Source of the DNA: Oscillatoria nigro-viridis PCC 7112
GTDB lineage: Bacteria > Cyanobacteriota > Cyanobacteriia > Cyanobacteriales > Microcoleaceae
NCBI RefSeq assembly: GCF_000317475.1
Contig: NC_019729.1
Span: 4,044,501-4,108,500 of the forward strand
Length of the DNA stretch: 64,000 bases
Reading direction: 5' to 3'
The translations under genes were made by a program, and so were the position numbers. Positions 1 to 64,000 of the stretch are shown piece after piece. The notes beneath the pieces are model-generated. The model did no database searches. It had not been told where the DNA came from and saw only the letters and a program-made list of their open reading frames with translations. Position 1 is the first letter of the stretch, and each line of letters begins with the position of its first letter.

Positions 1-1
1 A

Positions 2-253
2 CAGCCCATTGGCTGGCAAGTACCCGTACCCCCCGCCACCATGTACGTCTGGGCGAAACTGCCGGAACCTTGGGCCCAAGATTCCGTGAAATTTTGCACT
101 CAGCTAGTACAGAGTACAGGAGTCGCAGCTTCCCCCGGTGCCGGTTTCGGGAAATCAGGAGAAGGCTACGTGCGATTTGCCTTAGTCGAGTCGCCAGCAA
201 TTTTGGAAGCAGCAGTTAGAAAAATTGCTGAGTTTCTAAATCAAGGGATGTGA
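2..253 (+). CDS. C-terminal end of a class I/II PLP aminotransferase (partial)
   Basis: Only the last 83 codons are present; the gene enters from the left edge in the frame beginning at base 2. The visible part holds PVPPATMYVWAKLPEP, a stretch with ASPGAGFG, and GYVRFALVES, followed by a C-terminal helix. In fold-type I aminotransferases this is the small C-terminal domain, and the R of VRFAL is the position that normally binds the substrate alpha-carboxylate. The wording is closest to cyanobacterial LL-diaminopimelate aminotransferase-like enzymes (lysine and peptidoglycan precursor synthesis), but the PLP lysine and the specificity residues lie outside the window, so the substrate is not settled. 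A perfect hairpin follows about 60 bp after the stop. Confidence 0.75.
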   Translation, partial: QPIGWQVPVPPATMYVWAKLPEPWAQDSVKFCTQLVQSTGVAASPGAGFGKSGEGYVRFALVESPAILEAAVRKIAEFLNQGM

Positions 254-315
254 TGTGTGTCAACTTAACCCGAAACACCCTCGCGAGAATTCAGCCCACC
301 AGAATCGAGCTTTGA

Positions 316-337
316 GGCAGGGGTTAAAACCCCTGCC
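316..337. terminator. Perfect inverted repeat downstream of the aminotransferase
   Basis: GGCAGGGGTT and AACCCCTGCC form a 10-bp perfect stem with a two-base centre. It lies 63 bp after the aminotransferase stop and before the converging zinc-ribbon gene, so it could end transcripts from both sides. No clean T-tract follows directly; a T-run appears 18 bases later. It also resembles the GGGGGTTGAAACCCCC core of the 30-bp repeats near 32.7 kb, so it may be a dispersed repeat rather than a dedicated terminator. Confidence 0.4.
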
Positions 338-496
338 GGACTGGGGTTTTGACGTTTTTGGACACAGGAAGAAGGGCACGGCGTCTAAGTGCTTACCCGC
401 AGCTCAAGATGGATGCAATTGCTAAAATAGTGTGATTTCTACCTAAAGGAATAGATATTTGCACGCAGTATCTGTCACAATTTCTTTTAAGAAATG

Positions 497-895
497 TTAA
501 CGTGAGATATCTTGGGAATTACCAGTTCCGCTCACCCACTCTAAAAATCCTTGCAGTGAATTCTGTCGGAGTAGCGATTGTTCCGTAGCGGCGAGCGCAC
601 ACCCGAAAAAGACCACACTGCCCAAAATTGCAATCAGGGGCAAAGGCTTGCCCAGCCCAAAGTCCCGCTGAAGGCGAGCTAACGGTCTGCTCTCGCGCCT
701 GAGCATCTTTCCCACCGTCAGTTGTTTGAGACTAAAAGGATCGCGCACAAAATGACCGCTCCAGCTAATTACCATATGAGAATGGCAGTGGGGACAAGTG
801 AATAGTCCACTGACCATTCCGACTGGGCCTACGACGCTGGAACGGTTGCAGATCGGGCAAGTGACAGAATGAGTGTTATAGGTGGGAGCGTTCAT
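497..895 (-). CDS. Small zinc-ribbon protein with C-terminal membrane segment
   Basis: A protein of 132 residues of unknown role. The N-terminus carries CPIC and, about 20 residues later, CPHC, the usual spacing of a four-cysteine zinc ribbon. Near residues 95-115 is one hydrophobic stretch (PLPLIAILGSVVFFGCALAA) that should span the membrane, so the ribbon is probably tethered to it. The ATG at 895 was chosen because the zinc ribbon starts a few residues later; a GTG at 976 would add 27 residues with no family character. It converges on the aminotransferase and lies 127 bp downstream of surE on the same strand. Function cannot be given from sequence. Confidence 0.6.
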   Translation of the reverse strand: MNAPTYNTHSVTCPICNRSSVVGPVGMVSGLFTCPHCHSHMVISWSGHFVRDPFSLKQLTVGKMLRRESRPLARLQRDFGLGKPLPLIAILGSVVFFGCALAATEQSLLRQNSLQGFLEWVSGTGNSQDISR

Positions 896-1022
896 AACTG
901 TTTTTCTTGAGTAAAAAAAACTAACAAGTAATTGGGAGCCTGTGTTAACGCCTAAGGTATAGACCTTGAGAGGCACTTTTCCTTAATTCCTAGTTTACCG
1001 CTCCGATCGGGTCGATCGGAGC

Positions 1023-1829
1023 TCACTGCTTGGGAAAACCTTCAACTTGCCAATCCCGCAACGAGTGCAAGTCGGGAGCACAGGTGAGATTATATTGCAA
1101 AGGAGTTACGGTTATTCTGTTGTCGCGAATAGCTTGTACGTCCGTAGGAATATCATGCGGCATCGCCAAATCGGCGATTTCTTCTACATCTTCTAACAAT
1201 TCCCCAGCCAGCCAATAATAAGTTTTGCCGCGCGGATCGGTGCGCTTTTGAAATATGTCGAAATAGCGGCGAATGCCTTGACGGGCGATCGCAACTCCGG
1301 TAATTTCTGCTTGTGTGACTGCCGGTATGTTGACATTCAACAGCACCGGTTTGGGCAGTGGCTGTTTTTCCAACTGCGACAGCAAGGTGACAGCGAAATC
1401 CACTGCCGGCCCAAATTCCTGGGAAGTATAGCTCGCGAGGCTGAAAGCAATGCTGGGAATGCCTTCCATAATTCCTTCCATTGCCGCCGAAACCGTGCCC
1501 GAACAGATGATATCCGTGCCTAAATTCGGCCCGTGGTTGATACCGGAAAGGACAAAATCCGGTGGTTTGTCAAGTAAAGCCCACAAAGCGAGTTTCACGC
1601 AGTCGGCGGGAGTACCCGAACAAGCCCAAGCTTGGACTGCGGGATCAAAAATAGATTCGACAATTTCGGCGCGGATGGGTTGGTGCAAGGTAAGGCCGTG
1701 GCCGGTAGCGGAGCGCTCTCTGTCGGGACAAACAACGCTCACGTCGTGACCTGCGGCGGCGAGAGCGTTGGCGAGGCTGCGGATGCCTTGTGCAAAGATG
1801 CCGTCGTCGTTGCTAATTAAAAGTTTCAT
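1023..1829 (-). CDS. surE: 5'/3'-nucleotidase SurE
   Basis: SurE removes phosphate from nucleoside 5'- and 3'-monophosphates and short polyphosphate; it is a cytosolic, metal-dependent survival protein. The 268 residues match the family length. The metal-binding NDDG lies at residues 7-10, followed by [15 protein letters not shown], the [12 protein letters not shown] segment near 92-103 and [25 protein letters not shown] near 115-139, all hallmarks of the active site. The ATG at 1829 places [10 protein letters not shown] exactly at the family N-terminus. The gene points away from pheS; the roughly 630 bp between the two starts are almost filled by the repeat array described separately. Confidence 0.95.
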
Positions 1830-1929
1830 TGAAATTTTTATAGGCCTTATAACAATACTAAACTAGATTCAACTAGGACGATCGCTCTAACATCGAATTA
1901 CTTATTACCAATTATCCGTAAGTGCCGAA

Positions 1930-2462
1930 AATCTAAAATCTAAAATCTAAATGGCTGTAGAGCCAAATTGCGCTAAACTCAACTTGGCCCAAACTACCAT
2001 CAATCTAAAATCTAAAATCTAAAATCTAAAATCAACAAGACTGTAGAGCCAAAATTGCGCTAAACTCAACTTGGCCCAAAACTACCATCAATCTAAAATC
2101 TAAAATCTAAAATCAAAATGACTGTAGAGCCAAAATTGCGCTAAACTCAACTTGGCCCAAAACTGCCATCAATCTAAAATCTAAAATCTAAAATCAAAAA
2201 TCAAAATGACTGTAGAGCCAAAATTGCGCTAAACTCAACTTGGCCCAAAACTGCCCTCAATCTAAAATCTAAAATCAAAAATCAACAAGACTGTAGAGCC
2301 AAAATCGCGCTAAACTCAACTTGGCCCAAAACTGCCCTCAATCAAAAATCTAAAATCAAAAATCTAAAATCAACAAGACTGTAGAGCCAAAATTGCGCTA
2401 AACTCAACTTGGCCCAAAACTGCCATCAATCTAAAATCTAAAATCAAAAATCTAAAATCAAA
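1930..2462 (+). repeat. Tandem 81/88-bp array in register with the pheS start codon
   Basis: Six copies of a conserved core (ACTGTAGAGCC...GCGCTAAACTCAACTTGGCCC) begin at 1951, 2037, 2118, 2206, 2287 and 2375, spaced 86, 81, 88, 81 and 88 bp. They are separated by TCTAAAA-type heptamers, and 81 and 88 differ by exactly one heptamer. The next step of 88 bp lands on the pheS ATG at 2463. pheS shares ATGACTGT with the core and, 25 bases in, the same AAACTCAACT block, so its 5' end looks like a diverged seventh unit. In the copies at 2118 and 2206 the core opens an eight-codon frame, MTVEPKLR; three other copies have AAG instead of ATG. Confidence 0.9.
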
Positions 2463-3467
2463 ATGACTGTCCAGCTAAGCGACATTGAAACTCAACTAGA
2501 AACCCTCGGTCAAGAGTCCAAAAGTGCGATCGCCACTGCCAATACCCTCGAACAACTCGAACAGTTGCGCGTCGGCTACCTCGGCAAAAAAGGCCAACTC
2601 TCTCAAATTTTAGGCATGATGGGCAAACTGTCGCCAGACCAGCGACCCAAAGTAGGTGCGATCGCCAATACAGTCAAAGAAGCCCTGCAAGCCGATTTAG
2701 AAGACAAGCGCGCCGCCCTCCAAACAGCCCAAATCCAAGCCAAATTAGCCTCAGAAACCATCGATGTCACCATGCCGGGGATTTTTCGCCCCCAAGGCCG
2801 CGTGCACCCCTTAAACGCCGTCATAGACCGCGCTCTCGATATCTTTGTCGGCCTCGGATACACCGTCGCCAACGGCCCGGAAATGGAAACAGATTATTAC
2901 AACTTCGAGGCGCTCAACACCCCGCCAGACCACCCAGCGCGGGATATGCAAGATACATTTTACCTACCGGGAGGCGACTTGCTGCGGACTCAGACATCAT
3001 CAGTGCAAATTCGCTACATGGAACAGCACAAACCGCCGATTCGGATTGTCTCTCCCGGCCGCGTTTACCGCCGCGATACTGTCGATGCAACTCACGCCGC
3101 AGTTTTCCACCAAATTGAGCTTTTAGCAATTGATGAAGGTCTGACATTTACTGACTTGAAAGGCACAATTAAAGAGTTTTTGCGGCAAATGTTCGGGCAA
3201 GATTTGCCGATTCGTTTCCGCACGAGTTACTTTCCGTTTACGGAACCTTCTGCCGAAGTTGATTTGCAGTGGAACGGCAAATGGCTGGAAGTTTTGGGCT
3301 GCGGAACTGTCGATCCTAACGTTCTTAAAGGAGTGGGTTTAGACCCAGAAAAATATACTGGGTTTGCGGCCGGTTTTGGGGTCGAGCGGTTCGCAATGGT
3401 ACTTTATGAAATCGACGATATTCGCCGGGTTTATGCTAGCGACTTGCGATTTTTGCGGCAATTTTAA
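2463..3467 (+). CDS. pheS: Phenylalanyl-tRNA synthetase alpha subunit
   Basis: The catalytic subunit of the (alpha-beta)2 class II synthetase that charges tRNA-Phe in the cytosol. The 334 residues are full length. The first 85 residues form the tRNA-binding coiled coil. Motif 2 is seen as [27 protein letters not shown], followed by [13 protein letters not shown] and the motif 3 segment [14 protein letters not shown] near the C-terminus. The partner pheT is not nearby, as is common in cyanobacteria. The start has no Shine-Dalgarno sequence; the ATG is preceded by ATCTAAAATCAAA, the end of the heptamer-rich array, and the first 35 bases resemble the array core. Expression may therefore depend on that repeat leader, which is inference. 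Confidence 0.97.
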
Positions 3468-3573
3468 AGAATGGTTTGAGGTAGGTTCTACAAACCCTCT
3501 AGAGATTTTGCTTAACCTACACCAATTTTTCAGTTTCAAGTAAGCAGACAAGAGCGACAAAACCATAAGATAT

Positions 3574-3640
3574 GGTGGGCGGGTGAGTGCAAGTAACTCT
3601 TGCTATCCGACTTCTTGCAGGTCAAAACCCGCCCCCTCAC
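3574..3640. repeat. GGGCGGGT...AACCCGCCC hairpin repeat, copy a
   Basis: GTGGGCGGGT and AAAACCCGCCCC face each other across about 40 bases. The element lies between the convergent 3' ends of pheS and the small exported protein. Three further members occur at 23818, 39180 and 45549, always at gene 3' ends, which suggests a dispersed palindromic repeat that may also act as a bidirectional terminator. Confidence 0.55.
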
Positions 3641-3706
3641 ATCAGTTTATTCATGCCCGCTTACTTAAGTAGACAAGGCCTTTGCACTTACCTACTTATT
3701 TATTTT

Positions 3707-4150
3707 CTAATTGCCAAAAGCACCCTTGATGCTGTCAACAGCGCGCTCTACAGCATTCTTGGTATTATCTACTGCTTCCTGAGTCCGAGCTGAATCTTCC
3801 GATGCTCTTTTCTCAATTGTGGCCGAGTCTTTCTTAGCTTTGCGCTCTACAAAACTACCATCATCTGATGCTCGATCGACTTTAGCAGCATTTGTCTTGG
3901 CAGTTTCCTTAACTTTATCTTCTGTATCTCGGATGAAGTTCTTGGCTCGTCCAGCATCTTTGCTGGCTTTTTCTTTAACCCCATCGCCCGCATCTGCTGC
4001 TGCGATGTTTACAGCAGGAGAAGCCATTGCTGCGGTGTTCGAGAAAAACGCACCCTGCCAAACGAAGGCCATCGCTGACACGCAAAGCACAGTTGCAGCC
4101 ATCCAGCGGCCGACAGTCGAAAGCCGTTTCGTCAAAGAATTCAGTTTCAT
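3707..4150 (-). CDS. Exported charged, LEA-like helical protein of unknown function
   Basis: The 147-residue product starts with a basic segment (MKLNSLTKRLSTVGRW) and a hydrophobic core (MAATVLCVSAMAFVWQGAFF) ending near AAMASPA, a plausible signal peptide with cleavage after alanine. The mature part is low-complexity, rich in Lys, Asp, Glu and Ala, with degenerate 11-residue periods (KEKASKDAGRA, KVKETAKTNAA, ERKAKKDSATI), the pattern of LEA-like or YtxH-like amphipathic helices. Such proteins are usually stress-related, but nothing here fixes a function. The ATG at 4150 was preferred over the one at 4174 because it puts the charged n-region of the signal peptide at the start. The gene stands alone, converging on pheS. 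Confidence 0.6.
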   Translation of the reverse strand: MKLNSLTKRLSTVGRWMAATVLCVSAMAFVWQGAFFSNTAAMASPAVNIAAADAGDGVKEKASKDAGRAKNFIRDTEDKVKETAKTNAAKVDRASDDGSFVERKAKKDSATIEKRASEDSARTQEAVDNTKNAVERAVDSIKGAFGN

Positions 4151-4290
4151 ACAATACACGATCAGATATGACATTCTATTTCTACTCGATCGGAGCGATC
4201 GGCTGAACCGTTCTCTAGAGAGAGGTTATCCGCCGACGAACAGTTAAAAAATTTCCCTCTTTTGATAGATGGAAGCAAGGAATGTCAGTC

Positions 4291-4328
4291 AATTTTAGAT
4301 TTTAGATTTTAGATTTTAGATTTTAGAG
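4291..4328. repeat. TTTTAGA heptamer array
   Basis: About five consecutive TTTTAGA units. The surrounding 4175-4555 interval has no gene; it contains this array, a second weaker run of ATTAAAG near 4380-4400 and a long palindrome at 4407. Confidence 0.9.
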
Positions 4329-4406
4329 TTGACTCCCCAGCCGCCATTGGGAATTTTGAAATTTGGTTAGTAGATTGTAGATTAAAGATTAAAGATTAAA
4401 CAATTG

Positions 4407-4437
4407 ATATCGATTCCGGTTGCACCGGAATCGATAT
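4407..4437. terminator. 14-bp perfect inverted repeat 3' of the cyaC-type gene
   Basis: ATATCGATTCCGGT and ACCGGAATCGATAT pair perfectly around a TGC loop. The position, about 120 bp past the stop of the leftward cyclase gene, suits a transcription end, but no T-tract follows on the minus strand. It could equally be a protein-binding palindrome or repeat. Confidence 0.4.
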
Positions 4438-4555
4438 AAAACAGCCCTGGGGCGGGTGGGGTGAATGTAATTCACTCAGTTGAAATCTGCTGTATTTACG
4501 AATAGGTTGTTCCCGAAATTGTGCGTGGGATATCAACATATAATACTTATAATGA

Positions 4556-7500
4556 CTAATCACAATTTAGTAAAAAAGTCAATACAGTTTCATCAATTCC
4601 CTTTAATTTCAAAGGCTTATATTTAACAATGCGATTTTCCTCAACATAATCTGCCACCGCCGCCGAAATTAGCACCGTGTTTGGTTCCGTCACCTCTTGC
4701 AAGCGGGCGGCAATATTCACGCTCGGCCCGATCGCAGTATAATCCGATCGGTCAGGGCCGCCAAACATCCCCACCACCGCAGTACCCTGGTGAATCCCGC
4801 AGCGAAACCGCAACGGAGACACCCCATTTTCCCCAACAATTCCCTGCTCCAACCAGCCCTTGTTAAGCTCCTTGAGAGCTCGCAGCATTTGCTCAGCAGC
4901 AGCCACAGCGCGGCGTACTTGCTCGTTAGGCGTTAGTTCCTCCGGCGCGCCAAAGAAAGCCATTACCGCATCTCCAACAAACTTGTCTACCGTACCGCCG
5001 CTGTCAAAAATAGCCTTAGTCATTGCCGCCAAATATTCATTCAACAGCTCAGCTACCCGGCGCGAGCGCAGCGTATTTGCCATTTCCGTAAAACCGACAA
5101 TATCGCTAAACAAAATAGTAATCAATCGCGGTTCCGGGCGCAAATCTAGAGCCAAATCTCCAGCCGCGGCAGCCTTCACCATCGACGGCGGCAAAAATCG
5201 GCGCAGCACCGACTCAGTTAAATAACTGTTCAACTGCTGCACTCGGCGCTCGTTTTGTTTGAGAGCGATCAAATTCCGCACTTCCGCCAACAATTCGCGA
5301 TCGTTAAAAGGCTTGGACAAATAAGCATCCGCACCCCGTTCTACTCCTTCTATTCGAGTATCTTCGTCGGCTTTAGCAGTCAGCAAAATTGCCGGAGTTC
5401 CCTGCAATTCCTCATCCTCTCGAATCATCTTAATCAAATCCAAGCCAGAAATCAAAGGCATCATCAAATCCGTGATAATTAAATTAGGGCGACGTTTTTT
5501 AGCCACGGCAAATCCTTCTTGTCCGTTGCGGGCGAGCAAAACTGCAAAGCCGGCATCTCGCAGAATAGCCGACACGTAAAAGCGCAAATCGGGATTGTCG
5601 TCAACTACCAAAACCGTTCCCACTGCTGTTTCCGACCTGACAGGTTGGAGCGCCTCAAAGTTATGATTTTCAGCCTCATTTTCCGACAATTCCGCTTCCA
5701 CATCTGCCAGTTCCACCGCAGCTTTGGATGAGTGAAACTCCGCAGGTATTTCTAGTACCTGTTCCGGGGGCAAGTGAGTCGAACCGAAGTGCAGCCAAAC
5801 GGTAAAAGTCGTACCTTCGCCGTAAACTGACTCAACTGAAATTTGACCGCCGTGGAGTTCGACTAATTCTTTGACAAGTGCCAAACCTAAGCCGCTGCCT
5901 TCGTAGGAACGGCTAGCTGAACCTTCGGCTTGGTGAAACCGCTCGAATAAATAGGGAATTTGTTCGGTGCGAATGCCGATACCAGTGTCTTTTACTTGCA
6001 ACAAGCAGTGAGCGCCGGCCGATTCAACTTTCAGGGTGATAGTTCCGCCTTCTGGGGTGAATTTGACAGCATTTGACAGCAGGTTGTAAATAACTTTGTC
6101 AAATCTTTCGAGATCCAAATAAAGTAAAGGACATTCTTGCAGTTGGGTAATTAAGTGCAGTCCTTTTTTCTCGCAGTAGGCGCGGAACGACTCTGCGGTA
6201 GAGTAACAGAAACCGACTAAATCGCAGGGGCGAAAACTCGGCTGCATCCGTCCGGCATCGAGCCGCTGCAAGTCCAGCAGTTGATTTACCAAGCGCAGGA
6301 GGCGCCGGGAGTTACGCAAAGCGATTACGGCTTGTTCGTAGGGCAAGTCTTCTTGGCGCCTGCAAGCTGATTCCAGAGGGCCGATTGTGAGAGTTAGAGG
6401 CGTGCGGAACTCGTGGGAGATATTTTGGAAAAATTCGGTTTTGAGCCGATCGGCTTCCAGAAGCCGTTCTGCCTGCTGTCTGGTAGTCTGGTAGAGGCGC
6501 GACTGCTGCACGGCCAGAGCCGCTTGAGTTGCGACTATTTGAGCCAGGTCAATGTCTGAGAGGTTCCAGCGGCGGATGCTGTGATTTTGGCGCAGGGAAA
6601 TGCTGCCGATGATTTTGCCTTCCGAGAGTAAGGGAACGACTAACAGGGCGCGGGCTGGCGATCGAACTTGCAGTTCTGTAACATTTAACTCCGGGTGTTC
6701 CTCCAGATCTTCGATCGCCACCGGCTCTTTTGATACCATAACTTCCAGCAACAGCGGATTGCCCCGAATCGGCACCAAAGACTGCGGCAAAGAAGGATGG
6801 GCAAAAACCCAGCCGCGAGGGTTAGCAGCATCATCACCAGAAGCCGTCTCGTAGCCCAGAGGGTTCGCAACTACCTCTGGATTGTCCATAAAACCCTGTT
6901 CTACAGCCACGGTATCCCTATCTGTGTCGTATAGCCCCACGCATTGGACGTATTCATCATCTTCAGTCCACAGAGATAGGGCGCAGCCGTCAACTTGCAA
7001 AGCTTGGCCGAGTTGTTGAGTAATGGCTGCAAAAATATTTTGGGGATCGAGACTCGATCGAATTGCCGTAGTAATAGTATTGACTAAGGCCTCGCGCTTC
7101 GCCAGCGCCCGCACCCGTTCGTAAGCCCGGGCTTGAGACAGCGCCAAAGCCGCTTGGTCTGCCACCGTAATTACCAACTGTACCTCGTGGTCTTGCCACT
7201 GGCGCGGTCGATCGAACTGGTGCAGCGCCAAGACTGCCATCAGTTCGATTTTGTAAAACAGGGGTACGATCAAGCTCGATCGAATATTCGCAGCTTCGTA
7301 AGCCTGCTGTCGTTGCTGATTATCCCAGTTTAAAACTCGATCGTCAGTTTGGGCATCTTGAATCACCTCCACATCCAGAGTTTCCCAAACCAAATCCCGC
7401 AGCAAATCCGGGGAGAGTTCGGCAGCAGAAGCATCACCTGGCATCGCTTCCTCATCGCCCCCCAACCCTTTAGTTTCTGCCTTCTGGTAAACGAACCACT

Positions 7501-8080
7501 CATCGGCCACCCGGCCGTCTTGGAACGGCCGCAGCAGACAGCAACTCACCTCAAACATCTGCCCGACTGTTTCCACAATTCTTTGCAGCATTTGCTGGTA
7601 ATTGGGAGCCGATCGGATAGTATTTGTAACGGCATAAAGCAGCGATTCTTGGCTCAAAGCACGGCGCAGTTCATTGGTGCGCGTTTTCAGAAGATTGTGA
7701 GTCTCAACAGCTTGACTGACAAGATTTATCAGCTCTTGAGCATCCCAAGGCTTGGTAACGTATTTAAATACTTTGCCAGCGTTAATAGCTTCAACTAAAT
7801 CTTCAACATCTGTATAGCCAGTTAAAATAATTCGGATCACGTCGGGGTACTGAGCCGCCGTCAGGCTGAGAAACTCCGTACCGCTCATTTTTGGCATTCG
7901 CTGGTCGGAGATAATCACCGCAACTTCTCCCTCTTTTGCCAAAATTTCGAGAGCAGCGGGGCCTGATTCGGCTCTGAGCACTTTGTAGTCTCGATGGAAG
8001 GTGCGGTAAAGCAAGTCGAGGTTATCCGGTTCGTCATCGACGATCAGAATTTTTAGCTTAGGATTTTCTTGGGAATTCAT
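4556..8080 (-). CDS. cyaC: CyaC-type hybrid histidine kinase-adenylate cyclase
   Basis: A 1174-residue cytosolic signalling protein without membrane segments. Order: receiver 1 (8-125, phosphoacceptor D59), GAF (about 155-320), GAF (about 340-535), HisKA with H556 in SHEFRTP, HATPase (about 660-775, with NLLSNAVKFT and GSGLGLALV), receiver 2 (822-940, D871) and a class III nucleotide cyclase (about 985-1170). The cyclase has both metal aspartates (D993 in FSDIVGF, D1037 in KFVGDAV), an adenine-type lysine (K1033) and NIAARL for transition-state binding, with Thr in YTAIG at the second specificity site. All these support ATP as substrate and an active enzyme. Order and length match cyanobacterial CyaC, where phosphorelay controls cAMP output. 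The ATG at 8080 begins just before the first receiver. Confidence 0.9.
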   Translation of the reverse strand: MNSQENPKLKILIVDDEPDNLDLLYRTFHRDYKVLRAESGPAALEILAKEGEVAVIISDQRMPKMSGTEFLSLTAAQYPDVIRIILTGYTDVEDLVEAINAGKVFKYVTKPWDAQELINLVSQAVETHNLLKTRTNELRRALSQESLLYAVTNTIRSAPNYQQMLQRIVETVGQMFEVSCCLLRPFQDGRVADEWFVYQKAETKGLGGDEEAMPGDASAAELSPDLLRDLVWETLDVEVIQDAQTDDRVLNWDNQQRQQAYEAANIRSSLIVPLFYKIELMAVLALHQFDRPRQWQDHEVQLVITVADQAALALSQARAYERVRALAKREALVNTITTAIRSSLDPQNIFAAITQQLGQALQVDGCALSLWTEDDEYVQCVGLYDTDRDTVAVEQGFMDNPEVVANPLGYETASGDDAANPRGWVFAHPSLPQSLVPIRGNPLLLEVMVSKEPVAIEDLEEHPELNVTELQVRSPARALLVVPLLSEGKIIGSISLRQNHSIRRWNLSDIDLAQIVATQAALAVQQSRLYQTTRQQAERLLEADRLKTEFFQNISHEFRTPLTLTIGPLESACRRQEDLPYEQAVIALRNSRRLLRLVNQLLDLQRLDAGRMQPSFRPCDLVGFCYSTAESFRAYCEKKGLHLITQLQECPLLYLDLERFDKVIYNLLSNAVKFTPEGGTITLKVESAGAHCLLQVKDTGIGIRTEQIPYLFERFHQAEGSASRSYEGSGLGLALVKELVELHGGQISVESVYGEGTTFTVWLHFGSTHLPPEQVLEIPAEFHSSKAAVELADVEAELSENEAENHNFEALQPVRSETAVGTVLVVDDNPDLRFYVSAILRDAGFAVLLARNGQEGFAVAKKRRPNLIITDLMMPLISGLDLIKMIREDEELQGTPAILLTAKADEDTRIEGVERGADAYLSKPFNDRELLAEVRNLIALKQNERRVQQLNSYLTESVLRRFLPPSMVKAAAAGDLALDLRPEPRLITILFSDIVGFTEMANTLRSRRVAELLNEYLAAMTKAIFDSGGTVDKFVGDAVMAFFGAPEELTPNEQVRRAVAAAEQMLRALKELNKGWLEQGIVGENGVSPLRFRCGIHQGTAVVGMFGGPDRSDYTAIGPSVNIAARLQEVTEPNTVLISAAVADYVEENRIVKYKPLKLKGIDETVLTFLLNCD

Positions 8081-8163
8081 GCACCGTTCTCCTGTGCCCC
8101 GGGGCTGTTCGATTTAATAAGTCCGATCAAAGGAAGAATTCGCCGATTTAAATTGCTGAAGTC

Positions 8164-8265
8164 ATACCATTTTCGATTTTCGATTTTCGATTTTCGATTG
8201 CGAATGACTGATGACATAAGGGTTAGAGTTTTGCCTAGATTGCCATTATTTTGGGAAAATGGTAT
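8164..8265. mobile_element. MITE-like element of the ATACCATTTT family, copy A
   Basis: A 102-bp unit bounded by perfect 10-bp inverted ends, ATACCATTTT and AAAATGGTAT. Directly inside the left end sit heptamers TTTCGAT, then GATTGCGAATGACTGATG. A clearly related unit follows the RNase D-like gene at 27213, and a left half ends the oxidoreductase gene at 56822. It encodes nothing and lies about 85 bp upstream of the cyclase start. Confidence 0.75.
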
Positions 8266-8630
8266 CACAATAATTCGTGGATATGAAGTTGTTGTGAGTG
8301 TGCGAGGCAAGCATCAACCTTGATTTTTGATGTCTGGGTTTTCAATTCGGAATTCTTCTGAGCCACAGTTATCTGTCGTGCACCCCAATTTTATTATTTA
8401 ATGATATTCACATAAACTCGTCTCCCGATAATTTTCTTTCACCCTTACCTTTATGCAGCAGGAGAGCCAACACAAATCTGGTCATTTTAACTGCCGTCTG
8501 GATATCTCAGAATACATAGGAATAACGGTCCTGATTGTGAGTTGATTTGCCAAATTTATGTTTGCTCCTGGCTCCTGGGACTGTTTTATTTGGTATGTGA
8601 AAGCTGCCCGCAGCAAGATACAATAGACAA

Positions 8631-8835
8631 CCAACATCTTCGCCTGTGTTTTTTCCCACAAGTAACAGCAACTTTAACAGTCAGCCAAGGATACCGACCA
8701 CAATCCGGCGCCGAGCCCCTGACGGATATTCGGGGGTGGCCCACAGACCACAGAGGTGTCTGTGGGAGTGACGCAATTGCTGTACCATTTTAGTTAGACT
8801 TGCACTTTTTTCGCCGATCTCGGCATTTTTTGTGC
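8631..8835 (+). ncRNA. Candidate structured non-coding RNA, possibly 6S RNA
   Basis: No credible coding frame covers this interval, but it has the parts of an RNA gene. A TACAAT box lies at 8619-8624, about seven bases before the proposed start. GTAACAGCAA (near 8661) pairs with TTGCTGTAC (near 8776), one bulge apart, and encloses CCCACAGAC/GTCTGTGGG, a 9-bp hairpin near 8740-8766. GCCGATCTCGGC followed by ATTTTTTG at 8811-8831 is a short Rho-independent terminator. The predicted length, about 200 nt, fits 6S RNA, and GCCCCTGACGGATATT resembles the CCCCTGAGCCGATATTT of Escherichia coli 6S RNA. The RNA gene call is moderately supported; the 6S assignment is tentative. Confidence 0.5.
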
Positions 8836-9782
8836 CTCTTGCAGACCAACGCCCAAGCTAATTACTGCGGCAAAACACCGCAAGTTCGAGCATCCATCTG
8901 TTAATCTTAGCTAGGGATGTACTCTGTGGAAACCGGTCAGTCGATTTTAGATTTTAGATTTACTCCACAGATGAATCGCGGAGCTTGAACTAGGGTCTAA
9001 AATTTTGATCTATCGACGACTGTCGGTGGCTTGTATCGGTTTTTGGGCAGGGTCAATCAGCTCGATCGAGGTTTTGAAGGTCTCGCTCGCGCGCAGCAGA
9101 GTATCGAACCGACGGGGAAAACCCCTGCAGACAGTTTCCAAGCATCCAAATTTAAATTGGAGGTGGGAAAAATACCCAGTAGCTCAACAGGTAAGCCCGG
9201 TTAGATTGGGGACGGGCGATGGATTACCCAGAACTACTGAAAGCTGGGGTGCCAGCCCGGGGGGCGGCGCGGAACATCCGACGCGCCAGCGCGCCCGGTG
9301 TTAATCCGATCGGTCGTTGAGTTTTTCAAGTACCGCTTGACTGATAAATTATATTCGATCGGGTATTTCCGCAAGCAGAGAGCGGTAGGATTCCGGGAAC
9401 CTGACGTTAAAACCTTTGTGATTGTTTTTAATACCTTGCCCGCTAAGCAGTCGCGCATTTAATTTGTAAGCTACGGTTTACTTAAACTCTTGGACGCCGG
9501 CCCCTAGCCAGCGATCGAGCTTCAATTTAAAGGCAAAATAGCTGATCCACAAATCTAGTATTAGGGATGGGTTTTATTTTTTCATAACTAGAGTATTAAC
9601 TCCTAAAAAGTTTCCATTTACCTCAAATACTACTTAAAGTCAAGCACAAAAAAATATAATTTAATCTGGCTAATAAACTATGCCTATAAGTTACGTTATA
9701 AGATCGGTATAACATCAATAAATTTTCTAAGAGCGTAGCTTAGAAACCCGCGTAAAAAAAAATAATATAGTGGCCTGGCATT
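8836..9782. other. Gene-poor interval with an unexplained GC-rich segment
   Basis: No reading frame here has family character. A short TTTTAGA run is seen at 8943-8962. The stretch 9130-9310 is GC-rich against AT-rich flanks and contains GGCGCG/CGCGCC and other local complementary pairs, so a structured RNA is possible, but no known class was recognised. The last 250 bases before the acetyltransferase are AT-rich. Confidence 0.4.
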
Positions 9783-10406
9783 GTGAATCCTTCATTTTTT
9801 TCCTCACCATCTCACCAACAACAAACTCCCGGACTTTCTGGTTTTTCGCTCCGGGTGGCTACGCCGAACGACTTGACGCAGCTAGCTGATATTTTAGCCA
9901 TGAGCTTTCACTCCCGCGAGGGGTTTGTAGAATGGGTGTATCCAGTGTTGCGTTTGGGCATTTACGAAGATTTAAAAAATCGACTGCGTTCTAAGGCAGA
10001 ACATTACATTTGTCTGGTTGCTGAGCTAGTATCGCGCGAGGAGGGAACGCAGAATTATCGATCGCACCGAGCTCAGCGCATAACAGGAACAGTAGAAATG
10101 GCTCTGCGTTCTCGCTTTCCTTGGCAAATCCCTAATTCTGACTATCCTTATTTGTCGAATTTAGCCGTTCACCCGGAGTACCGGCGGCAAGGGGTTGCTC
10201 AACAATTGCTCAGCAACTGCGAGGAGACAGCCAGAGAATGGGGATTTTCTGAGATTTACCTCCACGTTCTGGAAAATAATCACGCGGCGCGACAGTTGTA
10301 CTATCAGGCCGGCTATCGCTTGCAACAGGTGGATTGGAATTGGACTGGTTGGCTGTTCGGCCAGCCGCGCCGCCTGTTTTTACGCAAGCAGATTTCGCTA
10401 TCCTAA
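9783..10406 (+). CDS. GNAT-family N-acetyltransferase
   Basis: The 207-residue protein has the Gcn5-related acetyltransferase fold. The acetyl-CoA-binding motif A is visible as NLAVHPEYRRQGVAQQLL (RxxGxA form), and motif B as LHVLENNHAARQLYYQAGY. This pattern is shared with ribosomal-protein alanine acetyltransferases (RimI-like), yet the N-terminal 50 residues and the acceptor-site region are not diagnostic, so the acceptor is unknown. Translation probably starts at GTG 9783; no ATG lies near the family start. The gene is solitary, preceded by AT-rich DNA and followed by about 650 bp without a gene. Confidence 0.8.
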   Translation: MNPSFFSSPSHQQQTPGLSGFSLRVATPNDLTQLADILAMSFHSREGFVEWVYPVLRLGIYEDLKNRLRSKAEHYICLVAELVSREEGTQNYRSHRAQRITGTVEMALRSRFPWQIPNSDYPYLSNLAVHPEYRRQGVAQQLLSNCEETAREWGFSEIYLHVLENNHAARQLYYQAGYRLQQVDWNWTGWLFGQPRRLFLRKQISLS

Positions 10407-11066
10407 GCTAAGTATTTGAATTGAGCGTGGGGAATTGGGGCTTCGCCAAGAAAAAGGAAAAAATAGCTATCCCTGTATCTCTTCTTTCCTTCTATTGTGA
10501 ATCAATGGCATGGGAATGGGGAATGAGTGATGAATTTTAGTTGGCTCTTAAGCCCGATCGCACAACACAATAAAATTAGTTGGTAGTAAACACTTGAGCT
10601 ACCAACCCCTGTGTACCTAGGAACAACTGAAAAACCCCATACAAAGTCATATCAAATCCGGTAGCATAGTCGGGCGTAAAAAACAGTCAACAATCACGAA
10701 AAATGCAACAGTAATTAATATGATTCATCTGCGTTCATCTGTGTTCATCTGCCCTCATCTGCGGTCAAAAAGAGAGAATTACTTCACCGCCCCGGACAAG
10801 TAATTGACGCTAATTCACGCCAATCAAGATAAGAGATTTATGAATAATTCCAATGCTAACAGATTTGATATTATACCAAATTATGCTTGAATAAACCTTG
10901 ATTTTTTAGCATTTTATAGAGGGACAAAAGGCAACTGTCAGAGCTATGTCAAAGGCCGAGTGCAACAAAGTTTCTAACCAGGATTGAGTATTGTGAGGAA
11001 CGCCACAGAAGTTCCGATCTGCTGTGGCGTTTTGTTCGCCAGAACAGGAGACTTTCGCCCCCAATT
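10407..11066. other. Intergenic interval with decamer repeats and a terminator hairpin
   Basis: No gene is seen. Near 10720-10770 a degenerate 10-bp unit, GTTCATCTGY, is repeated about four times; related sequence follows murD near 34935, so this is a dispersed repeat. The right end carries the hairpin listed at 10999. Confidence 0.6.
10999..11036. terminator. Hairpin with T-tract beyond the RTX gene
   Basis: AACGCCACAG and CTGTGGCGTT form a perfect 10-bp stem around a 13-base loop, followed on the plus strand by TTGTTC. It lies 30 bp beyond the stop of the leftward RTX gene. The T-run favours plus-strand termination, but the stem could serve both directions. Confidence 0.6.
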
Positions 11067-14000
11067 CTAGAGTTCAGAGAGATTTGGTAGAAAATCCGAG
11101 GAGCCGATCGCCCCCTTAACCCCAACCAGATTCGCTAAAACCCGATCGGTTCCTGCTACTAGCAGCAACGTACCGTTCGGAGTGGCGCTAAATTGCAACT
11201 GCTGGAAACTCAGCCCGTCGCTCAAAACAAACTTATCGACGCCTACCTCGAAGTTAATGACAGTATCGGTGCCGCCCTGACCATTCAACACAAATCGATC
11301 GCTCCCAATACCTCCAATTAAAGTATCCTCGCCCAAGCCGCCAAACAGCCAGTCATCTCCAGCGCCCCCATTGAGCAGGTCGTTATCTTTACCACCAATC
11401 AGAGTATCGCTGCCAGCATCTCCGTTGATAGTATCTTGGCCTTCATTGCCGTAGAGCAAGTCATTGCCGTCACCGCCGTTGATGCAGTCTTGCTGGTCGT
11501 TTGCCCCCACCGAGACACCCCGGTTATCAGCACGATCGCCATAGATGGTATCGTTGCCCTCGTCACCGCAGAGTTCATCGCTGCCGTCACCGCCGTAAAT
11601 CAAGTCGTCGCCCAGATCTCCGTGTATGAGGTCGTTAGCTTTGCCGCCGTAAATCAAGTCGTTGTCTTGACCGCCACTGATGGTATCGTCACCCTCATCG
11701 CCGAACAGCACATCAGCACCGATGCCACCAAAGAGCAAGTCCCGGCCGCCAACATCTTGAACTCGACTTCGAGCACCGCCGTACATGGTGTCGTCGCCGC
11801 TGTCGCCGACAAGGGTATCAGAGCCGATCTCGCCCCAAATCAGGTCATTATTTTTGCCACCCCAAACACAATCATTGCCTTTACCTGCTTGCACGGTATC
11901 ATTACCGTGGCCGCCGCCGATGATGTCGTTGCCGCTGTCCCCAAAGATTAAGTCTTGTTCGCCGAGATCCCCGATTGACTGGGAACTGCCACTGTCGCCG
12001 AGCAGAGTATCGGCTCCTTCGCCGCCGTAGAGGGTATCGGAGCCTAATTGACCGTAGATGATGTCATTGCCTTTACCTCCGTAAGCGCGATCGTTATCTT
12101 TGCCTGCAACCAGCGTATCGTTGTCTTGTTGACCGTGGAGGAAGTCGTTACCGAAGCCTCCGTACAGCAAGTCGCGTCCCTGGGAGTCGCTGGCCCTTTG
12201 GTCGCGGATGCCCCCAAACAAGCTGTCGGAGCCGATGCCACCAAACAAGGTATCGGAGCCGAGTTCGCCCCAAATCAGGTCATTTTCTTTACCTCCAAGG
12301 GCAATATCGTCACCTTTGCCGCTATGGATGGTATCCTCGCCCTCGTTGCCGTTAATTAGGTCTGCACCCTCGCCTCCGAAAATCAAATCGCGAGCATCGT
12401 CAGGACTCTGGGAGTTGTTCTGCCCGGTGTCTCCGAGAATCGTATCCGCACCTCGATCTCCAAACAGGGTGTCGGAGCCTAAGTCGCCGGCAATCCAGTC
12501 GTTCTGTTTGCCTGCAAATACGATATCGTTGCCCTCGTCTCCGTAAACAATATCGGTGCCAGTGCCCCCAAAAATCCTGTCATTGCCTTCGTTGCCGTAA
12601 ATTTCGTCCGCGCCGTCTTCACCTAAAAGCAGGTCGTTGCCTTTAAAACCGACGATTTTTTGGTTGCCTTTGGTGTCTGCGATGAAGTCATCGCCGTCGC
12701 TTCCTTTGGTGGTTTGTCCCTCTGAAAATTGTGAAATAGGCCGGACAAATCCAACTGCGGGCGGTTGCTGCGGGGGCGCAAAGTTAATTCCCGGTTTTTC
12801 AATAATGGGCGAACATTGACAGTCGGTATCTGCTTCCCCGATCGGATTTGAGATACCGGGCGCGGGTGTTGGTGTGGGTGTAGGTATGAGTGGGGGAACA
12901 GTTCCAACTGGCCTCAAGATAGCAGCAACAGTAGCGCTAGCGGGGCTGACTTTGCCGAGGTTGTCGGTGGCGGTGTAGCTGAAAGTTGCTCCGTTAAAGT
13001 CAACTGTGGCTACGAAAAATAGTTGTCCTATTTGTGCCGGAGTCAAAACTTGACCGGCTGTCACGGGTATGTCGCCGTTGACTGAATCTGATAAGAACAG
13101 GACTCCTTGGTTGGCTGGGGGGACTCTGGTGATGGTGTAAGAGACGATCGACCCATCGGGGTCACTTCCTCCCAATCCCAACACCTGCACGATGCCGTCA
13201 GTCGGAACCGTGAAGTTAACATTGTTAATCGATGGCGGTTGGTTGGAAGTCGGGGAGATAGCGGCAACTGTAGCAGTGGCGGGGCTGGTAGCGCCGCTGT
13301 TATCTGTGGCGCTGTAGCTGAAATTGGCACCGGTAAAGTCGCCGGTGGATTGGAAAAATAGTTGTCCTATTTGTTCCGGTGTCAAAACTTGACCTGGTGT
13401 CACGGCTACTCCGCCGTTGGCTGGATCTCCTAAAAACAGGATTCCTTGGGCCGCTGGCGGTAGGGTGTTGATGGTGTAAGAGGCGATCGACCCATCGGGG
13501 TCACTTCCTCCCAATCCCGGCACCCGCGCGCTGCTATTGGGGTCTACCGTGAAATTAGCATTGTTGGTTACTGGCGGTAAGTTTAGGGGATTTGGTGTGG
13601 GAGTTGCTCCTGTGGAACCGAGAGTAGCGGTAGCCAGGGGACTGGTAGCGCCGTTGCTATCTGTGGCGCTGTAGCTGAAAGTTGCTCCGGTAAAGTCGCC
13701 GGTGGATTGGAAAAATAGTTGTCCTAGCTGTTCCGGTGTCAGGACTTGACCTGGTGTCACCGGTACACCACCGTTGGCTGGATCTCCTAAAAACAGGACT
13801 CCTTGGGCCGCTGGCGGCAGGGTGTTGATGGTGTAAGAGGCGATCGACCCGTCGGGGTCGCGGCCTCCCAATCCTGTGACTAACCTGCTGCTGTTGGGCC
13901 CGAGGCTGGAGTTGGAATTGTTGGCAACTGGCGGTTGGTTGTCAGTTGGAGTTAGAGGTGTGGGCGCTATCAGTCCAGCCACTGTAGCGGTAGCGGGTGG

Positions 14001-17000
14001 ACTGATAGCGCCGCTGTTGTCTGTGGCGCTGTAGGTGAAATTGGCTCCTGTAAAGCTGCCAGTTGTTTGGAAAAATAGTTGCTGCAACTGTGCTGGAGTC
14101 AGGACTTGACCTGGTGTCACCGGTACGCCGCCGTTGGCTGGATCTCCTAAAAACAGGACGGCTTGGTCTGGTGAGGGCAGGGTGTTGATGGTGTAAGAGG
14201 CGATCGACCCGTCGGGGTCGCGACCTCCCAATCCTGTGACTAACCTGCTGCTGTTGGGTCCGAGGCTGGAGTTGGAATTGTTGGCTAATGGCGGTTGGTT
14301 GTCAGTTGGAGTTGGTGTGGGAGTTGGCGCACCCGGCCGCAAGATAGCCGCGACAGTAGCGACAGCGGGACTGGAGGCGCCGCTGTTGTCTGTGGCGCTG
14401 TAGGTGAAATTGGCTCCTGTAAAGCTGCCAGTTGTTTGGAAAAATAGTTGCTGCAACTGTGCTGGAGTCAGGACTTGACCTGGTGTCACCGGTACGCCGC
14501 CGTTGGCTGGATCTCCTAAAAACAGGACGGCTTGGTCTGGTGAGGGCAGGGTGTTGATGGTGTAAGAGGCGATCGACCCGTCGGGGTCGCTGCCTCCCAA
14601 TCCTGTGACTAACTGGCTGCTGTTGGGTCCGAGGCTGGAGTTGGCATTGTTGGCAACTGGCGGTTGGTTGTCTGTTGGAAGTATGGCCGCGACAGTAGCG
14701 ACAGCGGGACTGGAGGCGCCGCTGTTGTCTGTGGCGCTGTAGGTGAAATTGGCTCCTGTAAAGTTGCCAGTTGTTTGGAAAAATAGTTGCTGCAACTGTG
14801 CTGGAGTCAGGACTTGGCCTGGTGTCACCGGTACGCCGCCGTTGGCTGGATCTCCTAAAAACAGGACGGCTTGGTCTGGTGAGGGCAGGGTGTTGATGGT
14901 GTAAGAGGCGATCGACCCGTCGGGGTCGCTGCCTCCCAATCCTGTGACTAACTGGCTGCTGTTGGGTCCGAGGCTGGAGTTGGCATTGTTGGCAACTGGC
15001 GGTTGGTTGTCTGTTGGAGTTGGTGTGGGAGTTGGCGCACCCGGCCGCAAGATAGCCGCGACAGTAGCGACAGCGGGACTGGAGGCGCCGCTGTTGTCTG
15101 TGGCGCTGTAGGTGAAATTGGCTCCTGTAAAGTTGCCCGTCGTTTGGAAAAATAGTTGCTGCAACTGTGCTGGAGTCAGGACTTGACCTGGTGTCACCGG
15201 TACGCCGCCGTTGGCTGGATCTCCTAAAAACAGGACGGCTTGGTCTGGTGAGGGCAGGGTGTTGATGGTGTAAGAGGCGATCGACCCGTCGGGGTCGCTG
15301 CCTCCCAATCCTGTGACTAACTGGCTGCTGTTGGGTCCGAGGCTGGAGTTGGCATTGTTGGCAACTGGCGGTTGGTTGTCTGTTGGAAGTATGGCCGCGA
15401 CAGTAGCGACAGCGGGACTGGAGGCGCCGCTGTTGTCTGTGGCGCTGTAGGTGAAATTGGCTCCTGTAAAGTTGCCAGTTGTTTGGAAAAATAGTTGCTG
15501 CAACTGTGCTGGAGTCAGGACTTGGCCTGGTGTCACCGGTACGCCGCCGTTGGCTGGATCTCCTAAAAACAGGACGGCTTGGTCTGGTGAGGGCAGGGTG
15601 TTGATGGTGTAAGAGGCGATCGACCCGTCGGGGTCGCTGCCTCCCAATCCTGTGACTAACTGGCTGCTGTTGGGGCCGAGGCTGGAGTTGGCATTGTTGG
15701 CTAATGGCGGTTGGTTGTCTGTTGGAGTTGTCGGAGTCGGTGTGGGAGTTGGAGTTGTCGGAGTCGGTGTGGGAGTTGGAGTTGTCGGAGTCGGTGTGGG
15801 AGTTGGAGTTGTCGGAGTCGGTGTGGGAGTTGGAGTTGTCGGAGTCGGTGTGGGAGTTGGAGTTGTCGGAGTCGGTGTGGGAGTTGGAGTTGTCGGAGTC
15901 GGTGTGGGAGTTGGAGTTGTCGGAGTCGGTGTGGGAGTTGGTGTTGTCGGAGTCGGTGTGGGAGTTGGTGTTGTCGGAGTCGGTGTGGGAGTTGGTGTTG
16001 TGGGAGTCGGTGTGGGAGTTGGTGTTGTGGGAGTCGGTGTCAGAGGTGTGGTGAATGTAGCTTGGTTGTTGGCGGGAGTGGGGTCAGTCGTAGTTGAGGT
16101 ACTTCGGGCGGTGTTGCTGACGCTGCCGGATGCAGGTGCGATGAAGCTGACTGTGTTGGTGACGGTGGCTGTGTTGGTGACGCTGCCTGCGGCGAAGGTG
16201 ACTATACCTGTAGCCGGATCGTAGACACCGCCGTTGGAGGGGATGACTCCTGTTAAATTCGGAAGGATGGTGTCGGTAATGGTGACGTTTTCGGCTGTGC
16301 TTGGGCCGTTGTTGACTGTCGAAATTGTGTAAGTAACTCTTTCACCTGGTGCTGCTGCCGCAGTCCCGCTTTTGGTGGTAACTAGGTCGGCACTAGGTGT
16401 CAGAGGTGTGGTGAATGTAGCTTGGTTGTTGGCGGGAGTGGGGTCAGTCGTAGTTGAGGTACTTCGGGCGGTGTTGCTGACGCTGCCGGATGCAGGTGCG
16501 ATGAAGCTGACTGTGTTGGTGACGGTGGCTGTGTTGGTGACGCTGCCTGCGGCGAAGGTGACTATACCTGTAGCCGGATCGTAGACACCGCCGTTGGAGG
16601 GGATGACTCCTGTTAAATTCGGAAGGATGGTGTCGGTAATGGTGACGTTTTCGGCTGTGCTTGGGCCGTTGTTGACTGTCGAAATTGTGTAAGTAACTCT
16701 TTCACCTGGTGCTGCTGCCACAGTCCCGCTTTTGGTGGTAACTAGGTCGGCACTAGGTGTCAGAGGTGTGGTGAATGTAGCTTGGTTGTTGGCGGGAGTG
16801 GGGTCAGTCGTAGTTGAGGTACTTCGGGCGGTGTTGCTGACGCTGCCGGATGCAGGTGCGATGAAGCTGACTGTGTTGGTGACGGTGGCTGTGTTGGTGA
16901 CGCTGCCTGCGGCGAAGGTGACTATACCTGTAGCCGGATCGTAGACACCGCCGTTGGAGGGGATGACTCCTGTTAAATTCGGAAGGATGGTGTCGGTAAT

Positions 17001-18998
17001 GGTGACGTTTTCGGCTGTGCTCGGGCCGTTGTTGACTGTCGAAATTGTGTAAGTAACTCTTTCACCTGGTGCTGCTGCCGTAGTCCCGGTTTTGGTGGTA
17101 ACTAGGTCGGCAAGAGCAGCAACAATTGTAGTTGAGACTTGAGAGATGGGTTGGGAACTATTGTTGTTACCTAGATCTGGGTCGAAAGTGCTGGATGTAC
17201 TATAGGCAGTGTTAGTTAAGGGAGCTGTGACTGTTGGGGAAACTGTGGCGGTGATGGTGCGGATTTCGCTAGCACCGTTAGCCAGAGTCGGAATCGCCGG
17301 CCAGATGACCGTCCTCGTTGTGGGATTGAAAGTACCGTTGTTGTCAGTGCTGACGAAAGTTAAGCCCTCTGGGAGCGGATCTTGAATCAGGACGCTTTCG
17401 GCGCTGTTTGGCCCGTTATTTGTGGAGGTAATCGTATAGGTAATGGTGCTATTGGGTATGGCATAGAGCGGGCCTTTTTTAACAATGGAAACGTCGGCTA
17501 CAAGTGTAGGCGGATCTATACTTTCGACGATGACATTGTTAACTTCGTGAATGTTTGTATTTCCCCCTGTCGAAGCAGCAAAGCCAAATTTAAAAGTACG
17601 TGGTACTTCTCCTCCGTTTAGGGTGGCCAAATTTGATATGGTGATCGGTGTTTCGTTCGCCTCAAAGATGCCATTGCCGTTGAAGTCGAAGCCCACTGTA
17701 AGACGGTTAGGTGTTGCTGAATTCGTCGGAAATAAGGTAATTTGGACGGTTCTTTTAGCAGCAGCGCGAATGGTGGTATCTTTATTATCTATGCCAATGG
17801 CAACGGAAGTGGTACTTAAAAAATTATAAGAGGTGCTTTCGCTGCCTCTAAGTCCTATTGAATCCGGTCGCTGCCCCGGCCCGCCTACACGCCCTGCATT
17901 ATTGTTTGAATAATTGCCAAACTCGTCTAATCCGACACCTAAATAACCTCCTGAAATACCACTTGAAGCGGGAGTATTAGTATTTTGAGCATAGCCGAGA
18001 GATCCGCCGAAGCCTCCGGCTTTTGTTGGCGTAGCTGTTCCGTCAATGAGGAAAAAACTAATGCCATCGGCGCCAAGGAGGGAACCATCCGGAGCAGGGA
18101 CAGTACCTCTGTTATAGGCAAAGAAATCAAAGGTAATTTTCAGACCCTCAGTGGCAGAGATGGGGTTGTTGTAGATTACAAAAGCTGCTTGGTTAAATTC
18201 ATTTGATGTTAATCTCAAAGTACCTGTTCCGGGTGTATCGCCAGTCCCTAAAGCGGGAATAACGCCGCTGAGGTTTTGTGTACTACCTGCGGTTAAGCCT
18301 GGGTTAGTTGTAAGGGTGTTGCCAACTCCATATATCCAAGGCCCGATTACTGTTGAATTTTTAAATTCTTCAGCCGCTAAGGTAGCCAGGACTGATGTGT
18401 AGCCTTCTAGGACTTCTTTTTCAAAGGCTATTTCGGTATTTATTTGTCCTGTGGTAATTTTTAATTCCCAGTCGCCACCTAATGCTGCACTCCCTGTTAG
18501 GTTGTTGGAAGCGGCAATATTTGCTCCTGTTATTTCACTGAGTTTTTGTATGAATTTAATGCCGGATTCGCCGGCGGCTACGTTACAGCCGTAAAGCAGA
18601 ATGCTGCCAGATTCGCTAAGGGCTTTTCCCCACTGCTGCAATTGGTTGCTGTAGGTTTCTAGATTATCAATATTAAGTTCTGCCCGGCCGATTTCTACGG
18701 CTGCTTCTCGGCCGTGAGAAACTATGTGCAGACTGGTGATGCTGTTGCGCTGACCCAGAATTTCGGTGATTTGCTCGATTCCATCCCGGGTTCTATCGAG
18801 CAGGATTACTTCTGTATCGCGTTTCACTCCCCTGAGAAACTCTTGGTAGTTTTCTACTTTTGAATCCACAATCGCTAGATTTATTCGGACAGCGGTCTCT
18901 GCTTTATGGCTAGCTTGTCTCAAGATTTTAGTTTCCATATTGGTATATTTCCGTGCTTGTGTAGATGACAAATTTGACAGATTTGGGATGGTTTTCAT
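11067..18998 (-). CDS. Giant RTX calcium-binding adhesin-like protein (DUF4347, lectin, DUF11, cadherin-like repeats)
   Basis: A 2643-residue protein, probably exported by a type I secretion system because it lacks a signal peptide and ends in RTX repeats. Order: DUF4347 (about 38-200, with LHIVSHG and LLYGCNVA), an L-type-lectin-like domain (205-480), one diverged DUF11 domain (495-625), three nearly identical 120-residue DUF11 repeats (628-987), a Thr-Pro linker of about twelve TPTPTPTTP units (988-1093), eight cadherin-like repeats of about 112 residues (to about 2031), and GGxGxDxx nonapeptides (about 2090-2560) with a typical C-terminal cap. This is the plan of cyanobacterial surface or matrix proteins used in adhesion or motility. 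An ATG at 18938 is an alternative start. No secretion genes are adjacent. Confidence 0.88.
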   Translation of the reverse strand: MKTIPNLSNLSSTQARKYTNMETKILRQASHKAETAVRINLAIVDSKVENYQEFLRGVKRDTEVILLDRTRDGIEQITEILGQRNSITSLHIVSHGREAAVEIGRAELNIDNLETYSNQLQQWGKALSESGSILLYGCNVAAGESGIKFIQKLSEITGANIAASNNLTGSAALGGDWELKITTGQINTEIAFEKEVLEGYTSVLATLAAEEFKNSTVIGPWIYGVGNTLTTNPGLTAGSTQNLSGVIPALGTGDTPGTGTLRLTSNEFNQAAFVIYNNPISATEGLKITFDFFAYNRGTVPAPDGSLLGADGISFFLIDGTATPTKAGGFGGSLGYAQNTNTPASSGISGGYLGVGLDEFGNYSNNNAGRVGGPGQRPDSIGLRGSESTSYNFLSTTSVAIGIDNKDTTIRAAAKRTVQITLFPTNSATPNRLTVGFDFNGNGIFEANETPITISNLATLNGGEVPRTFKFGFAASTGGNTNIHEVNNVIVESIDPPTLVADVSIVKKGPLYAIPNSTITYTITSTNNGPNSAESVLIQDPLPEGLTFVSTDNNGTFNPTTRTVIWPAIPTLANGASEIRTITATVSPTVTAPLTNTAYSTSSTFDPDLGNNNSSQPISQVSTTIVAALADLVTTKTGTTAAAPGERVTYTISTVNNGPSTAENVTITDTILPNLTGVIPSNGGVYDPATGIVTFAAGSVTNTATVTNTVSFIAPASGSVSNTARSTSTTTDPTPANNQATFTTPLTPSADLVTTKSGTVAAAPGERVTYTISTVNNGPSTAENVTITDTILPNLTGVIPSNGGVYDPATGIVTFAAGSVTNTATVTNTVSFIAPASGSVSNTARSTSTTTDPTPANNQATFTTPLTPSADLVTTKSGTAAAAPGERVTYTISTVNNGPSTAENVTITDTILPNLTGVIPSNGGVYDPATGIVTFAAGSVTNTATVTNTVSFIAPASGSVSNTARSTSTTTDPTPANNQATFTTPLTPTPTTPTPTPTPTTPTPTPTPTTPTPTPTPTTPTPTPTPTTPTPTPTPTTPTPTPTPTTPTPTPTPTTPTPTPTPTTPTPTPTPTTPTPTPTPTTPTPTPTPTTPTDNQPPLANNANSSLGPNSSQLVTGLGGSDPDGSIASYTINTLPSPDQAVLFLGDPANGGVPVTPGQVLTPAQLQQLFFQTTGNFTGANFTYSATDNSGASSPAVATVAAILPTDNQPPVANNANSSLGPNSSQLVTGLGGSDPDGSIASYTINTLPSPDQAVLFLGDPANGGVPVTPGQVLTPAQLQQLFFQTTGNFTGANFTYSATDNSGASSPAVATVAAILRPGAPTPTPTPTDNQPPVANNANSSLGPNSSQLVTGLGGSDPDGSIASYTINTLPSPDQAVLFLGDPANGGVPVTPGQVLTPAQLQQLFFQTTGNFTGANFTYSATDNSGASSPAVATVAAILPTDNQPPVANNANSSLGPNSSQLVTGLGGSDPDGSIASYTINTLPSPDQAVLFLGDPANGGVPVTPGQVLTPAQLQQLFFQTTGSFTGANFTYSATDNSGASSPAVATVAAILRPGAPTPTPTPTDNQPPLANNSNSSLGPNSSRLVTGLGGRDPDGSIASYTINTLPSPDQAVLFLGDPANGGVPVTPGQVLTPAQLQQLFFQTTGSFTGANFTYSATDNSGAISPPATATVAGLIAPTPLTPTDNQPPVANNSNSSLGPNSSRLVTGLGGRDPDGSIASYTINTLPPAAQGVLFLGDPANGGVPVTPGQVLTPEQLGQLFFQSTGDFTGATFSYSATDSNGATSPLATATLGSTGATPTPNPLNLPPVTNNANFTVDPNSSARVPGLGGSDPDGSIASYTINTLPPAAQGILFLGDPANGGVAVTPGQVLTPEQIGQLFFQSTGDFTGANFSYSATDNSGATSPATATVAAISPTSNQPPSINNVNFTVPTDGIVQVLGLGGSDPDGSIVSYTITRVPPANQGVLFLSDSVNGDIPVTAGQVLTPAQIGQLFFVATVDFNGATFSYTATDNLGKVSPASATVAAILRPVGTVPPLIPTPTPTPAPGISNPIGEADTDCQCSPIIEKPGINFAPPQQPPAVGFVRPISQFSEGQTTKGSDGDDFIADTKGNQKIVGFKGNDLLLGEDGADEIYGNEGNDRIFGGTGTDIVYGDEGNDIVFAGKQNDWIAGDLGSDTLFGDRGADTILGDTGQNNSQSPDDARDLIFGGEGADLINGNEGEDTIHSGKGDDIALGGKENDLIWGELGSDTLFGGIGSDSLFGGIRDQRASDSQGRDLLYGGFGNDFLHGQQDNDTLVAGKDNDRAYGGKGNDIIYGQLGSDTLYGGEGADTLLGDSGSSQSIGDLGEQDLIFGDSGNDIIGGGHGNDTVQAGKGNDCVWGGKNNDLIWGEIGSDTLVGDSGDDTMYGGARSRVQDVGGRDLLFGGIGADVLFGDEGDDTISGGQDNDLIYGGKANDLIHGDLGDDLIYGGDGSDELCGDEGNDTIYGDRADNRGVSVGANDQQDCINGGDGNDLLYGNEGQDTINGDAGSDTLIGGKDNDLLNGGAGDDWLFGGLGEDTLIGGIGSDRFVLNGQGGTDTVINFEVGVDKFVLSDGLSFQQLQFSATPNGTLLLVAGTDRVLANLVGVKGAIGSSDFLPNLSEL
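12905..15720 (-). repeat. Cadherin-like coding repeats with a 708-bp super-repeat
   Basis: Eight in-frame units of about 112 codons lie inside the RTX gene. Units 1-2 and 3-4 from the N-terminal side form a near-identical pair of blocks: landmark ACCCGGCCGC occurs at 14331 and again at 15039, 708 bp apart. Units nearer the RTX end are more diverged, implying that the recent duplications were at the Thr-Pro side. Confidence 0.85.
15720..16035 (-). repeat. 27-bp minisatellite encoding TPTPTPTTP
   Basis: About twelve tandem 27-bp units inside the RTX gene. Units toward 16035 carry GTTGTGGGAGTC while most others carry GTTGTCGGAGTC, so variants are clustered, as expected for slippage expansion from one end. 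Because 27 is divisible by three, unit number can change without a frameshift. Confidence 0.9.
16038..17117 (-). repeat. Three near-identical 360-bp coding repeats (DUF11 units)
   Basis: Three consecutive 360-bp blocks inside the RTX gene differ by only a few bases (for example near 16361, 17021 and 17081). Each encodes one 120-residue DUF11 domain beginning ADLVTTK. The near identity indicates recent duplication or gene conversion. Confidence 0.92.
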
Positions 18999-19711
18999 TT
19001 TTGGTTAATTGGGTTGCTAAATCTAAGCTACCCATTTTCATAGATGACGATAAACTTTCAAATATAAAGCTTGGAAAATTATTTGTTTGTGAGACATAAT
19101 AGTTACCTATATTTGTTATTTGTGATGTTTGTCAATCATTAGACAGGAATTACTGCGATCGCCCTTGGATGTCCTGATGCGGCCGATGGCTGCAAATTAT
19201 AACATGAATAAGGGGTAACAGCCTTTATATTAGCGAAGATGCTCTATTTTTGGGGAAAATGATATCAGGTCTAAGGTTAGTTATATGGTAAATTACTTAC
19301 GGATTTATCAGCATAAGGGGTCTAACCCCTCATACTGCTGTTCTGAGTCTGGTGATATTGAGGCTGGCTCAGACAGCTTGAACCGTAAATATACTGAAAA
19401 TATTAATTTCCTAAAAATTGGCAGATTTTGACTTTGAGCTGCGATCGCTCTTAAAAGTTGAGAGTACGGTATTTCTAGAGATTTATACTTATACTAATTT
19501 GGCGTGCAGTAAACTCACAGCCATGTAATAATAGCAACTCAAGGCTACAAAAGTTAACAAAGAAACTTGATAAATTATATATGTTAATATCCAGGATTGC
19601 GGTGACAAAAAAGAACGATCGCCCTTGAATTCTAAAAGAACGATCGCCCTTTACACCCACTTTCTATCTAAATCATCAAACTGCGTCGATCGCACGCCCT
19701 AATGCGGCTTG
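18999..19711. other. Intergenic interval upstream of the RTX gene
   Basis: No convincing gene. It is AT-rich, with a pair of direct copies of AACGATCGCCCTT near 19613 and 19640. It must hold the promoter of the leftward RTX gene and any terminator for the leftward peptidase, but no clear element was seen. Confidence 0.5.
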
Positions 19712-21841
19712 CTAAGCGTCAATATCGAGTTCCCGCACTAAAAAAGCCCATTCATCTGCCAATTCTTCAATGATTTTCGCAGTGGGTTTGCCCGCACCGT
19801 GTCCCGCTTTAGTTTCAATGCGAATTAACACGGGTTTTTCTCCCGCGTGGGTTTCTTGCAAGGTAGAAGCAAACTTGAAACTGTGGGCCGGAACTACTCG
19901 ATCGTCGTGATCGGCAGTTGTAATCATTGTCGCCGGATAAGCCGTTCCCGGTTTGAGGTTGTGCAGGGGAGAATAGCCGTGAATTGTAGGAAATTCCTCG
20001 GCATTATCGGGAGAACCGTATTCCGAAGTCCAGGCCCAACCAATGGTAAACTTGTGGAAGCGCAGCATATCCATAACGCCGACTGCCGGCAGTGCTGCAC
20101 CGAACAATTCCGGCCGCTGAGTCATGCAAGCTCCCACTAATAAACCGCCGTTGCTGCCACCTGCGATCGCCAATTTTGCCGGTTTGGTGTACTTGTTTTC
20201 TATCAACCATTCAGCGCCAGCTATAAAGTCATCAAACACGTTTTGCTTATTCAACTTTGTGCCTGCTTGGTGCCAGGATTCGCCGTACTCGCCGCCTCCC
20301 CGCAAACAGGCGATCGCATAAACTCCACCCATCTCCAGCCACACGACATTGCTAACAGAAAAACTCGGAGTCAGCGACACGCCAAAACCGCCGTAACCGT
20401 ACAGGTATGTGGGGTTGTTGCCATCCAACTGCAAGCCTTTCTTGTGCGTGATAAACATGGGTACTCGCGTACCGTCTTTGCTCGGATAAAATACTTGTTT
20501 TGTCTCGTAATCGTCGGGATTAAAATCGACCTTTGGTTGTCGATAAATCGTACTTTCATCTGTCACCATATTGTACCGATAAATGGTGGTTGGTGCAGTG
20601 AAACTGGTGTAAGCATAAAAGGTTTCGGTGTCGTGCCGCTTGCCGCTGAATCCTCCCGCCGAACCGATTCCGGGCAAGGCAACTTCTCGCACGAAAGAGC
20701 CGTCTAAGTTGAAGATTTTAATCTGGGTGTAGGCGTCTTTTAGGTAAGAAGCGACAAATTGATTGTTCAGGATGCCAATGCCTTCGAGAGTTTCTGCTGC
20801 TTCGGGGATAATTTCTGTGAACCCCCCCTGAATCCCCCCCTTGGTAAGGGGGGGCGACGGGGGGGTTTCGTCACCACCGAGGCATGAGAGATGTAGGTTG
20901 TTGGTGTCGATCGCAATTACGCGGCCCAGCGGTGCATTCAAGTCTGTTTGAAACCAGAAAAGAGAACCCTCATTGTCGATGAAACTGTACTCAGCCTCAA
21001 ATTCGTTAATGAGTTCTACAACGGTTGATTCCGGTGCAGTTAAATCCTTGTAAAAAATCAAGTTTTTAGTTTCCGTTCCCTGCCAAACAGAGACAATTAA
21101 GTAGCGCCCGTCTTCGGTGACGCCGCCGCTAAATCCCCACTCTTTCTGGTCGGGTCGCTCGTAGATTAATAGGTCTTCAGATTGGGGCGTACCGAGTTGG
21201 TGGTAAAACAGTTTTTGGTAATAATTAACGTCTTCGTGCTTGCTTTTTTCGTTGGGTTCGTCGTAGCGGCTGTAAAAAAAGCCTTTGCCGTCGTGAGTCC
21301 AGGATGCTCCTGAAAATTTAATCCACTTTAAATGGTCTGATAAATCTTCGCCTGTTGCCACATCGCGGACTTTCCATTCCTGCCAGTCGGAACCGGAAGT
21401 TGACAAACCGTAGGCCATAAGTTTGCCGTCTTCGCTGATAGCTATACCGCCCAAAGCAACGGTTCCGTCTTCTGAGAGAGTGTTGGGGTCAATTAATACT
21501 TTGGGTTCGCCGTCGAGGGATGTTAACGTGTAGAGTACGGATTGATTTTGTAGACCGTCATTCTTGTAGTAGAAATAGCGATCGCCTTCTTTGAAAGGTA
21601 TGCCGTATTTCTCGTAATCCCAAAGTTGAGTCAGGCGCTGTTTGATTTTTTCCCGCGCCGGAATTTCGTTGAGGTAGGCAAAAGTAACTGCATTTTGGGC
21701 TTCCACCCAAGCTTGAGTTTCCTCAGAGTCGGGATTTTCCAGCCACCTGTAGGGGTCTGATACTTTGACGCCGTGGTAGTCGTCTGTTTGGTCGATTTTG
21801 CGGGTTGTGGGGTAGCTTAAAGGTCGATCGAATTTAGCCAT
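19712..21841 (-). CDS. Prolyl oligopeptidase (S9A family)
   Basis: A cytosolic serine peptidase that cleaves after proline in short peptides. The 709 residues comprise the N-terminal segment with the seven-bladed propeller (about 70-430) and the alpha/beta-hydrolase domain. The triad is complete: S563 in GGSNGG, D647 in DHDDRVVP and H681 in KAGHGAGKP. YGYGGFG upstream of the serine helps form the oxyanion hole. Residues about 325-341 (ETPPSPPLTKGGIQGGF) do not belong to the family and are translated from a C/G-rich palindrome inserted in frame in the propeller domain; a related palindrome lies in glyS. The gene is monocistronic between two gene-poor gaps. Confidence 0.93.
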   Translation of the reverse strand: MAKFDRPLSYPTTRKIDQTDDYHGVKVSDPYRWLENPDSEETQAWVEAQNAVTFAYLNEIPAREKIKQRLTQLWDYEKYGIPFKEGDRYFYYKNDGLQNQSVLYTLTSLDGEPKVLIDPNTLSEDGTVALGGIAISEDGKLMAYGLSTSGSDWQEWKVRDVATGEDLSDHLKWIKFSGASWTHDGKGFFYSRYDEPNEKSKHEDVNYYQKLFYHQLGTPQSEDLLIYERPDQKEWGFSGGVTEDGRYLIVSVWQGTETKNLIFYKDLTAPESTVVELINEFEAEYSFIDNEGSLFWFQTDLNAPLGRVIAIDTNNLHLSCLGGDETPPSPPLTKGGIQGGFTEIIPEAAETLEGIGILNNQFVASYLKDAYTQIKIFNLDGSFVREVALPGIGSAGGFSGKRHDTETFYAYTSFTAPTTIYRYNMVTDESTIYRQPKVDFNPDDYETKQVFYPSKDGTRVPMFITHKKGLQLDGNNPTYLYGYGGFGVSLTPSFSVSNVVWLEMGGVYAIACLRGGGEYGESWHQAGTKLNKQNVFDDFIAGAEWLIENKYTKPAKLAIAGGSNGGLLVGACMTQRPELFGAALPAVGVMDMLRFHKFTIGWAWTSEYGSPDNAEEFPTIHGYSPLHNLKPGTAYPATMITTADHDDRVVPAHSFKFASTLQETHAGEKPVLIRIETKAGHGAGKPTAKIIEELADEWAFLVRELDIDA
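20820..20868. repeat. C/G-run palindromic element inserted in the prolyl oligopeptidase gene
   Basis: AACCCCCCCTG...CCCCCCCTTGGTAAGGGGGGG...GGGGGGGTTT is a nested palindrome of 49 bp within the coding sequence. The same core, CCCCCCTTGGCAAGGGGGG, occurs in glyS near 31095. Both keep the frame open. Confidence 0.85.
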
Positions 21842-22155
21842 GATTTTGTACTCTCGGTAACTTTGTCCAGTTTACCCTTTCGCGGCAGTGACAGGGGAGA
21901 GTCGCTCAATTGGCGATTTGAGATTTTATCCTAAATCTGGGTTAAATAAGTCACCCCAACTCAAACAACAGAAGACCAAAACCCCCACTTCGCAGGAATT
22001 GTCTGCGTTATAATAAAGGATTATTAAAACACCAATATCGTCAACTAATGAGATATATAAATCTTGTTTTAATAGCAAAATAGCGATTTTAAATAATGAC
22101 TCAATTCCTCCAGACATATTTGCTAAAAAATACCTAAAATAATTGCGGTCGCATC
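21842..22155. other. Intergenic interval
   Basis: AT-rich sequence between the prolyl oligopeptidase start and the truncated DUF4351-type gene. No gene or missing N-terminal part of the latter was found. Confidence 0.5.
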
Positions 22156-23055
22156 TTGGATAAGTCAAAACCAGTAAATATCTCTGTGCTAAAGTCCGAG
22201 AAATTGAGGTCGGGTTTCAAGCGACTTCAACACACTTTTAAAATCGAAAATCGAAAATCGAAAATCGAAAATCGAAAATCGAAAATCGAAAATAGATTGA
22301 CTCCCACTGCTTCGGAGGCTTTGTTAAGCAGCTTTAATTTTATGCTTCCACAAGAGTCAGAAGGTTGGGGGAGGGGGGTTTATTTTCTATCGGAAGTTTG
22401 GCGAGTAGGATTGATAGCTATTCACCAGCTACCGAATGTTCCAGAAACGATGTGGTTGCGGATTTTAGGTAAGGGTAAAGTACAGCAAGGGGCGATCGCG
22501 GAATTAACAAGATTGCCTGTTGATAGTCCCTTACGAGCTAGTACGCTAGAATTATTGTACAACCTGCAAGCGAATCTGCAAGTAAATTTAGCAGCTAGTA
22601 CCCCAGGAAATCAGGAAGATAAGGAGTTAGTTATGGCGCTCGTACCTCTGTTACAACAAAAAATAGATGAGGCAACACAACAAGGAAGAGAAGAAGGAAG
22701 AGAAGAAGCACAGCGGTTGATTTTGCAGAACTTTCTGCAAGTCAGATTTGGGGAATTAGACGCTCAGACAATTGCCTTTTTTTCCTCTGTATCGGCTTTA
22801 CCTGTTGGTGAATTCACTATGTTGTTAGTGCAATTATCCACATTGCCAATCGCCCAAGCAGATAGACAACAAGTACAAACTTTGATCGCCGAAAATGTCT
22901 TGAGAAAGCGCTTTGGTCAATTAGAATTAAACACCGTCAATCTTATCCCAAATTTGCTCGGATTGTCTCCAGAAAATTTATCGCTATTGCTGTCACAACT
23001 GCCGGATTTGTCAATAGAAGAACTAATTGCTAGATTAGAAAACTCCTCCCTTTGA
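22156..23055 (+). pseudogene. 5'-truncated DUF4351/Rpn-type gene with a heptamer array at its head
   Basis: From about residue 47 the frame reads as the C-terminal half of a cyanobacterial family: LTPTASEALLSSF, GVYFLSEVWRVGLIAIHQLPN, TMWLRILGKGKVQQGAIAEL, a coiled Glu/Arg stretch (REEGREEAQRLI) and two copies of the DUF4351-like LxxRFGxL segment. Relatives have about 120 further residues with a PD-(D/E)XK nuclease-like core before LTPTAS. Here that part is gone and replaced by KIENRKSKIENRKSKIENR, the translation of eight AAAATCG heptamers (22240-22295). The only upstream start, TTG 22156, yields unrelated sequence. It is either a dead remnant or expressed without nuclease activity; the intact C-terminal frame suggests recent loss. 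Confidence 0.7.
22240..22295. repeat. AAAATCG heptamer array inside the truncated gene
   Basis: Seven AAAATCG units plus one AAAATAG, with strict 7-nt period. The array ends exactly where family-like protein sequence resumes (RLTPTAS). Confidence 0.95.
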
Positions 23056-23156
23056 GTAAAAAAAGAGCGATTAAGCTCGATCGAGTTCTTGTGGAAAGTA
23101 GGGGTTGGGCGTCCCGCCCGCCAGAAAACACAATTGAGATGCGGGACAACTTCTAA

Positions 23157-23750
23157 CTAATCCAACTCCCTCCTTCCTTCCAAAGCGCGAGCCAATGTAA
23201 CTTCATCGGCATATTCCAAATCTCCCCCCATCGGCAAACCAAAAGCTATGCGCGTCACCAGCGTAAAAGGTTTTAATAAGTGACCGATATAAAGAGTAGT
23301 AGTTTCGCCTTCCACGCTGGGACTAATAGCAATAATTACTTCCTTAATCTTTTGCTGGGTGACGCGCCGCACTAACGGTTGAATGTTCAATTGTTCTGGC
23401 CCAATTCCATCCATCGGCGAAATAACACCGCCAACAACGTGATATTTACCCATGTATTCCCGCGTTTTTTCTAAAGCGATTACATCGCGGGATTCTGACA
23501 CTACACAAATGGTATGAGTGTCGCGGTTGGTATTGCGGCAAATTTCGCAAACAGGGTCAGCAGATAAGTGAAAGCATACTTGACAGAAACCTACTTGCTG
23601 TTTGGCATCAATCAAAGATTTAGCTAGGGCTTGCACTTCTTCTTCCGGTCGCTTCAAAATATGTAAAGCGAGCCGCTGGGCTGTTTTTGGGCCGACTCCG
23701 GGCAAGCGCTGCAATTGTTCGATTAAACGAGCTAAAGGTCGAGTGTACAT
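23157..23750 (-). CDS. recR: Recombination mediator protein RecR
   Basis: RecR acts with RecO/RecF to load RecA at gaps in the RecF recombinational repair pathway. The 197 residues match the family. They contain the helix-hairpin-helix ([17 protein letters not shown], about 15-31), a four-cysteine zinc finger ([16 protein letters not shown]) and the Toprim domain ([16 protein letters not shown] through [12 protein letters not shown]) with the conserved E and SxEGE residues. The ATG at 23750 gives the usual [18 protein letters not shown] start. A further 28 codons upstream are open, but their first residues come from the GGGCGGGTTTT repeat, so that start is unlikely. The same-strand SUI1 gene lies about 150 bp upstream. 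Confidence 0.95.
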
Positions 23751-23817
23751 TAAAAATTGGCGGTAATTGGTAATAGCATTTCTGGTTGATTCGCGACAAG
23801 ATAATTTGTACGATGTA

Positions 23818-23879
23818 GGGGCGGGTTTTACCAACCATCTATGTTTAAAACTAAGTATATCATAAACCAGTCCCGCCCA
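23818..23879. repeat. GGGCGGGT...AACC..CCCGCCC hairpin repeat, copy b
   Basis: GGGGCGGGTTTTA faces ATAAACCAGTCCCGCCC across about 30 bases, just after the SUI1 gene stop and before recR on the minus strand. It belongs to the family described at 3574. Confidence 0.6.
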
Positions 23880-23902
23880 TAAACTGAGGAATATTGACTA
23901 AT

Positions 23903-24271
23903 TTACCCTCCACTAATTTTAGCTTTGTAGCCTAACTTGGTGATAATTTCTAGCAGCTTTTGCTTGTGTTCGCCTTGAATTTCGATTTCATTTTCTTTGA
24001 CTGTGCCGCCAGTACCGCATTGGGCTTTTAGCTGCTTGGCTAAAGTTGCTAATGTTTCGGGTTTTTCCTGAAAGCCGCTGATGACTGTAACTGTTTTGCC
24101 GCCGCGTCCTTTTCGGGATGCTTCGATTTTGAGGTTTTGTTGATTGGGGGGAACTTCGGCAACTCCCCGTTGGAGGGCGGCGGAGTTGTCAACATTCCCA
24201 AACTCGGAGTAAACTATTCGTTTGCCGTCGGTTGTTTTGCTGTCAGAATCTTTGCGTTTGGATGCTGCCAT
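23903..24271 (-). CDS. SUI1/eIF1-like translation factor (YciH family)
   Basis: The 122-residue protein has the SUI1 fold in its C-terminal half: LKIEASRKGRGGKTVTVISGF (strand-turn-strand with the basic loop), then TLAKQLKAQCGTGGTVKENEIEIQG and a final HKQKLLEIITKLGYKAK helix. Archaeal and eukaryotic relatives control start-codon choice on the small ribosomal subunit; in bacteria the YciH type is thought to influence initiation fidelity but is poorly defined. The N-terminal 40 residues are charged and probably disordered. Start at ATG 24271. It precedes recR on the same strand, separated by a repeat hairpin, so co-transcription is uncertain. Confidence 0.9.
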   Translation of the reverse strand: MAASKRKDSDSKTTDGKRIVYSEFGNVDNSAALQRGVAEVPPNQQNLKIEASRKGRGGKTVTVISGFQEKPETLATLAKQLKAQCGTGGTVKENEIEIQGEHKQKLLEIITKLGYKAKISGG

Positions 24272-24386
24272 AGGTTAAGATGCTTGAACTTTTTTTACTG
24301 GTATTTCTAGTTTTAGCGGATTGGGGTATGGTTGCGATCGCTCGGAACGCGCTCTATCTTCTACTTATTGTATTAGCCCGTCAATC

Positions 24387-24425
24387 GATTTTAGATTTTA
24401 GATTTTAGATTTTAGATTTTAGATT
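24387..24425. repeat. TTTTAGA heptamer array
   Basis: About five TTTTAGA units in the roughly 400-bp gap between the divergent SUI1 and trpB genes. The gap holds no gene. Confidence 0.9.
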
Positions 24426-24632
24426 AAAGAATTGAAGGATTGACCCCACGGATAGATTCGGGGGGCAAGTTTCTCGGATACAAGTTTTTTATTTCTGGAC
24501 GGATGAATCCGGGGGCTTGTATCCTGGATGCTTTCGGTCAAGCGTTCAAGGAATTATAATGAAATTTGTTCGATCGCCTCCAGTCCACAACCGATTTGGT
24601 ACGATCGACACCAAGCCTCTAGCTTACCCGCG

Positions 24633-24668
24633 AATCTAAAAAATCTAAAATCTAAAATCTAAAATCAA
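24633..24668 (+). repeat. TCTAAAA heptamers abutting the trpB start codon
   Basis: Four ATCTAAA-type units run into ATCAA and the ATG of trpB with no Shine-Dalgarno sequence between. The junction is nearly identical to that of pheS (TCTAAAATCAAA then ATGACTGTC). Confidence 0.85.
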
Positions 24669-25907
24669 ATGACTGTCACCCCCCTGCATCTCACCACGGA
24701 AACCAGCGCCCAACGCCCCGACTCCCTCGGCAGATTCGGCAAATTCGGCGGCAAATACGTCCCCGAAACCCTGATGCCGGCTTTATTTGAACTAGAAGCC
24801 GCTTTCCACAAATACCGCAGCGAACCGGAATTTCAACAGCAACTCCAACAATTGCTCAAAGATTATGTCGGCCGCCCCAGCCCTTTGTATTTTGCCGAAC
24901 GCCTCACCGAACACTACGCTAAAGCAGACGGAACTGGCCCGCAAATTTACCTCAAACGCGAAGATTTAAACCACACCGGAGCTCACAAAATCAACAACGC
25001 TTTAGCTCAAGCATTGTTAGCAAAACGCATGGGCAAAAAGCGGGTAATTGCTGAAACTGGTGCCGGTCAACACGGCGTTGCTACCGCCACAGTTTGCGCT
25101 CGTTTCGGTATAGAATGCGTTGTCTACATGGGCGTTCACGACATGGAAAGACAGGCTTTAAATGTGTTTAGAATGCGGCTGATGGGAGCCGAAGTGCGGC
25201 CGGTGGCGGCGGGTACGGGAACGCTGAAAGATGCGACTTCGGAAGCGATTCGCGACTGGGTGACAAATGTCGAAACAACTCATTACATTCTCGGTTCCGT
25301 GGCGGGCCCGCATCCTTACCCGATGATGGTGCGCGATTTCCATGCGGTAATCGGTGAAGAAACCCGCGCTCAGTGTCAGGAAAAGTGGGGTGGTTTGCCG
25401 GATATTTTATTAGCTTGCGTCGGCGGCGGTTCTAATGCAATGGGTCTTTTTCACGAGTTTGTCGGGGAAGAAACTGTCAGATTGATTGGTATTGAAGCGG
25501 CCGGCGAAGGTGTGGATACAGACAAACACGCTGCTACTTTGACTAAGGGAAGTGTGGGAGTTCTGCACGGGGCGATGAGTTATTTGCTGCAAGATAATGA
25601 AGGTCAAGTGATTGAGCCGCATTCGATTAGTGCGGGTTTGGATTATCCGGGTGTAGGGCCGGAACACAGTTATTTGAAGGATGCCGGCAGGGCTGAATAT
25701 TATAGCGTAACTGATGCAGAAGCACTGGGAGCATTTCAGCGGCTTTCGCAGTTGGAGGGGATTATTCCAGCTTTGGAAACTGCTCACGCGATCGCCTATT
25801 TAGAGACTCTGTGCCCCCAGCTAACAGGCAATCCGCGCATTGTGCTTAACTGTTCCGGACGCGGCGATAAAGACGTGAACACTGTAGCGAAGGTTCTGAA
25901 TATCTAG
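24669..25907 (+). CDS. trpB: Tryptophan synthase beta subunit
   Basis: Condenses indole with L-serine to tryptophan, in complex with TrpA; cytosolic and PLP-dependent. The 412 residues are full length. Visible are [10 protein letters not shown] near the start, [18 protein letters not shown] with the PLP-binding K107, the [10 protein letters not shown] loop containing the catalytic Glu, the phosphate-binding [10 protein letters not shown] and the C-terminal [10 protein letters not shown]. The GAGQHGVA form is the TrpB1 type that pairs with TrpA; trpA is not adjacent. The ATG at 24669 begins MTVTPLH, directly after a heptamer repeat and without a Shine-Dalgarno site, as in pheS. Confidence 0.97.
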
Positions 25908-25976
25908 GTTAGCGGAATGTGGGGCGATCGCTCTGTAGGAATCGGTAACAATTAACTTTATTTCTGGTTTGATTTC

Positions 25977-26483
25977 ATGTCGAAAGGTTTGATTTTGACG
26001 TGCTTGGGATTGTTGACAATCCTGCCACAGTGTGACACCTCCATTCCTACGCGATCGCTGCCACAAACTCCCATGAATACTAATGTTGCTTCGAGTGCTA
26101 TTACTAACTTAGAAAAAGCGGTTAACCAACAGATTAATCAATACCGAGCATCTAAAAAGTTGCCGCCGCTGACTATCGATCCGCGAATCAGTCAGATAGC
26201 CAGAATTCACAGCGAAAATATGGCTAACGGTAAAGTAAGTTTCAGTCACGATGGATTTGAGGGGCGGGCGAAAGCAATTACGATTCCTTATCAAAGTGTA
26301 GCTGAAAATCTTGCTTATAATTTTGGCTACAGCGACCCGGTACGCAATGCTGTTGAGGGTTGGATTAAAAGTGACGGCCACCGCAAGAATATGGAAGGTC
26401 AGTTTAATGTGACAGGTATTGGGATTGCCAAAAATGCCAAAGGCGAGTATTATTTTACTCAGCTTTTTGTTCGCAGTCGATAA
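25977..26483 (+). CDS. Secreted CAP-domain (SCP/PR-1-like) protein
   Basis: The 168-residue product starts with a hydrophobic segment (LILTCLGLLTILPQC), a signal peptide with a possible but poorly conserved lipobox cysteine. The rest is a CAP domain: LEKAVNQQINQYRASKKLPPL, HSENMANGKVSFSHDGFEGR with the conserved histidine, VAENLAYNF and GWIKSDGHRKNMEGQFNVTGIGIA. The two histidines and two glutamates of the CAP cavity appear to be present. Bacterial members of this type are extracytoplasmic proteins of mostly unknown role. The gene follows trpB by about 70 bp on the same strand but has no functional link to it. Confidence 0.85.
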   Translation: MSKGLILTCLGLLTILPQCDTSIPTRSLPQTPMNTNVASSAITNLEKAVNQQINQYRASKKLPPLTIDPRISQIARIHSENMANGKVSFSHDGFEGRAKAITIPYQSVAENLAYNFGYSDPVRNAVEGWIKSDGHRKNMEGQFNVTGIGIAKNAKGEYYFTQLFVRSR

Positions 26484-26489
26484 TTTGAA

Positions 26490-26566
26490 GGAAGAAGGAA
26501 GAGGGAAGAAGGAAGAGGGAAGAGAGAAGAGGGTAGTCAACAGTCAACAGTCAACAGTCAACAGTC
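26490..26566. repeat. Compound heptamer array: GGAAGAR then AACAGTC
   Basis: Eleven consecutive 7-nt units: GGAAGAA/GGAAGAG variants (26490-26531), a hybrid GGTAGTC (26532-26538), then four AACAGTC. The period does not slip where the sequence changes. The array starts just after the CAP gene stop and ends 14 bp before the RNase D-like start. Confidence 0.95.
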
Positions 26567-26580
26567 AAAAATTACTAATA

Positions 26581-27213
26581 ATGGAATTTGCAGATTTTCA
26601 AGTGTGCGATGGTGATATTTCCGATTCTCTCTTATCTTATTATTTGACTGCGCCGGCGATCGCCGTTGATACGGAAACAATGGGTTTGATGCCGTGGCGC
26701 GATCGCTTGTGTTTGGTTCAGTTGTGCGATCCGCAAGGTAAAGTTGCAGCAGTGCGGATTGCTAAAGGCCAGACTGCCGCCCCGAATTTAAAAAAGCTAA
26801 TGGAAGCCGAAAATATTGAAAAAGTATTTCACTTTGCGCGCTTCGATATGGCAACCATGCGTTACAATTTAAGTATTGACATTGCACCTGTTTTCTGCAC
26901 AAAAATAGCGAGCAAACTTGCGAGAACTTACACCAACAAACACGGACTTAAAGATTTAATCCAAGAATTGGAAAAAGTAGAACTCAACAAAACTTCTCAA
27001 AGTTCTGACTGGGGAAATTCTGAGCATCTTTCAGACGAGCAACTCAGCTACGCTGCTAACGATGTCCGCTATTTGCTGAGCGCTAAACAAAAGTTGACTG
27101 CTATGTTGCAGCGAGAAGAACGCTGGGAAATTGCACAGCAATGTTTTCAGTGTTTGCCCGTTTTTGTGAGTTTGGATTTATTGCAGTACAACAATGTTTT
27201 CGAGCACGGCTAA
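26581..27213 (+). CDS. RNase D-like 3'-5' exonuclease
   Basis: The 210-residue protein is a single DEDDy exonuclease domain. Exo I is VDTETMGL, exo II is FHFARFDMATM and exo III is YAANDVRYL, providing the four acidic metal ligands and the tyrosine. It lacks the HRDC domains of Escherichia coli RNase D, as usual for the short cyanobacterial form, so tRNA 3' processing is likely but unproved. The ATG at 26581 was chosen because family homology starts with it; the frame is open farther upstream only through the heptamer array. The stop codon TAA ends on the first base of an ATACCATTTT element. The gene stands downstream of the CAP gene. Confidence 0.88.
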   Translation: MEFADFQVCDGDISDSLLSYYLTAPAIAVDTETMGLMPWRDRLCLVQLCDPQGKVAAVRIAKGQTAAPNLKKLMEAENIEKVFHFARFDMATMRYNLSIDIAPVFCTKIASKLARTYTNKHGLKDLIQELEKVELNKTSQSSDWGNSEHLSDEQLSYAANDVRYLLSAKQKLTAMLQREERWEIAQQCFQCLPVFVSLDLLQYNNVFEHG

Positions 27214-27317
27214 TACCATTTTAGATTTTAGATTTTAGATTTTAGATTGGGAATGACTGATGGCTACCAGGGTTTAGAGTACGGGCATACAATTGCATTC
27301 TTTTTTGGAACTGGTAT
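27213..27317. mobile_element. MITE-like element of the ATACCATTTT family, copy B
   Basis: About 105 bp from ATACCATTTT to AACTGGTAT, an imperfect inverted pair. Inside the left end are three TTTTAGA heptamers, then GATTGGGAATGACTGATGG, closely matching copy A at 8164 through AGGGTT.AGAGT. The left end overlaps the exonuclease stop codon by one base. Confidence 0.75.
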
Positions 27318-27354
27318 AATATTGTATTGCGTCGCATAACTGCCATCAAATTGG

Positions 27355-27413
27355 TTTGTAGTGAAGACTTTAGTTCTCATAAAACTCGCTAGGGCTTTAG
27401 TCCTCACTACAAA
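27355..27413. repeat. Inverted repeat TTTGTAGTGA...TCACTACAAA
   Basis: TTTGTAGTGAAGACTTTAG and CTTTAGTCCTCACTACAAA face each other across 22 bases, forming a long imperfect hairpin between the exonuclease gene and the leftward PilB-like gene. Possibly a REP-like dispersed element or a terminator; no coding role. Confidence 0.65.
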
Positions 27414-27480
27414 AGTAATTATTATTATTTGACGGACTTGATGTGAGTAAAAAAAATTTAAAACAGTCATCTATTGCTAA

Positions 27481-28548
27481 TTAGGGCTGCTCGGGATTTT
27501 GTTCGTGCAGCAAAGCTTCAAGTTGGTCGTCAACATTTCTAATCACCTGTTCCAAAGCGGGCAACCCCTCTAAAGGCACAGGAGAAAGCCGAGTTCGATC
27601 GCGAATTTGATTCACTTTCCGCTGCAATTCTTCGGCCAGCCGCAGCGCGTCCCGACTCAAATTAGACAACTGCTGCTGCTGGTAAAACCTCAAAGCTGCC
27701 CCCCGCAAAACTTGCAGGGTGGCTTCTTCCTTGCCGCCCACCATCATTACCCGCAAGCGCAACAGCAAATGAGTGTTTTGATATATGCGCTCAACTTCGA
27801 CTTGTTTGGGCTGTTCCACCGGGGAAACAGGCATATCTGTCAGCCGCTTCAACTCGTCGATGACCTCTTGGAAAAGGACGATATCGATACCTTCGAGCAT
27901 CGATTTCAAAACGCCATCTTGACTCCAAAGAATGCGACCTTGGGACTGGTGCCGCTCAAAAAACAGGCGGCCGATACCCTCTCGCAGCACTCTACCGAGC
28001 AATTCTTGCAGCAGTTGGGGCGCCGGCAAAGTTGCCAAAACTTCGACAGGGCTTGACAAGTGCAAAGCCTTGACATTCAAAACCGAGGGATCTGCAGGCG
28101 TCAGCAAAACATCAGCGCCTGCAGGTTTAAACCGCTCGCGAGGGGGCATCGAGGGTTCTGGCACAGACAGCAGCGTTGCTGCATTGGGGCCTGAAGTTGC
28201 TGATGCGGGATTTTTGGGTGTTGGGGCTGCGGCGGTTGCTGTCTGGTTCGGTTCTCGGAGCTGGTTCCCGTGCAGCAAGTAAGCTGAGAGCATCGAGCGC
28301 TGAGTTTCCGAGGCAATTGGCTCTGTTGTGACTGAGCAATTCATGTAAGCTAAAATCCGCTGCACGTAGTCCAAGGCGGAGTCATCTTGGGCATCGACTA
28401 CGCCCAATTTAAAAAGATTACCTTCTAGAGATAAAGGCAAAACTTGATAGTAAAGGCAAGCTTCAAAGGGGACAACTGTGTCGATTAGGTGAAATATTCG
28501 ATCGGAGTCCATTGTAGCTGCGGAGTCTGTTGAAGATGTATGTACCAT
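27481..28548 (-). CDS. PilB/GspE N-terminal-domain-like protein without ATPase domain
   Basis: The start of the 355-residue product (SDRIFHLIDTVVPFEACLYYQVLPLSLEGNLFKLGVVDAQDDSALDYVQRILAYMNC) resembles the MshEN/T2SSE N-terminal domain found before the ATPase of type IV pilus PilB. Then come a Pro/Ala linker (about 105-165) and a second domain with LFFERHQSQGRILWSQDGVLKSML and VERIYQNTHLLLRLRVM, which recalls the PilB N2 region. No Walker A or B motif exists, so it cannot be a pilus motor. A role in pilus regulation or nucleotide binding is inference. The ATG at 28548 is preferred; an upstream start at 28647 adds 33 residues of no clear character. It is transcribed alone. Confidence 0.55.
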   Translation of the reverse strand: MVHTSSTDSAATMDSDRIFHLIDTVVPFEACLYYQVLPLSLEGNLFKLGVVDAQDDSALDYVQRILAYMNCSVTTEPIASETQRSMLSAYLLHGNQLREPNQTATAAAPTPKNPASATSGPNAATLLSVPEPSMPPRERFKPAGADVLLTPADPSVLNVKALHLSSPVEVLATLPAPQLLQELLGRVLREGIGRLFFERHQSQGRILWSQDGVLKSMLEGIDIVLFQEVIDELKRLTDMPVSPVEQPKQVEVERIYQNTHLLLRLRVMMVGGKEEATLQVLRGAALRFYQQQQLSNLSRDALRLAEELQRKVNQIRDRTRLSPVPLEGLPALEQVIRNVDDQLEALLHEQNPEQP

Positions 28549-29152
28549 TAGCTGCTTTGTAGTTGGAAGCGCGATCGAGCGCGACGCACCAACCTGATGC
28601 GATAAAATTAAACGCTGCAACTTCCCTGACGGAGGAATTGGTCTCACAACCGGAAGCTTTTATTAAATAAAAATTCTTAGTCCCAGAATTTTCTCCCTTC
28701 TGTATTGCAGCCTCAAATTCTACCAAAAGATGGAGAACTAGATGATGACTGGCGCACTCTAGACCCACTATCACCGATCGCCCGATATTGATGCCCGTGG
28801 CTGGCAACAATAGAATTATATCTTTAATGCACAAGTATTAGAGATGCACCACAACCGATGATTTACGGGCAACCGCTGAATTTAGGATTGGTTAAAAAAT
28901 CCTCAAAAGTCGATCGTGCTGCTAGTATCTTAGCCCAGAGAGTTGACTGCGATCGTCTCCGAGCGCGATCGTCACGGCTGCGCTACAACATCCCGATCGA
29001 GCTAACCTGATTTGATACAAGGGGCATCGCGCGGTTTTCCCCGGAGAAACTCGCAATCATCTGTGGCTGTTCGGGAATTGATTTGTAGCGCGGATTCTGA
29101 AAAATGCTACCGCCAATTAACAGTTAGCAATTGCCCGCCACCCATTACCAAT
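28549..29152. other. Intergenic interval
   Basis: No gene recognised between the PilB-like and HetZ-related genes, both leftward. Several GATCG-rich stretches occur (28940-29000), but there is no clear repeat or RNA. Confidence 0.5.
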
Positions 29153-30334
29153 CTACTCGTTGCGGAGCGATTGAGCTGCTAAATAGAGTTTGCTCCACTC
29201 GCCGATGACTTGATTGGTTTTCAGCTTTAATTCAGATGCGATCGTCTCTACACTTTTCCCTGCTTTCAGCGATTCTACCAACTGCCGCTGAACCGGCGTC
29301 AGGTTTTGTAAATATTGCTGCCACTGAGCCGGAGTCAAGCCCAAACTGTGTTCTTGGAGCGAAGTTTCCAGCCAGTTGGCGACTAATTCCGGTGCTTGTT
29401 TGACCGCAAAAACCCGAATCGCGTGGTAACTGACTTTTTCTCGCAAGCGGTAAATTTGCTTGATCGGAACCTTCAAATCCTCGGCAATTGCCTCTTGGGA
29501 ACGACCTTGCAGGTAAAGCTGCAGCCACCGGGAAGCCAGCGGATCGACTTGTGCGGCCAAGTAATTCTCAAATTCTTGTTGGACAATCTGCCGCTGAGTT
29601 TGCTGCTCTTCCCAAGCTTGATTTTCTCGATACTCGGACATCGCCTGTTCGTCTAGCAGGCTGAGCGGTTCGTCTGTATCGTCGGGTAGAACCTGTTCCG
29701 ACACCAGCCGCACCCAGTCTCCAGCAGGCACTTGCGTCAACCCGCCCCGCTGGGCACGCCGCAGGTAGTTGACAAAACGGTACACCAGCAGCGGCTGGTT
29801 GCGGATCGGCCGCAAGCAGTATTCTTCTGTGCTCGCTAGCAGCAAAGCATTTCGCAGGCGTCTGTCTGAGGTGCATTCGGCAATCCAGGCGACTTGCTGC
29901 TGCAGGTAGCGATCGGAATTAAGCATTTCCTGAATCACTTCTTGCAGTACCTCCACCGCACTCCGCTGTCTGTCGCGACTCAGGGAAACCCACGCTTGGA
30001 TTTTTTGCCGGAGCACAACCAAACCGCCGAGCCGCCCGATCAAGTTGCGGTAAGCTTTTTCTGGCGGTACTCCCAGATACCGAGAAATCAAAATTCGATA
30101 TAAAAAGTCGATCGCGCCAGAGGCGACGGTTAGTTGAGCCGGAGCAAGAGTGTCAAATCTTTCTGGCCTGTCTCCCAACAGCCAGCGGACAACACTCTCG
30201 CGAGTGCTAGAACTCTCCTCCGGGCAATCTTGTTCAAGTCGTGACTTCCAATCTTGTGCCAGTCTTTCCGCCAAGGTCATGAGCTGTTGAGCTATTTGTC
30301 TTTCACCCCCGATTTTACGTGGTATGCTGATCAT
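29153..30334 (-). CDS. HetZ-related putative DNA-binding regulator
   Basis: A soluble 393-residue protein. The wording GAIDFLYRILISRYLGVPPEKAYRNLIGRLGGLVVLRQKIQAWVSLSRDR and the segment on RFVNYLRRAQRGGLTQVP resemble the HetZ family of cyanobacterial regulators. The C-terminal third has two helix-turn-helix-like stretches: RSQEAIAEDLKVPIKQIYRLREKVSYHAI (sigma-region-4-like) and LTPVQRQLVESLKAGKSVETIASELKLKTNQVIGEWSKL. HetZ itself promotes heterocyst differentiation in Anabaena; relatives are known in non-heterocystous species, where the role is unclear. The gene diverges from glyS with about 140 bp between starts. The family call is from memory of conserved wording. Confidence 0.6.
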   Translation of the reverse strand: MISIPRKIGGERQIAQQLMTLAERLAQDWKSRLEQDCPEESSSTRESVVRWLLGDRPERFDTLAPAQLTVASGAIDFLYRILISRYLGVPPEKAYRNLIGRLGGLVVLRQKIQAWVSLSRDRQRSAVEVLQEVIQEMLNSDRYLQQQVAWIAECTSDRRLRNALLLASTEEYCLRPIRNQPLLVYRFVNYLRRAQRGGLTQVPAGDWVRLVSEQVLPDDTDEPLSLLDEQAMSEYRENQAWEEQQTQRQIVQQEFENYLAAQVDPLASRWLQLYLQGRSQEAIAEDLKVPIKQIYRLREKVSYHAIRVFAVKQAPELVANWLETSLQEHSLGLTPAQWQQYLQNLTPVQRQLVESLKAGKSVETIASELKLKTNQVIGEWSKLYLAAQSLRNE

Positions 30335-30471
30335 TTGAGTCTTTTTTGGATTTAATAGGACTTGCGCGTCGGTAAAATAATTCTGTCATTGGGTTATCGC
30401 CAGCGGTAACTTTTGTAATGATTAAACGGGCAGATTAATTGCCTATTGACAAAAACACCTAACACTGTTAT

Positions 30472-32682
30472 ATGGCTAACTTTTTATTAGAAATCGGTAC
30501 AGAAGAATTGCCCGCATCTTTTGTCTCAGGCAGCGCCCAGCAGTGGCAGCGACTTGTACCTGCAAGTCTGGCAGAAGAATCCTTGACAAATGACTCAATT
30601 AATGTATACGCTACTCCGAGGCGTTTGGCCGTTCTCGTGAAAGGACTGCCAGTTCAGCAATTAGATAGAGAAGAAGAGGTAAAAGGGCCGCCCGCGAGTT
30701 CGGCTTTTAAAGACGGCAAACCGACGAAAGCAGCCGAAGGTTTTGCGAAAAAGCAGGGCGTAGAAATTGATGCTTTGGAAGTTCGCGCTACCGATAAAGG
30801 CGATTTTGTGTTTGTGCTCAAAAAGATTCCGGGGCGGATGAGTGCGGATATTTTGACAGAACTTGTGCCGCAGTGGATTAATAAGTTAGAAGGCAAAAGA
30901 TTTATGCGGTGGGCCGACGGAGATTTGAAGTTTCCGCGCCCGATTCGATCGATGGTGGCACTGTTGGATGATACTGTACTGCCAATTACATTGGTGAGCG
31001 GTTCGGATACGGTCAAGAGCGATCGAATTTCCCAAGGACACCGGGTGTTATACACCCCCCCTACACCCCAGAAGGAGGGGATATCGCTTCCTACACCCCC
31101 CCTTGGCAAGGGGGGGACGGGGGGGGTTTCGATTCCCCAAGCCGAGGATTATGTCGAGTGTATGCGGGCTGCTTGCGTGGAGGTCGATCGAACCCAGCGC
31201 AAAAATCTAATTAAAGCACAAGTAGAAGCCGCAGCGACAAAACAAGGCGGTTACGCCGCCATTACCGAAGAATTGTTAGAAGAAGTCACCGACTTAGTAG
31301 AATGGCCGAACGCAGTTGTCGGCAAATTTGACGAGGAATTTTTGATATTGCCGCCGGAAGTAATCACCACAATTATTGTTACAAACCAGCGGTATTTTCC
31401 CATCCTCAAAAGCCCAGATTATCCCGAACTTCTGCCCTACTTTATTACAATTTCCAACGGCGACCCTGCTAAAGCCGCGATTATTGCCGCCGGTAACGAG
31501 CGAGTAGTGCGGGCGAGATTGGCAGACGGTCAGTTTTTCTACAAAGCAGACTTGGTAAAGCCTCTAGAGGATTATTTGCCCAAGTTGGAAACAGTTACTT
31601 TCCAGGAAGATTTGGGGACAGTACGCGCAAAGGTCGATCGCCTGTGCAAGATTGCCAGTTTAATTGTCAATCAACTGCAAATCACAGAGGAAGAGCAAGC
31701 TGATGTAGCAAGAGCAGCCTTACTTTGCAAAGCCGACCTCGTAACCCAAATGGTTTACGAACTTCCCGAAATGCAAGGAATTATGGGGCAGAAATACGCC
31801 TTAGCAAGTGGCGAATCGGAAGCAGTAGCCACAGCGATTTTTGAACATTATTTGCCCAGAGGTGCGGGCGACAATTTGCCCCAAACTCTCACAGGTCAAG
31901 TTGTGGGAATAGCCGACAAATTAGATACATTAGTCAGCATCTTCGGTTTGGGAATGTTGCCGACTGGTTCATCCGATCCCTTCGCTTTGCGCCGCGCAGC
32001 CAATGCAATAACTAACATTATTTGGGCGGCTCAGTTGCCAGTCAACTTGCACCAGTTGCTCGCAGAAGTTGTTGCCGAATTTACCGCAGCGCGCCCAGAA
32101 ACACCTGGGGAGTTGCTGGATCAGTTATACGACTTTTTCTTGCAAAGAATTCGGACTTTGTTGCAAGAAGAAAAGAATGTAGATTACGATTTGGTAAATG
32201 CAGTTTTGGGAGAAAACGACCCAGAATATACTGAACGAGCATTGAGAGATTTGTTGGACGCACTGGAAAGAGCGCTTTTCCTGCAAGAAATCCGCAATAA
32301 CAAGACTTTGGATCTGATATACGAAACAGTCAACCGTTCAACTCGTTTGGCAGCTCAAGGTGATTTGGATAAAGTAGAATTGGAACCGAAAAATGCGGTG
32401 AAACCTGAGTTATTTCAAAAGTCGTCTGAACAAGCTTTTTACGATGCAGTAGTGCAGTTAGTGCCGCAAACGCTGCTATCCAAACAAACTCGGAATTACC
32501 AGCAGTTAGTAGATAGTTTGACAGAAATTGCTCCGACTGTCAGCAACTTTTTCGACGGGCCAGAAAGCGTTTTGGTGATGGATTCTGACCCCGAAATTAA
32601 ACAAAATCGGTTGAATTTACTGGGTTTGCTGCGGAATCACGCGCGGGTGTTGGCTGACTTTGGGGCGATCGTGAAAAGTTAG
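30472..32682 (+). CDS. glyS: Glycyl-tRNA synthetase beta subunit
   Basis: The tRNA-binding subunit of the alpha2-beta2 bacterial glycyl-tRNA synthetase. The 736 residues begin with the typical [15 protein letters not shown] and contain [33 protein letters not shown]-like [53 protein letters not shown], the HD-like stretch [26 protein letters not shown] and [13 protein letters not shown], then the C-terminal anticodon-binding part ending NRLNLLG. Residues about 195-220 ([20 protein letters not shown]) are foreign to the family and come from a C/G palindrome inserted in frame. The alpha subunit glyQ is not nearby. The start is ATG 30472. Confidence 0.96.
31052..31130. repeat. C/G-run palindromic element inserted in glyS
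   Basis: The segment contains ACACCCCCCCTTGGCAAG and GGGGGGACGGGGGGGTTTC, homologous to the insertion in the prolyl oligopeptidase gene at 20820. The added length keeps the glyS frame. Confidence 0.85.
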
Positions 32683-32698
32683 AATTGACAAGATTTGA

Positions 32699-32787
32699 GT
32701 CCGCCGGGGGTTGAAAACCTCCGCTTCAGTCCGCCGGGGGTTGAAACCCTCCGCTTCAGTCCGCCGGGGGTTGAAACCCCCGTCTCA
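32699..32787. repeat. Three tandem 30-bp repeats downstream of glyS
   Basis: GTCCGCCGGGGGTTGAAA begins at 32699, 32729 and 32759, an exact 30-bp period, with CCCTCCGCTTCA or a close variant after it. Each unit holds the small palindrome GGGGGTTGAAACCCCC in full or part. There are no spacers, so this is a tandem repeat, not CRISPR. Confidence 0.85.
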
Positions 32788-32848
32788 AAGCGAAAGTCCT
32801 CGCTATGAGGACTGAAACCCTGACATACTAGACTTTTCAGTCAGTTTT

Positions 32849-32978
32849 AACTCCTATGTTGCACCATTCTCAAATAGCCTTTTGTGAACAGGCTTTTCGG
32901 CCTGTGAAGCGAGAAAATTTATCTTTTGTGGAACAGGCCGAAAAGCCTGTTGCTGACAATAGTGCAATATCTCAGTTT
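32849..32978. mobile_element. MITE-like element of the TTGCACCATT family, copy 1
   Basis: The ends are imperfect inverted repeats built on ATGTTGCACCATTCTCA and TGACAATAGTGCAATAT. Inside is a perfect 18-bp inverted pair, AACAGGCTTTTCGGCCTG and CAGGCCGAAAAGCCTGTT, enclosing a loop with GAAGCGAGAAAATTTAT. TCAGTTTTAACT lies on both sides as a direct repeat. No coding capacity. Confidence 0.8.
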
Positions 32979-32988
32979 TAACTGACTT

Positions 32989-33045
32989 TTAACTGGTTTC
33001 CAGGATCTGCCTGGGAACCCATATCCAGAGGCTCTGCCTCGCTCT
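32989..33045. repeat. Dispersed AACTGGTTTCC...GAGGCTCTGCCTCG repeat, copy 1
   Basis: TTAACTGGTTTCCAGG, CTGGGAACC, TCCAGAGG and CTCTGCCTCG follow each other; the same string of motifs is found at 35757. It abuts the MITE-like element and precedes the small membrane protein. Confidence 0.6.
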
Positions 33046-33066
33046 TGAAAAGGGAAGATATGAACA

Positions 33067-33309
33067 ATGAATGAGAAACAACTGATTCGTAAATGGGCGC
33101 AAATGTCAAACGCCAGTTTCTGGCTAGCGCCACTCGTTGTTACCATATACTATCTAGTAAATAAAGAAAAACCTCTGAGCAAGGAGATATATTTATTTGG
33201 AATGGTGGCGCTTACTGCGGCCGGATCATCATATCAGCTTCGCTGTTTATCCAGAGAGATTGTCCGGTTAGAAGAAAAAATTGAACAACTTGAAAGACGC
33301 ACTCCTTGA
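33067..33309 (+). CDS. Small two-helix membrane protein with coiled-coil tail
   Basis: An 80-residue protein: hydrophobic helix ASFWLAPLVVTIYYLV, short charged loop KEKPLSKE, second helix IYLFGMVALTAAGSSY, then a polar tail EIVRLEEKIEQLERR with heptad spacing of a coiled coil. No family was recognised. The regular design and the purine-rich AAAAGGGAAGAT before the ATG support a real gene. It is flanked by repeats on both sides, with no functional neighbour. Confidence 0.55.
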   Translation: MNEKQLIRKWAQMSNASFWLAPLVVTIYYLVNKEKPLSKEIYLFGMVALTAAGSSYQLRCLSREIVRLEEKIEQLERRTP

Positions 33310-33344
33310 AAAACTCAAAAAAAGGTCGATCGAAATCACAAAAG

Positions 33345-33406
33345 AGGACACAGCAGTGTCGTTTCCCTACGAATTAGGACACAGCAGTGCCGTTTCCCTA
33401 CAAATA
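33345..33406. repeat. Two 31-bp direct repeats
   Basis: AGGACACAGCAGTGYCGTTT followed by CCCTACRAAT occurs at 33345 and 33376 in direct tandem with two or three base differences. No function is evident; it lies upstream of murD. Confidence 0.8.
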
Positions 33407-33522
33407 AATATCGCGTTCGATCGCCCTATTCCAAAATAAACAAAATAACCAATAGTCAATAACCAATTCAAGGTTAAGATATAAACTTATAAAACCAGGG
33501 AAATTCGCTCATCACACAACTT

Positions 33523-34869
33523 ATGCCGATCGCTCATATCATTGGACTAGGAAAATCAGGAATTGCCGCCGCCAGACTGCTAAAACGCGAAGGATGGGAA
33601 GTAACGCTGAGCGATCGCTCATCTTCCCCAAATTTGCTCGAACAGCAACAGGAATTTGCTAACGAAGGAATTCATGTGGAGTTAGGCAAATCTTTTGAAC
33701 CAGTCGAATCTATAGAATTAATAGTAGTAAGTCCGGGGGTTCCCTGGGACAGTCCAGCATTAGTGCGCGCCAGAGAGTTAGGCATTGAAACAATCGGAGA
33801 AATGGCTCTCGCGTGGCGTTACCTCAAATCTCCTTGGGTGGGAATTACCGGCACTAACGGCAAAACTACTACTACTGCTTTAATTGCTGCTATTTTTGCA
33901 GAGGCCGGGCTTTACGCTCCCGCTTGCGGCAATATTGGCTATGCTGCGTGCGAATTAGCTTTAGCCGAAAAACAGCCGGATTGGGTAATCGCAGAAATCA
34001 GCAGCTATCAGATAGAATCCTCGCCGTTTGTAGCGCCACGGATCGGAGTTTTGACGACTTTGACGCCGGATCACCTCAGCCGCCACAAAACTTTGGAAAA
34101 TTACTACAACATTAAAGCGCATTTGCTGAAAAAGTCTGAATTGCAAGTAATTAACGGCGACGATCCTTGTTTGCGGCAGCAAGGAGTTGACATTTGGCCG
34201 GATGCGTGTTGGACGAGTGTCAAAGGTGAAAAAGAACTGTTGGGCGATCGCACTTTTGGAGCGTACATCGAAAACGGTTGGGTAATAGCTCAAAGCGAGA
34301 AAATTCTGCCGGCTGATTCTTTGCGGATGGTGGGAGAACACAATTTGCAGAATTTGTTAATGGCGGTAGCGGCGGCTAATTTGGCGGGGATAGATAAAAG
34401 TGCGATCGCCCGGGCGATCGCTAAATTCCCCGGAGTTTCGCACCGCCTCGAACACATCTGCACTTGGGAAGGCATAGATTTCATCAACGACAGCAAAGCT
34501 ACTAATTACGACGCCGCCCAAGTCGGGTTGGCTTCAGTGAGCGCACCGGCGATTTTAATTGCGGGCGGCGACGCCAAAGAAGGGGACGATCGCGCTTGGA
34601 TTGATACAATCAAGGCGAAAGCTGCTGGGGTGTTGCTAATTGGGGATGCGGCAGGTATTTTTGCCGATCGGCTCGAACAAGCAAATTACAACGCTTGGGA
34701 AATAGTCGAAACAATGGAACGAGCCATCCCGCGAGCAGCAGAATTAGGCAAACAAAATCATGCTAAAGTAGTGCTGCTTTCCCCAGCCTGTGCTAGCTTC
34801 GATCAATACCAAAACTTCGAGCAACGGGGCGATCATTTCCGCCAATTATGCCTCGAATCCCTAGTTTAG
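33523..34869 (+). CDS. murD: UDP-N-acetylmuramoyl-L-alanine--D-glutamate ligase
   Basis: Adds D-glutamate to UDP-MurNAc-L-Ala in cytosolic peptidoglycan precursor synthesis, using ATP. The 448 residues are full length: an N-terminal Rossmann-like domain ([15 protein letters not shown]), the P-loop GTNGKTTTT (residues 110-118), [14 protein letters not shown], the ISSYQIESS segment, [19 protein letters not shown], and the C-terminal ligase domain with [27 protein letters not shown] and [25 protein letters not shown]. It is monocistronic, as often in cyanobacteria where mur genes are scattered. A 12-bp inverted repeat follows the stop. Confidence 0.97.
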
Positions 34870-34879
34870 ATATGTCATT

Positions 34880-34919
34880 GTTCGCTGTGTAAAAATTAAG
34901 ATTGTTCTACACAGCGAAC
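34880..34919. terminator. 12-bp inverted repeat after murD
   Basis: GTTCGCTGTGTA and TACACAGCGAAC pair perfectly around a 16-base loop, 11 bp after the murD stop. There is no T-run after it on the plus strand. The next 60 bases hold another run of ATCTGCGTTCATCTGCG-type decamers. Confidence 0.5.
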
Positions 34920-35007
34920 ACTAACAAAATTAAATCTGCGTTCATCTGCGTCTATCGGCTTACATCTGCGGTTAAAAATTAAAACCTCTGATTTTGCCCA
35001 ATCTACT

Positions 35008-35181
35008 TTAACTAACAGTCTTCCAAACAGTCTTAATTCTATCCTGTTGTTCCCATTCTAGAGCCTGAAAAACTATCATTATTTCCTCATGAGTATAATC
35101 AATAATGATTGCCGCCAAATGAGCAGCGGTTTCCGCTTCCAGCATGGCTGTTTTTAACTTTGCCATTGCCTCTTGATCCAT
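35008..35181 (-). CDS. Small acidic protein of unknown function (57 aa)
   Basis: The frame from ATG 35181 encodes MDQEAMAKLKTAMLEAET..., then a segment DYTHEEIMIVFQALEWEQQ and a basic end. The predicted product is fully helical. Codon use is normal for this genome, and it begins only 36 bp after the stop of the exported 121-residue protein on the same strand, so the two are probably co-transcribed. GGAAAGTGAGGT upstream may be a distant ribosome-binding site. The wording recalls short cyanobacterial proteins that end in 'E.IxxVxxxLxxEQQxRI', but no named family is claimed. Confidence 0.5.
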   Translation of the reverse strand: MDQEAMAKLKTAMLEAETAAHLAAIIIDYTHEEIMIVFQALEWEQQDRIKTVWKTVS

Positions 35182-35217
35182 TACCACTAAACTTTGAATA
35201 TTGACCTCACTTTCCTT

Positions 35218-35583
35218 TTAATTTTCTCTGCAAATGCCTTTTAATTGGCTCTGAAAATCAGCAATCTGAGCAGCACTTATTGTATCAGAATGCGACGACG
35301 ATATTTTAAATTCTTGCCTGCAAAGCTGAGAGCGCAATTTTTCATCAATCTCCAGAATCCGGTCTTCGGAAGCGACATTTTTTTGCAACAAAGTTGCGAT
35401 TTCCCTTTCCAGTTGGCGATTTCCTTGCTCAAAGAAATCTTGAGAGTTAGAACGAAACAAACCGCTATTGACTTGCTGAATTTGGCTAGGTGTCAGCGAT
35501 TGAGCCGAGACAGCAGCCGGAAATCCCAAAAATGCTGCTAGCCACCAGCTAGAAATTATCTGTTTGAGAATGCTGTTCATCAC
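35218..35583 (-). CDS. Small exported protein of unknown function
   Basis: A 121-residue product with a good signal peptide (WWLAAFLGFPAAVSAQS; cleavage probably after VSA). The mature part is polar and helical, SLTPSQIQQVNSGLFRSNSQDFFEQGNRQLEREIATLLQKN, with a single pair of cysteines (QLCRQ and GICREN) that could form a disulphide. No family was recognised. Its first 35 bases overlap the preceding 60-residue frame, and a 57-residue frame follows after 36 bp, so this is the centre of a compact three-gene unit. Confidence 0.6.
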   Translation of the reverse strand: MMNSILKQIISSWWLAAFLGFPAAVSAQSLTPSQIQQVNSGLFRSNSQDFFEQGNRQLEREIATLLQKNVASEDRILEIDEKLRSQLCRQEFKISSSHSDTISAAQIADFQSQLKGICREN

Positions 35584-35731
35584 TGTCGGGAGGATTTTGT
35601 ACCTCAGTTGGTTTCTCGTCTTCTGACTCGCTTGCTAATTCATCTTCTCGTTCAAGTTTTTCTTGCCACTCGACAAGCTGCTGAAAAAGTTTCGGGTTAA
35701 TTTCAAATACGGGTTTGTTGGTTTCTGACAT
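35549..35731 (-). CDS. Small acidic protein of unknown function (60 aa)
   Basis: The frame from ATG 35731 starts MSETNKPVFEINPKLFQQLVEWQEKLEREDEL and continues as a Glu/Asp/Ser-rich, probably disordered tail. The start 15 bases farther upstream adds only MLGVN and is less likely. The 3' end overlaps the exported-protein gene by 35 bp in another frame, which suggests translational coupling. Function is unknown; a cytosolic partner of the downstream products is only a guess. Confidence 0.5.
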   Translation of the reverse strand: MSETNKPVFEINPKLFQQLVEWQEKLEREDELASESEDEKPTEVQNPPDSDEQHSQTDNF

Positions 35732-35756
35732 ATTTACTCCTAACATTTATGACATT

Positions 35757-35873
35757 TAACCGGTTTCCGGGCTCGGCTTGCGAACCGCTGTCCAGAGGAT
35801 ATGCCTCGTTTTTTCAGCAGGAAAATTGGAGGCATATCCTCCGGATTTGCGTTAGCAGGCAGAGCTTGGAAAC
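35757..35873. repeat. Dispersed AACCGGTTTCC...GAGGATATGCCTCG repeat, copy 2
   Basis: Shares the order of motifs of the copy at 32989 (GGTTTCCGGGCT, GCGAACC, TCCAGAGG, TGCCTCG) and adds a 13-bp perfect inverted pair, GAGGATATGCCTC (35795) and GAGGCATATCCTC (35829), plus a reversed GCTTGGAAAC end. It lies between the small-protein operon and the MAPEG gene. Confidence 0.65.
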
Positions 35874-35909
35874 GAGTAGAAAAACAATTATCTCGATCGC
35901 AAGCTACGC

Positions 35910-36320
35910 TCAAACCTTCAGCAGCGACATAATTATGCCAGTTAAAGACCCACCAAGTAAAGCTAAAGTAGCTAAGGTACTAATGCCAAACCCTGCCGCT
36001 CTTTTTTCGGCAGCTTGATAGTAACCCCAAGCAAACAAAATGCGTCCAATTATCCAAACTGCGCCGATACCGGCGCCCCAAATTGGGCTGATAAATTGCG
36101 AGAACAGCCACAGCGAGGGCAAAAATAGAATCATTTGCTCTAAGGTATTTTGCTGAACTCGCACCACTCGCTCAAAGTCTGGGTTTCCTGTCATCTGCGG
36201 GGGAGAAACTTTGTATTTGAATCTCGCTCTGCCGACGTTGATGGTAACAACGAAGTAGAGAATTAATGCTGAAACAGTAATTAGACTAGGCCAAAGTGTC
36301 GCGTTTGCTTCTGCGAGCAT
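35910..36320 (-). CDS. MAPEG-family membrane protein
   Basis: The 136-residue protein has four hydrophobic helices (about 12-28, 68-85, 85-103 and 115-133). Between the first two lies the family hallmark: RARFKYKVSPPQMTGNPDFERVVRVQQNTLEQMILFLPSLWLF, with the glutathione-binding style ERVxRxQxNxxE pattern. MAPEG proteins include microsomal glutathione transferases and leukotriene C4 synthases; bacterial members mostly lack an assigned substrate, though glutathione-linked detoxification is plausible. The start is ATG 36320. No related genes are adjacent. Confidence 0.88.
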   Translation of the reverse strand: MLAEANATLWPSLITVSALILYFVVTINVGRARFKYKVSPPQMTGNPDFERVVRVQQNTLEQMILFLPSLWLFSQFISPIWGAGIGAVWIIGRILFAWGYYQAAEKRAAGFGISTLATLALLGGSLTGIIMSLLKV

Positions 36321-36599
36321 GATTCGGTATTATTGGGGTGGACTATATATCTTGATTATAAATCAATTATTGCCGATCGCGTCATTCATCGCCATCCCGT
36401 CATTCAAGGCAGGGGATTTTATGCAACTGCTGGGTATTAGTGGCGCGGCAATTGCTTTCGGATTCTGGGACATCCTCGAAAAATTGCTGGCTGGGATTTT
36501 GATTCTTTTGCTCGCACCTGCATGCGGATAGGATCCCCCGACTCTTGTCGTGAGCCGCCCCAAATTTTAGACTCTTGTTCAACCTCCCAGATTCATCTG

Positions 36600-36702
36600 T
36601 GGAGTAAATTGAAAATATCGAATCTAAAATATCGAGTCTAAAATCTAAAATCTGTGGAGTAAATCTAGAATCTAAAATCTAAAATTTAAAATCTAAAATC
36701 GT
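36600..36702 (+). repeat. Degenerate TCTAAAA heptamer array before the DUF389 gene
   Basis: Runs of ATCTAAA with interruptions (ATATCGA, GTGGAGTAAATC). The array ends about 36 bp before the proposed TTG start. The rest of the 36321-36738 gap holds no gene. Confidence 0.85.
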
Positions 36703-36738
36703 TTGACGGATCCAAGCCCCCGACTTAAGGAGATTATT

Positions 36739-37761
36739 TTGCTCAACAATATTCGAGATCGTCTTAAATATTTCACCAGGAGCAGGATTCCTCGAGAGCA
36801 TCTCAAGCAAATACGAGTTGACTTGTTGGAAGAATCAACCCTAGATATTAACTATCTTGTCTTAATTCTCGGTTCCTGTATAATCGCCACCTTTGGACTG
36901 CTTGCCAATAGTGCGGCCGTCATTATCGGTGCCATGATCGTTGCGCCTCTGATGTTGCCAATCCGAGGGTTAGCATTTGGAGCGGTAGAAGGTAACGTTC
37001 TCATCTTCCGCAAAGGTTTAGTTGCATTAGCAGTCGGGACGGTGCTAGCAATTTTTCTAGCTTGTTTTTTGGGCGCTTTGGTACAAATTCCCGACTTTGG
37101 GAGCGAAGTTTTAGCTCGTTCTAAACCTACATTACTAGACTTGGGAATTGCGATCGCCGCTGGGGGAATCAGCGGCTATGCGAAAGTTCAGCCCAAAGTT
37201 TCTGCTACTCTGGCGGGAACTGCGATCGCCGTCGCTCTCATGCCGCCAATTTGTGTTATTGGTTTAGGCTTATCTCAAGCTAATTGGTCGCTCAGTTTGG
37301 GAGCCAGCCTCCTATATCTTACTAATTTGCTGGGGATTACTCTCTCCTGTATGCTAACTTCTTTAATGGCCGGCTACACCCCCCTGCATCGCGCCGGTAA
37401 AGCCCTCTTGTGGGCGCTAGCATTGACGGCTATACTTGTAATTCCTCTGGGCGTGAGTTTTGCGGAATTGATCGAGCAAGCGCAACTCGAAGCCAGTCTG
37501 AAGCGGGCGTTGCTTAACCGAACTATCACTTTTCAACGAGTGGAACTGATTAAAACTGATACTAACTGGTTGACAAAACCGCCGGAGGTTCGTCTGATTG
37601 TTCGCAGCAGCGAAGCTTTGACACCCAAACAGGTGCAGCTTTTAGAAGCATTTGTCGAAAAAGAAATGGGTCAACAATTTACCCTAATTTTTCAAGTCAG
37701 TCAAGTTGAAGAAGTGCGGCGCTCAACCCTGAATAAGTCCCGATCGAAACCGAAACCTTAG
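36739..37761 (+). CDS. DUF389 (TIGR00341) integral membrane protein
   Basis: A 340-residue polytopic protein with about seven membrane segments between residues 30 and 235 (NYLVLILGSCIIATFGLLANSAAVIIGAMIVAPLMLPI is the family's most typical stretch; GTAIAVALMPPICVIGLGL also fits), followed by a soluble C-terminal domain. Function is not established. The TTG at 36739 is chosen because AAGGAG (36727-36732) stands six bases before it; another in-frame TTG at 36703 lacks a ribosome-binding site and reads out of the heptamer array. No adjacent gene suggests a substrate. Confidence 0.88.
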   Translation: MLNNIRDRLKYFTRSRIPREHLKQIRVDLLEESTLDINYLVLILGSCIIATFGLLANSAAVIIGAMIVAPLMLPIRGLAFGAVEGNVLIFRKGLVALAVGTVLAIFLACFLGALVQIPDFGSEVLARSKPTLLDLGIAIAAGGISGYAKVQPKVSATLAGTAIAVALMPPICVIGLGLSQANWSLSLGASLLYLTNLLGITLSCMLTSLMAGYTPLHRAGKALLWALALTAILVIPLGVSFAELIEQAQLEASLKRALLNRTITFQRVELIKTDTNWLTKPPEVRLIVRSSEALTPKQVQLLEAFVEKEMGQQFTLIFQVSQVEEVRRSTLNKSRSKPKP

Positions 37762-37937
37762 CTATTTTAGCCCTAATTGTATGACCCCAGAAACTCTAAT
37801 TCACGAAGTGATGTCGAGTATCATTCCCGATATTGTAGGGTTCGTCAGCCTGCGATAATTTGAATATGAGCTAGATCATAGAAAGATTTGGGAGAATTTG
37901 GCAAACTGAGAGTAAGGTTAAATAGGAGGTCAATTCA

Positions 37938-38717
37938 ATGACCAATACTGCTCTGAATTTTAAGACTGCACCGGGACATCAAGTGCTCGCGGCGGCTGGC
38001 AAGAAAATGCTGAGGCCGGGGGGGAAACTTGCTACGGAACAGTTATTTGAATGGGCGGATTTTCAGCCTGGGGAGACTGTTTTGGAGTTGGCTGCTAGTT
38101 TTGGATATACTTCGATCGCCCTTGCTGAACGTTTTGGGGTAAAAGTAGTGGGAGTTGAGAAAAATCCCGAGAGTGTGGCCCGCGCTCGTGCTAATGTTGC
38201 AGCAGCCGGTTTGAGCGATCGAGTGGAAATTGTGGAAGGAGATATTTTTCACTTGGATCGGATTTCCCAACAGTTTGATTGGGTGTTGGCTGAAGCTATC
38301 CTGACAATGCAGTCGCCGTCGGGGAAAGCTAAAATTGTATCGGGAATTTGCGATCGTTTAAAACCCGGCGGCAAGTTTCTCTCTCACGAACTTTTAGTTA
38401 AAAACCGAGAATCTGAAATTCACAAAGCTTTATCAGAAGTGATTCGCGTCAATTCAACGCCTTTGTCTGAGTCTGGCTGGATTGCTGTTTGCCAAAACGC
38501 GGGTTTGCAAGTAGAAAAGTGTCAAACCGGGGCGATGGGGCTCCTCAACTTGTCGCGAATGCTGCAAGATGAAGGGTTTGTGGGTACTGTGCGGATTTTG
38601 TGGAATATATTAAGTCGATCGCAAATTCGCGATCGTATCTTAGCAATGCGTCGAGTTTTCCAGCATTACCAACAGGATCTAGGCTACATCGTTATGTCTG
38701 CTAAAAAACAATCTTAA
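37938..38717 (+). CDS. Class I SAM-dependent methyltransferase
   Basis: The 259-residue protein has a Rossmann methyltransferase core: motif I VLELAASFGYTSIALAERFG, then VVGVEKNPESVARARANV (acidic loop binding the ribose), VEIVEGDIFHL (motif II/III) and FDWVLAEAILTM. Motif I has Ala-Ala-Ser where GxGxG is usual, which is tolerated in several subfamilies. The N-terminal part (APGHQVLAAAGKKMLRPGGKLATEQLFEWADFQPGETV) is typical of a cyanobacterial/actinobacterial group with unknown acceptor. AGGAGGT nine bases before the ATG is a strong ribosome-binding site. It precedes the cupin gene by about 100 bp. Confidence 0.85.
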   Translation: MTNTALNFKTAPGHQVLAAAGKKMLRPGGKLATEQLFEWADFQPGETVLELAASFGYTSIALAERFGVKVVGVEKNPESVARARANVAAAGLSDRVEIVEGDIFHLDRISQQFDWVLAEAILTMQSPSGKAKIVSGICDRLKPGGKFLSHELLVKNRESEIHKALSEVIRVNSTPLSESGWIAVCQNAGLQVEKCQTGAMGLLNLSRMLQDEGFVGTVRILWNILSRSQIRDRILAMRRVFQHYQQDLGYIVMSAKKQS

Positions 38718-38824
38718 CCGAGTCAATCGATTTGCGATTTGCGATTTGCGATTTTCGATTGAAGAAAGTGAAGCCACTGATAAATCCGGGGACTTGTGAC
38801 CAAATTAATTAATTGTCAAAAACT

Positions 38825-39160
38825 ATGACTACTACTCTTTTACCGCTACAATCTTCAGCAATCCAACTCCGAGACGCAATTGAATATCCCGCCGCCGGAG
38901 TTCTGAACAAAATTTTAGTCAAAGACAAGAATTGTCAGTACAGTTTATTTTGTCTGGCTGCAGGAACGGAAATTTCGGAACACTCTTCGGCACGGAATGC
39001 CACAGTTAATGTCATAGAAGGAAAGGGTATTTTGACTTTGGAAGGCAAGGATATTGTTTTGGAACAGGGGGTATTTGTCTTCATGCCAGGTCAAGCTCTT
39101 CACGCTTTGAAAGCCGAAGAAAATTTGGCGTTTATTTTGACACTTTCCGAGGCTAATTAA
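38825..39160 (+). CDS. Small cupin-domain protein
   Basis: The 111-residue protein is a single cupin barrel: FCLAAGTEISEHSSARNATVNVIEGKGILTLEGKDIVLEQGVFVFMPGQALHALKAEENLAFILTL. The first motif keeps one histidine (EHSS) and the second the H of ALHALK, so metal binding is possible. Similar cupins accompany Crp/Fnr regulators in nitrosative or redox stress loci, and here a Crp/Fnr gene converges on it; a link is inference. ATG 38825 is preferred; a TTG 12 bases upstream is possible. A GATTTGC heptamer array lies about 60 bp upstream (38730-38762). Confidence 0.8.
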   Translation: MTTTLLPLQSSAIQLRDAIEYPAAGVLNKILVKDKNCQYSLFCLAAGTEISEHSSARNATVNVIEGKGILTLEGKDIVLEQGVFVFMPGQALHALKAEENLAFILTLSEAN

Positions 39161-39179
39161 TTCCCTAAATATTGCTTGA

Positions 39180-39311
39180 GGGGCGGGTTTTACCTATGCT
39201 AATTGCCTAAAATCAATAATCTCATAAACCCGCCCCGGTTCACAGTTGTGGCAGGGCGGGTTTATATAGATAGTAAGTTGCAGTCAAATAGTATTTGTGA
39301 AACCCGTCCCT
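39180..39311. repeat. GGGCGGGTTT...AAACCCGCCC hairpin repeat, copy c (double)
   Basis: Two hairpins in tandem: GGGGCGGGTTTTA/ATAAACCCGCCCC (39180-39236) and AGGGCGGGTTTATA/GTGAAACCCGTCCCT (39254-39311). It fills the gap between the convergent cupin and Crp/Fnr genes, consistent with a bidirectional terminator. Confidence 0.75.
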
Positions 39312-39333
39312 ACAAGAATTGGGATTTTAACAT

Positions 39334-40035
39334 TTAGTCTATTTCATTTCCCGAGGCGATATCCTCCAATTTTTCCCAATCCAATACAATAATCTTACCG
39401 CCTCGACTGTAGGATACAAACGGCTTGAGTTTCTTAAACAAGCGCACGCATTCTTCGTAGGTAATTCCAATAGTGCGAGCAATTTGATAGTAGGGAAAAC
39501 GTTTTTCTAAACATACACTATTATCCGCAATCTTCGTACCTTGCTCGACGCCAAAGTAATGAATAAATCGGGCCAGCCGCACGATCGCCCTTTCCGACAC
39601 CAAACCGTGCACGGTATCGTGCAGTTGCTGCAACCGCTGATTAAAAACCGCCAATATTCGCAAGGCAATCTCGGGATTTTCCCGAATTGCTGCTAGCAAA
39701 ACTTCCCGTTCTGTGGTAAGAACTTCGACATCAGTTTCAGCAGTCACCGTTGCGGGGGCAATGCCGTTGCCTAGCAAAGCAGGTGCGGCAAAAATATCTC
39801 CCTGAAATAAAGTGCGGAGAATTGTTTCTTTGCCCGCCGCCGCTGTTTTTGCAACCCGCAGAGAACCGCTCAAAAGAGTGTATAATTTTTCGGGGATGCG
39901 ATCGCCCTCATACATCACAACTTCTCCCTGTCGGTAACTCCGAATTGCTGTATGTTCTTGCAATCGCTCTAATTCAGTTTGGTTTAAGCTGGTAAATATT
40001 CCAATTTTAGCCAGTTGCTCAACAGTTGATTTCAT
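39334..40035 (-). CDS. Crp/Fnr-family transcriptional regulator
   Basis: A 233-residue regulator with an N-terminal cyclic-nucleotide-binding-like beta-roll (RQGEVVMYEGDRIPEKLYTLLSGSLRVAK, LRTLFQGDIFAAPALLG), a long dimer helix (VFNQRLQQLHDTVHGLVSERAIVRLARFIHYFG) and a C-terminal winged helix (FPYYQIARTIGITYEECVRLFKKLKPFVSYSRGGKIIVLDWEKLEDIA). The Fnr-type cysteines and the cAMP-binding R/S/T set of CRP are not evident, so the ligand is unknown. The start region faces the nuclease gene, and their promoters overlap around 40060-40076. The gene converges on the cupin gene, a possible target. Confidence 0.88.
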   Translation of the reverse strand: MKSTVEQLAKIGIFTSLNQTELERLQEHTAIRSYRQGEVVMYEGDRIPEKLYTLLSGSLRVAKTAAAGKETILRTLFQGDIFAAPALLGNGIAPATVTAETDVEVLTTEREVLLAAIRENPEIALRILAVFNQRLQQLHDTVHGLVSERAIVRLARFIHYFGVEQGTKIADNSVCLEKRFPYYQIARTIGITYEECVRLFKKLKPFVSYSRGGKIIVLDWEKLEDIASGNEID

Positions 40036-40061
40036 ACCTTTAACTCTACCCGCTCGGAGTC

Positions 40062-40080
40062 TATTGACAGTATAATAACG
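40062..40080. promoter_or_regulatory. Overlapping divergent promoter region with TATAAT next to a GTG start
   Basis: TATAAT at 40071-40076 lies only four bases before the GTG start of the nuclease gene, so the transcript may begin at or near the start codon. On the other strand TATACT overlaps the same bases and would serve the Crp/Fnr gene. Confidence 0.35.
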
Positions 40081-40599
40081 GTGAATTCAGAATATATCGA
40101 AACAAGCAGAGCCATCTACGAAAATGCAGAACCAGAATATCGGCGATATTATTTTGATGAGATGGCTGGCGGATTTGTGCTAATTCACCAACAACATAAT
40201 CTTAATAATTCGGAAATCTTTCTGGCTGAAGTTTTGGCTAAAATAGGGAAGAGAGTTAGAATTTTGAGCGAGCAAGCAGCAGAGGGTGTGAGAACGCCAG
40301 ATGCTGAGATAGACGGTGAGATTTGCGAATTTAAGGAGTTGACAGAATCTACGAGGAACATCAGGTATCGAGTTCAAGAAGGAATCAGCAGGGCAAAAAA
40401 TCAAGGTGCATCAGTAGTGATTTTTCACATCAACCGAGAAAATTACGATGTCTGGAAAATCAACGCTGGCATCAAACAAGGTCTGTTTTGGGTATCCCAA
40501 AACCAGATTCAACAAATATTTTTTGTTGCCAACAGCAAACAAATTCAAATCATTACAAGGGAAGACTGGCAAAATGGAAGACCATTTCAGCGAATTTAA
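40081..40599 (+). CDS. CdiA C-terminal-like (PD-(D/E)XK) putative nuclease
   Basis: The 172-residue protein resembles the tRNase domain at the C-terminus of contact-dependent inhibition toxins: [43 protein letters not shown] has the D...ExK catalytic pattern ([10 protein letters not shown]), and [14 protein letters not shown] follows as the usual helix-strand. Such domains cleave tRNA when delivered; here it stands alone, without a signal peptide or delivery domain, so it may be an intracellular toxin, an orphan fragment or a repair/RNA enzyme. The GTG at 40081 is the only sensible start. The last 26 bp overlap the start of the next frame, which is fused to ThiG. Confidence 0.65.
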
Positions 40600-41605
40600 A
40601 GAAATCGTAGAGTGCGGGTTGAAAAATAATATGCCGCGAGATGCTAAACTAATTACTGTAGGCCAAATTTTATATGCTGTTACCCGCGACGATCTAACCA
40701 TAAAAGAAGGTTGGCAGCTTGAAGAGATGATGGGTGGCAGAAAAAACTGGGAAGAGGCACTTGAGTACAGTATTTTTGGCTATCCAGTAGACACAGCAAC
40801 GCCACCTTTAGACAAACCTCTGGTAATTGCTGGCAAAACTTTTCATTCTCGCTTGATGACGGGGACGGGAAAATATCGCAGCATTGCAGAAATGCAGCAA
40901 AGTGTCAACGCTAGCAGGTGCGAAATTGTTACCGTCGCGGTGCGGCGAGTGCAAACAAATGCTCCGGGGCATGAAGGATTGGCAGAGGCTCTCGATTGGA
41001 CTAAAATTTGGATGCTGCCAAATACTGCCGGTTGTCAAACTGCGGATGAGGCGATTAGAGTAGCTCGTTTGGGCCGGGAAATGGCAAAACTTTTAGGGCA
41101 AGAAGACAATAATTTTGTCAAATTAGAAGTGATTCCCGATGCTAAATATTTGCTGCCAGATCCGATCGGCACTTTGGAAGCTGCAGAACAATTAGTCAAA
41201 GAAGGTTTTGCCGTTTTGCCTTACATCAATGCCGATCCCTTGCTGGCAAAACGCCTCGAAGAAGTCGGTTGTGCGACAGTCATGCCTTTAGGTTCGCCCA
41301 TCGGTTCGGGACAAGGGATCAACAATGCCGCCAACATTCAAATAATTATTGACACGGTGAAGGTTCCTGTGGTAGTCGATGCGGGGATCGGAACGCCCAG
41401 CGAAGCAGCCCGAGCAATGGAAATGGGAGCCGATGCACTGTTGATTAATTCGGCGATCGCCAATGCCCAAAATTCCCCGGCAATGGCAAAAGCAATGGGA
41501 ATGGCAGCAGAAGCGGGGCGGATGGCGTACTTAGCAGGCAGAATGCCGATCAAAGATTACGCGATCGCCTCTTCTCCCCAAACAGGCACTGTCACCTCCA
41601 AATAA
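40574..41605 (+). CDS. thiG: Thiazole synthase ThiG with a 75-residue N-terminal extension
   Basis: ThiG makes the thiazole phosphate of thiamine from deoxyxylulose phosphate, dehydroglycine and ThiS thiocarboxylate in the cytosol. The ThiG barrel runs from about residue 77: [51 protein letters not shown] with the Schiff-base K183, and [30 protein letters not shown]. The 343 residues exceed the usual 255-270. The extra N-terminal part ([16 protein letters not shown]..., ending LEYSIFGYP) has no stop or other good start before the barrel, and its ATG overlaps the nuclease gene as a coupled second gene would. It may be a former small partner protein of the nuclease fused to ThiG. Confidence 0.88.
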
Positions 41606-41674
41606 ATGGCCGAATTTTCCTGGGCGCTTTTTTGGTAGAGTTGTAAACATCAAAAATATTAAGGATTGTGACTG

Positions 41675-41842
41675 ATGCCTTACATCAAAGATGACGATGG
41701 ACGCCTGAACAACTTTGCTAAAGAGCCAAAGGTGTATGAAGCCGTACCTCCCAACAAAAATCAGCAACGGAACTATATCATCATGGGAATTGCAGCAGCC
41801 ATGTTGGTCGCTGGTTTGGTGTTCGTGGCTGCTTCCGTCTAA
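41675..41842 (+). CDS. psb34: Photosystem II assembly protein Psb34 (ssl1498 family)
   Basis: A 55-residue single-helix protein: MPYIKDDDGRLNNFAKEPKVYEAVPP, a polar linker, then the membrane helix YIIMGIAAAMLVAGLVFVAASV. This matches the ssl1498 family, named Psb34, a thylakoid protein related to high-light-inducible proteins that binds the CP47 assembly module of photosystem II during maturation or repair. AAGGATTG lies about eight bases before the ATG. The gene is monocistronic with its own terminator at 41899. Its presence identifies the host as an oxygenic phototroph. Confidence 0.92.
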   Translation: MPYIKDDDGRLNNFAKEPKVYEAVPPNKNQQRNYIIMGIAAAMLVAGLVFVAASV

Positions 41843-41898
41843 AAGCTGGGCCCAGACTCAAAGCTGCTTCAAATCGCAATTTTAAATAATCCTTCAAC

Positions 41899-41937
41899 AA
41901 ACCATGTTTTTCCACCAAGGGAAACATGGTTTTTGTG
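41899..41937 (+). terminator. Rho-independent terminator of psb34
   Basis: AAACCATGTTT and AAACATGGTTT form an 11-bp stem around a 12-base loop, followed by TTGTG. It lies 57 bp after the psb34 stop. Confidence 0.75.
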
Positions 41938-42248
41938 TTTCAATACAAAGCAGGTAGTTGCGACAATCCTGAAGCGTGCCAAGCGAGCTGGAAAGCTAAA
42001 TAAGACCAGCAGAAATTTGGTGTTTTCCTCTTGGCTGTTGGGTTCAGGGACTTGGGTTGCAAATACTAACACGGGTTCGTCACCCACATAAAATTGCCAA
42101 TTGAAAATCTACAATCCTTGAGTCATCACCGGTGCGATTGACAATCAAGCATCCAGGATACAAGCCCCCGGATTCATCCGTGGATAAATAAAAAACCTGT
42201 ATCCGATAAAGAGCCGAACGTATTTATCTCGCGCAAGTCAAGGCTTCA

Positions 42249-42405
42249 ATCTAAAATCTCAAATCTCAAATCTCAAATCGATTGACTGCCTTCGGGGCTT
42301 AGTTGTGAGTTATGAGCGATCGAGATTTCAACTCTCAACTCTACAATCTAAAATCTACAATCCAAAATCTAAAACCTAAAACCTAAAATCTAAATTCTAA
42401 AATCG
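42249..42405 (+). repeat. Heptamer arrays (TCTCAAA, TCTAAAA and variants) before the TPR gene
   Basis: AATCTCAAATCTCAAATC at 42249-42280 and a longer degenerate TCTAAAA run at 42340-42405, separated by unique sequence. The second ends about 12 bases before the TPR gene start. The rest of 41938-42415 contains no gene. Confidence 0.9.
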
Positions 42406-42415
42406 GCTGCTCCTG

Positions 42416-44707
42416 ATGTCTATTCCTTCCCAAAAAGTTTCTAGCTCGAACAAGCTGATCTACCAACGCTTAAAACAGGCGATCGACCTCAATTTACGCC
42501 GTCAAATTTTTATTGCCGCCTGCGACGACTTGTGGTTGCGGGACTGTCTGGCAGCCCGCTTGCAGGCAGAATTAGCCGCAGAGAGCGCAGGCTCAGATCC
42601 TCGCTCCCCGATCGACTACCCCCGATTTGTCAGTTTGGAACTCGACTTGAGCGATCCAAATCCTTGGGCTTCGATCGCCGCGTGGCTGACCCAACACCCA
42701 CCGCCGCAAAACAGGGGCAGCTACAGCCCTTTGCCGGGTTTTCAAATTCTCGGGGCCGAACACCTGACCAGGCAGTCAGCAGCCGTGCAGTGGTCGTTCC
42801 TGAGCTATTTGAGGGACATCGAAGCAAACCTGCAAATGTGCGAGTCTACTCTGTTGCTGTGGGTGTCGCGCCCCTGGCTGAGTTCGATCGAGCAATCGGC
42901 CCCGGAATTTTGGCACTGGCGAACCGGAGTATTTGAGTTTGAAGGCGAACCAACTCCAGCTAAGGGAGACTTCGGGCACTTTGATGACTTCGGGAACTCG
43001 GGAGACTTGCGAAACCTGCGGGACAGCGGAGACTTTGGCAACAAACTTTTAATATCTTCTTTGTCTGGACAATCCCCAATTCCCGACGAACCATCCCCAA
43101 TTCCCGACGAACCATCCCCAATTTTCCATCCTCCGTCCCCAGGGCCAGATTCTAAATCCGTCCAACTGGCAGATGACGAACCATCTCCAGTTTCCCATCC
43201 TCCGTCCCCAGCGCCAGATTCTAAATCCGTCCAACTGGCAGATTTGGTGCTAGCAGCGGCTTCTGAGGATGTGGAAGCCGAAAATAATCCCGCATCAGAG
43301 GAGAATTTTCTGCCGCTGCAAACCCTGCAATATATCGAACTGCTGCAAGAACATCAGTGTAGTTCCGAAGCATTGGCTTTGGCTTATCACGGTTTGGGAA
43401 ATTACTACCGCGATCGCATTCTGGGCGGAGACGTTTCAGAGCAAAACCTGACAATCGCCATTCGCGCGATCGAACAAGTGATTGCGTATCTCGAAGTTGA
43501 CAGCAACTCCCAGCAAAATCGACCGCTAACTGAAGAATGCGCGCGGCTGATTGCCCAATTGACAGAAAATTTAACTCAGTACGCCCAGGAGTCCACCAGC
43601 CTACCGCCAATTTCCGATCTGCTCAACGATCTCGGCACTCTCTACTGGATGCTGTCGCGCGATCGCACGCAGCATAACGCCTCAGATCCGGTATCCTGTC
43701 TTGAACGCAGCATCGCCCTCTACCTTGAAGGTTTGAACCGAACAGATGCCGAAACCGTACCCCAAACCCGCGTTAGATTAAACAAAAATTTGGGAATCGC
43801 CTCGGCCGATTTAGCCCGCTATCGAGACAAGACAGAGAACTTGCAGCACGCAGTTGCAGCTTACCAACAAGCGCTGCTGGATCTAGACCCCGCCGTGGAG
43901 CCCCAGCAGTACGCTGCTGCTCAGAATAATTTGGCGACAGCATACTGGAATTTAGCCCAAGATGGTGAGCCGATCGTATATCTCAAAAGCGCGATCGCAG
44001 CTTACACCCAAGCCCTCTCCTGTTACAGTCCCGAACGAGAACCCCTCAACTATGCCGGAGTGCAAAACAACCTCGGTACCGCCTGCTGGAACCTCGCCCA
44101 GCACGCACCCTCAGAAGCCCTGCTAGTCAGGGCGATTTCCGCCTACCGCGAAGCATTGAAATACCGCACCCGAGAATTAGTACCCGCAGCAGCCGCCGCC
44201 ACCTACAACAATCTCGGTACCGCTTATTGGCATTTGGCGAACCACTTCCAGCAGAAACAGGCGCGGACGGAATCATTGCAGCAGGCGATTACCGCCTACG
44301 AAGCCGCCCTGGATATCGCCGGAGAGATCGATCGAACCAAACTCACCTTTGACGCCTTGGCCGCCCGCAACAATCTCGGACTAGCCCACTATCAACTAGC
44401 CACCGACCCAGATTTCGCCGCTAACAAAGTCGCACAGACAAGCCATCTAGAAGCAGCACTGCACCACCAGTTGCAAGTGTGCGCCGAATGGGGACAACAT
44501 CTCAATGACAAAGGGTTAACATATGGGGATAAACTCAACTTGCAAGCCGCGGCAAACTCCCAAGCGGCTGATTCCCGGCAAACAGCATTGAGCTATATTG
44601 TCAAAACGATTAGAGCTTTCTATAGTGAATGTGGGCTGCCAGGCCAAAATTTAGCCTTATCCAAAGTTCCTGGAGATTTATTGCCTGAAATTTTGCGTAG
44701 GTTATAA
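42416..44707 (+). CDS. TPR-repeat protein of unknown function
   Basis: A 763-residue soluble protein. Residues 1-190 (KLIYQRLKQAIDLNLRRQIFIAACDDLWLRDCLAARLQAEL ... TLLLWVSRPWLSSI) look like a degenerate P-loop-type domain without a usable Walker A. Residues 190-290 are a low-complexity Pro/Ser/Asp linker with duplicated PSPIPDE and PPSPxPDSKSVQLAD pieces. From about 310 to 740 come tetratricopeptide-like repeats, e.g. AYHGLGNYYRDRI, YAAAQNNLATAYWNLAQ, YAGVQNNLGTACWNLAQ, AATYNNLGTAYWHLAN, ALAARNNLGLAHYQLA. Such arrays bind partner proteins. The response-regulator gene starts about 100 bp downstream on the same strand, hinting at shared regulation only. Confidence 0.75.
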   Translation: MSIPSQKVSSSNKLIYQRLKQAIDLNLRRQIFIAACDDLWLRDCLAARLQAELAAESAGSDPRSPIDYPRFVSLELDLSDPNPWASIAAWLTQHPPPQNRGSYSPLPGFQILGAEHLTRQSAAVQWSFLSYLRDIEANLQMCESTLLLWVSRPWLSSIEQSAPEFWHWRTGVFEFEGEPTPAKGDFGHFDDFGNSGDLRNLRDSGDFGNKLLISSLSGQSPIPDEPSPIPDEPSPIFHPPSPGPDSKSVQLADDEPSPVSHPPSPAPDSKSVQLADLVLAAASEDVEAENNPASEENFLPLQTLQYIELLQEHQCSSEALALAYHGLGNYYRDRILGGDVSEQNLTIAIRAIEQVIAYLEVDSNSQQNRPLTEECARLIAQLTENLTQYAQESTSLPPISDLLNDLGTLYWMLSRDRTQHNASDPVSCLERSIALYLEGLNRTDAETVPQTRVRLNKNLGIASADLARYRDKTENLQHAVAAYQQALLDLDPAVEPQQYAAAQNNLATAYWNLAQDGEPIVYLKSAIAAYTQALSCYSPEREPLNYAGVQNNLGTACWNLAQHAPSEALLVRAISAYREALKYRTRELVPAAAAATYNNLGTAYWHLANHFQQKQARTESLQQAITAYEAALDIAGEIDRTKLTFDALAARNNLGLAHYQLATDPDFAANKVAQTSHLEAALHHQLQVCAEWGQHLNDKGLTYGDKLNLQAAANSQAADSRQTALSYIVKTIRAFYSECGLPGQNLALSKVPGDLLPEILRRL

Positions 44708-44812
44708 ATAGGGCTATAACTATTAAAAGCTCAATTTTTTCGAGATTTGTATCCAGTTTTCTATTATTATGGCTGAATATTCTTGCCTAATTCTTCAAGC
44801 AAACTTGTGGTC

Positions 44813-45505
44813 ATGGCCCCTGTAAAAATCCTTGTGGTTGATGACGACCCGGCAATCCGAAATTTAATTCACCGTTTTTTGAGCCAGCAAGGTTATCAAG
44901 TTGAGTCTGGCGAGGACGGTCGGACTGGTCTGGAATTATTTGAGCAACTCAATCCTGACTTAGTAGTTCTAGATGTAAATTTACCTGATACAACTGGCTA
45001 CAAACTGTGTCAAGAAATGCAAAGACGCACGGGCGTGTTTGTGTTGATGCTGACGAGCCGAACCGATGAAGCTGACAAAATGAAAGGGTTTGCCGAAGGT
45101 GCTGACGACTACATTACTAAACCTTTTAGTCTTGTAGAGATTGGAGCTCGCGTTGCAGCAATTTTGAAGCGCAAACGCATTGTTACTCCCGCCGAACAAC
45201 AAACTCTTACTTTTGGAGAGCTACTAATAGATCCGGTTCGCCGCGAGGTAATTCTCGGCAGTCAGATAGTTGCTTTGACTGCTTTAGAATTCGACCTGCT
45301 GTACTGTTTGGCCAGCAAACCCGGTCGCGTGTGGAGGCGATCGGAATTGCTGCATGAAGTGTGGGACTACGAGTATGTAGGAGCCGATCGCGTGGTGGAT
45401 GTCCATATCGGTCAAATTCGCCGCAAAATTGAACCAGATGCCAATCAAATTTCGATGATTCAAACCGTCCGAGGCGTGGGTTACAAGTTTGAACCCACAA
45501 CCTAA
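44813..45505 (+). CDS. OmpR-family response regulator (NrrA/Rre37-like)
   Basis: The 230-residue protein has a receiver domain (DDD at 10-12, phosphoacceptor D54 in VVLDVNLP, K of YITKPF) and an OmpR/PhoB winged-helix DNA-binding domain (LTALEFDLLYCLASKPGRVWRRSELLHEVWDYEYVGADRVVDVHIGQIRRKIE, VRGVGYKFE). The phrase GVFVLMLTSRTDEADKMKGFAEGADDYITKPF is like that of cyanobacterial NrrA/Rre37 regulators of nitrogen and carbon metabolism, but the assignment is by recollection. ATG 44813 puts the receiver at residue 5; an upstream TTG at 44783 is unlikely. No histidine kinase is adjacent; the gene converges on hemY. Confidence 0.85.
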   Translation: MAPVKILVVDDDPAIRNLIHRFLSQQGYQVESGEDGRTGLELFEQLNPDLVVLDVNLPDTTGYKLCQEMQRRTGVFVLMLTSRTDEADKMKGFAEGADDYITKPFSLVEIGARVAAILKRKRIVTPAEQQTLTFGELLIDPVRREVILGSQIVALTALEFDLLYCLASKPGRVWRRSELLHEVWDYEYVGADRVVDVHIGQIRRKIEPDANQISMIQTVRGVGYKFEPTT

Positions 45506-45548
45506 TAACATTCGGCATTGGGCAGCGGATATGAAGGCAGAAGGCTGT

Positions 45549-45604
45549 AGGTGCGGGTTCACCAATATCTCGGATTAACATACTCGATATTTGTAAACCC
45601 GCCC
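45549..45604. repeat. GCGGGTT...AAACCCGCC hairpin repeat, copy d
   Basis: GTGCGGGTTCACC faces TGTAAACCCGCCCT across about 30 bases in the gap between the convergent response-regulator and hemY genes. It belongs to the family described at 3574. Confidence 0.6.
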
Positions 45605-45619
45605 TCCCCACACAAGAAT

Positions 45620-47080
45620 TCAGATCGATCGAGTATCTGATTGTTTCTTCTGCAAATACTCGCCCACTTCTCGCGCACGATCGAAACCCCTTCGCACGCA
45701 ATCTCCCAAAGCCACTCCGCCAACGTAGTTGCTGCACAAATACACTCCAGGCAAAGATTTTAAGCCCTCATCGATTTGTTGCAGGCGATCGAAATGCCCC
45801 AAATTGTACTGAGGAATCGCCCGTTTCCACAGCTTCACCGTTAAAACTTTTGGCTGTGGCACATCTGGTTTCAGCAAAATCCGAGACAAATCTCGGTGTA
45901 CCTCCCGAACGATTTGTTCTGAGTCGAGATTGCCAATTTCCGAGTCTGTTGCCCCGCCGATGTAACTGGTGAGAGTTTGCCACCCTGCAGGCGCGCGATC
46001 GGGAAATAAACTCGATGTCCAAATCGTCCCGAGACAGCGAATTCCCTGCCCCCTCGGAATTAAATTTCCAAAACCCACTAATTTACCCTTGACATCCGAC
46101 TGCGGGTATGCTAAGACAACGGAGGCAACCGTAGGATAAGTAAAAGCTTGTAAAGCGCTGCTAACTTGCGGTTCCAGAGGTTGCAACAAATCGGCTGTAA
46201 CGTAAGCGGGCGTTGTCAAAACCACGGTGCGCGCCTCAACTTCCTGCTGTCCGTCGGGCGTCGAGAATTCAGCAATGTAAGTTTCGCGTTCTGTGCGCTG
46301 GAGGCGAGTCAAGTGCCAGTTGAGTTTCACTCGATCGCCCAACTTAGCAGCGATCGCCTCTGGCAAAGCCTTCAACCCCTGCTTGAACGAACCCAACTCC
46401 CCCGGCTTAGTTTTAGGAACATTCGGGTCTGCAGGCATTTTCTTCGGTCTGTTTTTAGCAGAAAGCAGCGCCCCCGCCACCAGCCCGCCACCCACATCAG
46501 CCATCTTGGCTACCCGGCCAAAAGCCGCCGCCGCGCTAAGTTGTTGCGGATCGCCGGCATAAACCCCAGAAACAAAAGGTTCCACCAACCGCTGCATCAC
46601 TTCCGTACCGAGATGACGGCGGAAAAATTGAGAAACTGTTTCCTCGTTACCCTGCTGCGAAAGTCGATCGCCCATTGCCGGCGCGACAAACCCCAAAGCC
46701 CCGAACAACGCCCGCAGTTTCCCCGGAAAACTCAGCAACTGAGACTGAATCATCGCCGGTGGAGTCATCGGCACCGGTTGCAGCTTATTTTCCCAATACA
46801 CAAAACGAGGCAATTTGCGATCGGCAAAAATCAACTCCTGCTTCAATCCCACATCCACAGCCAACTTCATCAATTCCGGCGTCGGCGAAAAACTGTTCGG
46901 GCCCTCCTCCCAGAGAAACCCCTCTGCTGTCACAGTCGTGATGTTCCCGCCCACACGTCCCTGACTCTCAGCGACTAAAATCTTCAGCGGCGATGCACTC
47001 GTTGCTTCCTTGTGAAGTGCGTGCGCCAAACTCAAACCGCTAATACCCGCACCCACAATCAAGGTATCTAATAGTTCCAT
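45620..47080 (-). CDS. hemY: Oxygen-dependent protoporphyrinogen IX oxidase (HemY type)
   Basis: Oxidises protoporphyrinogen IX to protoporphyrin IX, the last common step to haem and chlorophyll; FAD-dependent and membrane-associated. The 486 residues begin with the dinucleotide-binding GAGISGLSLAHAL (10-22) and contain EEGPNSFSPTPELMKLAVDVGL, VEPFVSGVYAGDPQQLSAAAAFGRV, FKQGLKALPEAIA and the C-terminal FAD contact LPGVYLCSNYVGGVALGDCVRRG. Many cyanobacteria instead use the unrelated HemJ, so this form is informative. Databases also name this family hemG, which properly belongs to a flavodoxin-like enzyme. The start is ATG 47080. It converges on the response-regulator gene. Confidence 0.93.
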   Translation of the reverse strand: MELLDTLIVGAGISGLSLAHALHKEATSASPLKILVAESQGRVGGNITTVTAEGFLWEEGPNSFSPTPELMKLAVDVGLKQELIFADRKLPRFVYWENKLQPVPMTPPAMIQSQLLSFPGKLRALFGALGFVAPAMGDRLSQQGNEETVSQFFRRHLGTEVMQRLVEPFVSGVYAGDPQQLSAAAAFGRVAKMADVGGGLVAGALLSAKNRPKKMPADPNVPKTKPGELGSFKQGLKALPEAIAAKLGDRVKLNWHLTRLQRTERETYIAEFSTPDGQQEVEARTVVLTTPAYVTADLLQPLEPQVSSALQAFTYPTVASVVLAYPQSDVKGKLVGFGNLIPRGQGIRCLGTIWTSSLFPDRAPAGWQTLTSYIGGATDSEIGNLDSEQIVREVHRDLSRILLKPDVPQPKVLTVKLWKRAIPQYNLGHFDRLQQIDEGLKSLPGVYLCSNYVGGVALGDCVRRGFDRAREVGEYLQKKQSDTRSI

Positions 47081-47447
47081 ATTACATAGAAAAATATCGC
47101 AATCTTTATGTTACATGGCTTTGCACGGCTTGCGTTCTTTGCTTCGCGTACTGCCAAACCGCTTTCAGATTACCAAATCGGAAATTGGGAATCGGTAAGC
47201 TGTCCGGCATTTCTTAACCATTTTTCTCGCAGGTTGTGGATTAACCCCTGCCCGCATCCCCGTCTCCCCGTCTCTCCATCTCGCTTTTGTCTCCGCTGGG
47301 TTTGGTTTAAAAAAAGAGCATTTGGTGTAATTAAGCTATATTCCCAAAAATACTATTGCTTTAAAATTTTTGTATTATAGGGAACAGCGCCAAAAATTGC
47401 ACCGGGAAACGCAGCAGTACAGTACCCAAAAAGATTTGAGTGGGTTA

Positions 47448-47576
47448 AACTTATATGTTGCACCATTCTCAATTAGCCTTTTACGAACAGGCTTTCCGAC
47501 CTGTTCCACAAAGTATAAATTTTCTCGCTTCACAGCCCGGACAGCCTGTTGCTGACAATGGTGCAAGATATCAGTT
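47448..47576. mobile_element. MITE-like element of the TTGCACCATT family, copy 2 (loop inverted)
   Basis: Ends AACTTATATGTTGCACCATT and AATGGTGCAAGATATCAGTT. Arms match copy 1 at 32849 in the same orientation (AGCCTTTT on the left, CCTGTTGCTGACAAT on the right), but the loop between the internal inverted repeats, CTGTTCCACAAAG...CTCGCTTCACAG, is the reverse complement of the copy 1 loop. Confidence 0.8.
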
Positions 47577-47869
47577 AAACTAACTTTAGGAAAATTTTAC
47601 AGCTTAAGCAAGTCAGCACCCCGCTCTGAAGATATGGGGCTTTATGCCCTAATCAAAAGAGAGAGTTGACTAGCTATGGTTTTAACTGATTAGGCGATCG
47701 AAAATATGGGTGTAAGCCCAAGCTGCTATGCGATTGCCCGTGAAATATTGGCAACGGTAATTGTTCCGTTGAAAATAGATCGCAAAAGTACCAAGCGACC
47801 AAGTAGCCCCCTGTAGCAATAATCAATATTCAAGGCGGTTAAAACTGCCTGATGCGTGTTTCCTCGATC
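47577..47869. other. Intergenic interval between two MITE-like copies
   Basis: No gene. The 47081-48049 gap between the divergent hemY and PAS-kinase genes holds two members of the TTGCACCATT family, separated by this unique AT-rich stretch. Confidence 0.5.
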
Positions 47870-47872
47870 GAT

Positions 47873-48001
47873 CTACTCACATCTTGCACCATTCTCAAGA
47901 ACAGGTAAGATGCCTGTGAAGCGAAGAGTTAATTTCTTGTGGGGTGGGCATCCTGCCCGCCCATAAAAGCTTATTGAAAATGGTGCAACATATGAGTCTA
48001 A
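47873..48001. mobile_element. MITE-like element of the TTGCACCATT family, copy 3
   Basis: Nearly perfect 24-bp terminal inverted repeats built on ACTCACATCTTGCACCATT (left) and AATGGTGCAACATATGAGT (right). The loop has the orientation of copy 1 (CTGTGAAGCGAAGAG) and carries an extra GGGTGGGCATCCTGCCCGCCC palindrome. It ends about 50 bp before the PAS-kinase start. Confidence 0.8.
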
Positions 48002-48049
48002 AGACACGAGGTTTCCACAATACTAAGCTTTTCTCATGAAAAAATACCC

Positions 48050-51000
48050 ATGCAGGAAGTTATCAACTCGTTTCAGTCTTTTTTCTCTAACTCTGTTGAT
48101 GCTTTCCTAGAGTGCGATCGACAGCAAAATTACCTATCGATCAATCCTGTTGCTGCTGCTTGGATGGGATTGGAGCCTGCTGAAATAGTCAACAAAACTA
48201 ATCAGGAATTATTAAAATTATATCCCAATAATGATGCTGTCAAAAATATAATTTTGCAGATTGATTCTTGCCTGCAACAAGTATTTATAACCGGGGAAAA
48301 ACGGCTGGCAATTCATGAGGTGACGACGGCAGACGGCGCGATGAAAATTTACGAAACTGCTTACACGCCAGCGGTGGATGCCTCTAGCAAGCAGATGCGG
48401 GTTTTGGGCGTCGGTAGAGATATCACCAGGCATTACCGCTGGCAGCAGCAGAAAACTCAACAGTTGCGCCGATCGAACCATTTACTGTGGTTGAATGCAG
48501 CTAACAGTCCCCTGGCAATGGTGGGCTGGGATGAAGATTTTCGGATCGTTCAGTGGTCGAAACGCGCTGAAGAAATCTTGGGCTGGACAGCCGATGATAT
48601 GATGGGCAAGCAGTTCGGCGATTTAGATTTGGTTTGCGAAGAAGATAGAGAGGCTGTAAGCGCGATCGAACTCGAACTAGCCACAGGCAGAGGCAATACT
48701 TCAATTAACCGCAACTATACTAAAAGCGGACAGGTAATTTGGTGTCGCTGGTTCAACTCAATTATTCGCAGCGGCGACACTTTTACCGTGCTTTCTTTGG
48801 TGGAAGATATCACCGATCGCAAACGGTTGGAAGCAGAAAAAGCCCAAGCTTCTCGCCTCACAGCAATGGTAGCCGATGTGGGTATTGCCCTCACCAAACA
48901 CCCTCAAGATATCCTGCTTCCCTGCTGCGAGGCAATGGTGCGGAATCTCGATGTCGCTTCGGCTGAAATTTGGACTTTCAACTCTCAACATAATCTTTGG
49001 GAATTGCAAGCATCCTCGGAAATATACAGTCGCACAGACGATCGCGCTAGGTTTATTGAAAGTAAGGTTAACTCGATCGCCAAACAGCAAAAACCGGAAT
49101 TTGACTGCGGATTTGAACTGAACAATTTTGGGTTCCCAGAGGAAGAATCCGCAAAAGCAACAGAGGTGCAAAGTTCCGAATTAGCAATTATCAACACCAG
49201 TCAAAAACCGACAAATTGCCCAATACCCAAGCAAATTATTACCTTCGCAGGCTACCCTTTGATAGTCGAAGAACGGCTGGTGGGAGTCATGGTAATTATC
49301 AGTTGCCAGCCGCTGACAGCACCCTTTCAGGAAACTTTAGCATCGGTTGCCGATGTCATCGCTTTAGGCATCGAACGCAAGCGTGCAGAAGCTGAATTAA
49401 AATCAGCTAGAGGGTTTCTGAATTCCGTAGTAGAAAATCTGCCGGTGGGAGTTTTTGCTAAAGATGCTTCTTCGCTGAAATTTGTGCTGTGGAATAAAGC
49501 AGGGGAAACGATCGCAGGTGTTACTTCTCAAGAGGCGATCGGCAAAAATGACTACGATATTTACCCCAAAGAACAAGCTGATGTTTTTACTGCTCAAGAC
49601 AGGGAAATACTGACCGGCGATCGCAACCAATCTACTGTTAAAGACATAGCCGAAGAGCCGATCCAAACTCGCCACAAAGGTATGAGAATACTGCACACCC
49701 GCAAAGTGCCCATTCTCGACGCCGCAGGCCGTCCCCAGTACGTTTTGGGGATTACTGAAGATATCACCGAACGCAGGCAGGTAGACGAAAGCGTGCGCCT
49801 CTACGACCAAATTGTCGAGAATATGCAAATTGGTTTGTACGTCTACCATTTAGAAAATATAGACGATGACAGCACTCTCAGGGCGATCGCCTCCAATCCG
49901 GCAGCTACCCTATTTACCGGGTTAGAAATGGCCGACGTTTTGGGAATGACAATCGACGAGATTTTTCCCCAACTGCGATCGAAAAACATTCCCCAAGCAT
50001 TTGCTTCGGTAATTCGCACCCAGAAAGCCGTAGAACTTGAAGATATTGACTGCGATGAAGGCGGCAGAATAACTCGCGCTTTTTCTATTAAAGCTTTTCC
50101 ATTACCCAACAACTGCGTCGGTGTTGCTTTTGAAAACATTACTGCTCGCAAGCGCCTAGAACTAGAACTGCAGGCGTCTTTGGAAAAAACCGAACGTTCC
50201 GAACAACTCCTGCGTACAGTAATAGACAAAACCAGCGACTGGATTTTTGCCAAAAACAAAAATTTTTGCTATATTTTGGTCAACAGGAGTTTTGCTAAAG
50301 CGATCGGCAAAACAGTAGAAGAAATAATTGGCAAATCCGATTTAGACTTAGGGTTTTCAGTAGAGCTGGTGTTTGGAAATTCTGCCAAAAATATCCGAGG
50401 CTTCCGCACAGACGATTCTGCTGTACTGGCAGGCGAAATCATCCACAATCCCTGCGATCCGGCAACTATTGCTGACGGTTCAGTACATATTTTTGATACC
50501 CAAAAACTTCCCCTGCGCGACGCTGAAGGTAATGTATTTGCAGTGCTAGCGTTCGCTCGCGATATTACAGAACGCCATGAATCGGAAGCAGCTTTGCGCC
50601 GTAGCGAAACCAGATTTAGGTCTTTGGTAGCGAATATTCCGGGAGTGGTTTATCGCTGGCAATGCGATTTTTCGACAAGTTTTATTAGCAATGCGGTTTA
50701 CTTACTAACGGGCTACCCTGCTGGGGATTTTATTTCGCCTTTGAACAGGGGAGGTAGGACTTTTGCTAGCATTATTTATCCGGAAGATTTGGTAAAAGTA
50801 GAAGCCACTATTCGGCAAGCAATAGAAAACAAAGAGTCTTATAACTTGGAATACCGCTTGCTAGCAGCAGACGGGACGGTTAAATGGGTGTGGGATAAAG
50901 GTTCTCCTGTGTTCGACGCAGATGGGAACGTTTGCTGTTTGGATGGGGTGATTGTTGATATTAGCGATCGCTACTACGCCGAGGAAGCATTGCGCCAAAA

Positions 51001-52285
51001 AACTTTAGAGTTAGAAGCAGTTTTTCGCGCTTTGCCTGATTTGTATTTTCGACTAGATGCTGACGGTATAATCGTGGATTATTTGTCAGGAACTTCTTCT
51101 AGTTTATACTTACCTCCAGAACAGTTTATCGGTCAACGAATCACAGACATATTGCCACACAATGTCGCCTGTAAATTTGCCCGAGCAATCTTTGAAATTT
51201 CCGAAACAAGAACTTCAATCGATATAGAATATTCGCTTTCCATGTCGGAAGGAGAAAAAACTTATGAAGCCCGACTGTTGCCGTTTAATTCAGATCAGAT
51301 TATTATTCTCGCCCGCAATATTACCAAGCGCAAACAAGCGGAAGCTCAATTAAAACATAAAAATCGCCAACTAGAGCAAACATTGAAACAATTAGGCAGG
51401 ACTCAAGCTCAACTAATTCAAGCGGAAAAAATGTCTGGTTTGGGACAGCTAGTGGCGGGAATTGCTCACGAAATAAATAATCCTGTCAGTTTTATTTACG
51501 GTAATATCACTTACGCTAGTGAGTATGCCAGAAACTTGCTGGAACTGTGCAGTTTGTACCGCGCACATTACCCGGAACCTGTTGCTGTTATCCAAGCTTT
51601 GGCAGAAGAAATAGAACTGGAATTCATGAAAGAGGATTTCCCGCACCTGCTGAATTCAATTCAAACCGGAGCCGAGCGAATTCGCCAAATAGTTCTATCT
51701 TTGCGTAATTTTTCGCGCCTGGAAGAATCAGATATTAAGCGTGTTAATATTCACGAGGGAATAGACAGCGCTCTGTTAATTTTGCAACACAAAATTAAAG
51801 AAAATGGCAGAAATCGTAATATTCAAATAGTTAAAGAATATGGGAAATTGCCGCAGATACAGTGCTACGTGGGACAGTTAAATCAAGTGTTTATGAACAT
51901 TTTAAATAATGCTATTGATGCTTTAGCAGATGTCAGGCATAGGAAGTTAGAATTGCCGAGTTATTCGGAAGAGGAACGGCAAGATTTTGCTAGTTTACCT
52001 TTAAGTTGCGCCGCATTGCCGTGGATTCGGATTCGCACGGAGGTGCTGGAGAATAATCGGGTGGCGATCGTAATTTCAGATAACGGGTCTGGCATGGCAG
52101 AGTCTGTTAAGTGTCGGGTATTTGACCCGTTTTTTACTACTAAACCAGTAGGCAAAGGTACAGGTTTGGGACTGTCTATCTCCTATCAGATTGTGGTGGA
52201 AAGACACGGAGGGACGCTGCAGTGCATTTCCGCGCCGGGAGAGGGAACTGAATTTGCGATCGAGATTCCAATTCGGCAGAGGTAA
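48050..52285 (+). CDS. Large multi-PAS/GAF sensor histidine kinase
   Basis: A 1411-residue cytosolic sensor kinase with no membrane segment. Approximate order: PAS (10-130), PAS (150-265, NSPLAMVGWDEDFRIVQWSKRAEEILGW), GAF (275-455), PAS (462-585), PAS (592-712), PAS (725-865), PAS (870-1000, PAS_3-like GVVYRWQCDFS), PAS (1005-1105), coiled linker, HisKA with H1140 in GIAHEINNP and a long insertion, and HATPase (1255-1410) with NILNNAIDAL, DNGSGM and GTGLGLSISYQI. PAC-type endings (LGVGRDITRHY, LSLVEDITDRK, LGITEDITERRQ) separate the PAS units. Signals are unknown; several PAS domains could bind haem or flavin, but no diagnostic residues stand out. There is no adjacent response regulator, so it is an orphan kinase. 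Confidence 0.9.
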   Translation: MQEVINSFQSFFSNSVDAFLECDRQQNYLSINPVAAAWMGLEPAEIVNKTNQELLKLYPNNDAVKNIILQIDSCLQQVFITGEKRLAIHEVTTADGAMKIYETAYTPAVDASSKQMRVLGVGRDITRHYRWQQQKTQQLRRSNHLLWLNAANSPLAMVGWDEDFRIVQWSKRAEEILGWTADDMMGKQFGDLDLVCEEDREAVSAIELELATGRGNTSINRNYTKSGQVIWCRWFNSIIRSGDTFTVLSLVEDITDRKRLEAEKAQASRLTAMVADVGIALTKHPQDILLPCCEAMVRNLDVASAEIWTFNSQHNLWELQASSEIYSRTDDRARFIESKVNSIAKQQKPEFDCGFELNNFGFPEEESAKATEVQSSELAIINTSQKPTNCPIPKQIITFAGYPLIVEERLVGVMVIISCQPLTAPFQETLASVADVIALGIERKRAEAELKSARGFLNSVVENLPVGVFAKDASSLKFVLWNKAGETIAGVTSQEAIGKNDYDIYPKEQADVFTAQDREILTGDRNQSTVKDIAEEPIQTRHKGMRILHTRKVPILDAAGRPQYVLGITEDITERRQVDESVRLYDQIVENMQIGLYVYHLENIDDDSTLRAIASNPAATLFTGLEMADVLGMTIDEIFPQLRSKNIPQAFASVIRTQKAVELEDIDCDEGGRITRAFSIKAFPLPNNCVGVAFENITARKRLELELQASLEKTERSEQLLRTVIDKTSDWIFAKNKNFCYILVNRSFAKAIGKTVEEIIGKSDLDLGFSVELVFGNSAKNIRGFRTDDSAVLAGEIIHNPCDPATIADGSVHIFDTQKLPLRDAEGNVFAVLAFARDITERHESEAALRRSETRFRSLVANIPGVVYRWQCDFSTSFISNAVYLLTGYPAGDFISPLNRGGRTFASIIYPEDLVKVEATIRQAIENKESYNLEYRLLAADGTVKWVWDKGSPVFDADGNVCCLDGVIVDISDRYYAEEALRQKTLELEAVFRALPDLYFRLDADGIIVDYLSGTSSSLYLPPEQFIGQRITDILPHNVACKFARAIFEISETRTSIDIEYSLSMSEGEKTYEARLLPFNSDQIIILARNITKRKQAEAQLKHKNRQLEQTLKQLGRTQAQLIQAEKMSGLGQLVAGIAHEINNPVSFIYGNITYASEYARNLLELCSLYRAHYPEPVAVIQALAEEIELEFMKEDFPHLLNSIQTGAERIRQIVLSLRNFSRLEESDIKRVNIHEGIDSALLILQHKIKENGRNRNIQIVKEYGKLPQIQCYVGQLNQVFMNILNNAIDALADVRHRKLELPSYSEEERQDFASLPLSCAALPWIRIRTEVLENNRVAIVISDNGSGMAESVKCRVFDPFFTTKPVGKGTGLGLSISYQIVVERHGGTLQCISAPGEGTEFAIEIPIRQR

Positions 52286-52361
52286 TTAGTCATTGGTAAT
52301 TGGTAGTTGCACCAGAAAAATGATAATCTAATTAAAGGTTCTAAAAGTCAGGAATATTAGC

Positions 52362-53543
52362 ATGGTCTACAAAAGCATACATACTTCTAGTCCCGTTGCA
52401 AAACAAGTTAAAGAAGAAGATGATGATGATGATTCCTATGTTGACTATTTTTATGACGATCAGGGGGCTCCGCCGGGAACTCTCGACTTAGAACCCGATG
52501 CGCCGCCTCCCGAGATTGTATTAATTGACTATTGCGACACAGCAGCTACTCGCGCCCACTTGGCAAATCCTCAAAAAGCTGCTGGGTATTTAGATACAGA
52601 ATCTGTTTCTTGGGTTGATATGTTGGGATTGGGAAACAAAGAAACCTGGCGACAAATGGGCGAAGTATTTAATTTGCACCTAATGGCTCAGGAAGATGTA
52701 GTTAATGTTCCCCAGCGACCGAAAGTAGTAGACTATGAAGAGCACATTTTAATTATTGCTTGGATGGTGATGCTGCATCCAGAATTAGATACTTTTCATA
52801 AAGAACAAGTAAGTTTGATTTTGGGCAAGCATTACCTGTTAACTGTTCAGGAAGAACCGGACTATGATTGTTTTGAACCAGTGCGCGATCGCATTCGTAA
52901 AGGACAAGGAATTATTCGCAAACACGGAGCAGATTATCTGGCTTATAGTCTGTTAGATTCTATTATAGATGGATTCTTCCCTGTATTAGAAATGTACGGA
53001 GAGCGGATTGAAGAACTAGAGGATGAAGTGGTGGTGAACCCCACCCGCAGAACCCTGGAAAAAATTTATAAAATCCGGCGAGAATTGCTGACGCTGCGCC
53101 GCGCCATTTGGCCGCAGCGGGATGCAATTAATGTTTTAATTCGAGATAGCAGTGATTTGATTACTCCCGAAGTGCGAATTTACCTGCGCGACTGTTACGA
53201 TCACACAGTACAGGTGATGGATATGGTGGAAACCTATCGAGAGCTGTCTTCGGGTTTAATGGATGTTTATCTGTCATCGGTTGGCAATAAAATGAATGAA
53301 ATCATGAAGTTGCTGACAGTAATTTCTAGTATCTTTATTCCTCTCACTTTTGTGGCGGGAGTATACGGGATGAATTTCAATACAGAGAAATCGCCCTTGA
53401 ATATGCCGGAACTGAATTGGTATTTTGGCTATCCGCTTTGTTGGGCAATGATGCTAGCGATCGCCTCTGGTTTAGTTTACTTCTTCTGGCGGCGCGGCTG
53501 GTTTGATAATTTTTCTACTATCAAAGATGACTCCTTAAAGTAA
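52362..53543 (+). CDS. corA: CorA-type magnesium/cobalt transporter
   Basis: A homopentameric inner-membrane channel-like Mg2+/Co2+ transporter. The 393 residues hold a long cytosolic domain with an acidic head (KEEDDDDDSYVDYFYDD, about 18-35), the willow helices (DYLAYSLLDSIIDGFFPVLEMYGERIEELEDEV), and two C-terminal membrane helices. The selectivity motif GMN is at 336-338 (VYGMNF), with the periplasmic loop TEKSPLNMPELNW and the last helix LCWAMMLAIASGLVYFFW followed by basic residues. This is the usual topology. The gene follows the PAS kinase by 76 bp on the same strand; functional linkage is not apparent. Confidence 0.94.
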   Translation: MVYKSIHTSSPVAKQVKEEDDDDDSYVDYFYDDQGAPPGTLDLEPDAPPPEIVLIDYCDTAATRAHLANPQKAAGYLDTESVSWVDMLGLGNKETWRQMGEVFNLHLMAQEDVVNVPQRPKVVDYEEHILIIAWMVMLHPELDTFHKEQVSLILGKHYLLTVQEEPDYDCFEPVRDRIRKGQGIIRKHGADYLAYSLLDSIIDGFFPVLEMYGERIEELEDEVVVNPTRRTLEKIYKIRRELLTLRRAIWPQRDAINVLIRDSSDLITPEVRIYLRDCYDHTVQVMDMVETYRELSSGLMDVYLSSVGNKMNEIMKLLTVISSIFIPLTFVAGVYGMNFNTEKSPLNMPELNWYFGYPLCWAMMLAIASGLVYFFWRRGWFDNFSTIKDDSLK

Positions 53544-53844
53544 CCGAATTGAAGATTTGAGATTTAGGATTGAAGATTGAAGAATTCAAAATCCTGTTAG
53601 GTAAAAAGGTTTCCTGCCCCTAGTTGAATCCGTGCCATAAATCCTTGCATCATAGTGCCCCAAATTTCCATCCTCCTGATTCATCCGTGAGTGATTGTAA
53701 GGGGAGTTGCATGGAAATTTAATTGTTGGGCGGGCTTTCGGGCCCACCGTACAGGAGTTTGAATAAACACAAATGTCCAAATTAAGTGGGCGACAAGTTA
53801 AAATCTTCAATCTCAAATCCCCAATAGATTGACGAACGATCGCG

Positions 53845-53850
53845 TACAAT
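53845..53850 (+). promoter_or_regulatory. -10 box of rnpB
   Basis: TACAAT stands six to seven bases before the expected 5' end of the RNase P RNA. No good -35 hexamer was seen. Confidence 0.5.
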
Positions 53851-53856
53851 AAATTT

Positions 53857-54293
53857 GGGGAAAAAGTAGGCGCAGGCGGTTGCGGGTGAGCGAAAGCTTG
53901 TCTGAGGAAAGTCCGGGCTCCCGAAAAACCAAACTTGCTGGGTAACGCCCAGTGCGAGCGATCGTGAGGATAGTGCCACAGAAAGATACCGCCAATTAGT
54001 CATTAGTCAGCAGTCATTGCTCGTTAGTAAGTAACTGAGGATTTTTGACTGGGAAGCAACAACTAATTTGGTAAGGGTGCAAAGGTGCGGTAAGAGCGCA
54101 CCAGCAGCATCGAGAGGTGCTGGCTCGGTAAACCCCAGTTGGGAGCAAGGTCGGAGGGACTATGGTTGGTTTTTTACCAGTTCCGTTTTTTGGTACCGCT
54201 TGAGGCGTCTGGTAACAGGCGTCCCAGATAGATAACTGCCCTCGAAAACTGCTTGCAGTGGAGAGAACAGAACCCGGCTTATGTCCGACTTTT
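53857..54293 (+). ncRNA. rnpB: RNase P RNA (M1-type ribozyme)
   Basis: The catalytic RNA that trims tRNA 5' leaders. Conserved blocks occur in order: GAGGAAAGTCCGGGCTCCC, GGGTAACGCCCAGTGCGAGCG, GAGGATAGTGCCACAGAAA, GGGTGCAAAGGTGCGGTAAGAGCGCACC, GAGAGGTGCTGGCTCGGTAAACCCC, GTTGGGAGCAAGGTC and the 3' part ACAGAACCCGGCTTATGTCCGACT followed by T5. These match cyanobacterial rnpB closely. After ATACCGCC a block of 7-nt repeats (ATTAGTC, ATTAGTC, AGCAGTC, ATTGCTC; 53995-54029) enlarges what should be the P12 hairpin; STRR insertions there are known in other cyanobacteria. Ends are approximate. The RNA lies between corA and rnc, same strand. Confidence 0.95.
53995..54029 (+). repeat. Heptamer insertion within rnpB
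   Basis: About five ATTAGTC-like units with strict 7-nt spacing inside the variable P12 region of the RNase P RNA. Confidence 0.75.
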
Positions 54294-54542
54294 TCCCCCC
54301 CCATTTAATTAAAATTACCGCTTGGGAATAAGGTCAACAAATCCTTTCGACCTGTTTTATGTTGGGAAAGGCGTGCACTGCATACCCGGAGGAATATTTT
54401 GGGTAAGGTGCACCACAAGCAACCGGAGGAATGTTTAGTTTTTCAAGTAAAAAAAATATTAATATGAATCTGATACCAGTAAAAAAAAATAATGCCACTT
54501 TTGAAAACCTCCCAACCCGGATAGTAATCCGTGATTCCCACT

Positions 54543-54570
54543 TCTAAAATCTAAAATATAAAATCTAAAA
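54543..54570 (+). repeat. TCTAAAA heptamers directly before rnc
   Basis: Four ATCTAAA/ATATAAA units end four bases before the rnc ATG. No Shine-Dalgarno sequence is present. The 54294-54542 stretch has no gene. Confidence 0.85.
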
Positions 54571-54574
54571 TGGT

Positions 54575-55279
54575 ATGATTTATCCGGGTCGCCAAAAGCA
54601 ACTTGAAACATTAATTCAAAAATTGGGACTGCCAAAGAATGCTTCGATAAAATGGCATCTCCTCGATTTAGCTTTAACTCATGCGAGCGCGTCAGCTAAG
54701 GCAAATTACGAGCAACTAGAGTTTGTCGGCGATGCAGTCGTGCGGCTGACGGCTTCGGAATTGTTGTTTGAGATTTATCCTGACTGTACAGTGGGGGAAT
54801 TTGCTGCTATTCGATCGATCTTGGTGAGCGATCGCATTCTGGCTAAAATCGCTGAAAGTTACGGGTTCGATCGCTATTTAATTGTTTCCAGCAGCGCCGC
54901 CGCAGACAAAACAGGCGCTGAACCCCGGCTGGCAGATGCTTTGGAAGCGGTACTGGCTGCGCTTTATTTGAGTACCCAGACGTTAGAATTAATTCGCCCT
55001 TGGCTAGATTCTCACTTTCAACGCCTAGCGGCGGAAATCCGCAGCGATCCTGCCCGCCAAAACTACAAAGCTGCTCTCCAAGAGTTGACTCAAGGCAAAT
55101 ACAAAACTTTGCCCAAATATAGCGTGCAAGAAACTGGGACAGTGCAGGGCGGGGAGGATCGTTTTACCGCAGAAGTTCTCATTCAGGGAAAGTTGGTAGC
55201 AGAGGGAAAAGGTCGATCGATCAAAGCGGCCGAACAAGCAGCGGCTCAGGTAGCTTTCAATAAATTAGTTGACAGTTGA
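54575..55279 (+). CDS. rnc: Ribonuclease III
   Basis: Cleaves double-stranded RNA in rRNA and mRNA processing; cytosolic homodimer needing Mg2+. The 234 residues have the endonuclease domain (HASASAKANYEQLEFVGDAVVRL with E49 and D53; LADALEAVLAALYL with the second D/E pair) and a C-terminal dsRNA-binding domain (NYKAALQELTQGKYKTLPKYSVQETGTVQGGEDRFTAEVLIQGKLVAEGKGRSIKAAEQAAAQVAFNKL). The family signature E-R is conservatively A-N-Y-E here, which is usual in cyanobacteria. The final codons and stop (GTT GAC AGT TGA) are read from a GACAGTT heptamer array. The start ATG 54575 directly follows another heptamer array. Confidence 0.95.
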   Translation: MIYPGRQKQLETLIQKLGLPKNASIKWHLLDLALTHASASAKANYEQLEFVGDAVVRLTASELLFEIYPDCTVGEFAAIRSILVSDRILAKIAESYGFDRYLIVSSSAAADKTGAEPRLADALEAVLAALYLSTQTLELIRPWLDSHFQRLAAEIRSDPARQNYKAALQELTQGKYKTLPKYSVQETGTVQGGEDRFTAEVLIQGKLVAEGKGRSIKAAEQAAAQVAFNKLVDS

Positions 55280-55326
55280 CAGTTGACAGTTGACAGTTAT
55301 TTGTTATTTGTTATTTGTTATTTGTT
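55271..55326. repeat. Compound heptamer array GACAGTT then ATTTGTT
   Basis: Four GACAGTT units (55271-55298) are followed by four ATTTGTT units (55299-55326) without loss of the 7-nt register. The array includes the rnc stop codon and ends at the exact first base of the inverted-repeat element at 55327. Confidence 0.95.
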
Positions 55327-55533
55327 AGCTGCTAAGCTGTTGTGCATCTAATTTGAAAGTCAAATTTTCTACAATTATTGTGGAACGGGCAGGAGATCCC
55401 GTCTCTGGATTCAATTTAAATGCGCGACAGCTTACGCATTTAAATTGTAGATTCTCCGCGGGCGGGACGCCCACCCCACAAGACCGGGAATTGTTTTTAA
55501 CAGACAATTTAAATGTAGAACAGCTTAGCAGCT
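55327..55533. mobile_element. MITE-like element with AGCTGCTAAGCTGTT ends
   Basis: A 207-bp unit with perfect 15-bp terminal inverted repeats, AGCTGCTAAGCTGTT and AACAGCTTAGCAGCT. In the middle lies a 12-bp perfect inverted pair, AATTTAAATGCG and CGCATTTAAATT. It encodes no protein and lies between two heptamer arrays, joined at both ends without intervening bases. Confidence 0.85.
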
Positions 55534-55582
55534 TACCATAACCAATAACCAATAACTACTGCCAACAGTCAACAGGCAACAG
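55534..55582. repeat. Compound heptamer array after the inverted-repeat element
   Basis: Seven units in 7-nt register: TACCATA, ACCAATA, ACCAATA, ACTACTG, CCAACAG, TCAACAG, GCAACAG. The first begins immediately after the element's right end. Confidence 0.8.
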
Positions 55583-55660
55583 TGATTTTTTTGAGTTAAA
55601 ACATAGATAATAATAACAAAATATGCTATAATTACTCTGCGATTTTTGAAATTATAATTA

Positions 55661-56833
55661 ATGAAAATCGGAATAGCTGTATTGGGTGCGGGCCGCTGGG
55701 GAGTTAACCTAATTCGCAACTTTCTCGAACATCCCAACAGCGAAGTTTTAGCGGTGGTAGACCCGAATCGAGATTCATTGGCGGCCGTTCAAAAACAGTT
55801 TAATCTGGATGCCTCGGTGATTTTAGCTACCAATTGGTCTCAAGTGCAAGCCTTGCCGGGACTGCAAGCTGTGGCGATCGCTACTCCAGCTTCAACACAC
55901 TACACCCTCGCAGCAGCAGCGCTGAAACAAGGCTACCACGTCTTAGCAGAAAAACCCCTCGCCCTCAACCTGACTGAAGCAATAGAACTCTGTCAATTAG
56001 CCGAAAAACAGCAGCGGCAACTCTTCGTTGACCACACTTATCTGTTTCATCCAGCAGTCGATCGAGGCCAAAGAATTATTCAACACCATCAACTCGGAAA
56101 ATTGCGCTACGGTTACGCCCAGCGCACCCATTTTGAACCGGTTCGCCATGACGTTGATGCCCTTTGGGACTTGGCCGTTCACGATATCGCTATTTTCAAT
56201 ACTTGGCTGGAACAAACGCCAATTGAAGTAAGGGCGATCGGCACTGTTTTTCCGAAGTCCGATGTCCGTCGGAAGAAGTTCGATGGAAGTCGGAAGAAGG
56301 AAGAAGGAAGAGGGAACAAGGAAGAAGGAATAAATCAACAAGCAGCAGAAATTGAAAATCAATTTGCTCCTGCACTGCTGACTACTAATCCTGCAGAAAA
56401 ACTAGCAGATTTAGTTTGGGTAACTCTCACCTATCCCGACGGATTTCAAGCATTTATTCACCTGTGCTGGCTAAATCCCGACAAACAGCGGCGCTTAACA
56501 GTTGTTGGCAGTTTGGCAACCTTGATTTTTGACGAAATGTCGCTAGAAACTCCCCTGATTGTGCAGCGCGGCCATTCAGATTGGGGAGGCGAAGAGAATA
56601 ACTCTTGTGAAAGTGCGTTAGCGCCGCAGCCAACGGGCCTCAGACACCGCGAAGTGTTGAGTTTAGAACAAGTAGAACCGCTGAGGAGAGTGTGCGATCG
56701 CTTCCTCAAATGCGTGCAAACTAATACCCCCTGTCTTACCTCTTCGGGCGCGGCCTCCGTCGAATTAATCCGCATTCTCAGCACTTTGAGCAAATCCCTC
56801 GCACTCGGCGGACAGCCCCTAATACCATTTTAG
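55661..56833 (+). CDS. Gfo/Idh/MocA-family NAD(P)-dependent oxidoreductase
   Basis: A 390-residue soluble dehydrogenase-like protein. The N-terminal Rossmann fold is clear (IAVLGAGRWGVNLIRNF; VVDPNRDSL; VAIATPASTHYTLAAAALKQGYHVLAEKPLAL with the EKP motif), followed by the C-terminal alpha/beta domain (VDHTYLFHPAV; DLAVHDIAIFNTWL with the catalytic-type D..HD). Relatives act on sugars or sugar nucleotides; the substrate is unknown. Nine heptamers (56271-56333), 63 bp or 21 codons, insert KKFDGSRKKEEGRGNKEEG near residues 204-225, a charged loop alien to the family. The last three codons and the stop come from an ATACCATTTTAG repeat end. It converges on the Cache kinase gene. Confidence 0.88.
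   Translation: MKIGIAVLGAGRWGVNLIRNFLEHPNSEVLAVVDPNRDSLAAVQKQFNLDASVILATNWSQVQALPGLQAVAIATPASTHYTLAAAALKQGYHVLAEKPLALNLTEAIELCQLAEKQQRQLFVDHTYLFHPAVDRGQRIIQHHQLGKLRYGYAQRTHFEPVRHDVDALWDLAVHDIAIFNTWLEQTPIEVRAIGTVFPKSDVRRKKFDGSRKKEEGRGNKEEGINQQAAEIENQFAPALLTTNPAEKLADLVWVTLTYPDGFQAFIHLCWLNPDKQRRLTVVGSLATLIFDEMSLETPLIVQRGHSDWGGEENNSCESALAPQPTGLRHREVLSLEQVEPLRRVCDRFLKCVQTNTPCLTSSGAASVELIRILSTLSKSLALGGQPLIPF
56271..56333 (+). repeat. Nine GGAAGAA-type heptamers inside the Gfo/Idh/MocA gene
   Basis: GGAAGAA, GTTCGAT, GGAAGTC, GGAAGAA, GGAAGAA, GGAAGAG, GGAACAA, GGAAGAA, GGAATAA: 63 bases, so the frame is kept only because the unit number is a multiple of three. The same heptamers precede the RNase D-like gene at 26490. 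Confidence 0.9.
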
Positions 56834-56870
56834 ATTTTAGATTTTAGATTTTAGATTTTAGATTGGGAAA
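56822..56870. mobile_element. Left half of an ATACCATTTT-family element
   Basis: ATACCATTTT followed by four TTTTAGA-type heptamers and GATTGGGAAA, matching the left part of the element at 27213; no right end was found before the kinase gene. Its TAG serves as the stop codon of the oxidoreductase. Confidence 0.7.
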
Positions 56871-56878
56871 ATTACTCC

Positions 56879-58924
56879 TCAACTTTTGAAATTTCCCTTT
56901 TCCGTTACTAAGTCCGGGCTGTGAAAATAAAAACTTGACTGCTGATTGACAGGCAAAGAAATCATCACCGTAGTACCTTGATTCACCCCCGCGCTGTGCA
57001 GGGTAATGCTTCCGATCATAGATTCCATTATCCTTCGCGAGATAGCCAAGCCCAAACCGTTACCGCCAAACCTGCGAGTTGTAGAACCATCAGCCATCAC
57101 AAAAGGTTGAAACAATTTCTGCTGGTGTTCGGGATCGATACCAATTCCCGTATCTTTAATTGTCACCACCACCCAATCGCTTTGACCGCTGGGACTCGTC
57201 GTACTTTCCGCACTGCCGTTAAAACTACCAGAATTAGTCCTCGATTCTAGCCGCACAGATATATTAATGCTGCCCGACTCTGTAAACTTAACGGCATTGC
57301 TCAAAACATTTAAAAACACCTGTTTTAGCTTCTCTGGATCGGCATGAACAATAATCGGATCGTGAGGCTCTGGCAAACTTAACTTCAAGCCTTTTTCCTC
57401 AATTTGAGCCGCTTGCAAATCAATCGCGTCTTCCAGTACCTGGGTAATGTCAACTACTTCTAACATCATGGAGAAGGTGCCGGATTCTATTTTAGCAATG
57501 TCCAAAATATCATTAATAATATTCAGCAATTGCATAGACGAGTCGTGGGCCCGCTGTAAAAATTCCATTTCCTCATCTCTGTCATCGCAGTAGCCGTCCC
57601 GCACAATTTGAATAAAACCAATAATCCCGTTGAGCGGCGTTCTCAATTCATGAGAAATATTCCCCAAAAATTCATTTTTTAACTGATTGGCAACTTGCGC
57701 TTCTTTGGTTGCGACTTCCAATTCTCTGGCCCAGGATCTGAGGCGCTGCACCATGCTGTTGAGTGCTTCTGATAGTTGATTGAATTCCCTAATTTGGAAA
57801 TCTTGGGGCACTGTCTGCGACGCTTCCGTATCTACTTTCATCGCGTAGTCTCTCAGTTTTTCCACAGGACGCGCCAAGTCGCGAGACAGATATAAAGTCG
57901 CGATGATACTAGCAGCAATCAAACCTACAATTAAATTAAATAAAACTTGCTGAATTTCTTCCAAACCTGACAGAGCGTAATCTAAGCGAGAGACAGCTAA
58001 AATAATCCACTTGCTGTTCTCCTGTGTAGTTGAAGGACTCGGGATAGCAGCGTATCCTGCTAGCAACTCTACACCATTTCTTTCAAAGGAAAATAGGTGG
58101 AGAAAAGCTGTTCCGCCGGCGATCGCCCTTCTGACAATACTTTTTAGTCGATCGGCATCTGCCTCTTGGTCGATATTGCGGCCCACGCGATTGATATTCG
58201 GGTGCGCCAAAATCGTCCCATCTTGGTCGATCGCCACCGTATAGCCGGCTAGAGAACCCTTGGGAGCGCTGGTTTGCACAGGCAAGGCCGAGCGCAAACT
58301 CAAAGCATAATTCAACTGCAGGGTATTGCCCCGACGAATGTAAACAGGAGCGCTCAACACCAAACTAGCTTGGCTATCGGGGCCTTCTTTACCCGCATCG
58401 GGAAAATCCTCAGCCCCCAAAGCCACCTTCCGATCGTTTGCTGTCCCCTGTCGCTGCGGAGGTAAGGACAGACTGATGTAAACGCTCTTGTCGTCCAGCA
58501 GCGTTTGCTGCTGCTGTACGGGCGGCCAAAATTTTGCCGGCAACGACTGAATCGGCTGCTGCCCGCAAGTGCTTGCTATTACTTGATTTGTCTTTAAATT
58601 AGTCAATTGCAAGCAATCAACCTGCGCTGGCAACCGCTGCCCTAATTGCGCGATAAACTTTTGATAATCCTTCGGATCTACCGACTGCAACATCGAGCTT
58701 TCCGAAGCACCGATCAGATTCGACTTCAGCGATTTCGCCCACTGTTCAATAGTGTCTGCTTTTCTGACTGCACTTTCTGTCAAGTTTTGACGAGCAGTTT
58801 CCAGAAGCGTCGAGCGTGCCTTCCGATAGGTAACATACTCCCCCACCAGTAGAACAGGTACGCTGAGCAACAAAATCCGCGACAGTAAAATACGGCGAAA
58901 GGAGGATTGACCTAACTTAACCAT
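56879..58924 (-). CDS. Membrane sensor histidine kinase with Cache-type input
   Basis: The 681-residue protein has TM1 (about 11-30, ILLSRILLLSVPVLLVGEYV), a periplasmic double-Cache-like domain (about 40-325, with GYTVAIDQDGTILAHPNINRVGRNI typical of dCache), TM2 (about 326-346), a HAMP linker (RDLARPVEKLRDYAMKVD), HisKA with H425 in ISHELRTPLNG and HATPase (about 530-670; NVLSNAVKFTESG, DTGIGIDPEHQQKLF, GGNGLGLAISRRIM). All catalytic boxes are intact, so it should be active. The ligand is unknown; dCache domains often bind amino acids or other small molecules. There is no adjacent response regulator. The start is ATG 58924. Confidence 0.92.
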   Translation of the reverse strand: MVKLGQSSFRRILLSRILLLSVPVLLVGEYVTYRKARSTLLETARQNLTESAVRKADTIEQWAKSLKSNLIGASESSMLQSVDPKDYQKFIAQLGQRLPAQVDCLQLTNLKTNQVIASTCGQQPIQSLPAKFWPPVQQQQTLLDDKSVYISLSLPPQRQGTANDRKVALGAEDFPDAGKEGPDSQASLVLSAPVYIRRGNTLQLNYALSLRSALPVQTSAPKGSLAGYTVAIDQDGTILAHPNINRVGRNIDQEADADRLKSIVRRAIAGGTAFLHLFSFERNGVELLAGYAAIPSPSTTQENSKWIILAVSRLDYALSGLEEIQQVLFNLIVGLIAASIIATLYLSRDLARPVEKLRDYAMKVDTEASQTVPQDFQIREFNQLSEALNSMVQRLRSWARELEVATKEAQVANQLKNEFLGNISHELRTPLNGIIGFIQIVRDGYCDDRDEEMEFLQRAHDSSMQLLNIINDILDIAKIESGTFSMMLEVVDITQVLEDAIDLQAAQIEEKGLKLSLPEPHDPIIVHADPEKLKQVFLNVLSNAVKFTESGSINISVRLESRTNSGSFNGSAESTTSPSGQSDWVVVTIKDTGIGIDPEHQQKLFQPFVMADGSTTRRFGGNGLGLAISRRIMESMIGSITLHSAGVNQGTTVMISLPVNQQSSFYFHSPDLVTEKGNFKS

Positions 58925-59591
58925 AGGAAATATCTAAATTAAGGTGCAACACCCAACAGCGACCATTAAAGTGAAATAAACCAGACCGAAGGCATGAATC
59001 TGTCTAGGGGGCTCTGCTGACTGAGCAACACAGCTTCAGAACAACATTTAAACACAATTATAGAAGCCACTGTAGCAATCTCGATTCTCAGTGTGTGGAC
59101 TCAAAGATACTCAGCAATTTGTTTGGCAAATGCCTGTGATTTCGGTCACACTTCCCTTCTCAATTTTCGGCTCGATTGGCACCCGATCGCCCGGGGGCCC
59201 ATTTTTTAGGCTGCAAAAAGCGTCGGGTGGACATACCGCAGGTGCTTGAAGCTAGAATCGCATAGATGCACTCTGACACCCAAATTAACGGGCAAAAAGT
59301 TCTGTCTCCGGCTAGTGCACAGAGAGAATTCTGCTCGATCGGACTTTTTCTTTCCGAATGCCTTCGAGAGATGGGGCATAGATGGGCGATGCGAGATTTT
59401 GCACCCTGTCAAAGATTTCTTTTGCCATCCGATTGATTCAGTGACAATAATTCACCTTTCAAACAAAAAGAATGAGACGATCGAGCTGCCGATCGACTCT
59501 GACAACCCTAATCTGGGGAACCCTTGGCCCAAACAGTACACCCGCCCTCCGTAAATTCGCGATCTCGGCAATAATCTCCCTAGCTTAATCG
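58925..59591. other. Intergenic interval
   Basis: No gene recognised in the roughly 670 bp between the divergent Cache kinase and methyltransferase genes. A 103-codon open frame from TTG 59246 has no family wording and no ribosome-binding site, so it is not annotated. A CCCGGGGGCCC followed by ATTTTTT near 59190 could form a weak terminator-like hairpin. Confidence 0.5.
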
Positions 59592-60236
59592 ATGAAAAAA
59601 AACTTTAGCAATTATACGTATTATTACACAAATAACCGTCCCAGATATCATCACGCTTATTTGATATCTCCCCTTTTAGAAATGCTGGCGGCACTTCAGC
59701 AGCCCAGCAAGACAAAACTCCGAGTTTTGGATCTCGGCTGTGGCAATGGCAGCCTCAGTCACGTCATAGCAGAGCACGGCTGCGAAGTTGTCGGCGTTGA
59801 CACTTCTGCACCCGGAATTGCCATCTCCCGTCAAAGTTTCCCCGAGTGTCAGTTTATCCAAGCAGATATTTACGACCTTCCAGATACCGATATTCTGAAC
59901 TCATTTGATGTGGTCTTAGCTATTGAAGTAATCGAACACTTGCTTTATCCTAAAGAACTAGCAAGAACTGCAAAAAGATGCCTCAATCCGGGAGGACGAC
60001 TAATTATTTCCACACCCTATCACGGCTATTTAAAAAATCTGGCTTTAGCGGTTTCTGGCAAACTAGATAAACATTTTACCGTTCTTTGGGATAACGGTCA
60101 CATTAAATTTTTTTCAGTAGAGACGCTGACCAAGTTATTAACATCTGAAGGATACACCGACATAAAATTTAAATTTGCTGGTCGGTGTCCCTATCTTTGG
60201 AAATCAATGTTATGCTCTAGTAAGTTTTCAGGATAA
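59592..60236 (+). CDS. SAM-dependent methyltransferase, UbiG/type-11-like
   Basis: A 214-residue methyltransferase. Motif I is VLDLGCGNGSLSHVIAEHG, followed by VVGVDTSAPGIAISRQSFPECQFIQADIYDLP, SFDVVLAIEVIEHLLYPKELARTAKRCLNPGGRLIISTPYHGYLKNL and GHIKFFSVETLTKLLTSEGYTDIKFKFAGR. The IEVIEHLxxP and STPYHGYLKN strings are frequent in methyltransferases near glycan or surface polysaccharide loci, but the acceptor here is unknown. The start ATG 59592 has no clear ribosome-binding site. The stop codon lies in the loop of a perfect 11-bp hairpin. Confidence 0.85.
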   Translation: MKKNFSNYTYYYTNNRPRYHHAYLISPLLEMLAALQQPSKTKLRVLDLGCGNGSLSHVIAEHGCEVVGVDTSAPGIAISRQSFPECQFIQADIYDLPDTDILNSFDVVLAIEVIEHLLYPKELARTAKRCLNPGGRLIISTPYHGYLKNLALAVSGKLDKHFTVLWDNGHIKFFSVETLTKLLTSEGYTDIKFKFAGRCPYLWKSMLCSSKFSG

Positions 60237-60247
60237 CCTGAAAACTT
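60222..60247 (+). terminator. 11-bp perfect hairpin enclosing the methyltransferase stop codon
   Basis: AAGTTTTCAGG and CCTGAAAACTT pair perfectly around the four bases ATAA, which with the next base of the frame contain the TAA stop. No T-run follows, so it may act on mRNA stability or ribosome release rather than as a classical terminator. Confidence 0.6.
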
Positions 60248-60338
60248 ATGAGTTGTTAGTTGTCAATAAATTAAGTTTATTGACTAGACTACCAGACCTC
60301 ATAAAAAGTAAAAAATAAGTTTCACTAAAAAAAGTAAA

Positions 60339-61835
60339 ATGACTGTTGGCGTTTGGATATTAGGCGATCAACTGTGGCAGAACCAAGCTGCTCTCAACCG
60401 CACAGACGATAAATCCTCCCTACCTATAATTTTAATTGAATCTTGGCAGCACGTTCAACAGCGGCGCTACCACCAGCAAAAATTAGTATTAATTTGGTCG
60501 GCAATGCGGCACTTCGCTAAAGAATTGCGCGGCGGTGGATGGCAAGTTACTTACACAAAATCGGAGGACTTTGAAGCACCTCTCAAAGCTTGGATACAAG
60601 CTCACAATATCACCGAAGTGCGGGTGATGGCTCCGAACGATAGACTTTTTTTACAGATCGTTCAAAACTTGCAACTCCCCTGTCAAATAACCCTAATTCC
60701 CAACAATCAATTCCTCTGGACAGAAACAGAATTCAAAGATTGGGCTTCAAGCCGCAAACGTTTGTTAATGGAAGACTTCTATCGAGCCAGCCGCCAACGT
60801 TTTCAAGTTTTAATGGATAGCAGCAATAAACCTGTGGGAGGGAAGTGGAATTTTGACAAAGAAAATCGTCAGCCACCAAAAGGAAAACTGGATACACCGA
60901 AACCTCTCTGGTTTGAACCGGACGCCATAACTCAAGAAGTTATCGCACAAGTTAAATCTCTATCTTTCCCAACTTACGGCAAGATTGAACCTTTTCGCTG
61001 GGGAGTTACACGGGAGCAAGCAATGCAAGTATTAGATAATTTCATCGAACAGTGTCTCCCCGCTTTTGGCCCTTATCAAGACGCGATGGTAACGGGGGAG
61101 GAAACAATGTGGCATTCCCTAATTTCTCCCTATCTCAATATTGGCTTGCTGCATCCTTTAGAAGTTATTCAAGCGGCCGAAACAGCCTACCTCGAAAAAA
61201 ACTTAAATTTAAACGGCGTCGAAGGTTTTATCCGCCAAATTCTCGGCTGGCGAGAATACATGCGCGGTATGTATTTTTACGTGGATGCTGATTATTTTGA
61301 GAAGAATTGGTTCAACCACACTCAGCCGCTGCCGGAGTTTTTTTGGGACGCTAGTAAAACAGATATGAACTGTTTGCGCCAAGTTTTAACTCAAGTCGAA
61401 GGCAGCGGTTACGCGCACCATATCCAGCGGTTGATGATTTTGAGCAATTTTGGTCTAATTGCGGGAATCTCGCCCCAGGAGCTAGAAAAATGGTTCCACA
61501 GTGCGTTTGTGGATGCCTATGACTGGGTAATGCAGACTAATGTGCTGGGCATGGGTTTGTTTGCTGACGGCGGTGTGTTGGCCTCGAAGCCCTATGCTGC
61601 TTCTGCCAATTACATTAATAAAATGAGCGATTATTGTCGGGGGTGCAAATTCGATCGCACAGTGCGATCGGGCGAAAATGCTTGTCCCTTCAACTTCTTC
61701 TACTGGGATTTCCTAGCGCGCCACCGGGACAAACTTCAGTCGATCGGTCGCATGAGCTTTATCTTAGCCAATCTCGACAAAATGCCGCCGGCAGAATTGG
61801 CAACCATCCGCCAAAAAGCGGCAGAGTGGCACTGA
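60339..61835 (+). CDS. Fe-S bacterial cryptochrome/(6-4) photolyase (FeS-BCP)
   Basis: The 498-residue protein belongs to the photolyase-related family that uses FAD and a 4Fe-4S cluster. Four cysteines, C345 (DMNCLRQ), C433 and C436 (YCRGC) and C449 (NACPF), are spaced 88, 3 and 13 residues apart, identical to the cluster ligands C350, C438, C441 and C454 of Agrobacterium PhrB. The FAD region reads GVEGFIRQILGWREYMRGMYF, then YAHHIQRLMILSNFGLI with the paired histidines of (6-4) photolyases and VMQTNVLGMGLFADGGVLASKPYAASANYI. It therefore probably repairs UV-induced (6-4) photoproducts under light; a photoreceptor role is possible. A GTCAGTT heptamer array begins immediately after its stop. 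Confidence 0.9.
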   Translation: MTVGVWILGDQLWQNQAALNRTDDKSSLPIILIESWQHVQQRRYHQQKLVLIWSAMRHFAKELRGGGWQVTYTKSEDFEAPLKAWIQAHNITEVRVMAPNDRLFLQIVQNLQLPCQITLIPNNQFLWTETEFKDWASSRKRLLMEDFYRASRQRFQVLMDSSNKPVGGKWNFDKENRQPPKGKLDTPKPLWFEPDAITQEVIAQVKSLSFPTYGKIEPFRWGVTREQAMQVLDNFIEQCLPAFGPYQDAMVTGEETMWHSLISPYLNIGLLHPLEVIQAAETAYLEKNLNLNGVEGFIRQILGWREYMRGMYFYVDADYFEKNWFNHTQPLPEFFWDASKTDMNCLRQVLTQVEGSGYAHHIQRLMILSNFGLIAGISPQELEKWFHSAFVDAYDWVMQTNVLGMGLFADGGVLASKPYAASANYINKMSDYCRGCKFDRTVRSGENACPFNFFYWDFLARHRDKLQSIGRMSFILANLDKMPPAELATIRQKAAEWH

Positions 61836-61898
61836 GTCAGTTGACAGTTGTCAGTTGTCATTTGTCATTTGTCAGTTTTCAGTTGTCATTTGTTAATC
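61836..61898. repeat. Heptamer array abutting the photolyase stop codon
   Basis: Units GTCAGTT, GACAGTT, GTCAGTT, GTCATTT, GTCATTT, GTCAGTT, TTCAGTT, GTCATTT, GTTAATC in strict 7-nt register. The first base follows the TGA stop directly. Confidence 0.95.
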
Positions 61899-61937
61899 CT
61901 TTGCAGTGGCTAATAACAAATAACCAATAACATTAAT

Positions 61938-62021
61938 CAACAGTCAACAGTCAACAGTCAACAGTCAACAATGCCCCATGCCCCATGCCCCATGCCCCAT
62001 GCCCCATGCCCCATCCCCCAT
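61938..62021. repeat. Compound heptamer array CAACAGT then GCCCCAT
   Basis: Four CAACAGT, one hybrid CAACAAT (61966-61972), then six GCCCCAT and a CCCCCAT, all in the same 7-nt register. The following interval to 62433 contains no recognised gene. Confidence 0.95.
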
Positions 62022-62433
62022 CCCCTTTGCAATTCTTATTTTTTCCCTGACTTTTCCCTAAACATTCCACAGCGTTTCCCCAGGCAAGTCTGAGGTTTTC
62101 CACAGATGCGACAAAGTTTTCCACAGAAATTAACGGCACGGTAGCATCTTGCTGCGGAATTGGGGATTTCCTTAACTTGCTGCCTAATTCCTCATAAACC
62201 TCCCAACACATAAAGATATGTAACAAAAAATGCCCTGAAAAGCTGATTATTTGGTAAACCTTTTTTTTATCTAAAGGACTTTGTAATATTTCGCAACATT
62301 GACAAACCCACCCCCTCATAGCGCACAATGATGCGACCGACCTAAAAAAAGCGCTCTGATTTCGGCTGTGCCTGCACCTGTATCCGGCCGAAGGGGGGGT
62401 TCTGTTTTCAATTTATTAGCGAGACTAAAAAAA
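62022..62433. other. Intergenic interval upstream of the DUF2811 gene
   Basis: No gene seen. It contains GTTTTCCACAG twice (near 62095 and 62116) and a GCCGAAGGGGGGGTTCTG string at 62390, related to the C/G-run palindromes. Confidence 0.4.
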
Positions 62434-62694
62434 ATGATGAACCCAACAGTCAGTATTTTTGCTGAAATTCCCGAAACGCTGCACGATTCTCTCAAAACTT
62501 ACCTGGAAACCCATCCCGAATGGGATCTAGACCGAGTATTTTGCGCGGCCCTGTCGCTGTTTTTGTTGCAGAATGCCGATAGCGGTACGCCTGAAGCTTC
62601 GCGCAGTTATCGCCAAGCTGCGAGAGTGTATCTCGAAACTCTGTTTCAATCTCCTCAAGACTTGCACAGCAACAATGTAACTCCGTCATCTTAA
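62434..62694 (+). CDS. DUF2811 family protein
   Basis: The 86-residue protein reads NPTVSIFAEIPETLHDSLKTYLETHPEWDLDRVFCAALSLFLLQNA, the conserved wording of DUF2811, a cyanobacterial family of unknown function resembling a small ribbon-helix-helix-like fold. A second conserved stretch, SRSYRQAARVYLETLF, follows. The double ATG at 62434/62437 leaves either start possible; the frame upstream has no family character. It is probably cytosolic and monocistronic, converging on groEL. Confidence 0.85.
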   Translation: MMNPTVSIFAEIPETLHDSLKTYLETHPEWDLDRVFCAALSLFLLQNADSGTPEASRSYRQAARVYLETLFQSPQDLHSNNVTPSS

Positions 62695-62983
62695 AGGAGA
62701 AGGGGAGAGGGGGAGACGCGGTTTCTGGGAAGGATTTGAGTTGACCGAGAGGGCGCGCACTGCATAGGTGGCAACTCAAGCTTAAAATCCCTGAAAACTA
62801 TCGCTTGTAGCTTAATGCCGCGCCCCATTGCATCTCCCGAATCGTTGCGGGGACTTTGATAGCTTCAAGTCCCCCCGGACTATCAGGGGAGGCCGGGGGG
62901 ATAAGCTGCCTTAATCGTCAAACAGTAGACGGGTAGTACATAAGACGCGCTTGTTTACACGCATGGTGCTTAATGGCTGAAGA
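62695..62983. other. Intergenic interval between DUF2811 and groEL
   Basis: No gene. Near 62865-62905 the string AGTCCCCCCGGACTATCAGG followed by GGAGGCCGGGGGGA is a C/G-run palindrome related to those inserted in the prolyl oligopeptidase and glyS genes; lying 3' to two convergent genes it may also stop transcription. Confidence 0.5.

Positions 62984-64000
<1,017 letters not shown>

What the first reader, a model, noticed from the sequence alone, without database searches (positions are those of the whole stretch)
1930..2500. pheS start codon is in register with a six-copy upstream tandem array
Cores start at 1951, 2037, 2118, 2206, 2287 and 2375; the next 88-bp step is exactly the pheS ATG at 2463. 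pheS shares ATGACTGT and, at the same 25-base offset, AAACTCAACT with the core. So the native pheS 5' end is probably the ancestor, or the product, of the array. Two units carry an eight-codon ATG frame (MTVEPKLR) in the same context as pheS and could act as decoy starts or leader peptides if transcribed.
Basis: partly seen in the sequence, partly recalled or inferred. Interest (0 to 1): 0.75.

Follow-up and report, generated by a model that had tools for sequence, protein, structure and literature searches.

The report
Six copies of the pheS promoter
A filamentous cyanobacterium carries six tandem copies of the short control region that normally sits once in front of an essential gene (pheS), apparently multiplied by copying errors around seven-base repeats that run right up to the gene's start codon.

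Summary
The core is a conserved element about 70 bp upstream of pheS, single in 25 of 28 genomes of the genus (24 clear, 1 weak) and found in 6 of 28 genomes tested outside it. It centres on a -10-like box (TAAACT, TACACT or TAAAAT) without a TTGACA-like -35, so it is most likely the native pheS promoter. Four close single-copy relatives share a 209-bp surE-pheS gap; here it is 633 bp, and the 424-bp excess equals exactly five extra units. So the array is a tandem amplification of the pheS promoter and leader, not parent or child of the pheS coding 5' end, which is identical over 75 nt in array-free relatives. Two other genomes have smaller amplifications. The register with the ATG fits duplications ending just inside the gene, at microhomology GACTGT; a pepP array in the same genome has the same geometry. 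The AAACTCAACT match is best read as coincidence. The eight-codon frames lie upstream of the predicted proximal transcription start. Wider result: AAAATCT heptads abut the pheS start in 28 of 28 genus genomes, and the starts of other genes.

The parts
1023..1829 (-). surE, divergent neighbour
   Evidence: ORF, Pfam SurE
1928..1950 (+). left heptad tract (AAAATCT)n bounding the array; heptad-like sequence left of the core is also seen in many single-copy relatives (by eye)
1951..2036 (+). unit 1 (most distal), -10-like TAAACT at 1974-1979; 23-codon ATG frame from 1951
2037..2117 (+). unit 2, -10-like TAAACT at 2061-2066
2118..2205 (+). unit 3, -10-like TAAACT at 2142-2147; 8-codon ATG frame 2118-2144
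2206..2286 (+). unit 4, -10-like TAAACT at 2230-2235; 8-codon ATG frame 2206-2232
2287..2374 (+). unit 5, -10-like TAAACT at 2311-2316; T to C change just upstream (TCGCGC)
2375..2462 (+). unit 6 (proximal, same position as the single copy of relatives); footprint TTGCGCTAAACTCAACTTGG at 2393-2412, -10-like TAAACT at 2399-2404; predicted transcription start about 2411 (inferred)
2428..2462 (+). heptad leader running into the pheS start codon, present in 28 of 28 genus leaders examined
2463..3467 (+). pheS, phenylalanine-tRNA ligase alpha subunit, 334 aa

Best explanation
The six cores are six tandem copies of the native pheS promoter plus the start of its untranslated leader. The ancestral arrangement is: left heptads, promoter core with a -10-like TAAACT box, four or so AAAATCT heptads, pheS ATG. 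Because heptads flank the promoter on both sides, and because the bases after the ATG share a short stretch (GACTGT) with the left edge of the core, the segment was duplicated by slippage or unequal exchange and then expanded to six copies, mostly in steps that differ by whole heptads. Duplications with a right end a few bases inside pheS would leave a copied ATG in the unit, which explains the register with the start codon. Shown here: single-copy state in most relatives, the exact five-unit excess, conservation of the footprint, and smaller amplifications in two other genomes. Inferred: the slippage mechanism, that the footprint is the promoter, that the proximal copy is the main one in use, that distal copies add extra start sites with leaders up to about 480 nt, and that the effect on pheS output is small.
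For: Leaders from 28 of 29 genus genomes: one clear core (at least 17/20) in 24, one weak core (15/20) in G007, more than one in G000, G020 and G009; proximal core at -70 in 17 of 28 and between -63 and -72 in 25 of 28. Footprint columns 0-20 are held by at least 25 of 28 genomes except columns 5 (C/G), 14 (A/G); hexamer TAAACT in 27 of 28, TACACT in 1 (copies were anchored on this motif, which favours it). Outside the genus the 16-nt motif is found at shuffle p<=0.01 in 6 of 28 genomes, at -42 to -99, with hexamers TAAACT, TACACT and TAAAAT, changes where a -10 box tolerates them. The element stays with pheS in G001, G004, G005 and G028, where a pattern for the surE start found none in 1.5 kb upstream. 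surE-pheS gap 209 bp in G002, G012, G018, G024, 633 bp here, difference 424 = 2375-1951. G020 has three copies, G009 two clear plus one chimeric. G018, a one-contig genome, has one copy. Same geometry at pepP in this genome: three units of about 55 bp, two starting ATGA in register with the pepP ATG.
Against: No TTGACA-like -35 box and no TGn extended -10 stand before TAAACT. A consensus scan instead picks TTGGCC-16/17-TAAAAT, with the -10 supplied by a heptad, in 5 of 6 units (6 sites in the region against 1.3 +/- 1.3 in shuffles), so the exact promoter hexamers are unsure; either way those units carry a promoter candidate. In 22 of 28 genomes outside the genus the motif was not found above shuffles. 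I found no transcript data for this locus. Distal copies carry private changes at otherwise fixed positions in 4 of 8 against 5 of 28 proximal copies, one-sided p=0.086, which neither shows nor excludes decay. The pheS tree does not resolve G000 from G020, so separate origin of those two arrays rests on unit sequences only.
Confidence: 0.78

Rival explanations
1. The array is a selected copy-number dial: the number of promoter units is changed frequently by slippage and tunes pheS (and pepP) output, a housekeeping counterpart of phase-variable promoters.
For: Copy number differs between genomes (6, 3, 2-3, 1); a second gene, pepP, has 3 units here and 2 differently spaced ones in G015; four of five distal footprints here carry no private change.
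Against: No within-strain variation could be examined. In Synechocystis 1, 3 or 5 tandem Ptrc copies gave the same product yield (PMC5324202, abstract and passages seen); the same passages say repeated promoters did raise expression in E. coli. 25 of 28 genomes keep one core, and distal copies in G020 and G009 have changes at fixed positions.
Confidence: 0.15
2. One reading: the pheS coding 5' end gave rise to the core or came from it, and the ATG frames in the units act as decoy starts or leader peptides.
For: In-register resemblance 29/60, reached by 2 of 2000 shuffles; left edge of core matches pheS bases 3-16 at 10-11 of 14 in 7 of 28 genomes, a level reached in under 0.04% of control offsets; two units carry ATGACTGT.
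Against: Core footprint and pheS 5' end each exist without the shared left edge in the other 21 genomes; AAACTCAACT is coding in pheS and old; the ATG frames are not generally conserved and lie upstream of the predicted proximal start.
Confidence: 0.07
3. The conserved core is an operator or RNA leader element of pheS, not the core promoter, and the array multiplies regulator-binding sites.
For: No recognisable -35; conservation extends upstream (AAATTGCG) and downstream (CARCTTGGC) of the hexamer.
Against: No RNA structure beyond shuffles, no Rfam match up to E=1 in window 1-6000; hexamer variants TAAACT/TACACT/TAAAAT keep T1, A2, A4, T6 as a -10 box does; the 24-nt motif is found only at pheS in this genome at up to 3 mismatches, so no regulon is apparent.
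Confidence: 0.15
4. Assembly artefact: copy number mis-assembled here, or collapsed in draft relatives.
For: Many relatives are drafts or MAGs (titles, contig numbers); tandem units of 81-88 bp are collapse-prone.
Against: Units differ by substitutions and heptad number, so they are not one read copied; the main replicon here is one 7.48-Mb contig; one-contig genomes G018 (1 copy) and G020 (3 copies) already differ; four single-copy genomes share exactly 209 bp.
Confidence: 0.04

Closest known systems
Heptameric direct repeats just upstream of start codons (TAACTGA repeats of marine Beggiatoaceae and some cyanobacteria, PMC4679880; abstract and passages seen)
   Same: Seven-base direct repeats, mostly intergenic, oriented towards and ending a few nt from a start codon, little Shine-Dalgarno character, before genes of no common function, some essential; in two Cyanothece strains indels mostly in 7-nt steps
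   Different: Heptad here is AAAATCT; kept at the same gene across a genus; here the heptads also bound a promoter that has been amplified in register with the ATG
Repetitive heptanucleotides of cyanobacteria (Calothrix PCC 7601, Mazel 1990, seen only as cited in PMC4692102 passages; the name STRR is from recall)
   Same: Tandem heptamer tracts in a filamentous cyanobacterium
   Different: Heptamer probably different (recall); to my knowledge not described as start-codon-abutting leaders or as bounding promoter arrays
Variable-number tandem repeats in promoters and leaders of phase-variable genes (recall; search listing only)
   Same: Tandem units in a control region whose number differs between genomes
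   Different: Unit is a whole promoter of 81-88 bp and the gene is an essential aminoacyl-tRNA synthetase; no switching shown
Engineered tandem identical promoters (3x and 5x Ptrc in Synechocystis, PMC5324202; abstract and passages seen)
   Same: Several identical promoters in tandem before one gene in a cyanobacterium
   Different: Man-made; gave no more product than one copy; here natural, with heptad spacers

Membership tests
Housekeeping (sigma-70 type) promoter | -10 hexamer close to TATAAT, with T1, A2 and T6 | tested here: met
   TAAACT in 27 of 28 genus leaders, TACACT in 1; TAAACT, TACACT, TAAAAT in the six outgroups with a match; TAAACT matches 4 of 6
Housekeeping (sigma-70 type) promoter | -35 hexamer close to TTGACA 16-18 nt upstream, or TGn extended -10 | tested here: not met
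   No TTGACA-like block upstream of TAAACT in the 28-genome profile; the scan finds only the alternative TTGGCC-16/17-TAAAAT pair. Many real promoters lack a -35 (recall), so I claim 'works as promoter', not a textbook class
Housekeeping (sigma-70 type) promoter | transcription starts 6-8 nt downstream of the hexamer | not testable with these tools
   no transcript data at hand
TAACTGA-type start-codon heptad repeats | direct heptamer repeats ending within several nt of a start codon | tested here: met
   pheS 28 of 28 genus leaders, last AATC 3-4 nt from ATG in 26; pepP 17 of 17 located starts, by eye
TAACTGA-type start-codon heptad repeats | the heptamer is TAACTGA | tested here: not met
   heptamer is AAAATCT
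Phase-variable promoter VNTR | copy number differs among related genomes | tested here: met
   6, 3, 2-3 or 1 core
Phase-variable promoter VNTR | copy number changes within a strain and alters expression | not testable with these tools
   one genome per species held; no expression data

The most novel reading that the evidence does not exclude
In this genus AAAATCT heptads are a shared leader module of many genes: they run into the start codon as a Shine-Dalgarno-free landing tract, and at the same time make the promoters of those genes prone to tandem amplification in register with the ATG. Heptad-led housekeeping genes such as pheS and pepP would then have naturally evolvable promoter dosage.
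Probability: 0.2. Interest if true: 0.75.

Novelty: new variant of a known kind. Interest (0 to 1): 0.5.

Why it matters
If right, it is a natural six-fold promoter array in front of an essential gene, with the single-copy form still visible in sister genomes, so the birth of such arrays can be followed. It also points to a simple-sequence heptad that is kept at the start codon of the same genes across a genus even where the sequence upstream looks different, which raises a testable question about translation initiation without a Shine-Dalgarno sequence.

Tried and rejected
AAACTCAACT as homology: I treat it as coincidence, because in pheS it is coding and present in outgroup G030 and in the core it is AAACTCAGC in 16 of 28 genomes. 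RNA attenuator or structured leader: no fold better than shuffles and no Rfam match up to E=1 in window 1-6000. A regulon sharing the motif: the 24-mer with up to 3 mismatches occurs only in these six units; the shorter, looser pattern is no more frequent than its backwards control (72 against 99). Decay of distal copies: 4 of 8 against 5 of 28, one-sided p=0.086; the chimeric G009 copy at -204 and the weak hits in G006 and G023 were left out of that count. A published account of this array: none in the listings, which cover a held open-access library only; passages of PMC4132750 and PMC10923798 did not mention it. Naming the strain through its plasmid: no match in the plasmid collection, which may leave out the window's own genome. 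The size and six replicons fit Oscillatoria nigro-viridis PCC 7112, but that is recall, not a test. Six heptad-rich places chosen from clustered or repeated weak hits were checked for arrays: four (L120-L123) have tandem units over 50 bp, two (L124, L125) have heptads only.

Full report
What is there. Between surE (minus strand, 1023-1829) and pheS (plus strand, 2463-3467; Pfam hits) lies a tandem array at 1928-2470. A unit is a core of about 52 bp followed by AAAATCT-type heptads; 81 and 88 differ by one heptad, and unit 1 (86) also lacks two bases in its core. The unit occurs nowhere else in the genome at comparable strength.

Where it came from. I collected the pheS leader from 28 of the 29 genomes of the genus; in the remaining one, G015, pheS was not found. 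Hits of at least 17/20 to the footprint are single in 24 of 28; G007 has only a 15/20 hit; G000 has six, G020 three, and G009 two plus a chimeric 14/20 third. Weaker second hits (14-15/20) in G003, G006, G023 and G025 I did not count as units. The proximal copy sits at -70 from the ATG in 17 of 28, between -63 and -72 in 25 of 28, at -103 in G014, at -118 in G007 and at -570 in G019, where other DNA of about 500 bp lies between core and heptads. The gap between the surE start and the pheS start is 209 bp in G002, G012, G018 and G024 and 633 bp here; the 424-bp excess is exactly the distance between the first and the last core. The array is therefore five extra copies added to a single-copy form, with no other net change in length. 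G018 (one copy) and G020 (three) are one-contig genomes, which argues against assembly as the source of the difference. The pheS gene tree does not separate G000 from G020. Their units differ in the left edge: GCTGAAGAG in two of the three G020 copies, TGTAGAG in all six here and in single-copy G024. This suggests separate expansion.

What the core is. Across the 28 proximal copies the stretch TTGCGCTAAACTCAGCTTGG is nearly invariant apart from columns 5 (C/G) and 14 (A/G), with hexamer TAAACT in 27 and TACACT in one, while the bases just upstream vary more (the copies were anchored on this motif). In 28 genomes outside the genus, the best 16-nt match within about 400 bp upstream of pheS reaches shuffle p<=0.01 in six (G030, G036, G038, G045, G054, G055), at -42 to -99; 22 do not reach it. 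Named relatives show it too, for example Oscillatoria sp. PCC 10802 at -51, 21 of 24 matches against 15 in its reversed control; two Planktothrix (L066, L073) match only at 16-17 of 24, near control level, and P. rubescens (L065) not at all. Hexamer variants TAAACT, TACACT and TAAAAT change only positions where a -10 box is tolerant (recall). The element stays with pheS in G001, G004, G005 and G028, where a pattern for the surE start found none in 1.5 kb upstream. I read it as the native pheS promoter. Against a textbook promoter: there is no -35 box. A scan prefers TTGGCC with a heptad TAAAAT as -10 in five of six units, so the precise hexamers remain open. Either reading makes the array a promoter array.

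The register with the start codon. Every unit ends in heptads and the next one begins a fixed few bases later, as pheS does. Two units carry the pheS context AAAATCAAAATGACTGT, the other units different left edges. The simplest account, inferred, is that some duplications had a right end a few bases inside pheS, using GACTGT, shared with the left edge of the core, as microhomology. The same geometry is seen at a second gene in this genome: an aminopeptidase P gene (Pfam AMP_N) has three units of about 55 bp, core plus heptads, two of them beginning ATGA in register with the gene's ATG. In G015 the same gene has a differently spaced duplication that also carries heptads plus GAATGA. In G009, G006 and G023 the pheS core is itself preceded by heptads plus ATGA.

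The resemblance to the pheS coding end. In register it is 29/60 here, above shuffles (2 of 2000). It has two parts. AAACTCAACT is coding in pheS (E-T-Q-L), is present in outgroup G030, and does not track the core, so I take it as coincidence. The left edge of the core matches pheS bases 3-16 at 10-11 of 14 in seven genomes (G000, G002, G012, G013, G018, G019, G024) and at 1-9 in the other 21; at control offsets 10 or more is reached in under 0.04%. The seven lie within one 15-genome clade of the pheS tree. Six of them are single-copy, so this part predates the array; it may be the scar of an older duplication, or convergence. The seven are related and are not seven independent events.

The small frames. 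The two 8-codon frames are real, and their stop TAA is the first half of the TAAACT box. If the promoter reading is right, a transcript from the proximal copy or from their own unit would not contain them. Single-copy G013 has the same ATG context by its core; in the other leaders I saw no such frame at that place, but I made no systematic count.

Does the array do anything? Not shown. Distal copies have private changes at fixed positions in 4 of 8 against 5 of 28 proximal ones, one-sided p=0.086. In Synechocystis, three or five tandem Ptrc copies gave no more product than one (PMC5324202; abstract and passages seen). My expectation is a small effect on pheS output.

The wider pattern. Heptads run into the pheS start codon in 28 of 28 genus leaders and 0 of 3 outgroup leaders tested. 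For pepP, 18 of 29 genomes gave a strong match; the start was located in 17 of these (not in G014), and heptads abut it in 17 of 17 by eye. In 11 of those 17 no exact TTAATATTA core lies within 260 bp upstream (G012 had only 142 bp), yet the heptads are there. In this genome the pattern AAAATCTAAAATC followed within 12 nt by ATG occurs 239 times (backwards control 90), against 95 for the opposite sense (backwards control 53) (overlapping matches counted, and the pheS array adds to both). Of 21 distinct sites among the first 30 loci returned, 14 start a frame of at least 100 aa, against 15.5% of all 1303 ATGs in the window; this control is rough. In the window itself the picture is weaker: of 8 heptad-then-ATG sites, pheS and a 412-aa frame at 24669 are long, three are units of this array, and three have frames of 16 codons or fewer. 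Heptamer repeats abutting start codons are known for TAACTGA in marine Beggiatoaceae and a few cyanobacteria (PMC4679880; abstract and passages seen), so this is a variant of a known kind.

Noticed in passing
L121 (G000:C1:5716500-5717600), 473-632: Three units of about 55 bp (core plus heptads) directly upstream of a pepP-like gene, two of them carrying ATGA in register with the gene's start codon.
   Followed up: yes
window 24640-25907: A trpB-like gene (Pfam PALP; the name trpB is from recall) also has heptads running into its start, and begins ATGACTGTC like pheS.
   Followed up: partly
L120 (G000:C1:816800-818400), 605-981: A 142-bp x 2.6 array with heptads ends 54 bp upstream of an ORF start at 1035.
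   Followed up: partly
L179 1380-1525 and L185: Heptads followed by ATGACT where no long frame follows; L179 also has a 61-bp tandem unit. The heptad end and ATGAC may spread together.
   Followed up: partly
L126 (G019:C93:11000-14500): About 500 bp of other DNA lies between the pheS promoter core and the heptad leader, a natural test of which part is needed.
   Followed up: no
L030 (G009), L025 (G006), L032 (G023): Copies that look chimeric: a surE-side TAAACTAAATTCA-like stretch joined to the 3' half of the pheS core.
   Followed up: partly
window 12917-17112: Large tandem repeats (339-369-bp units, 27-bp x 12, 360-bp x 3); whether they are coding was not checked.
   Followed up: no
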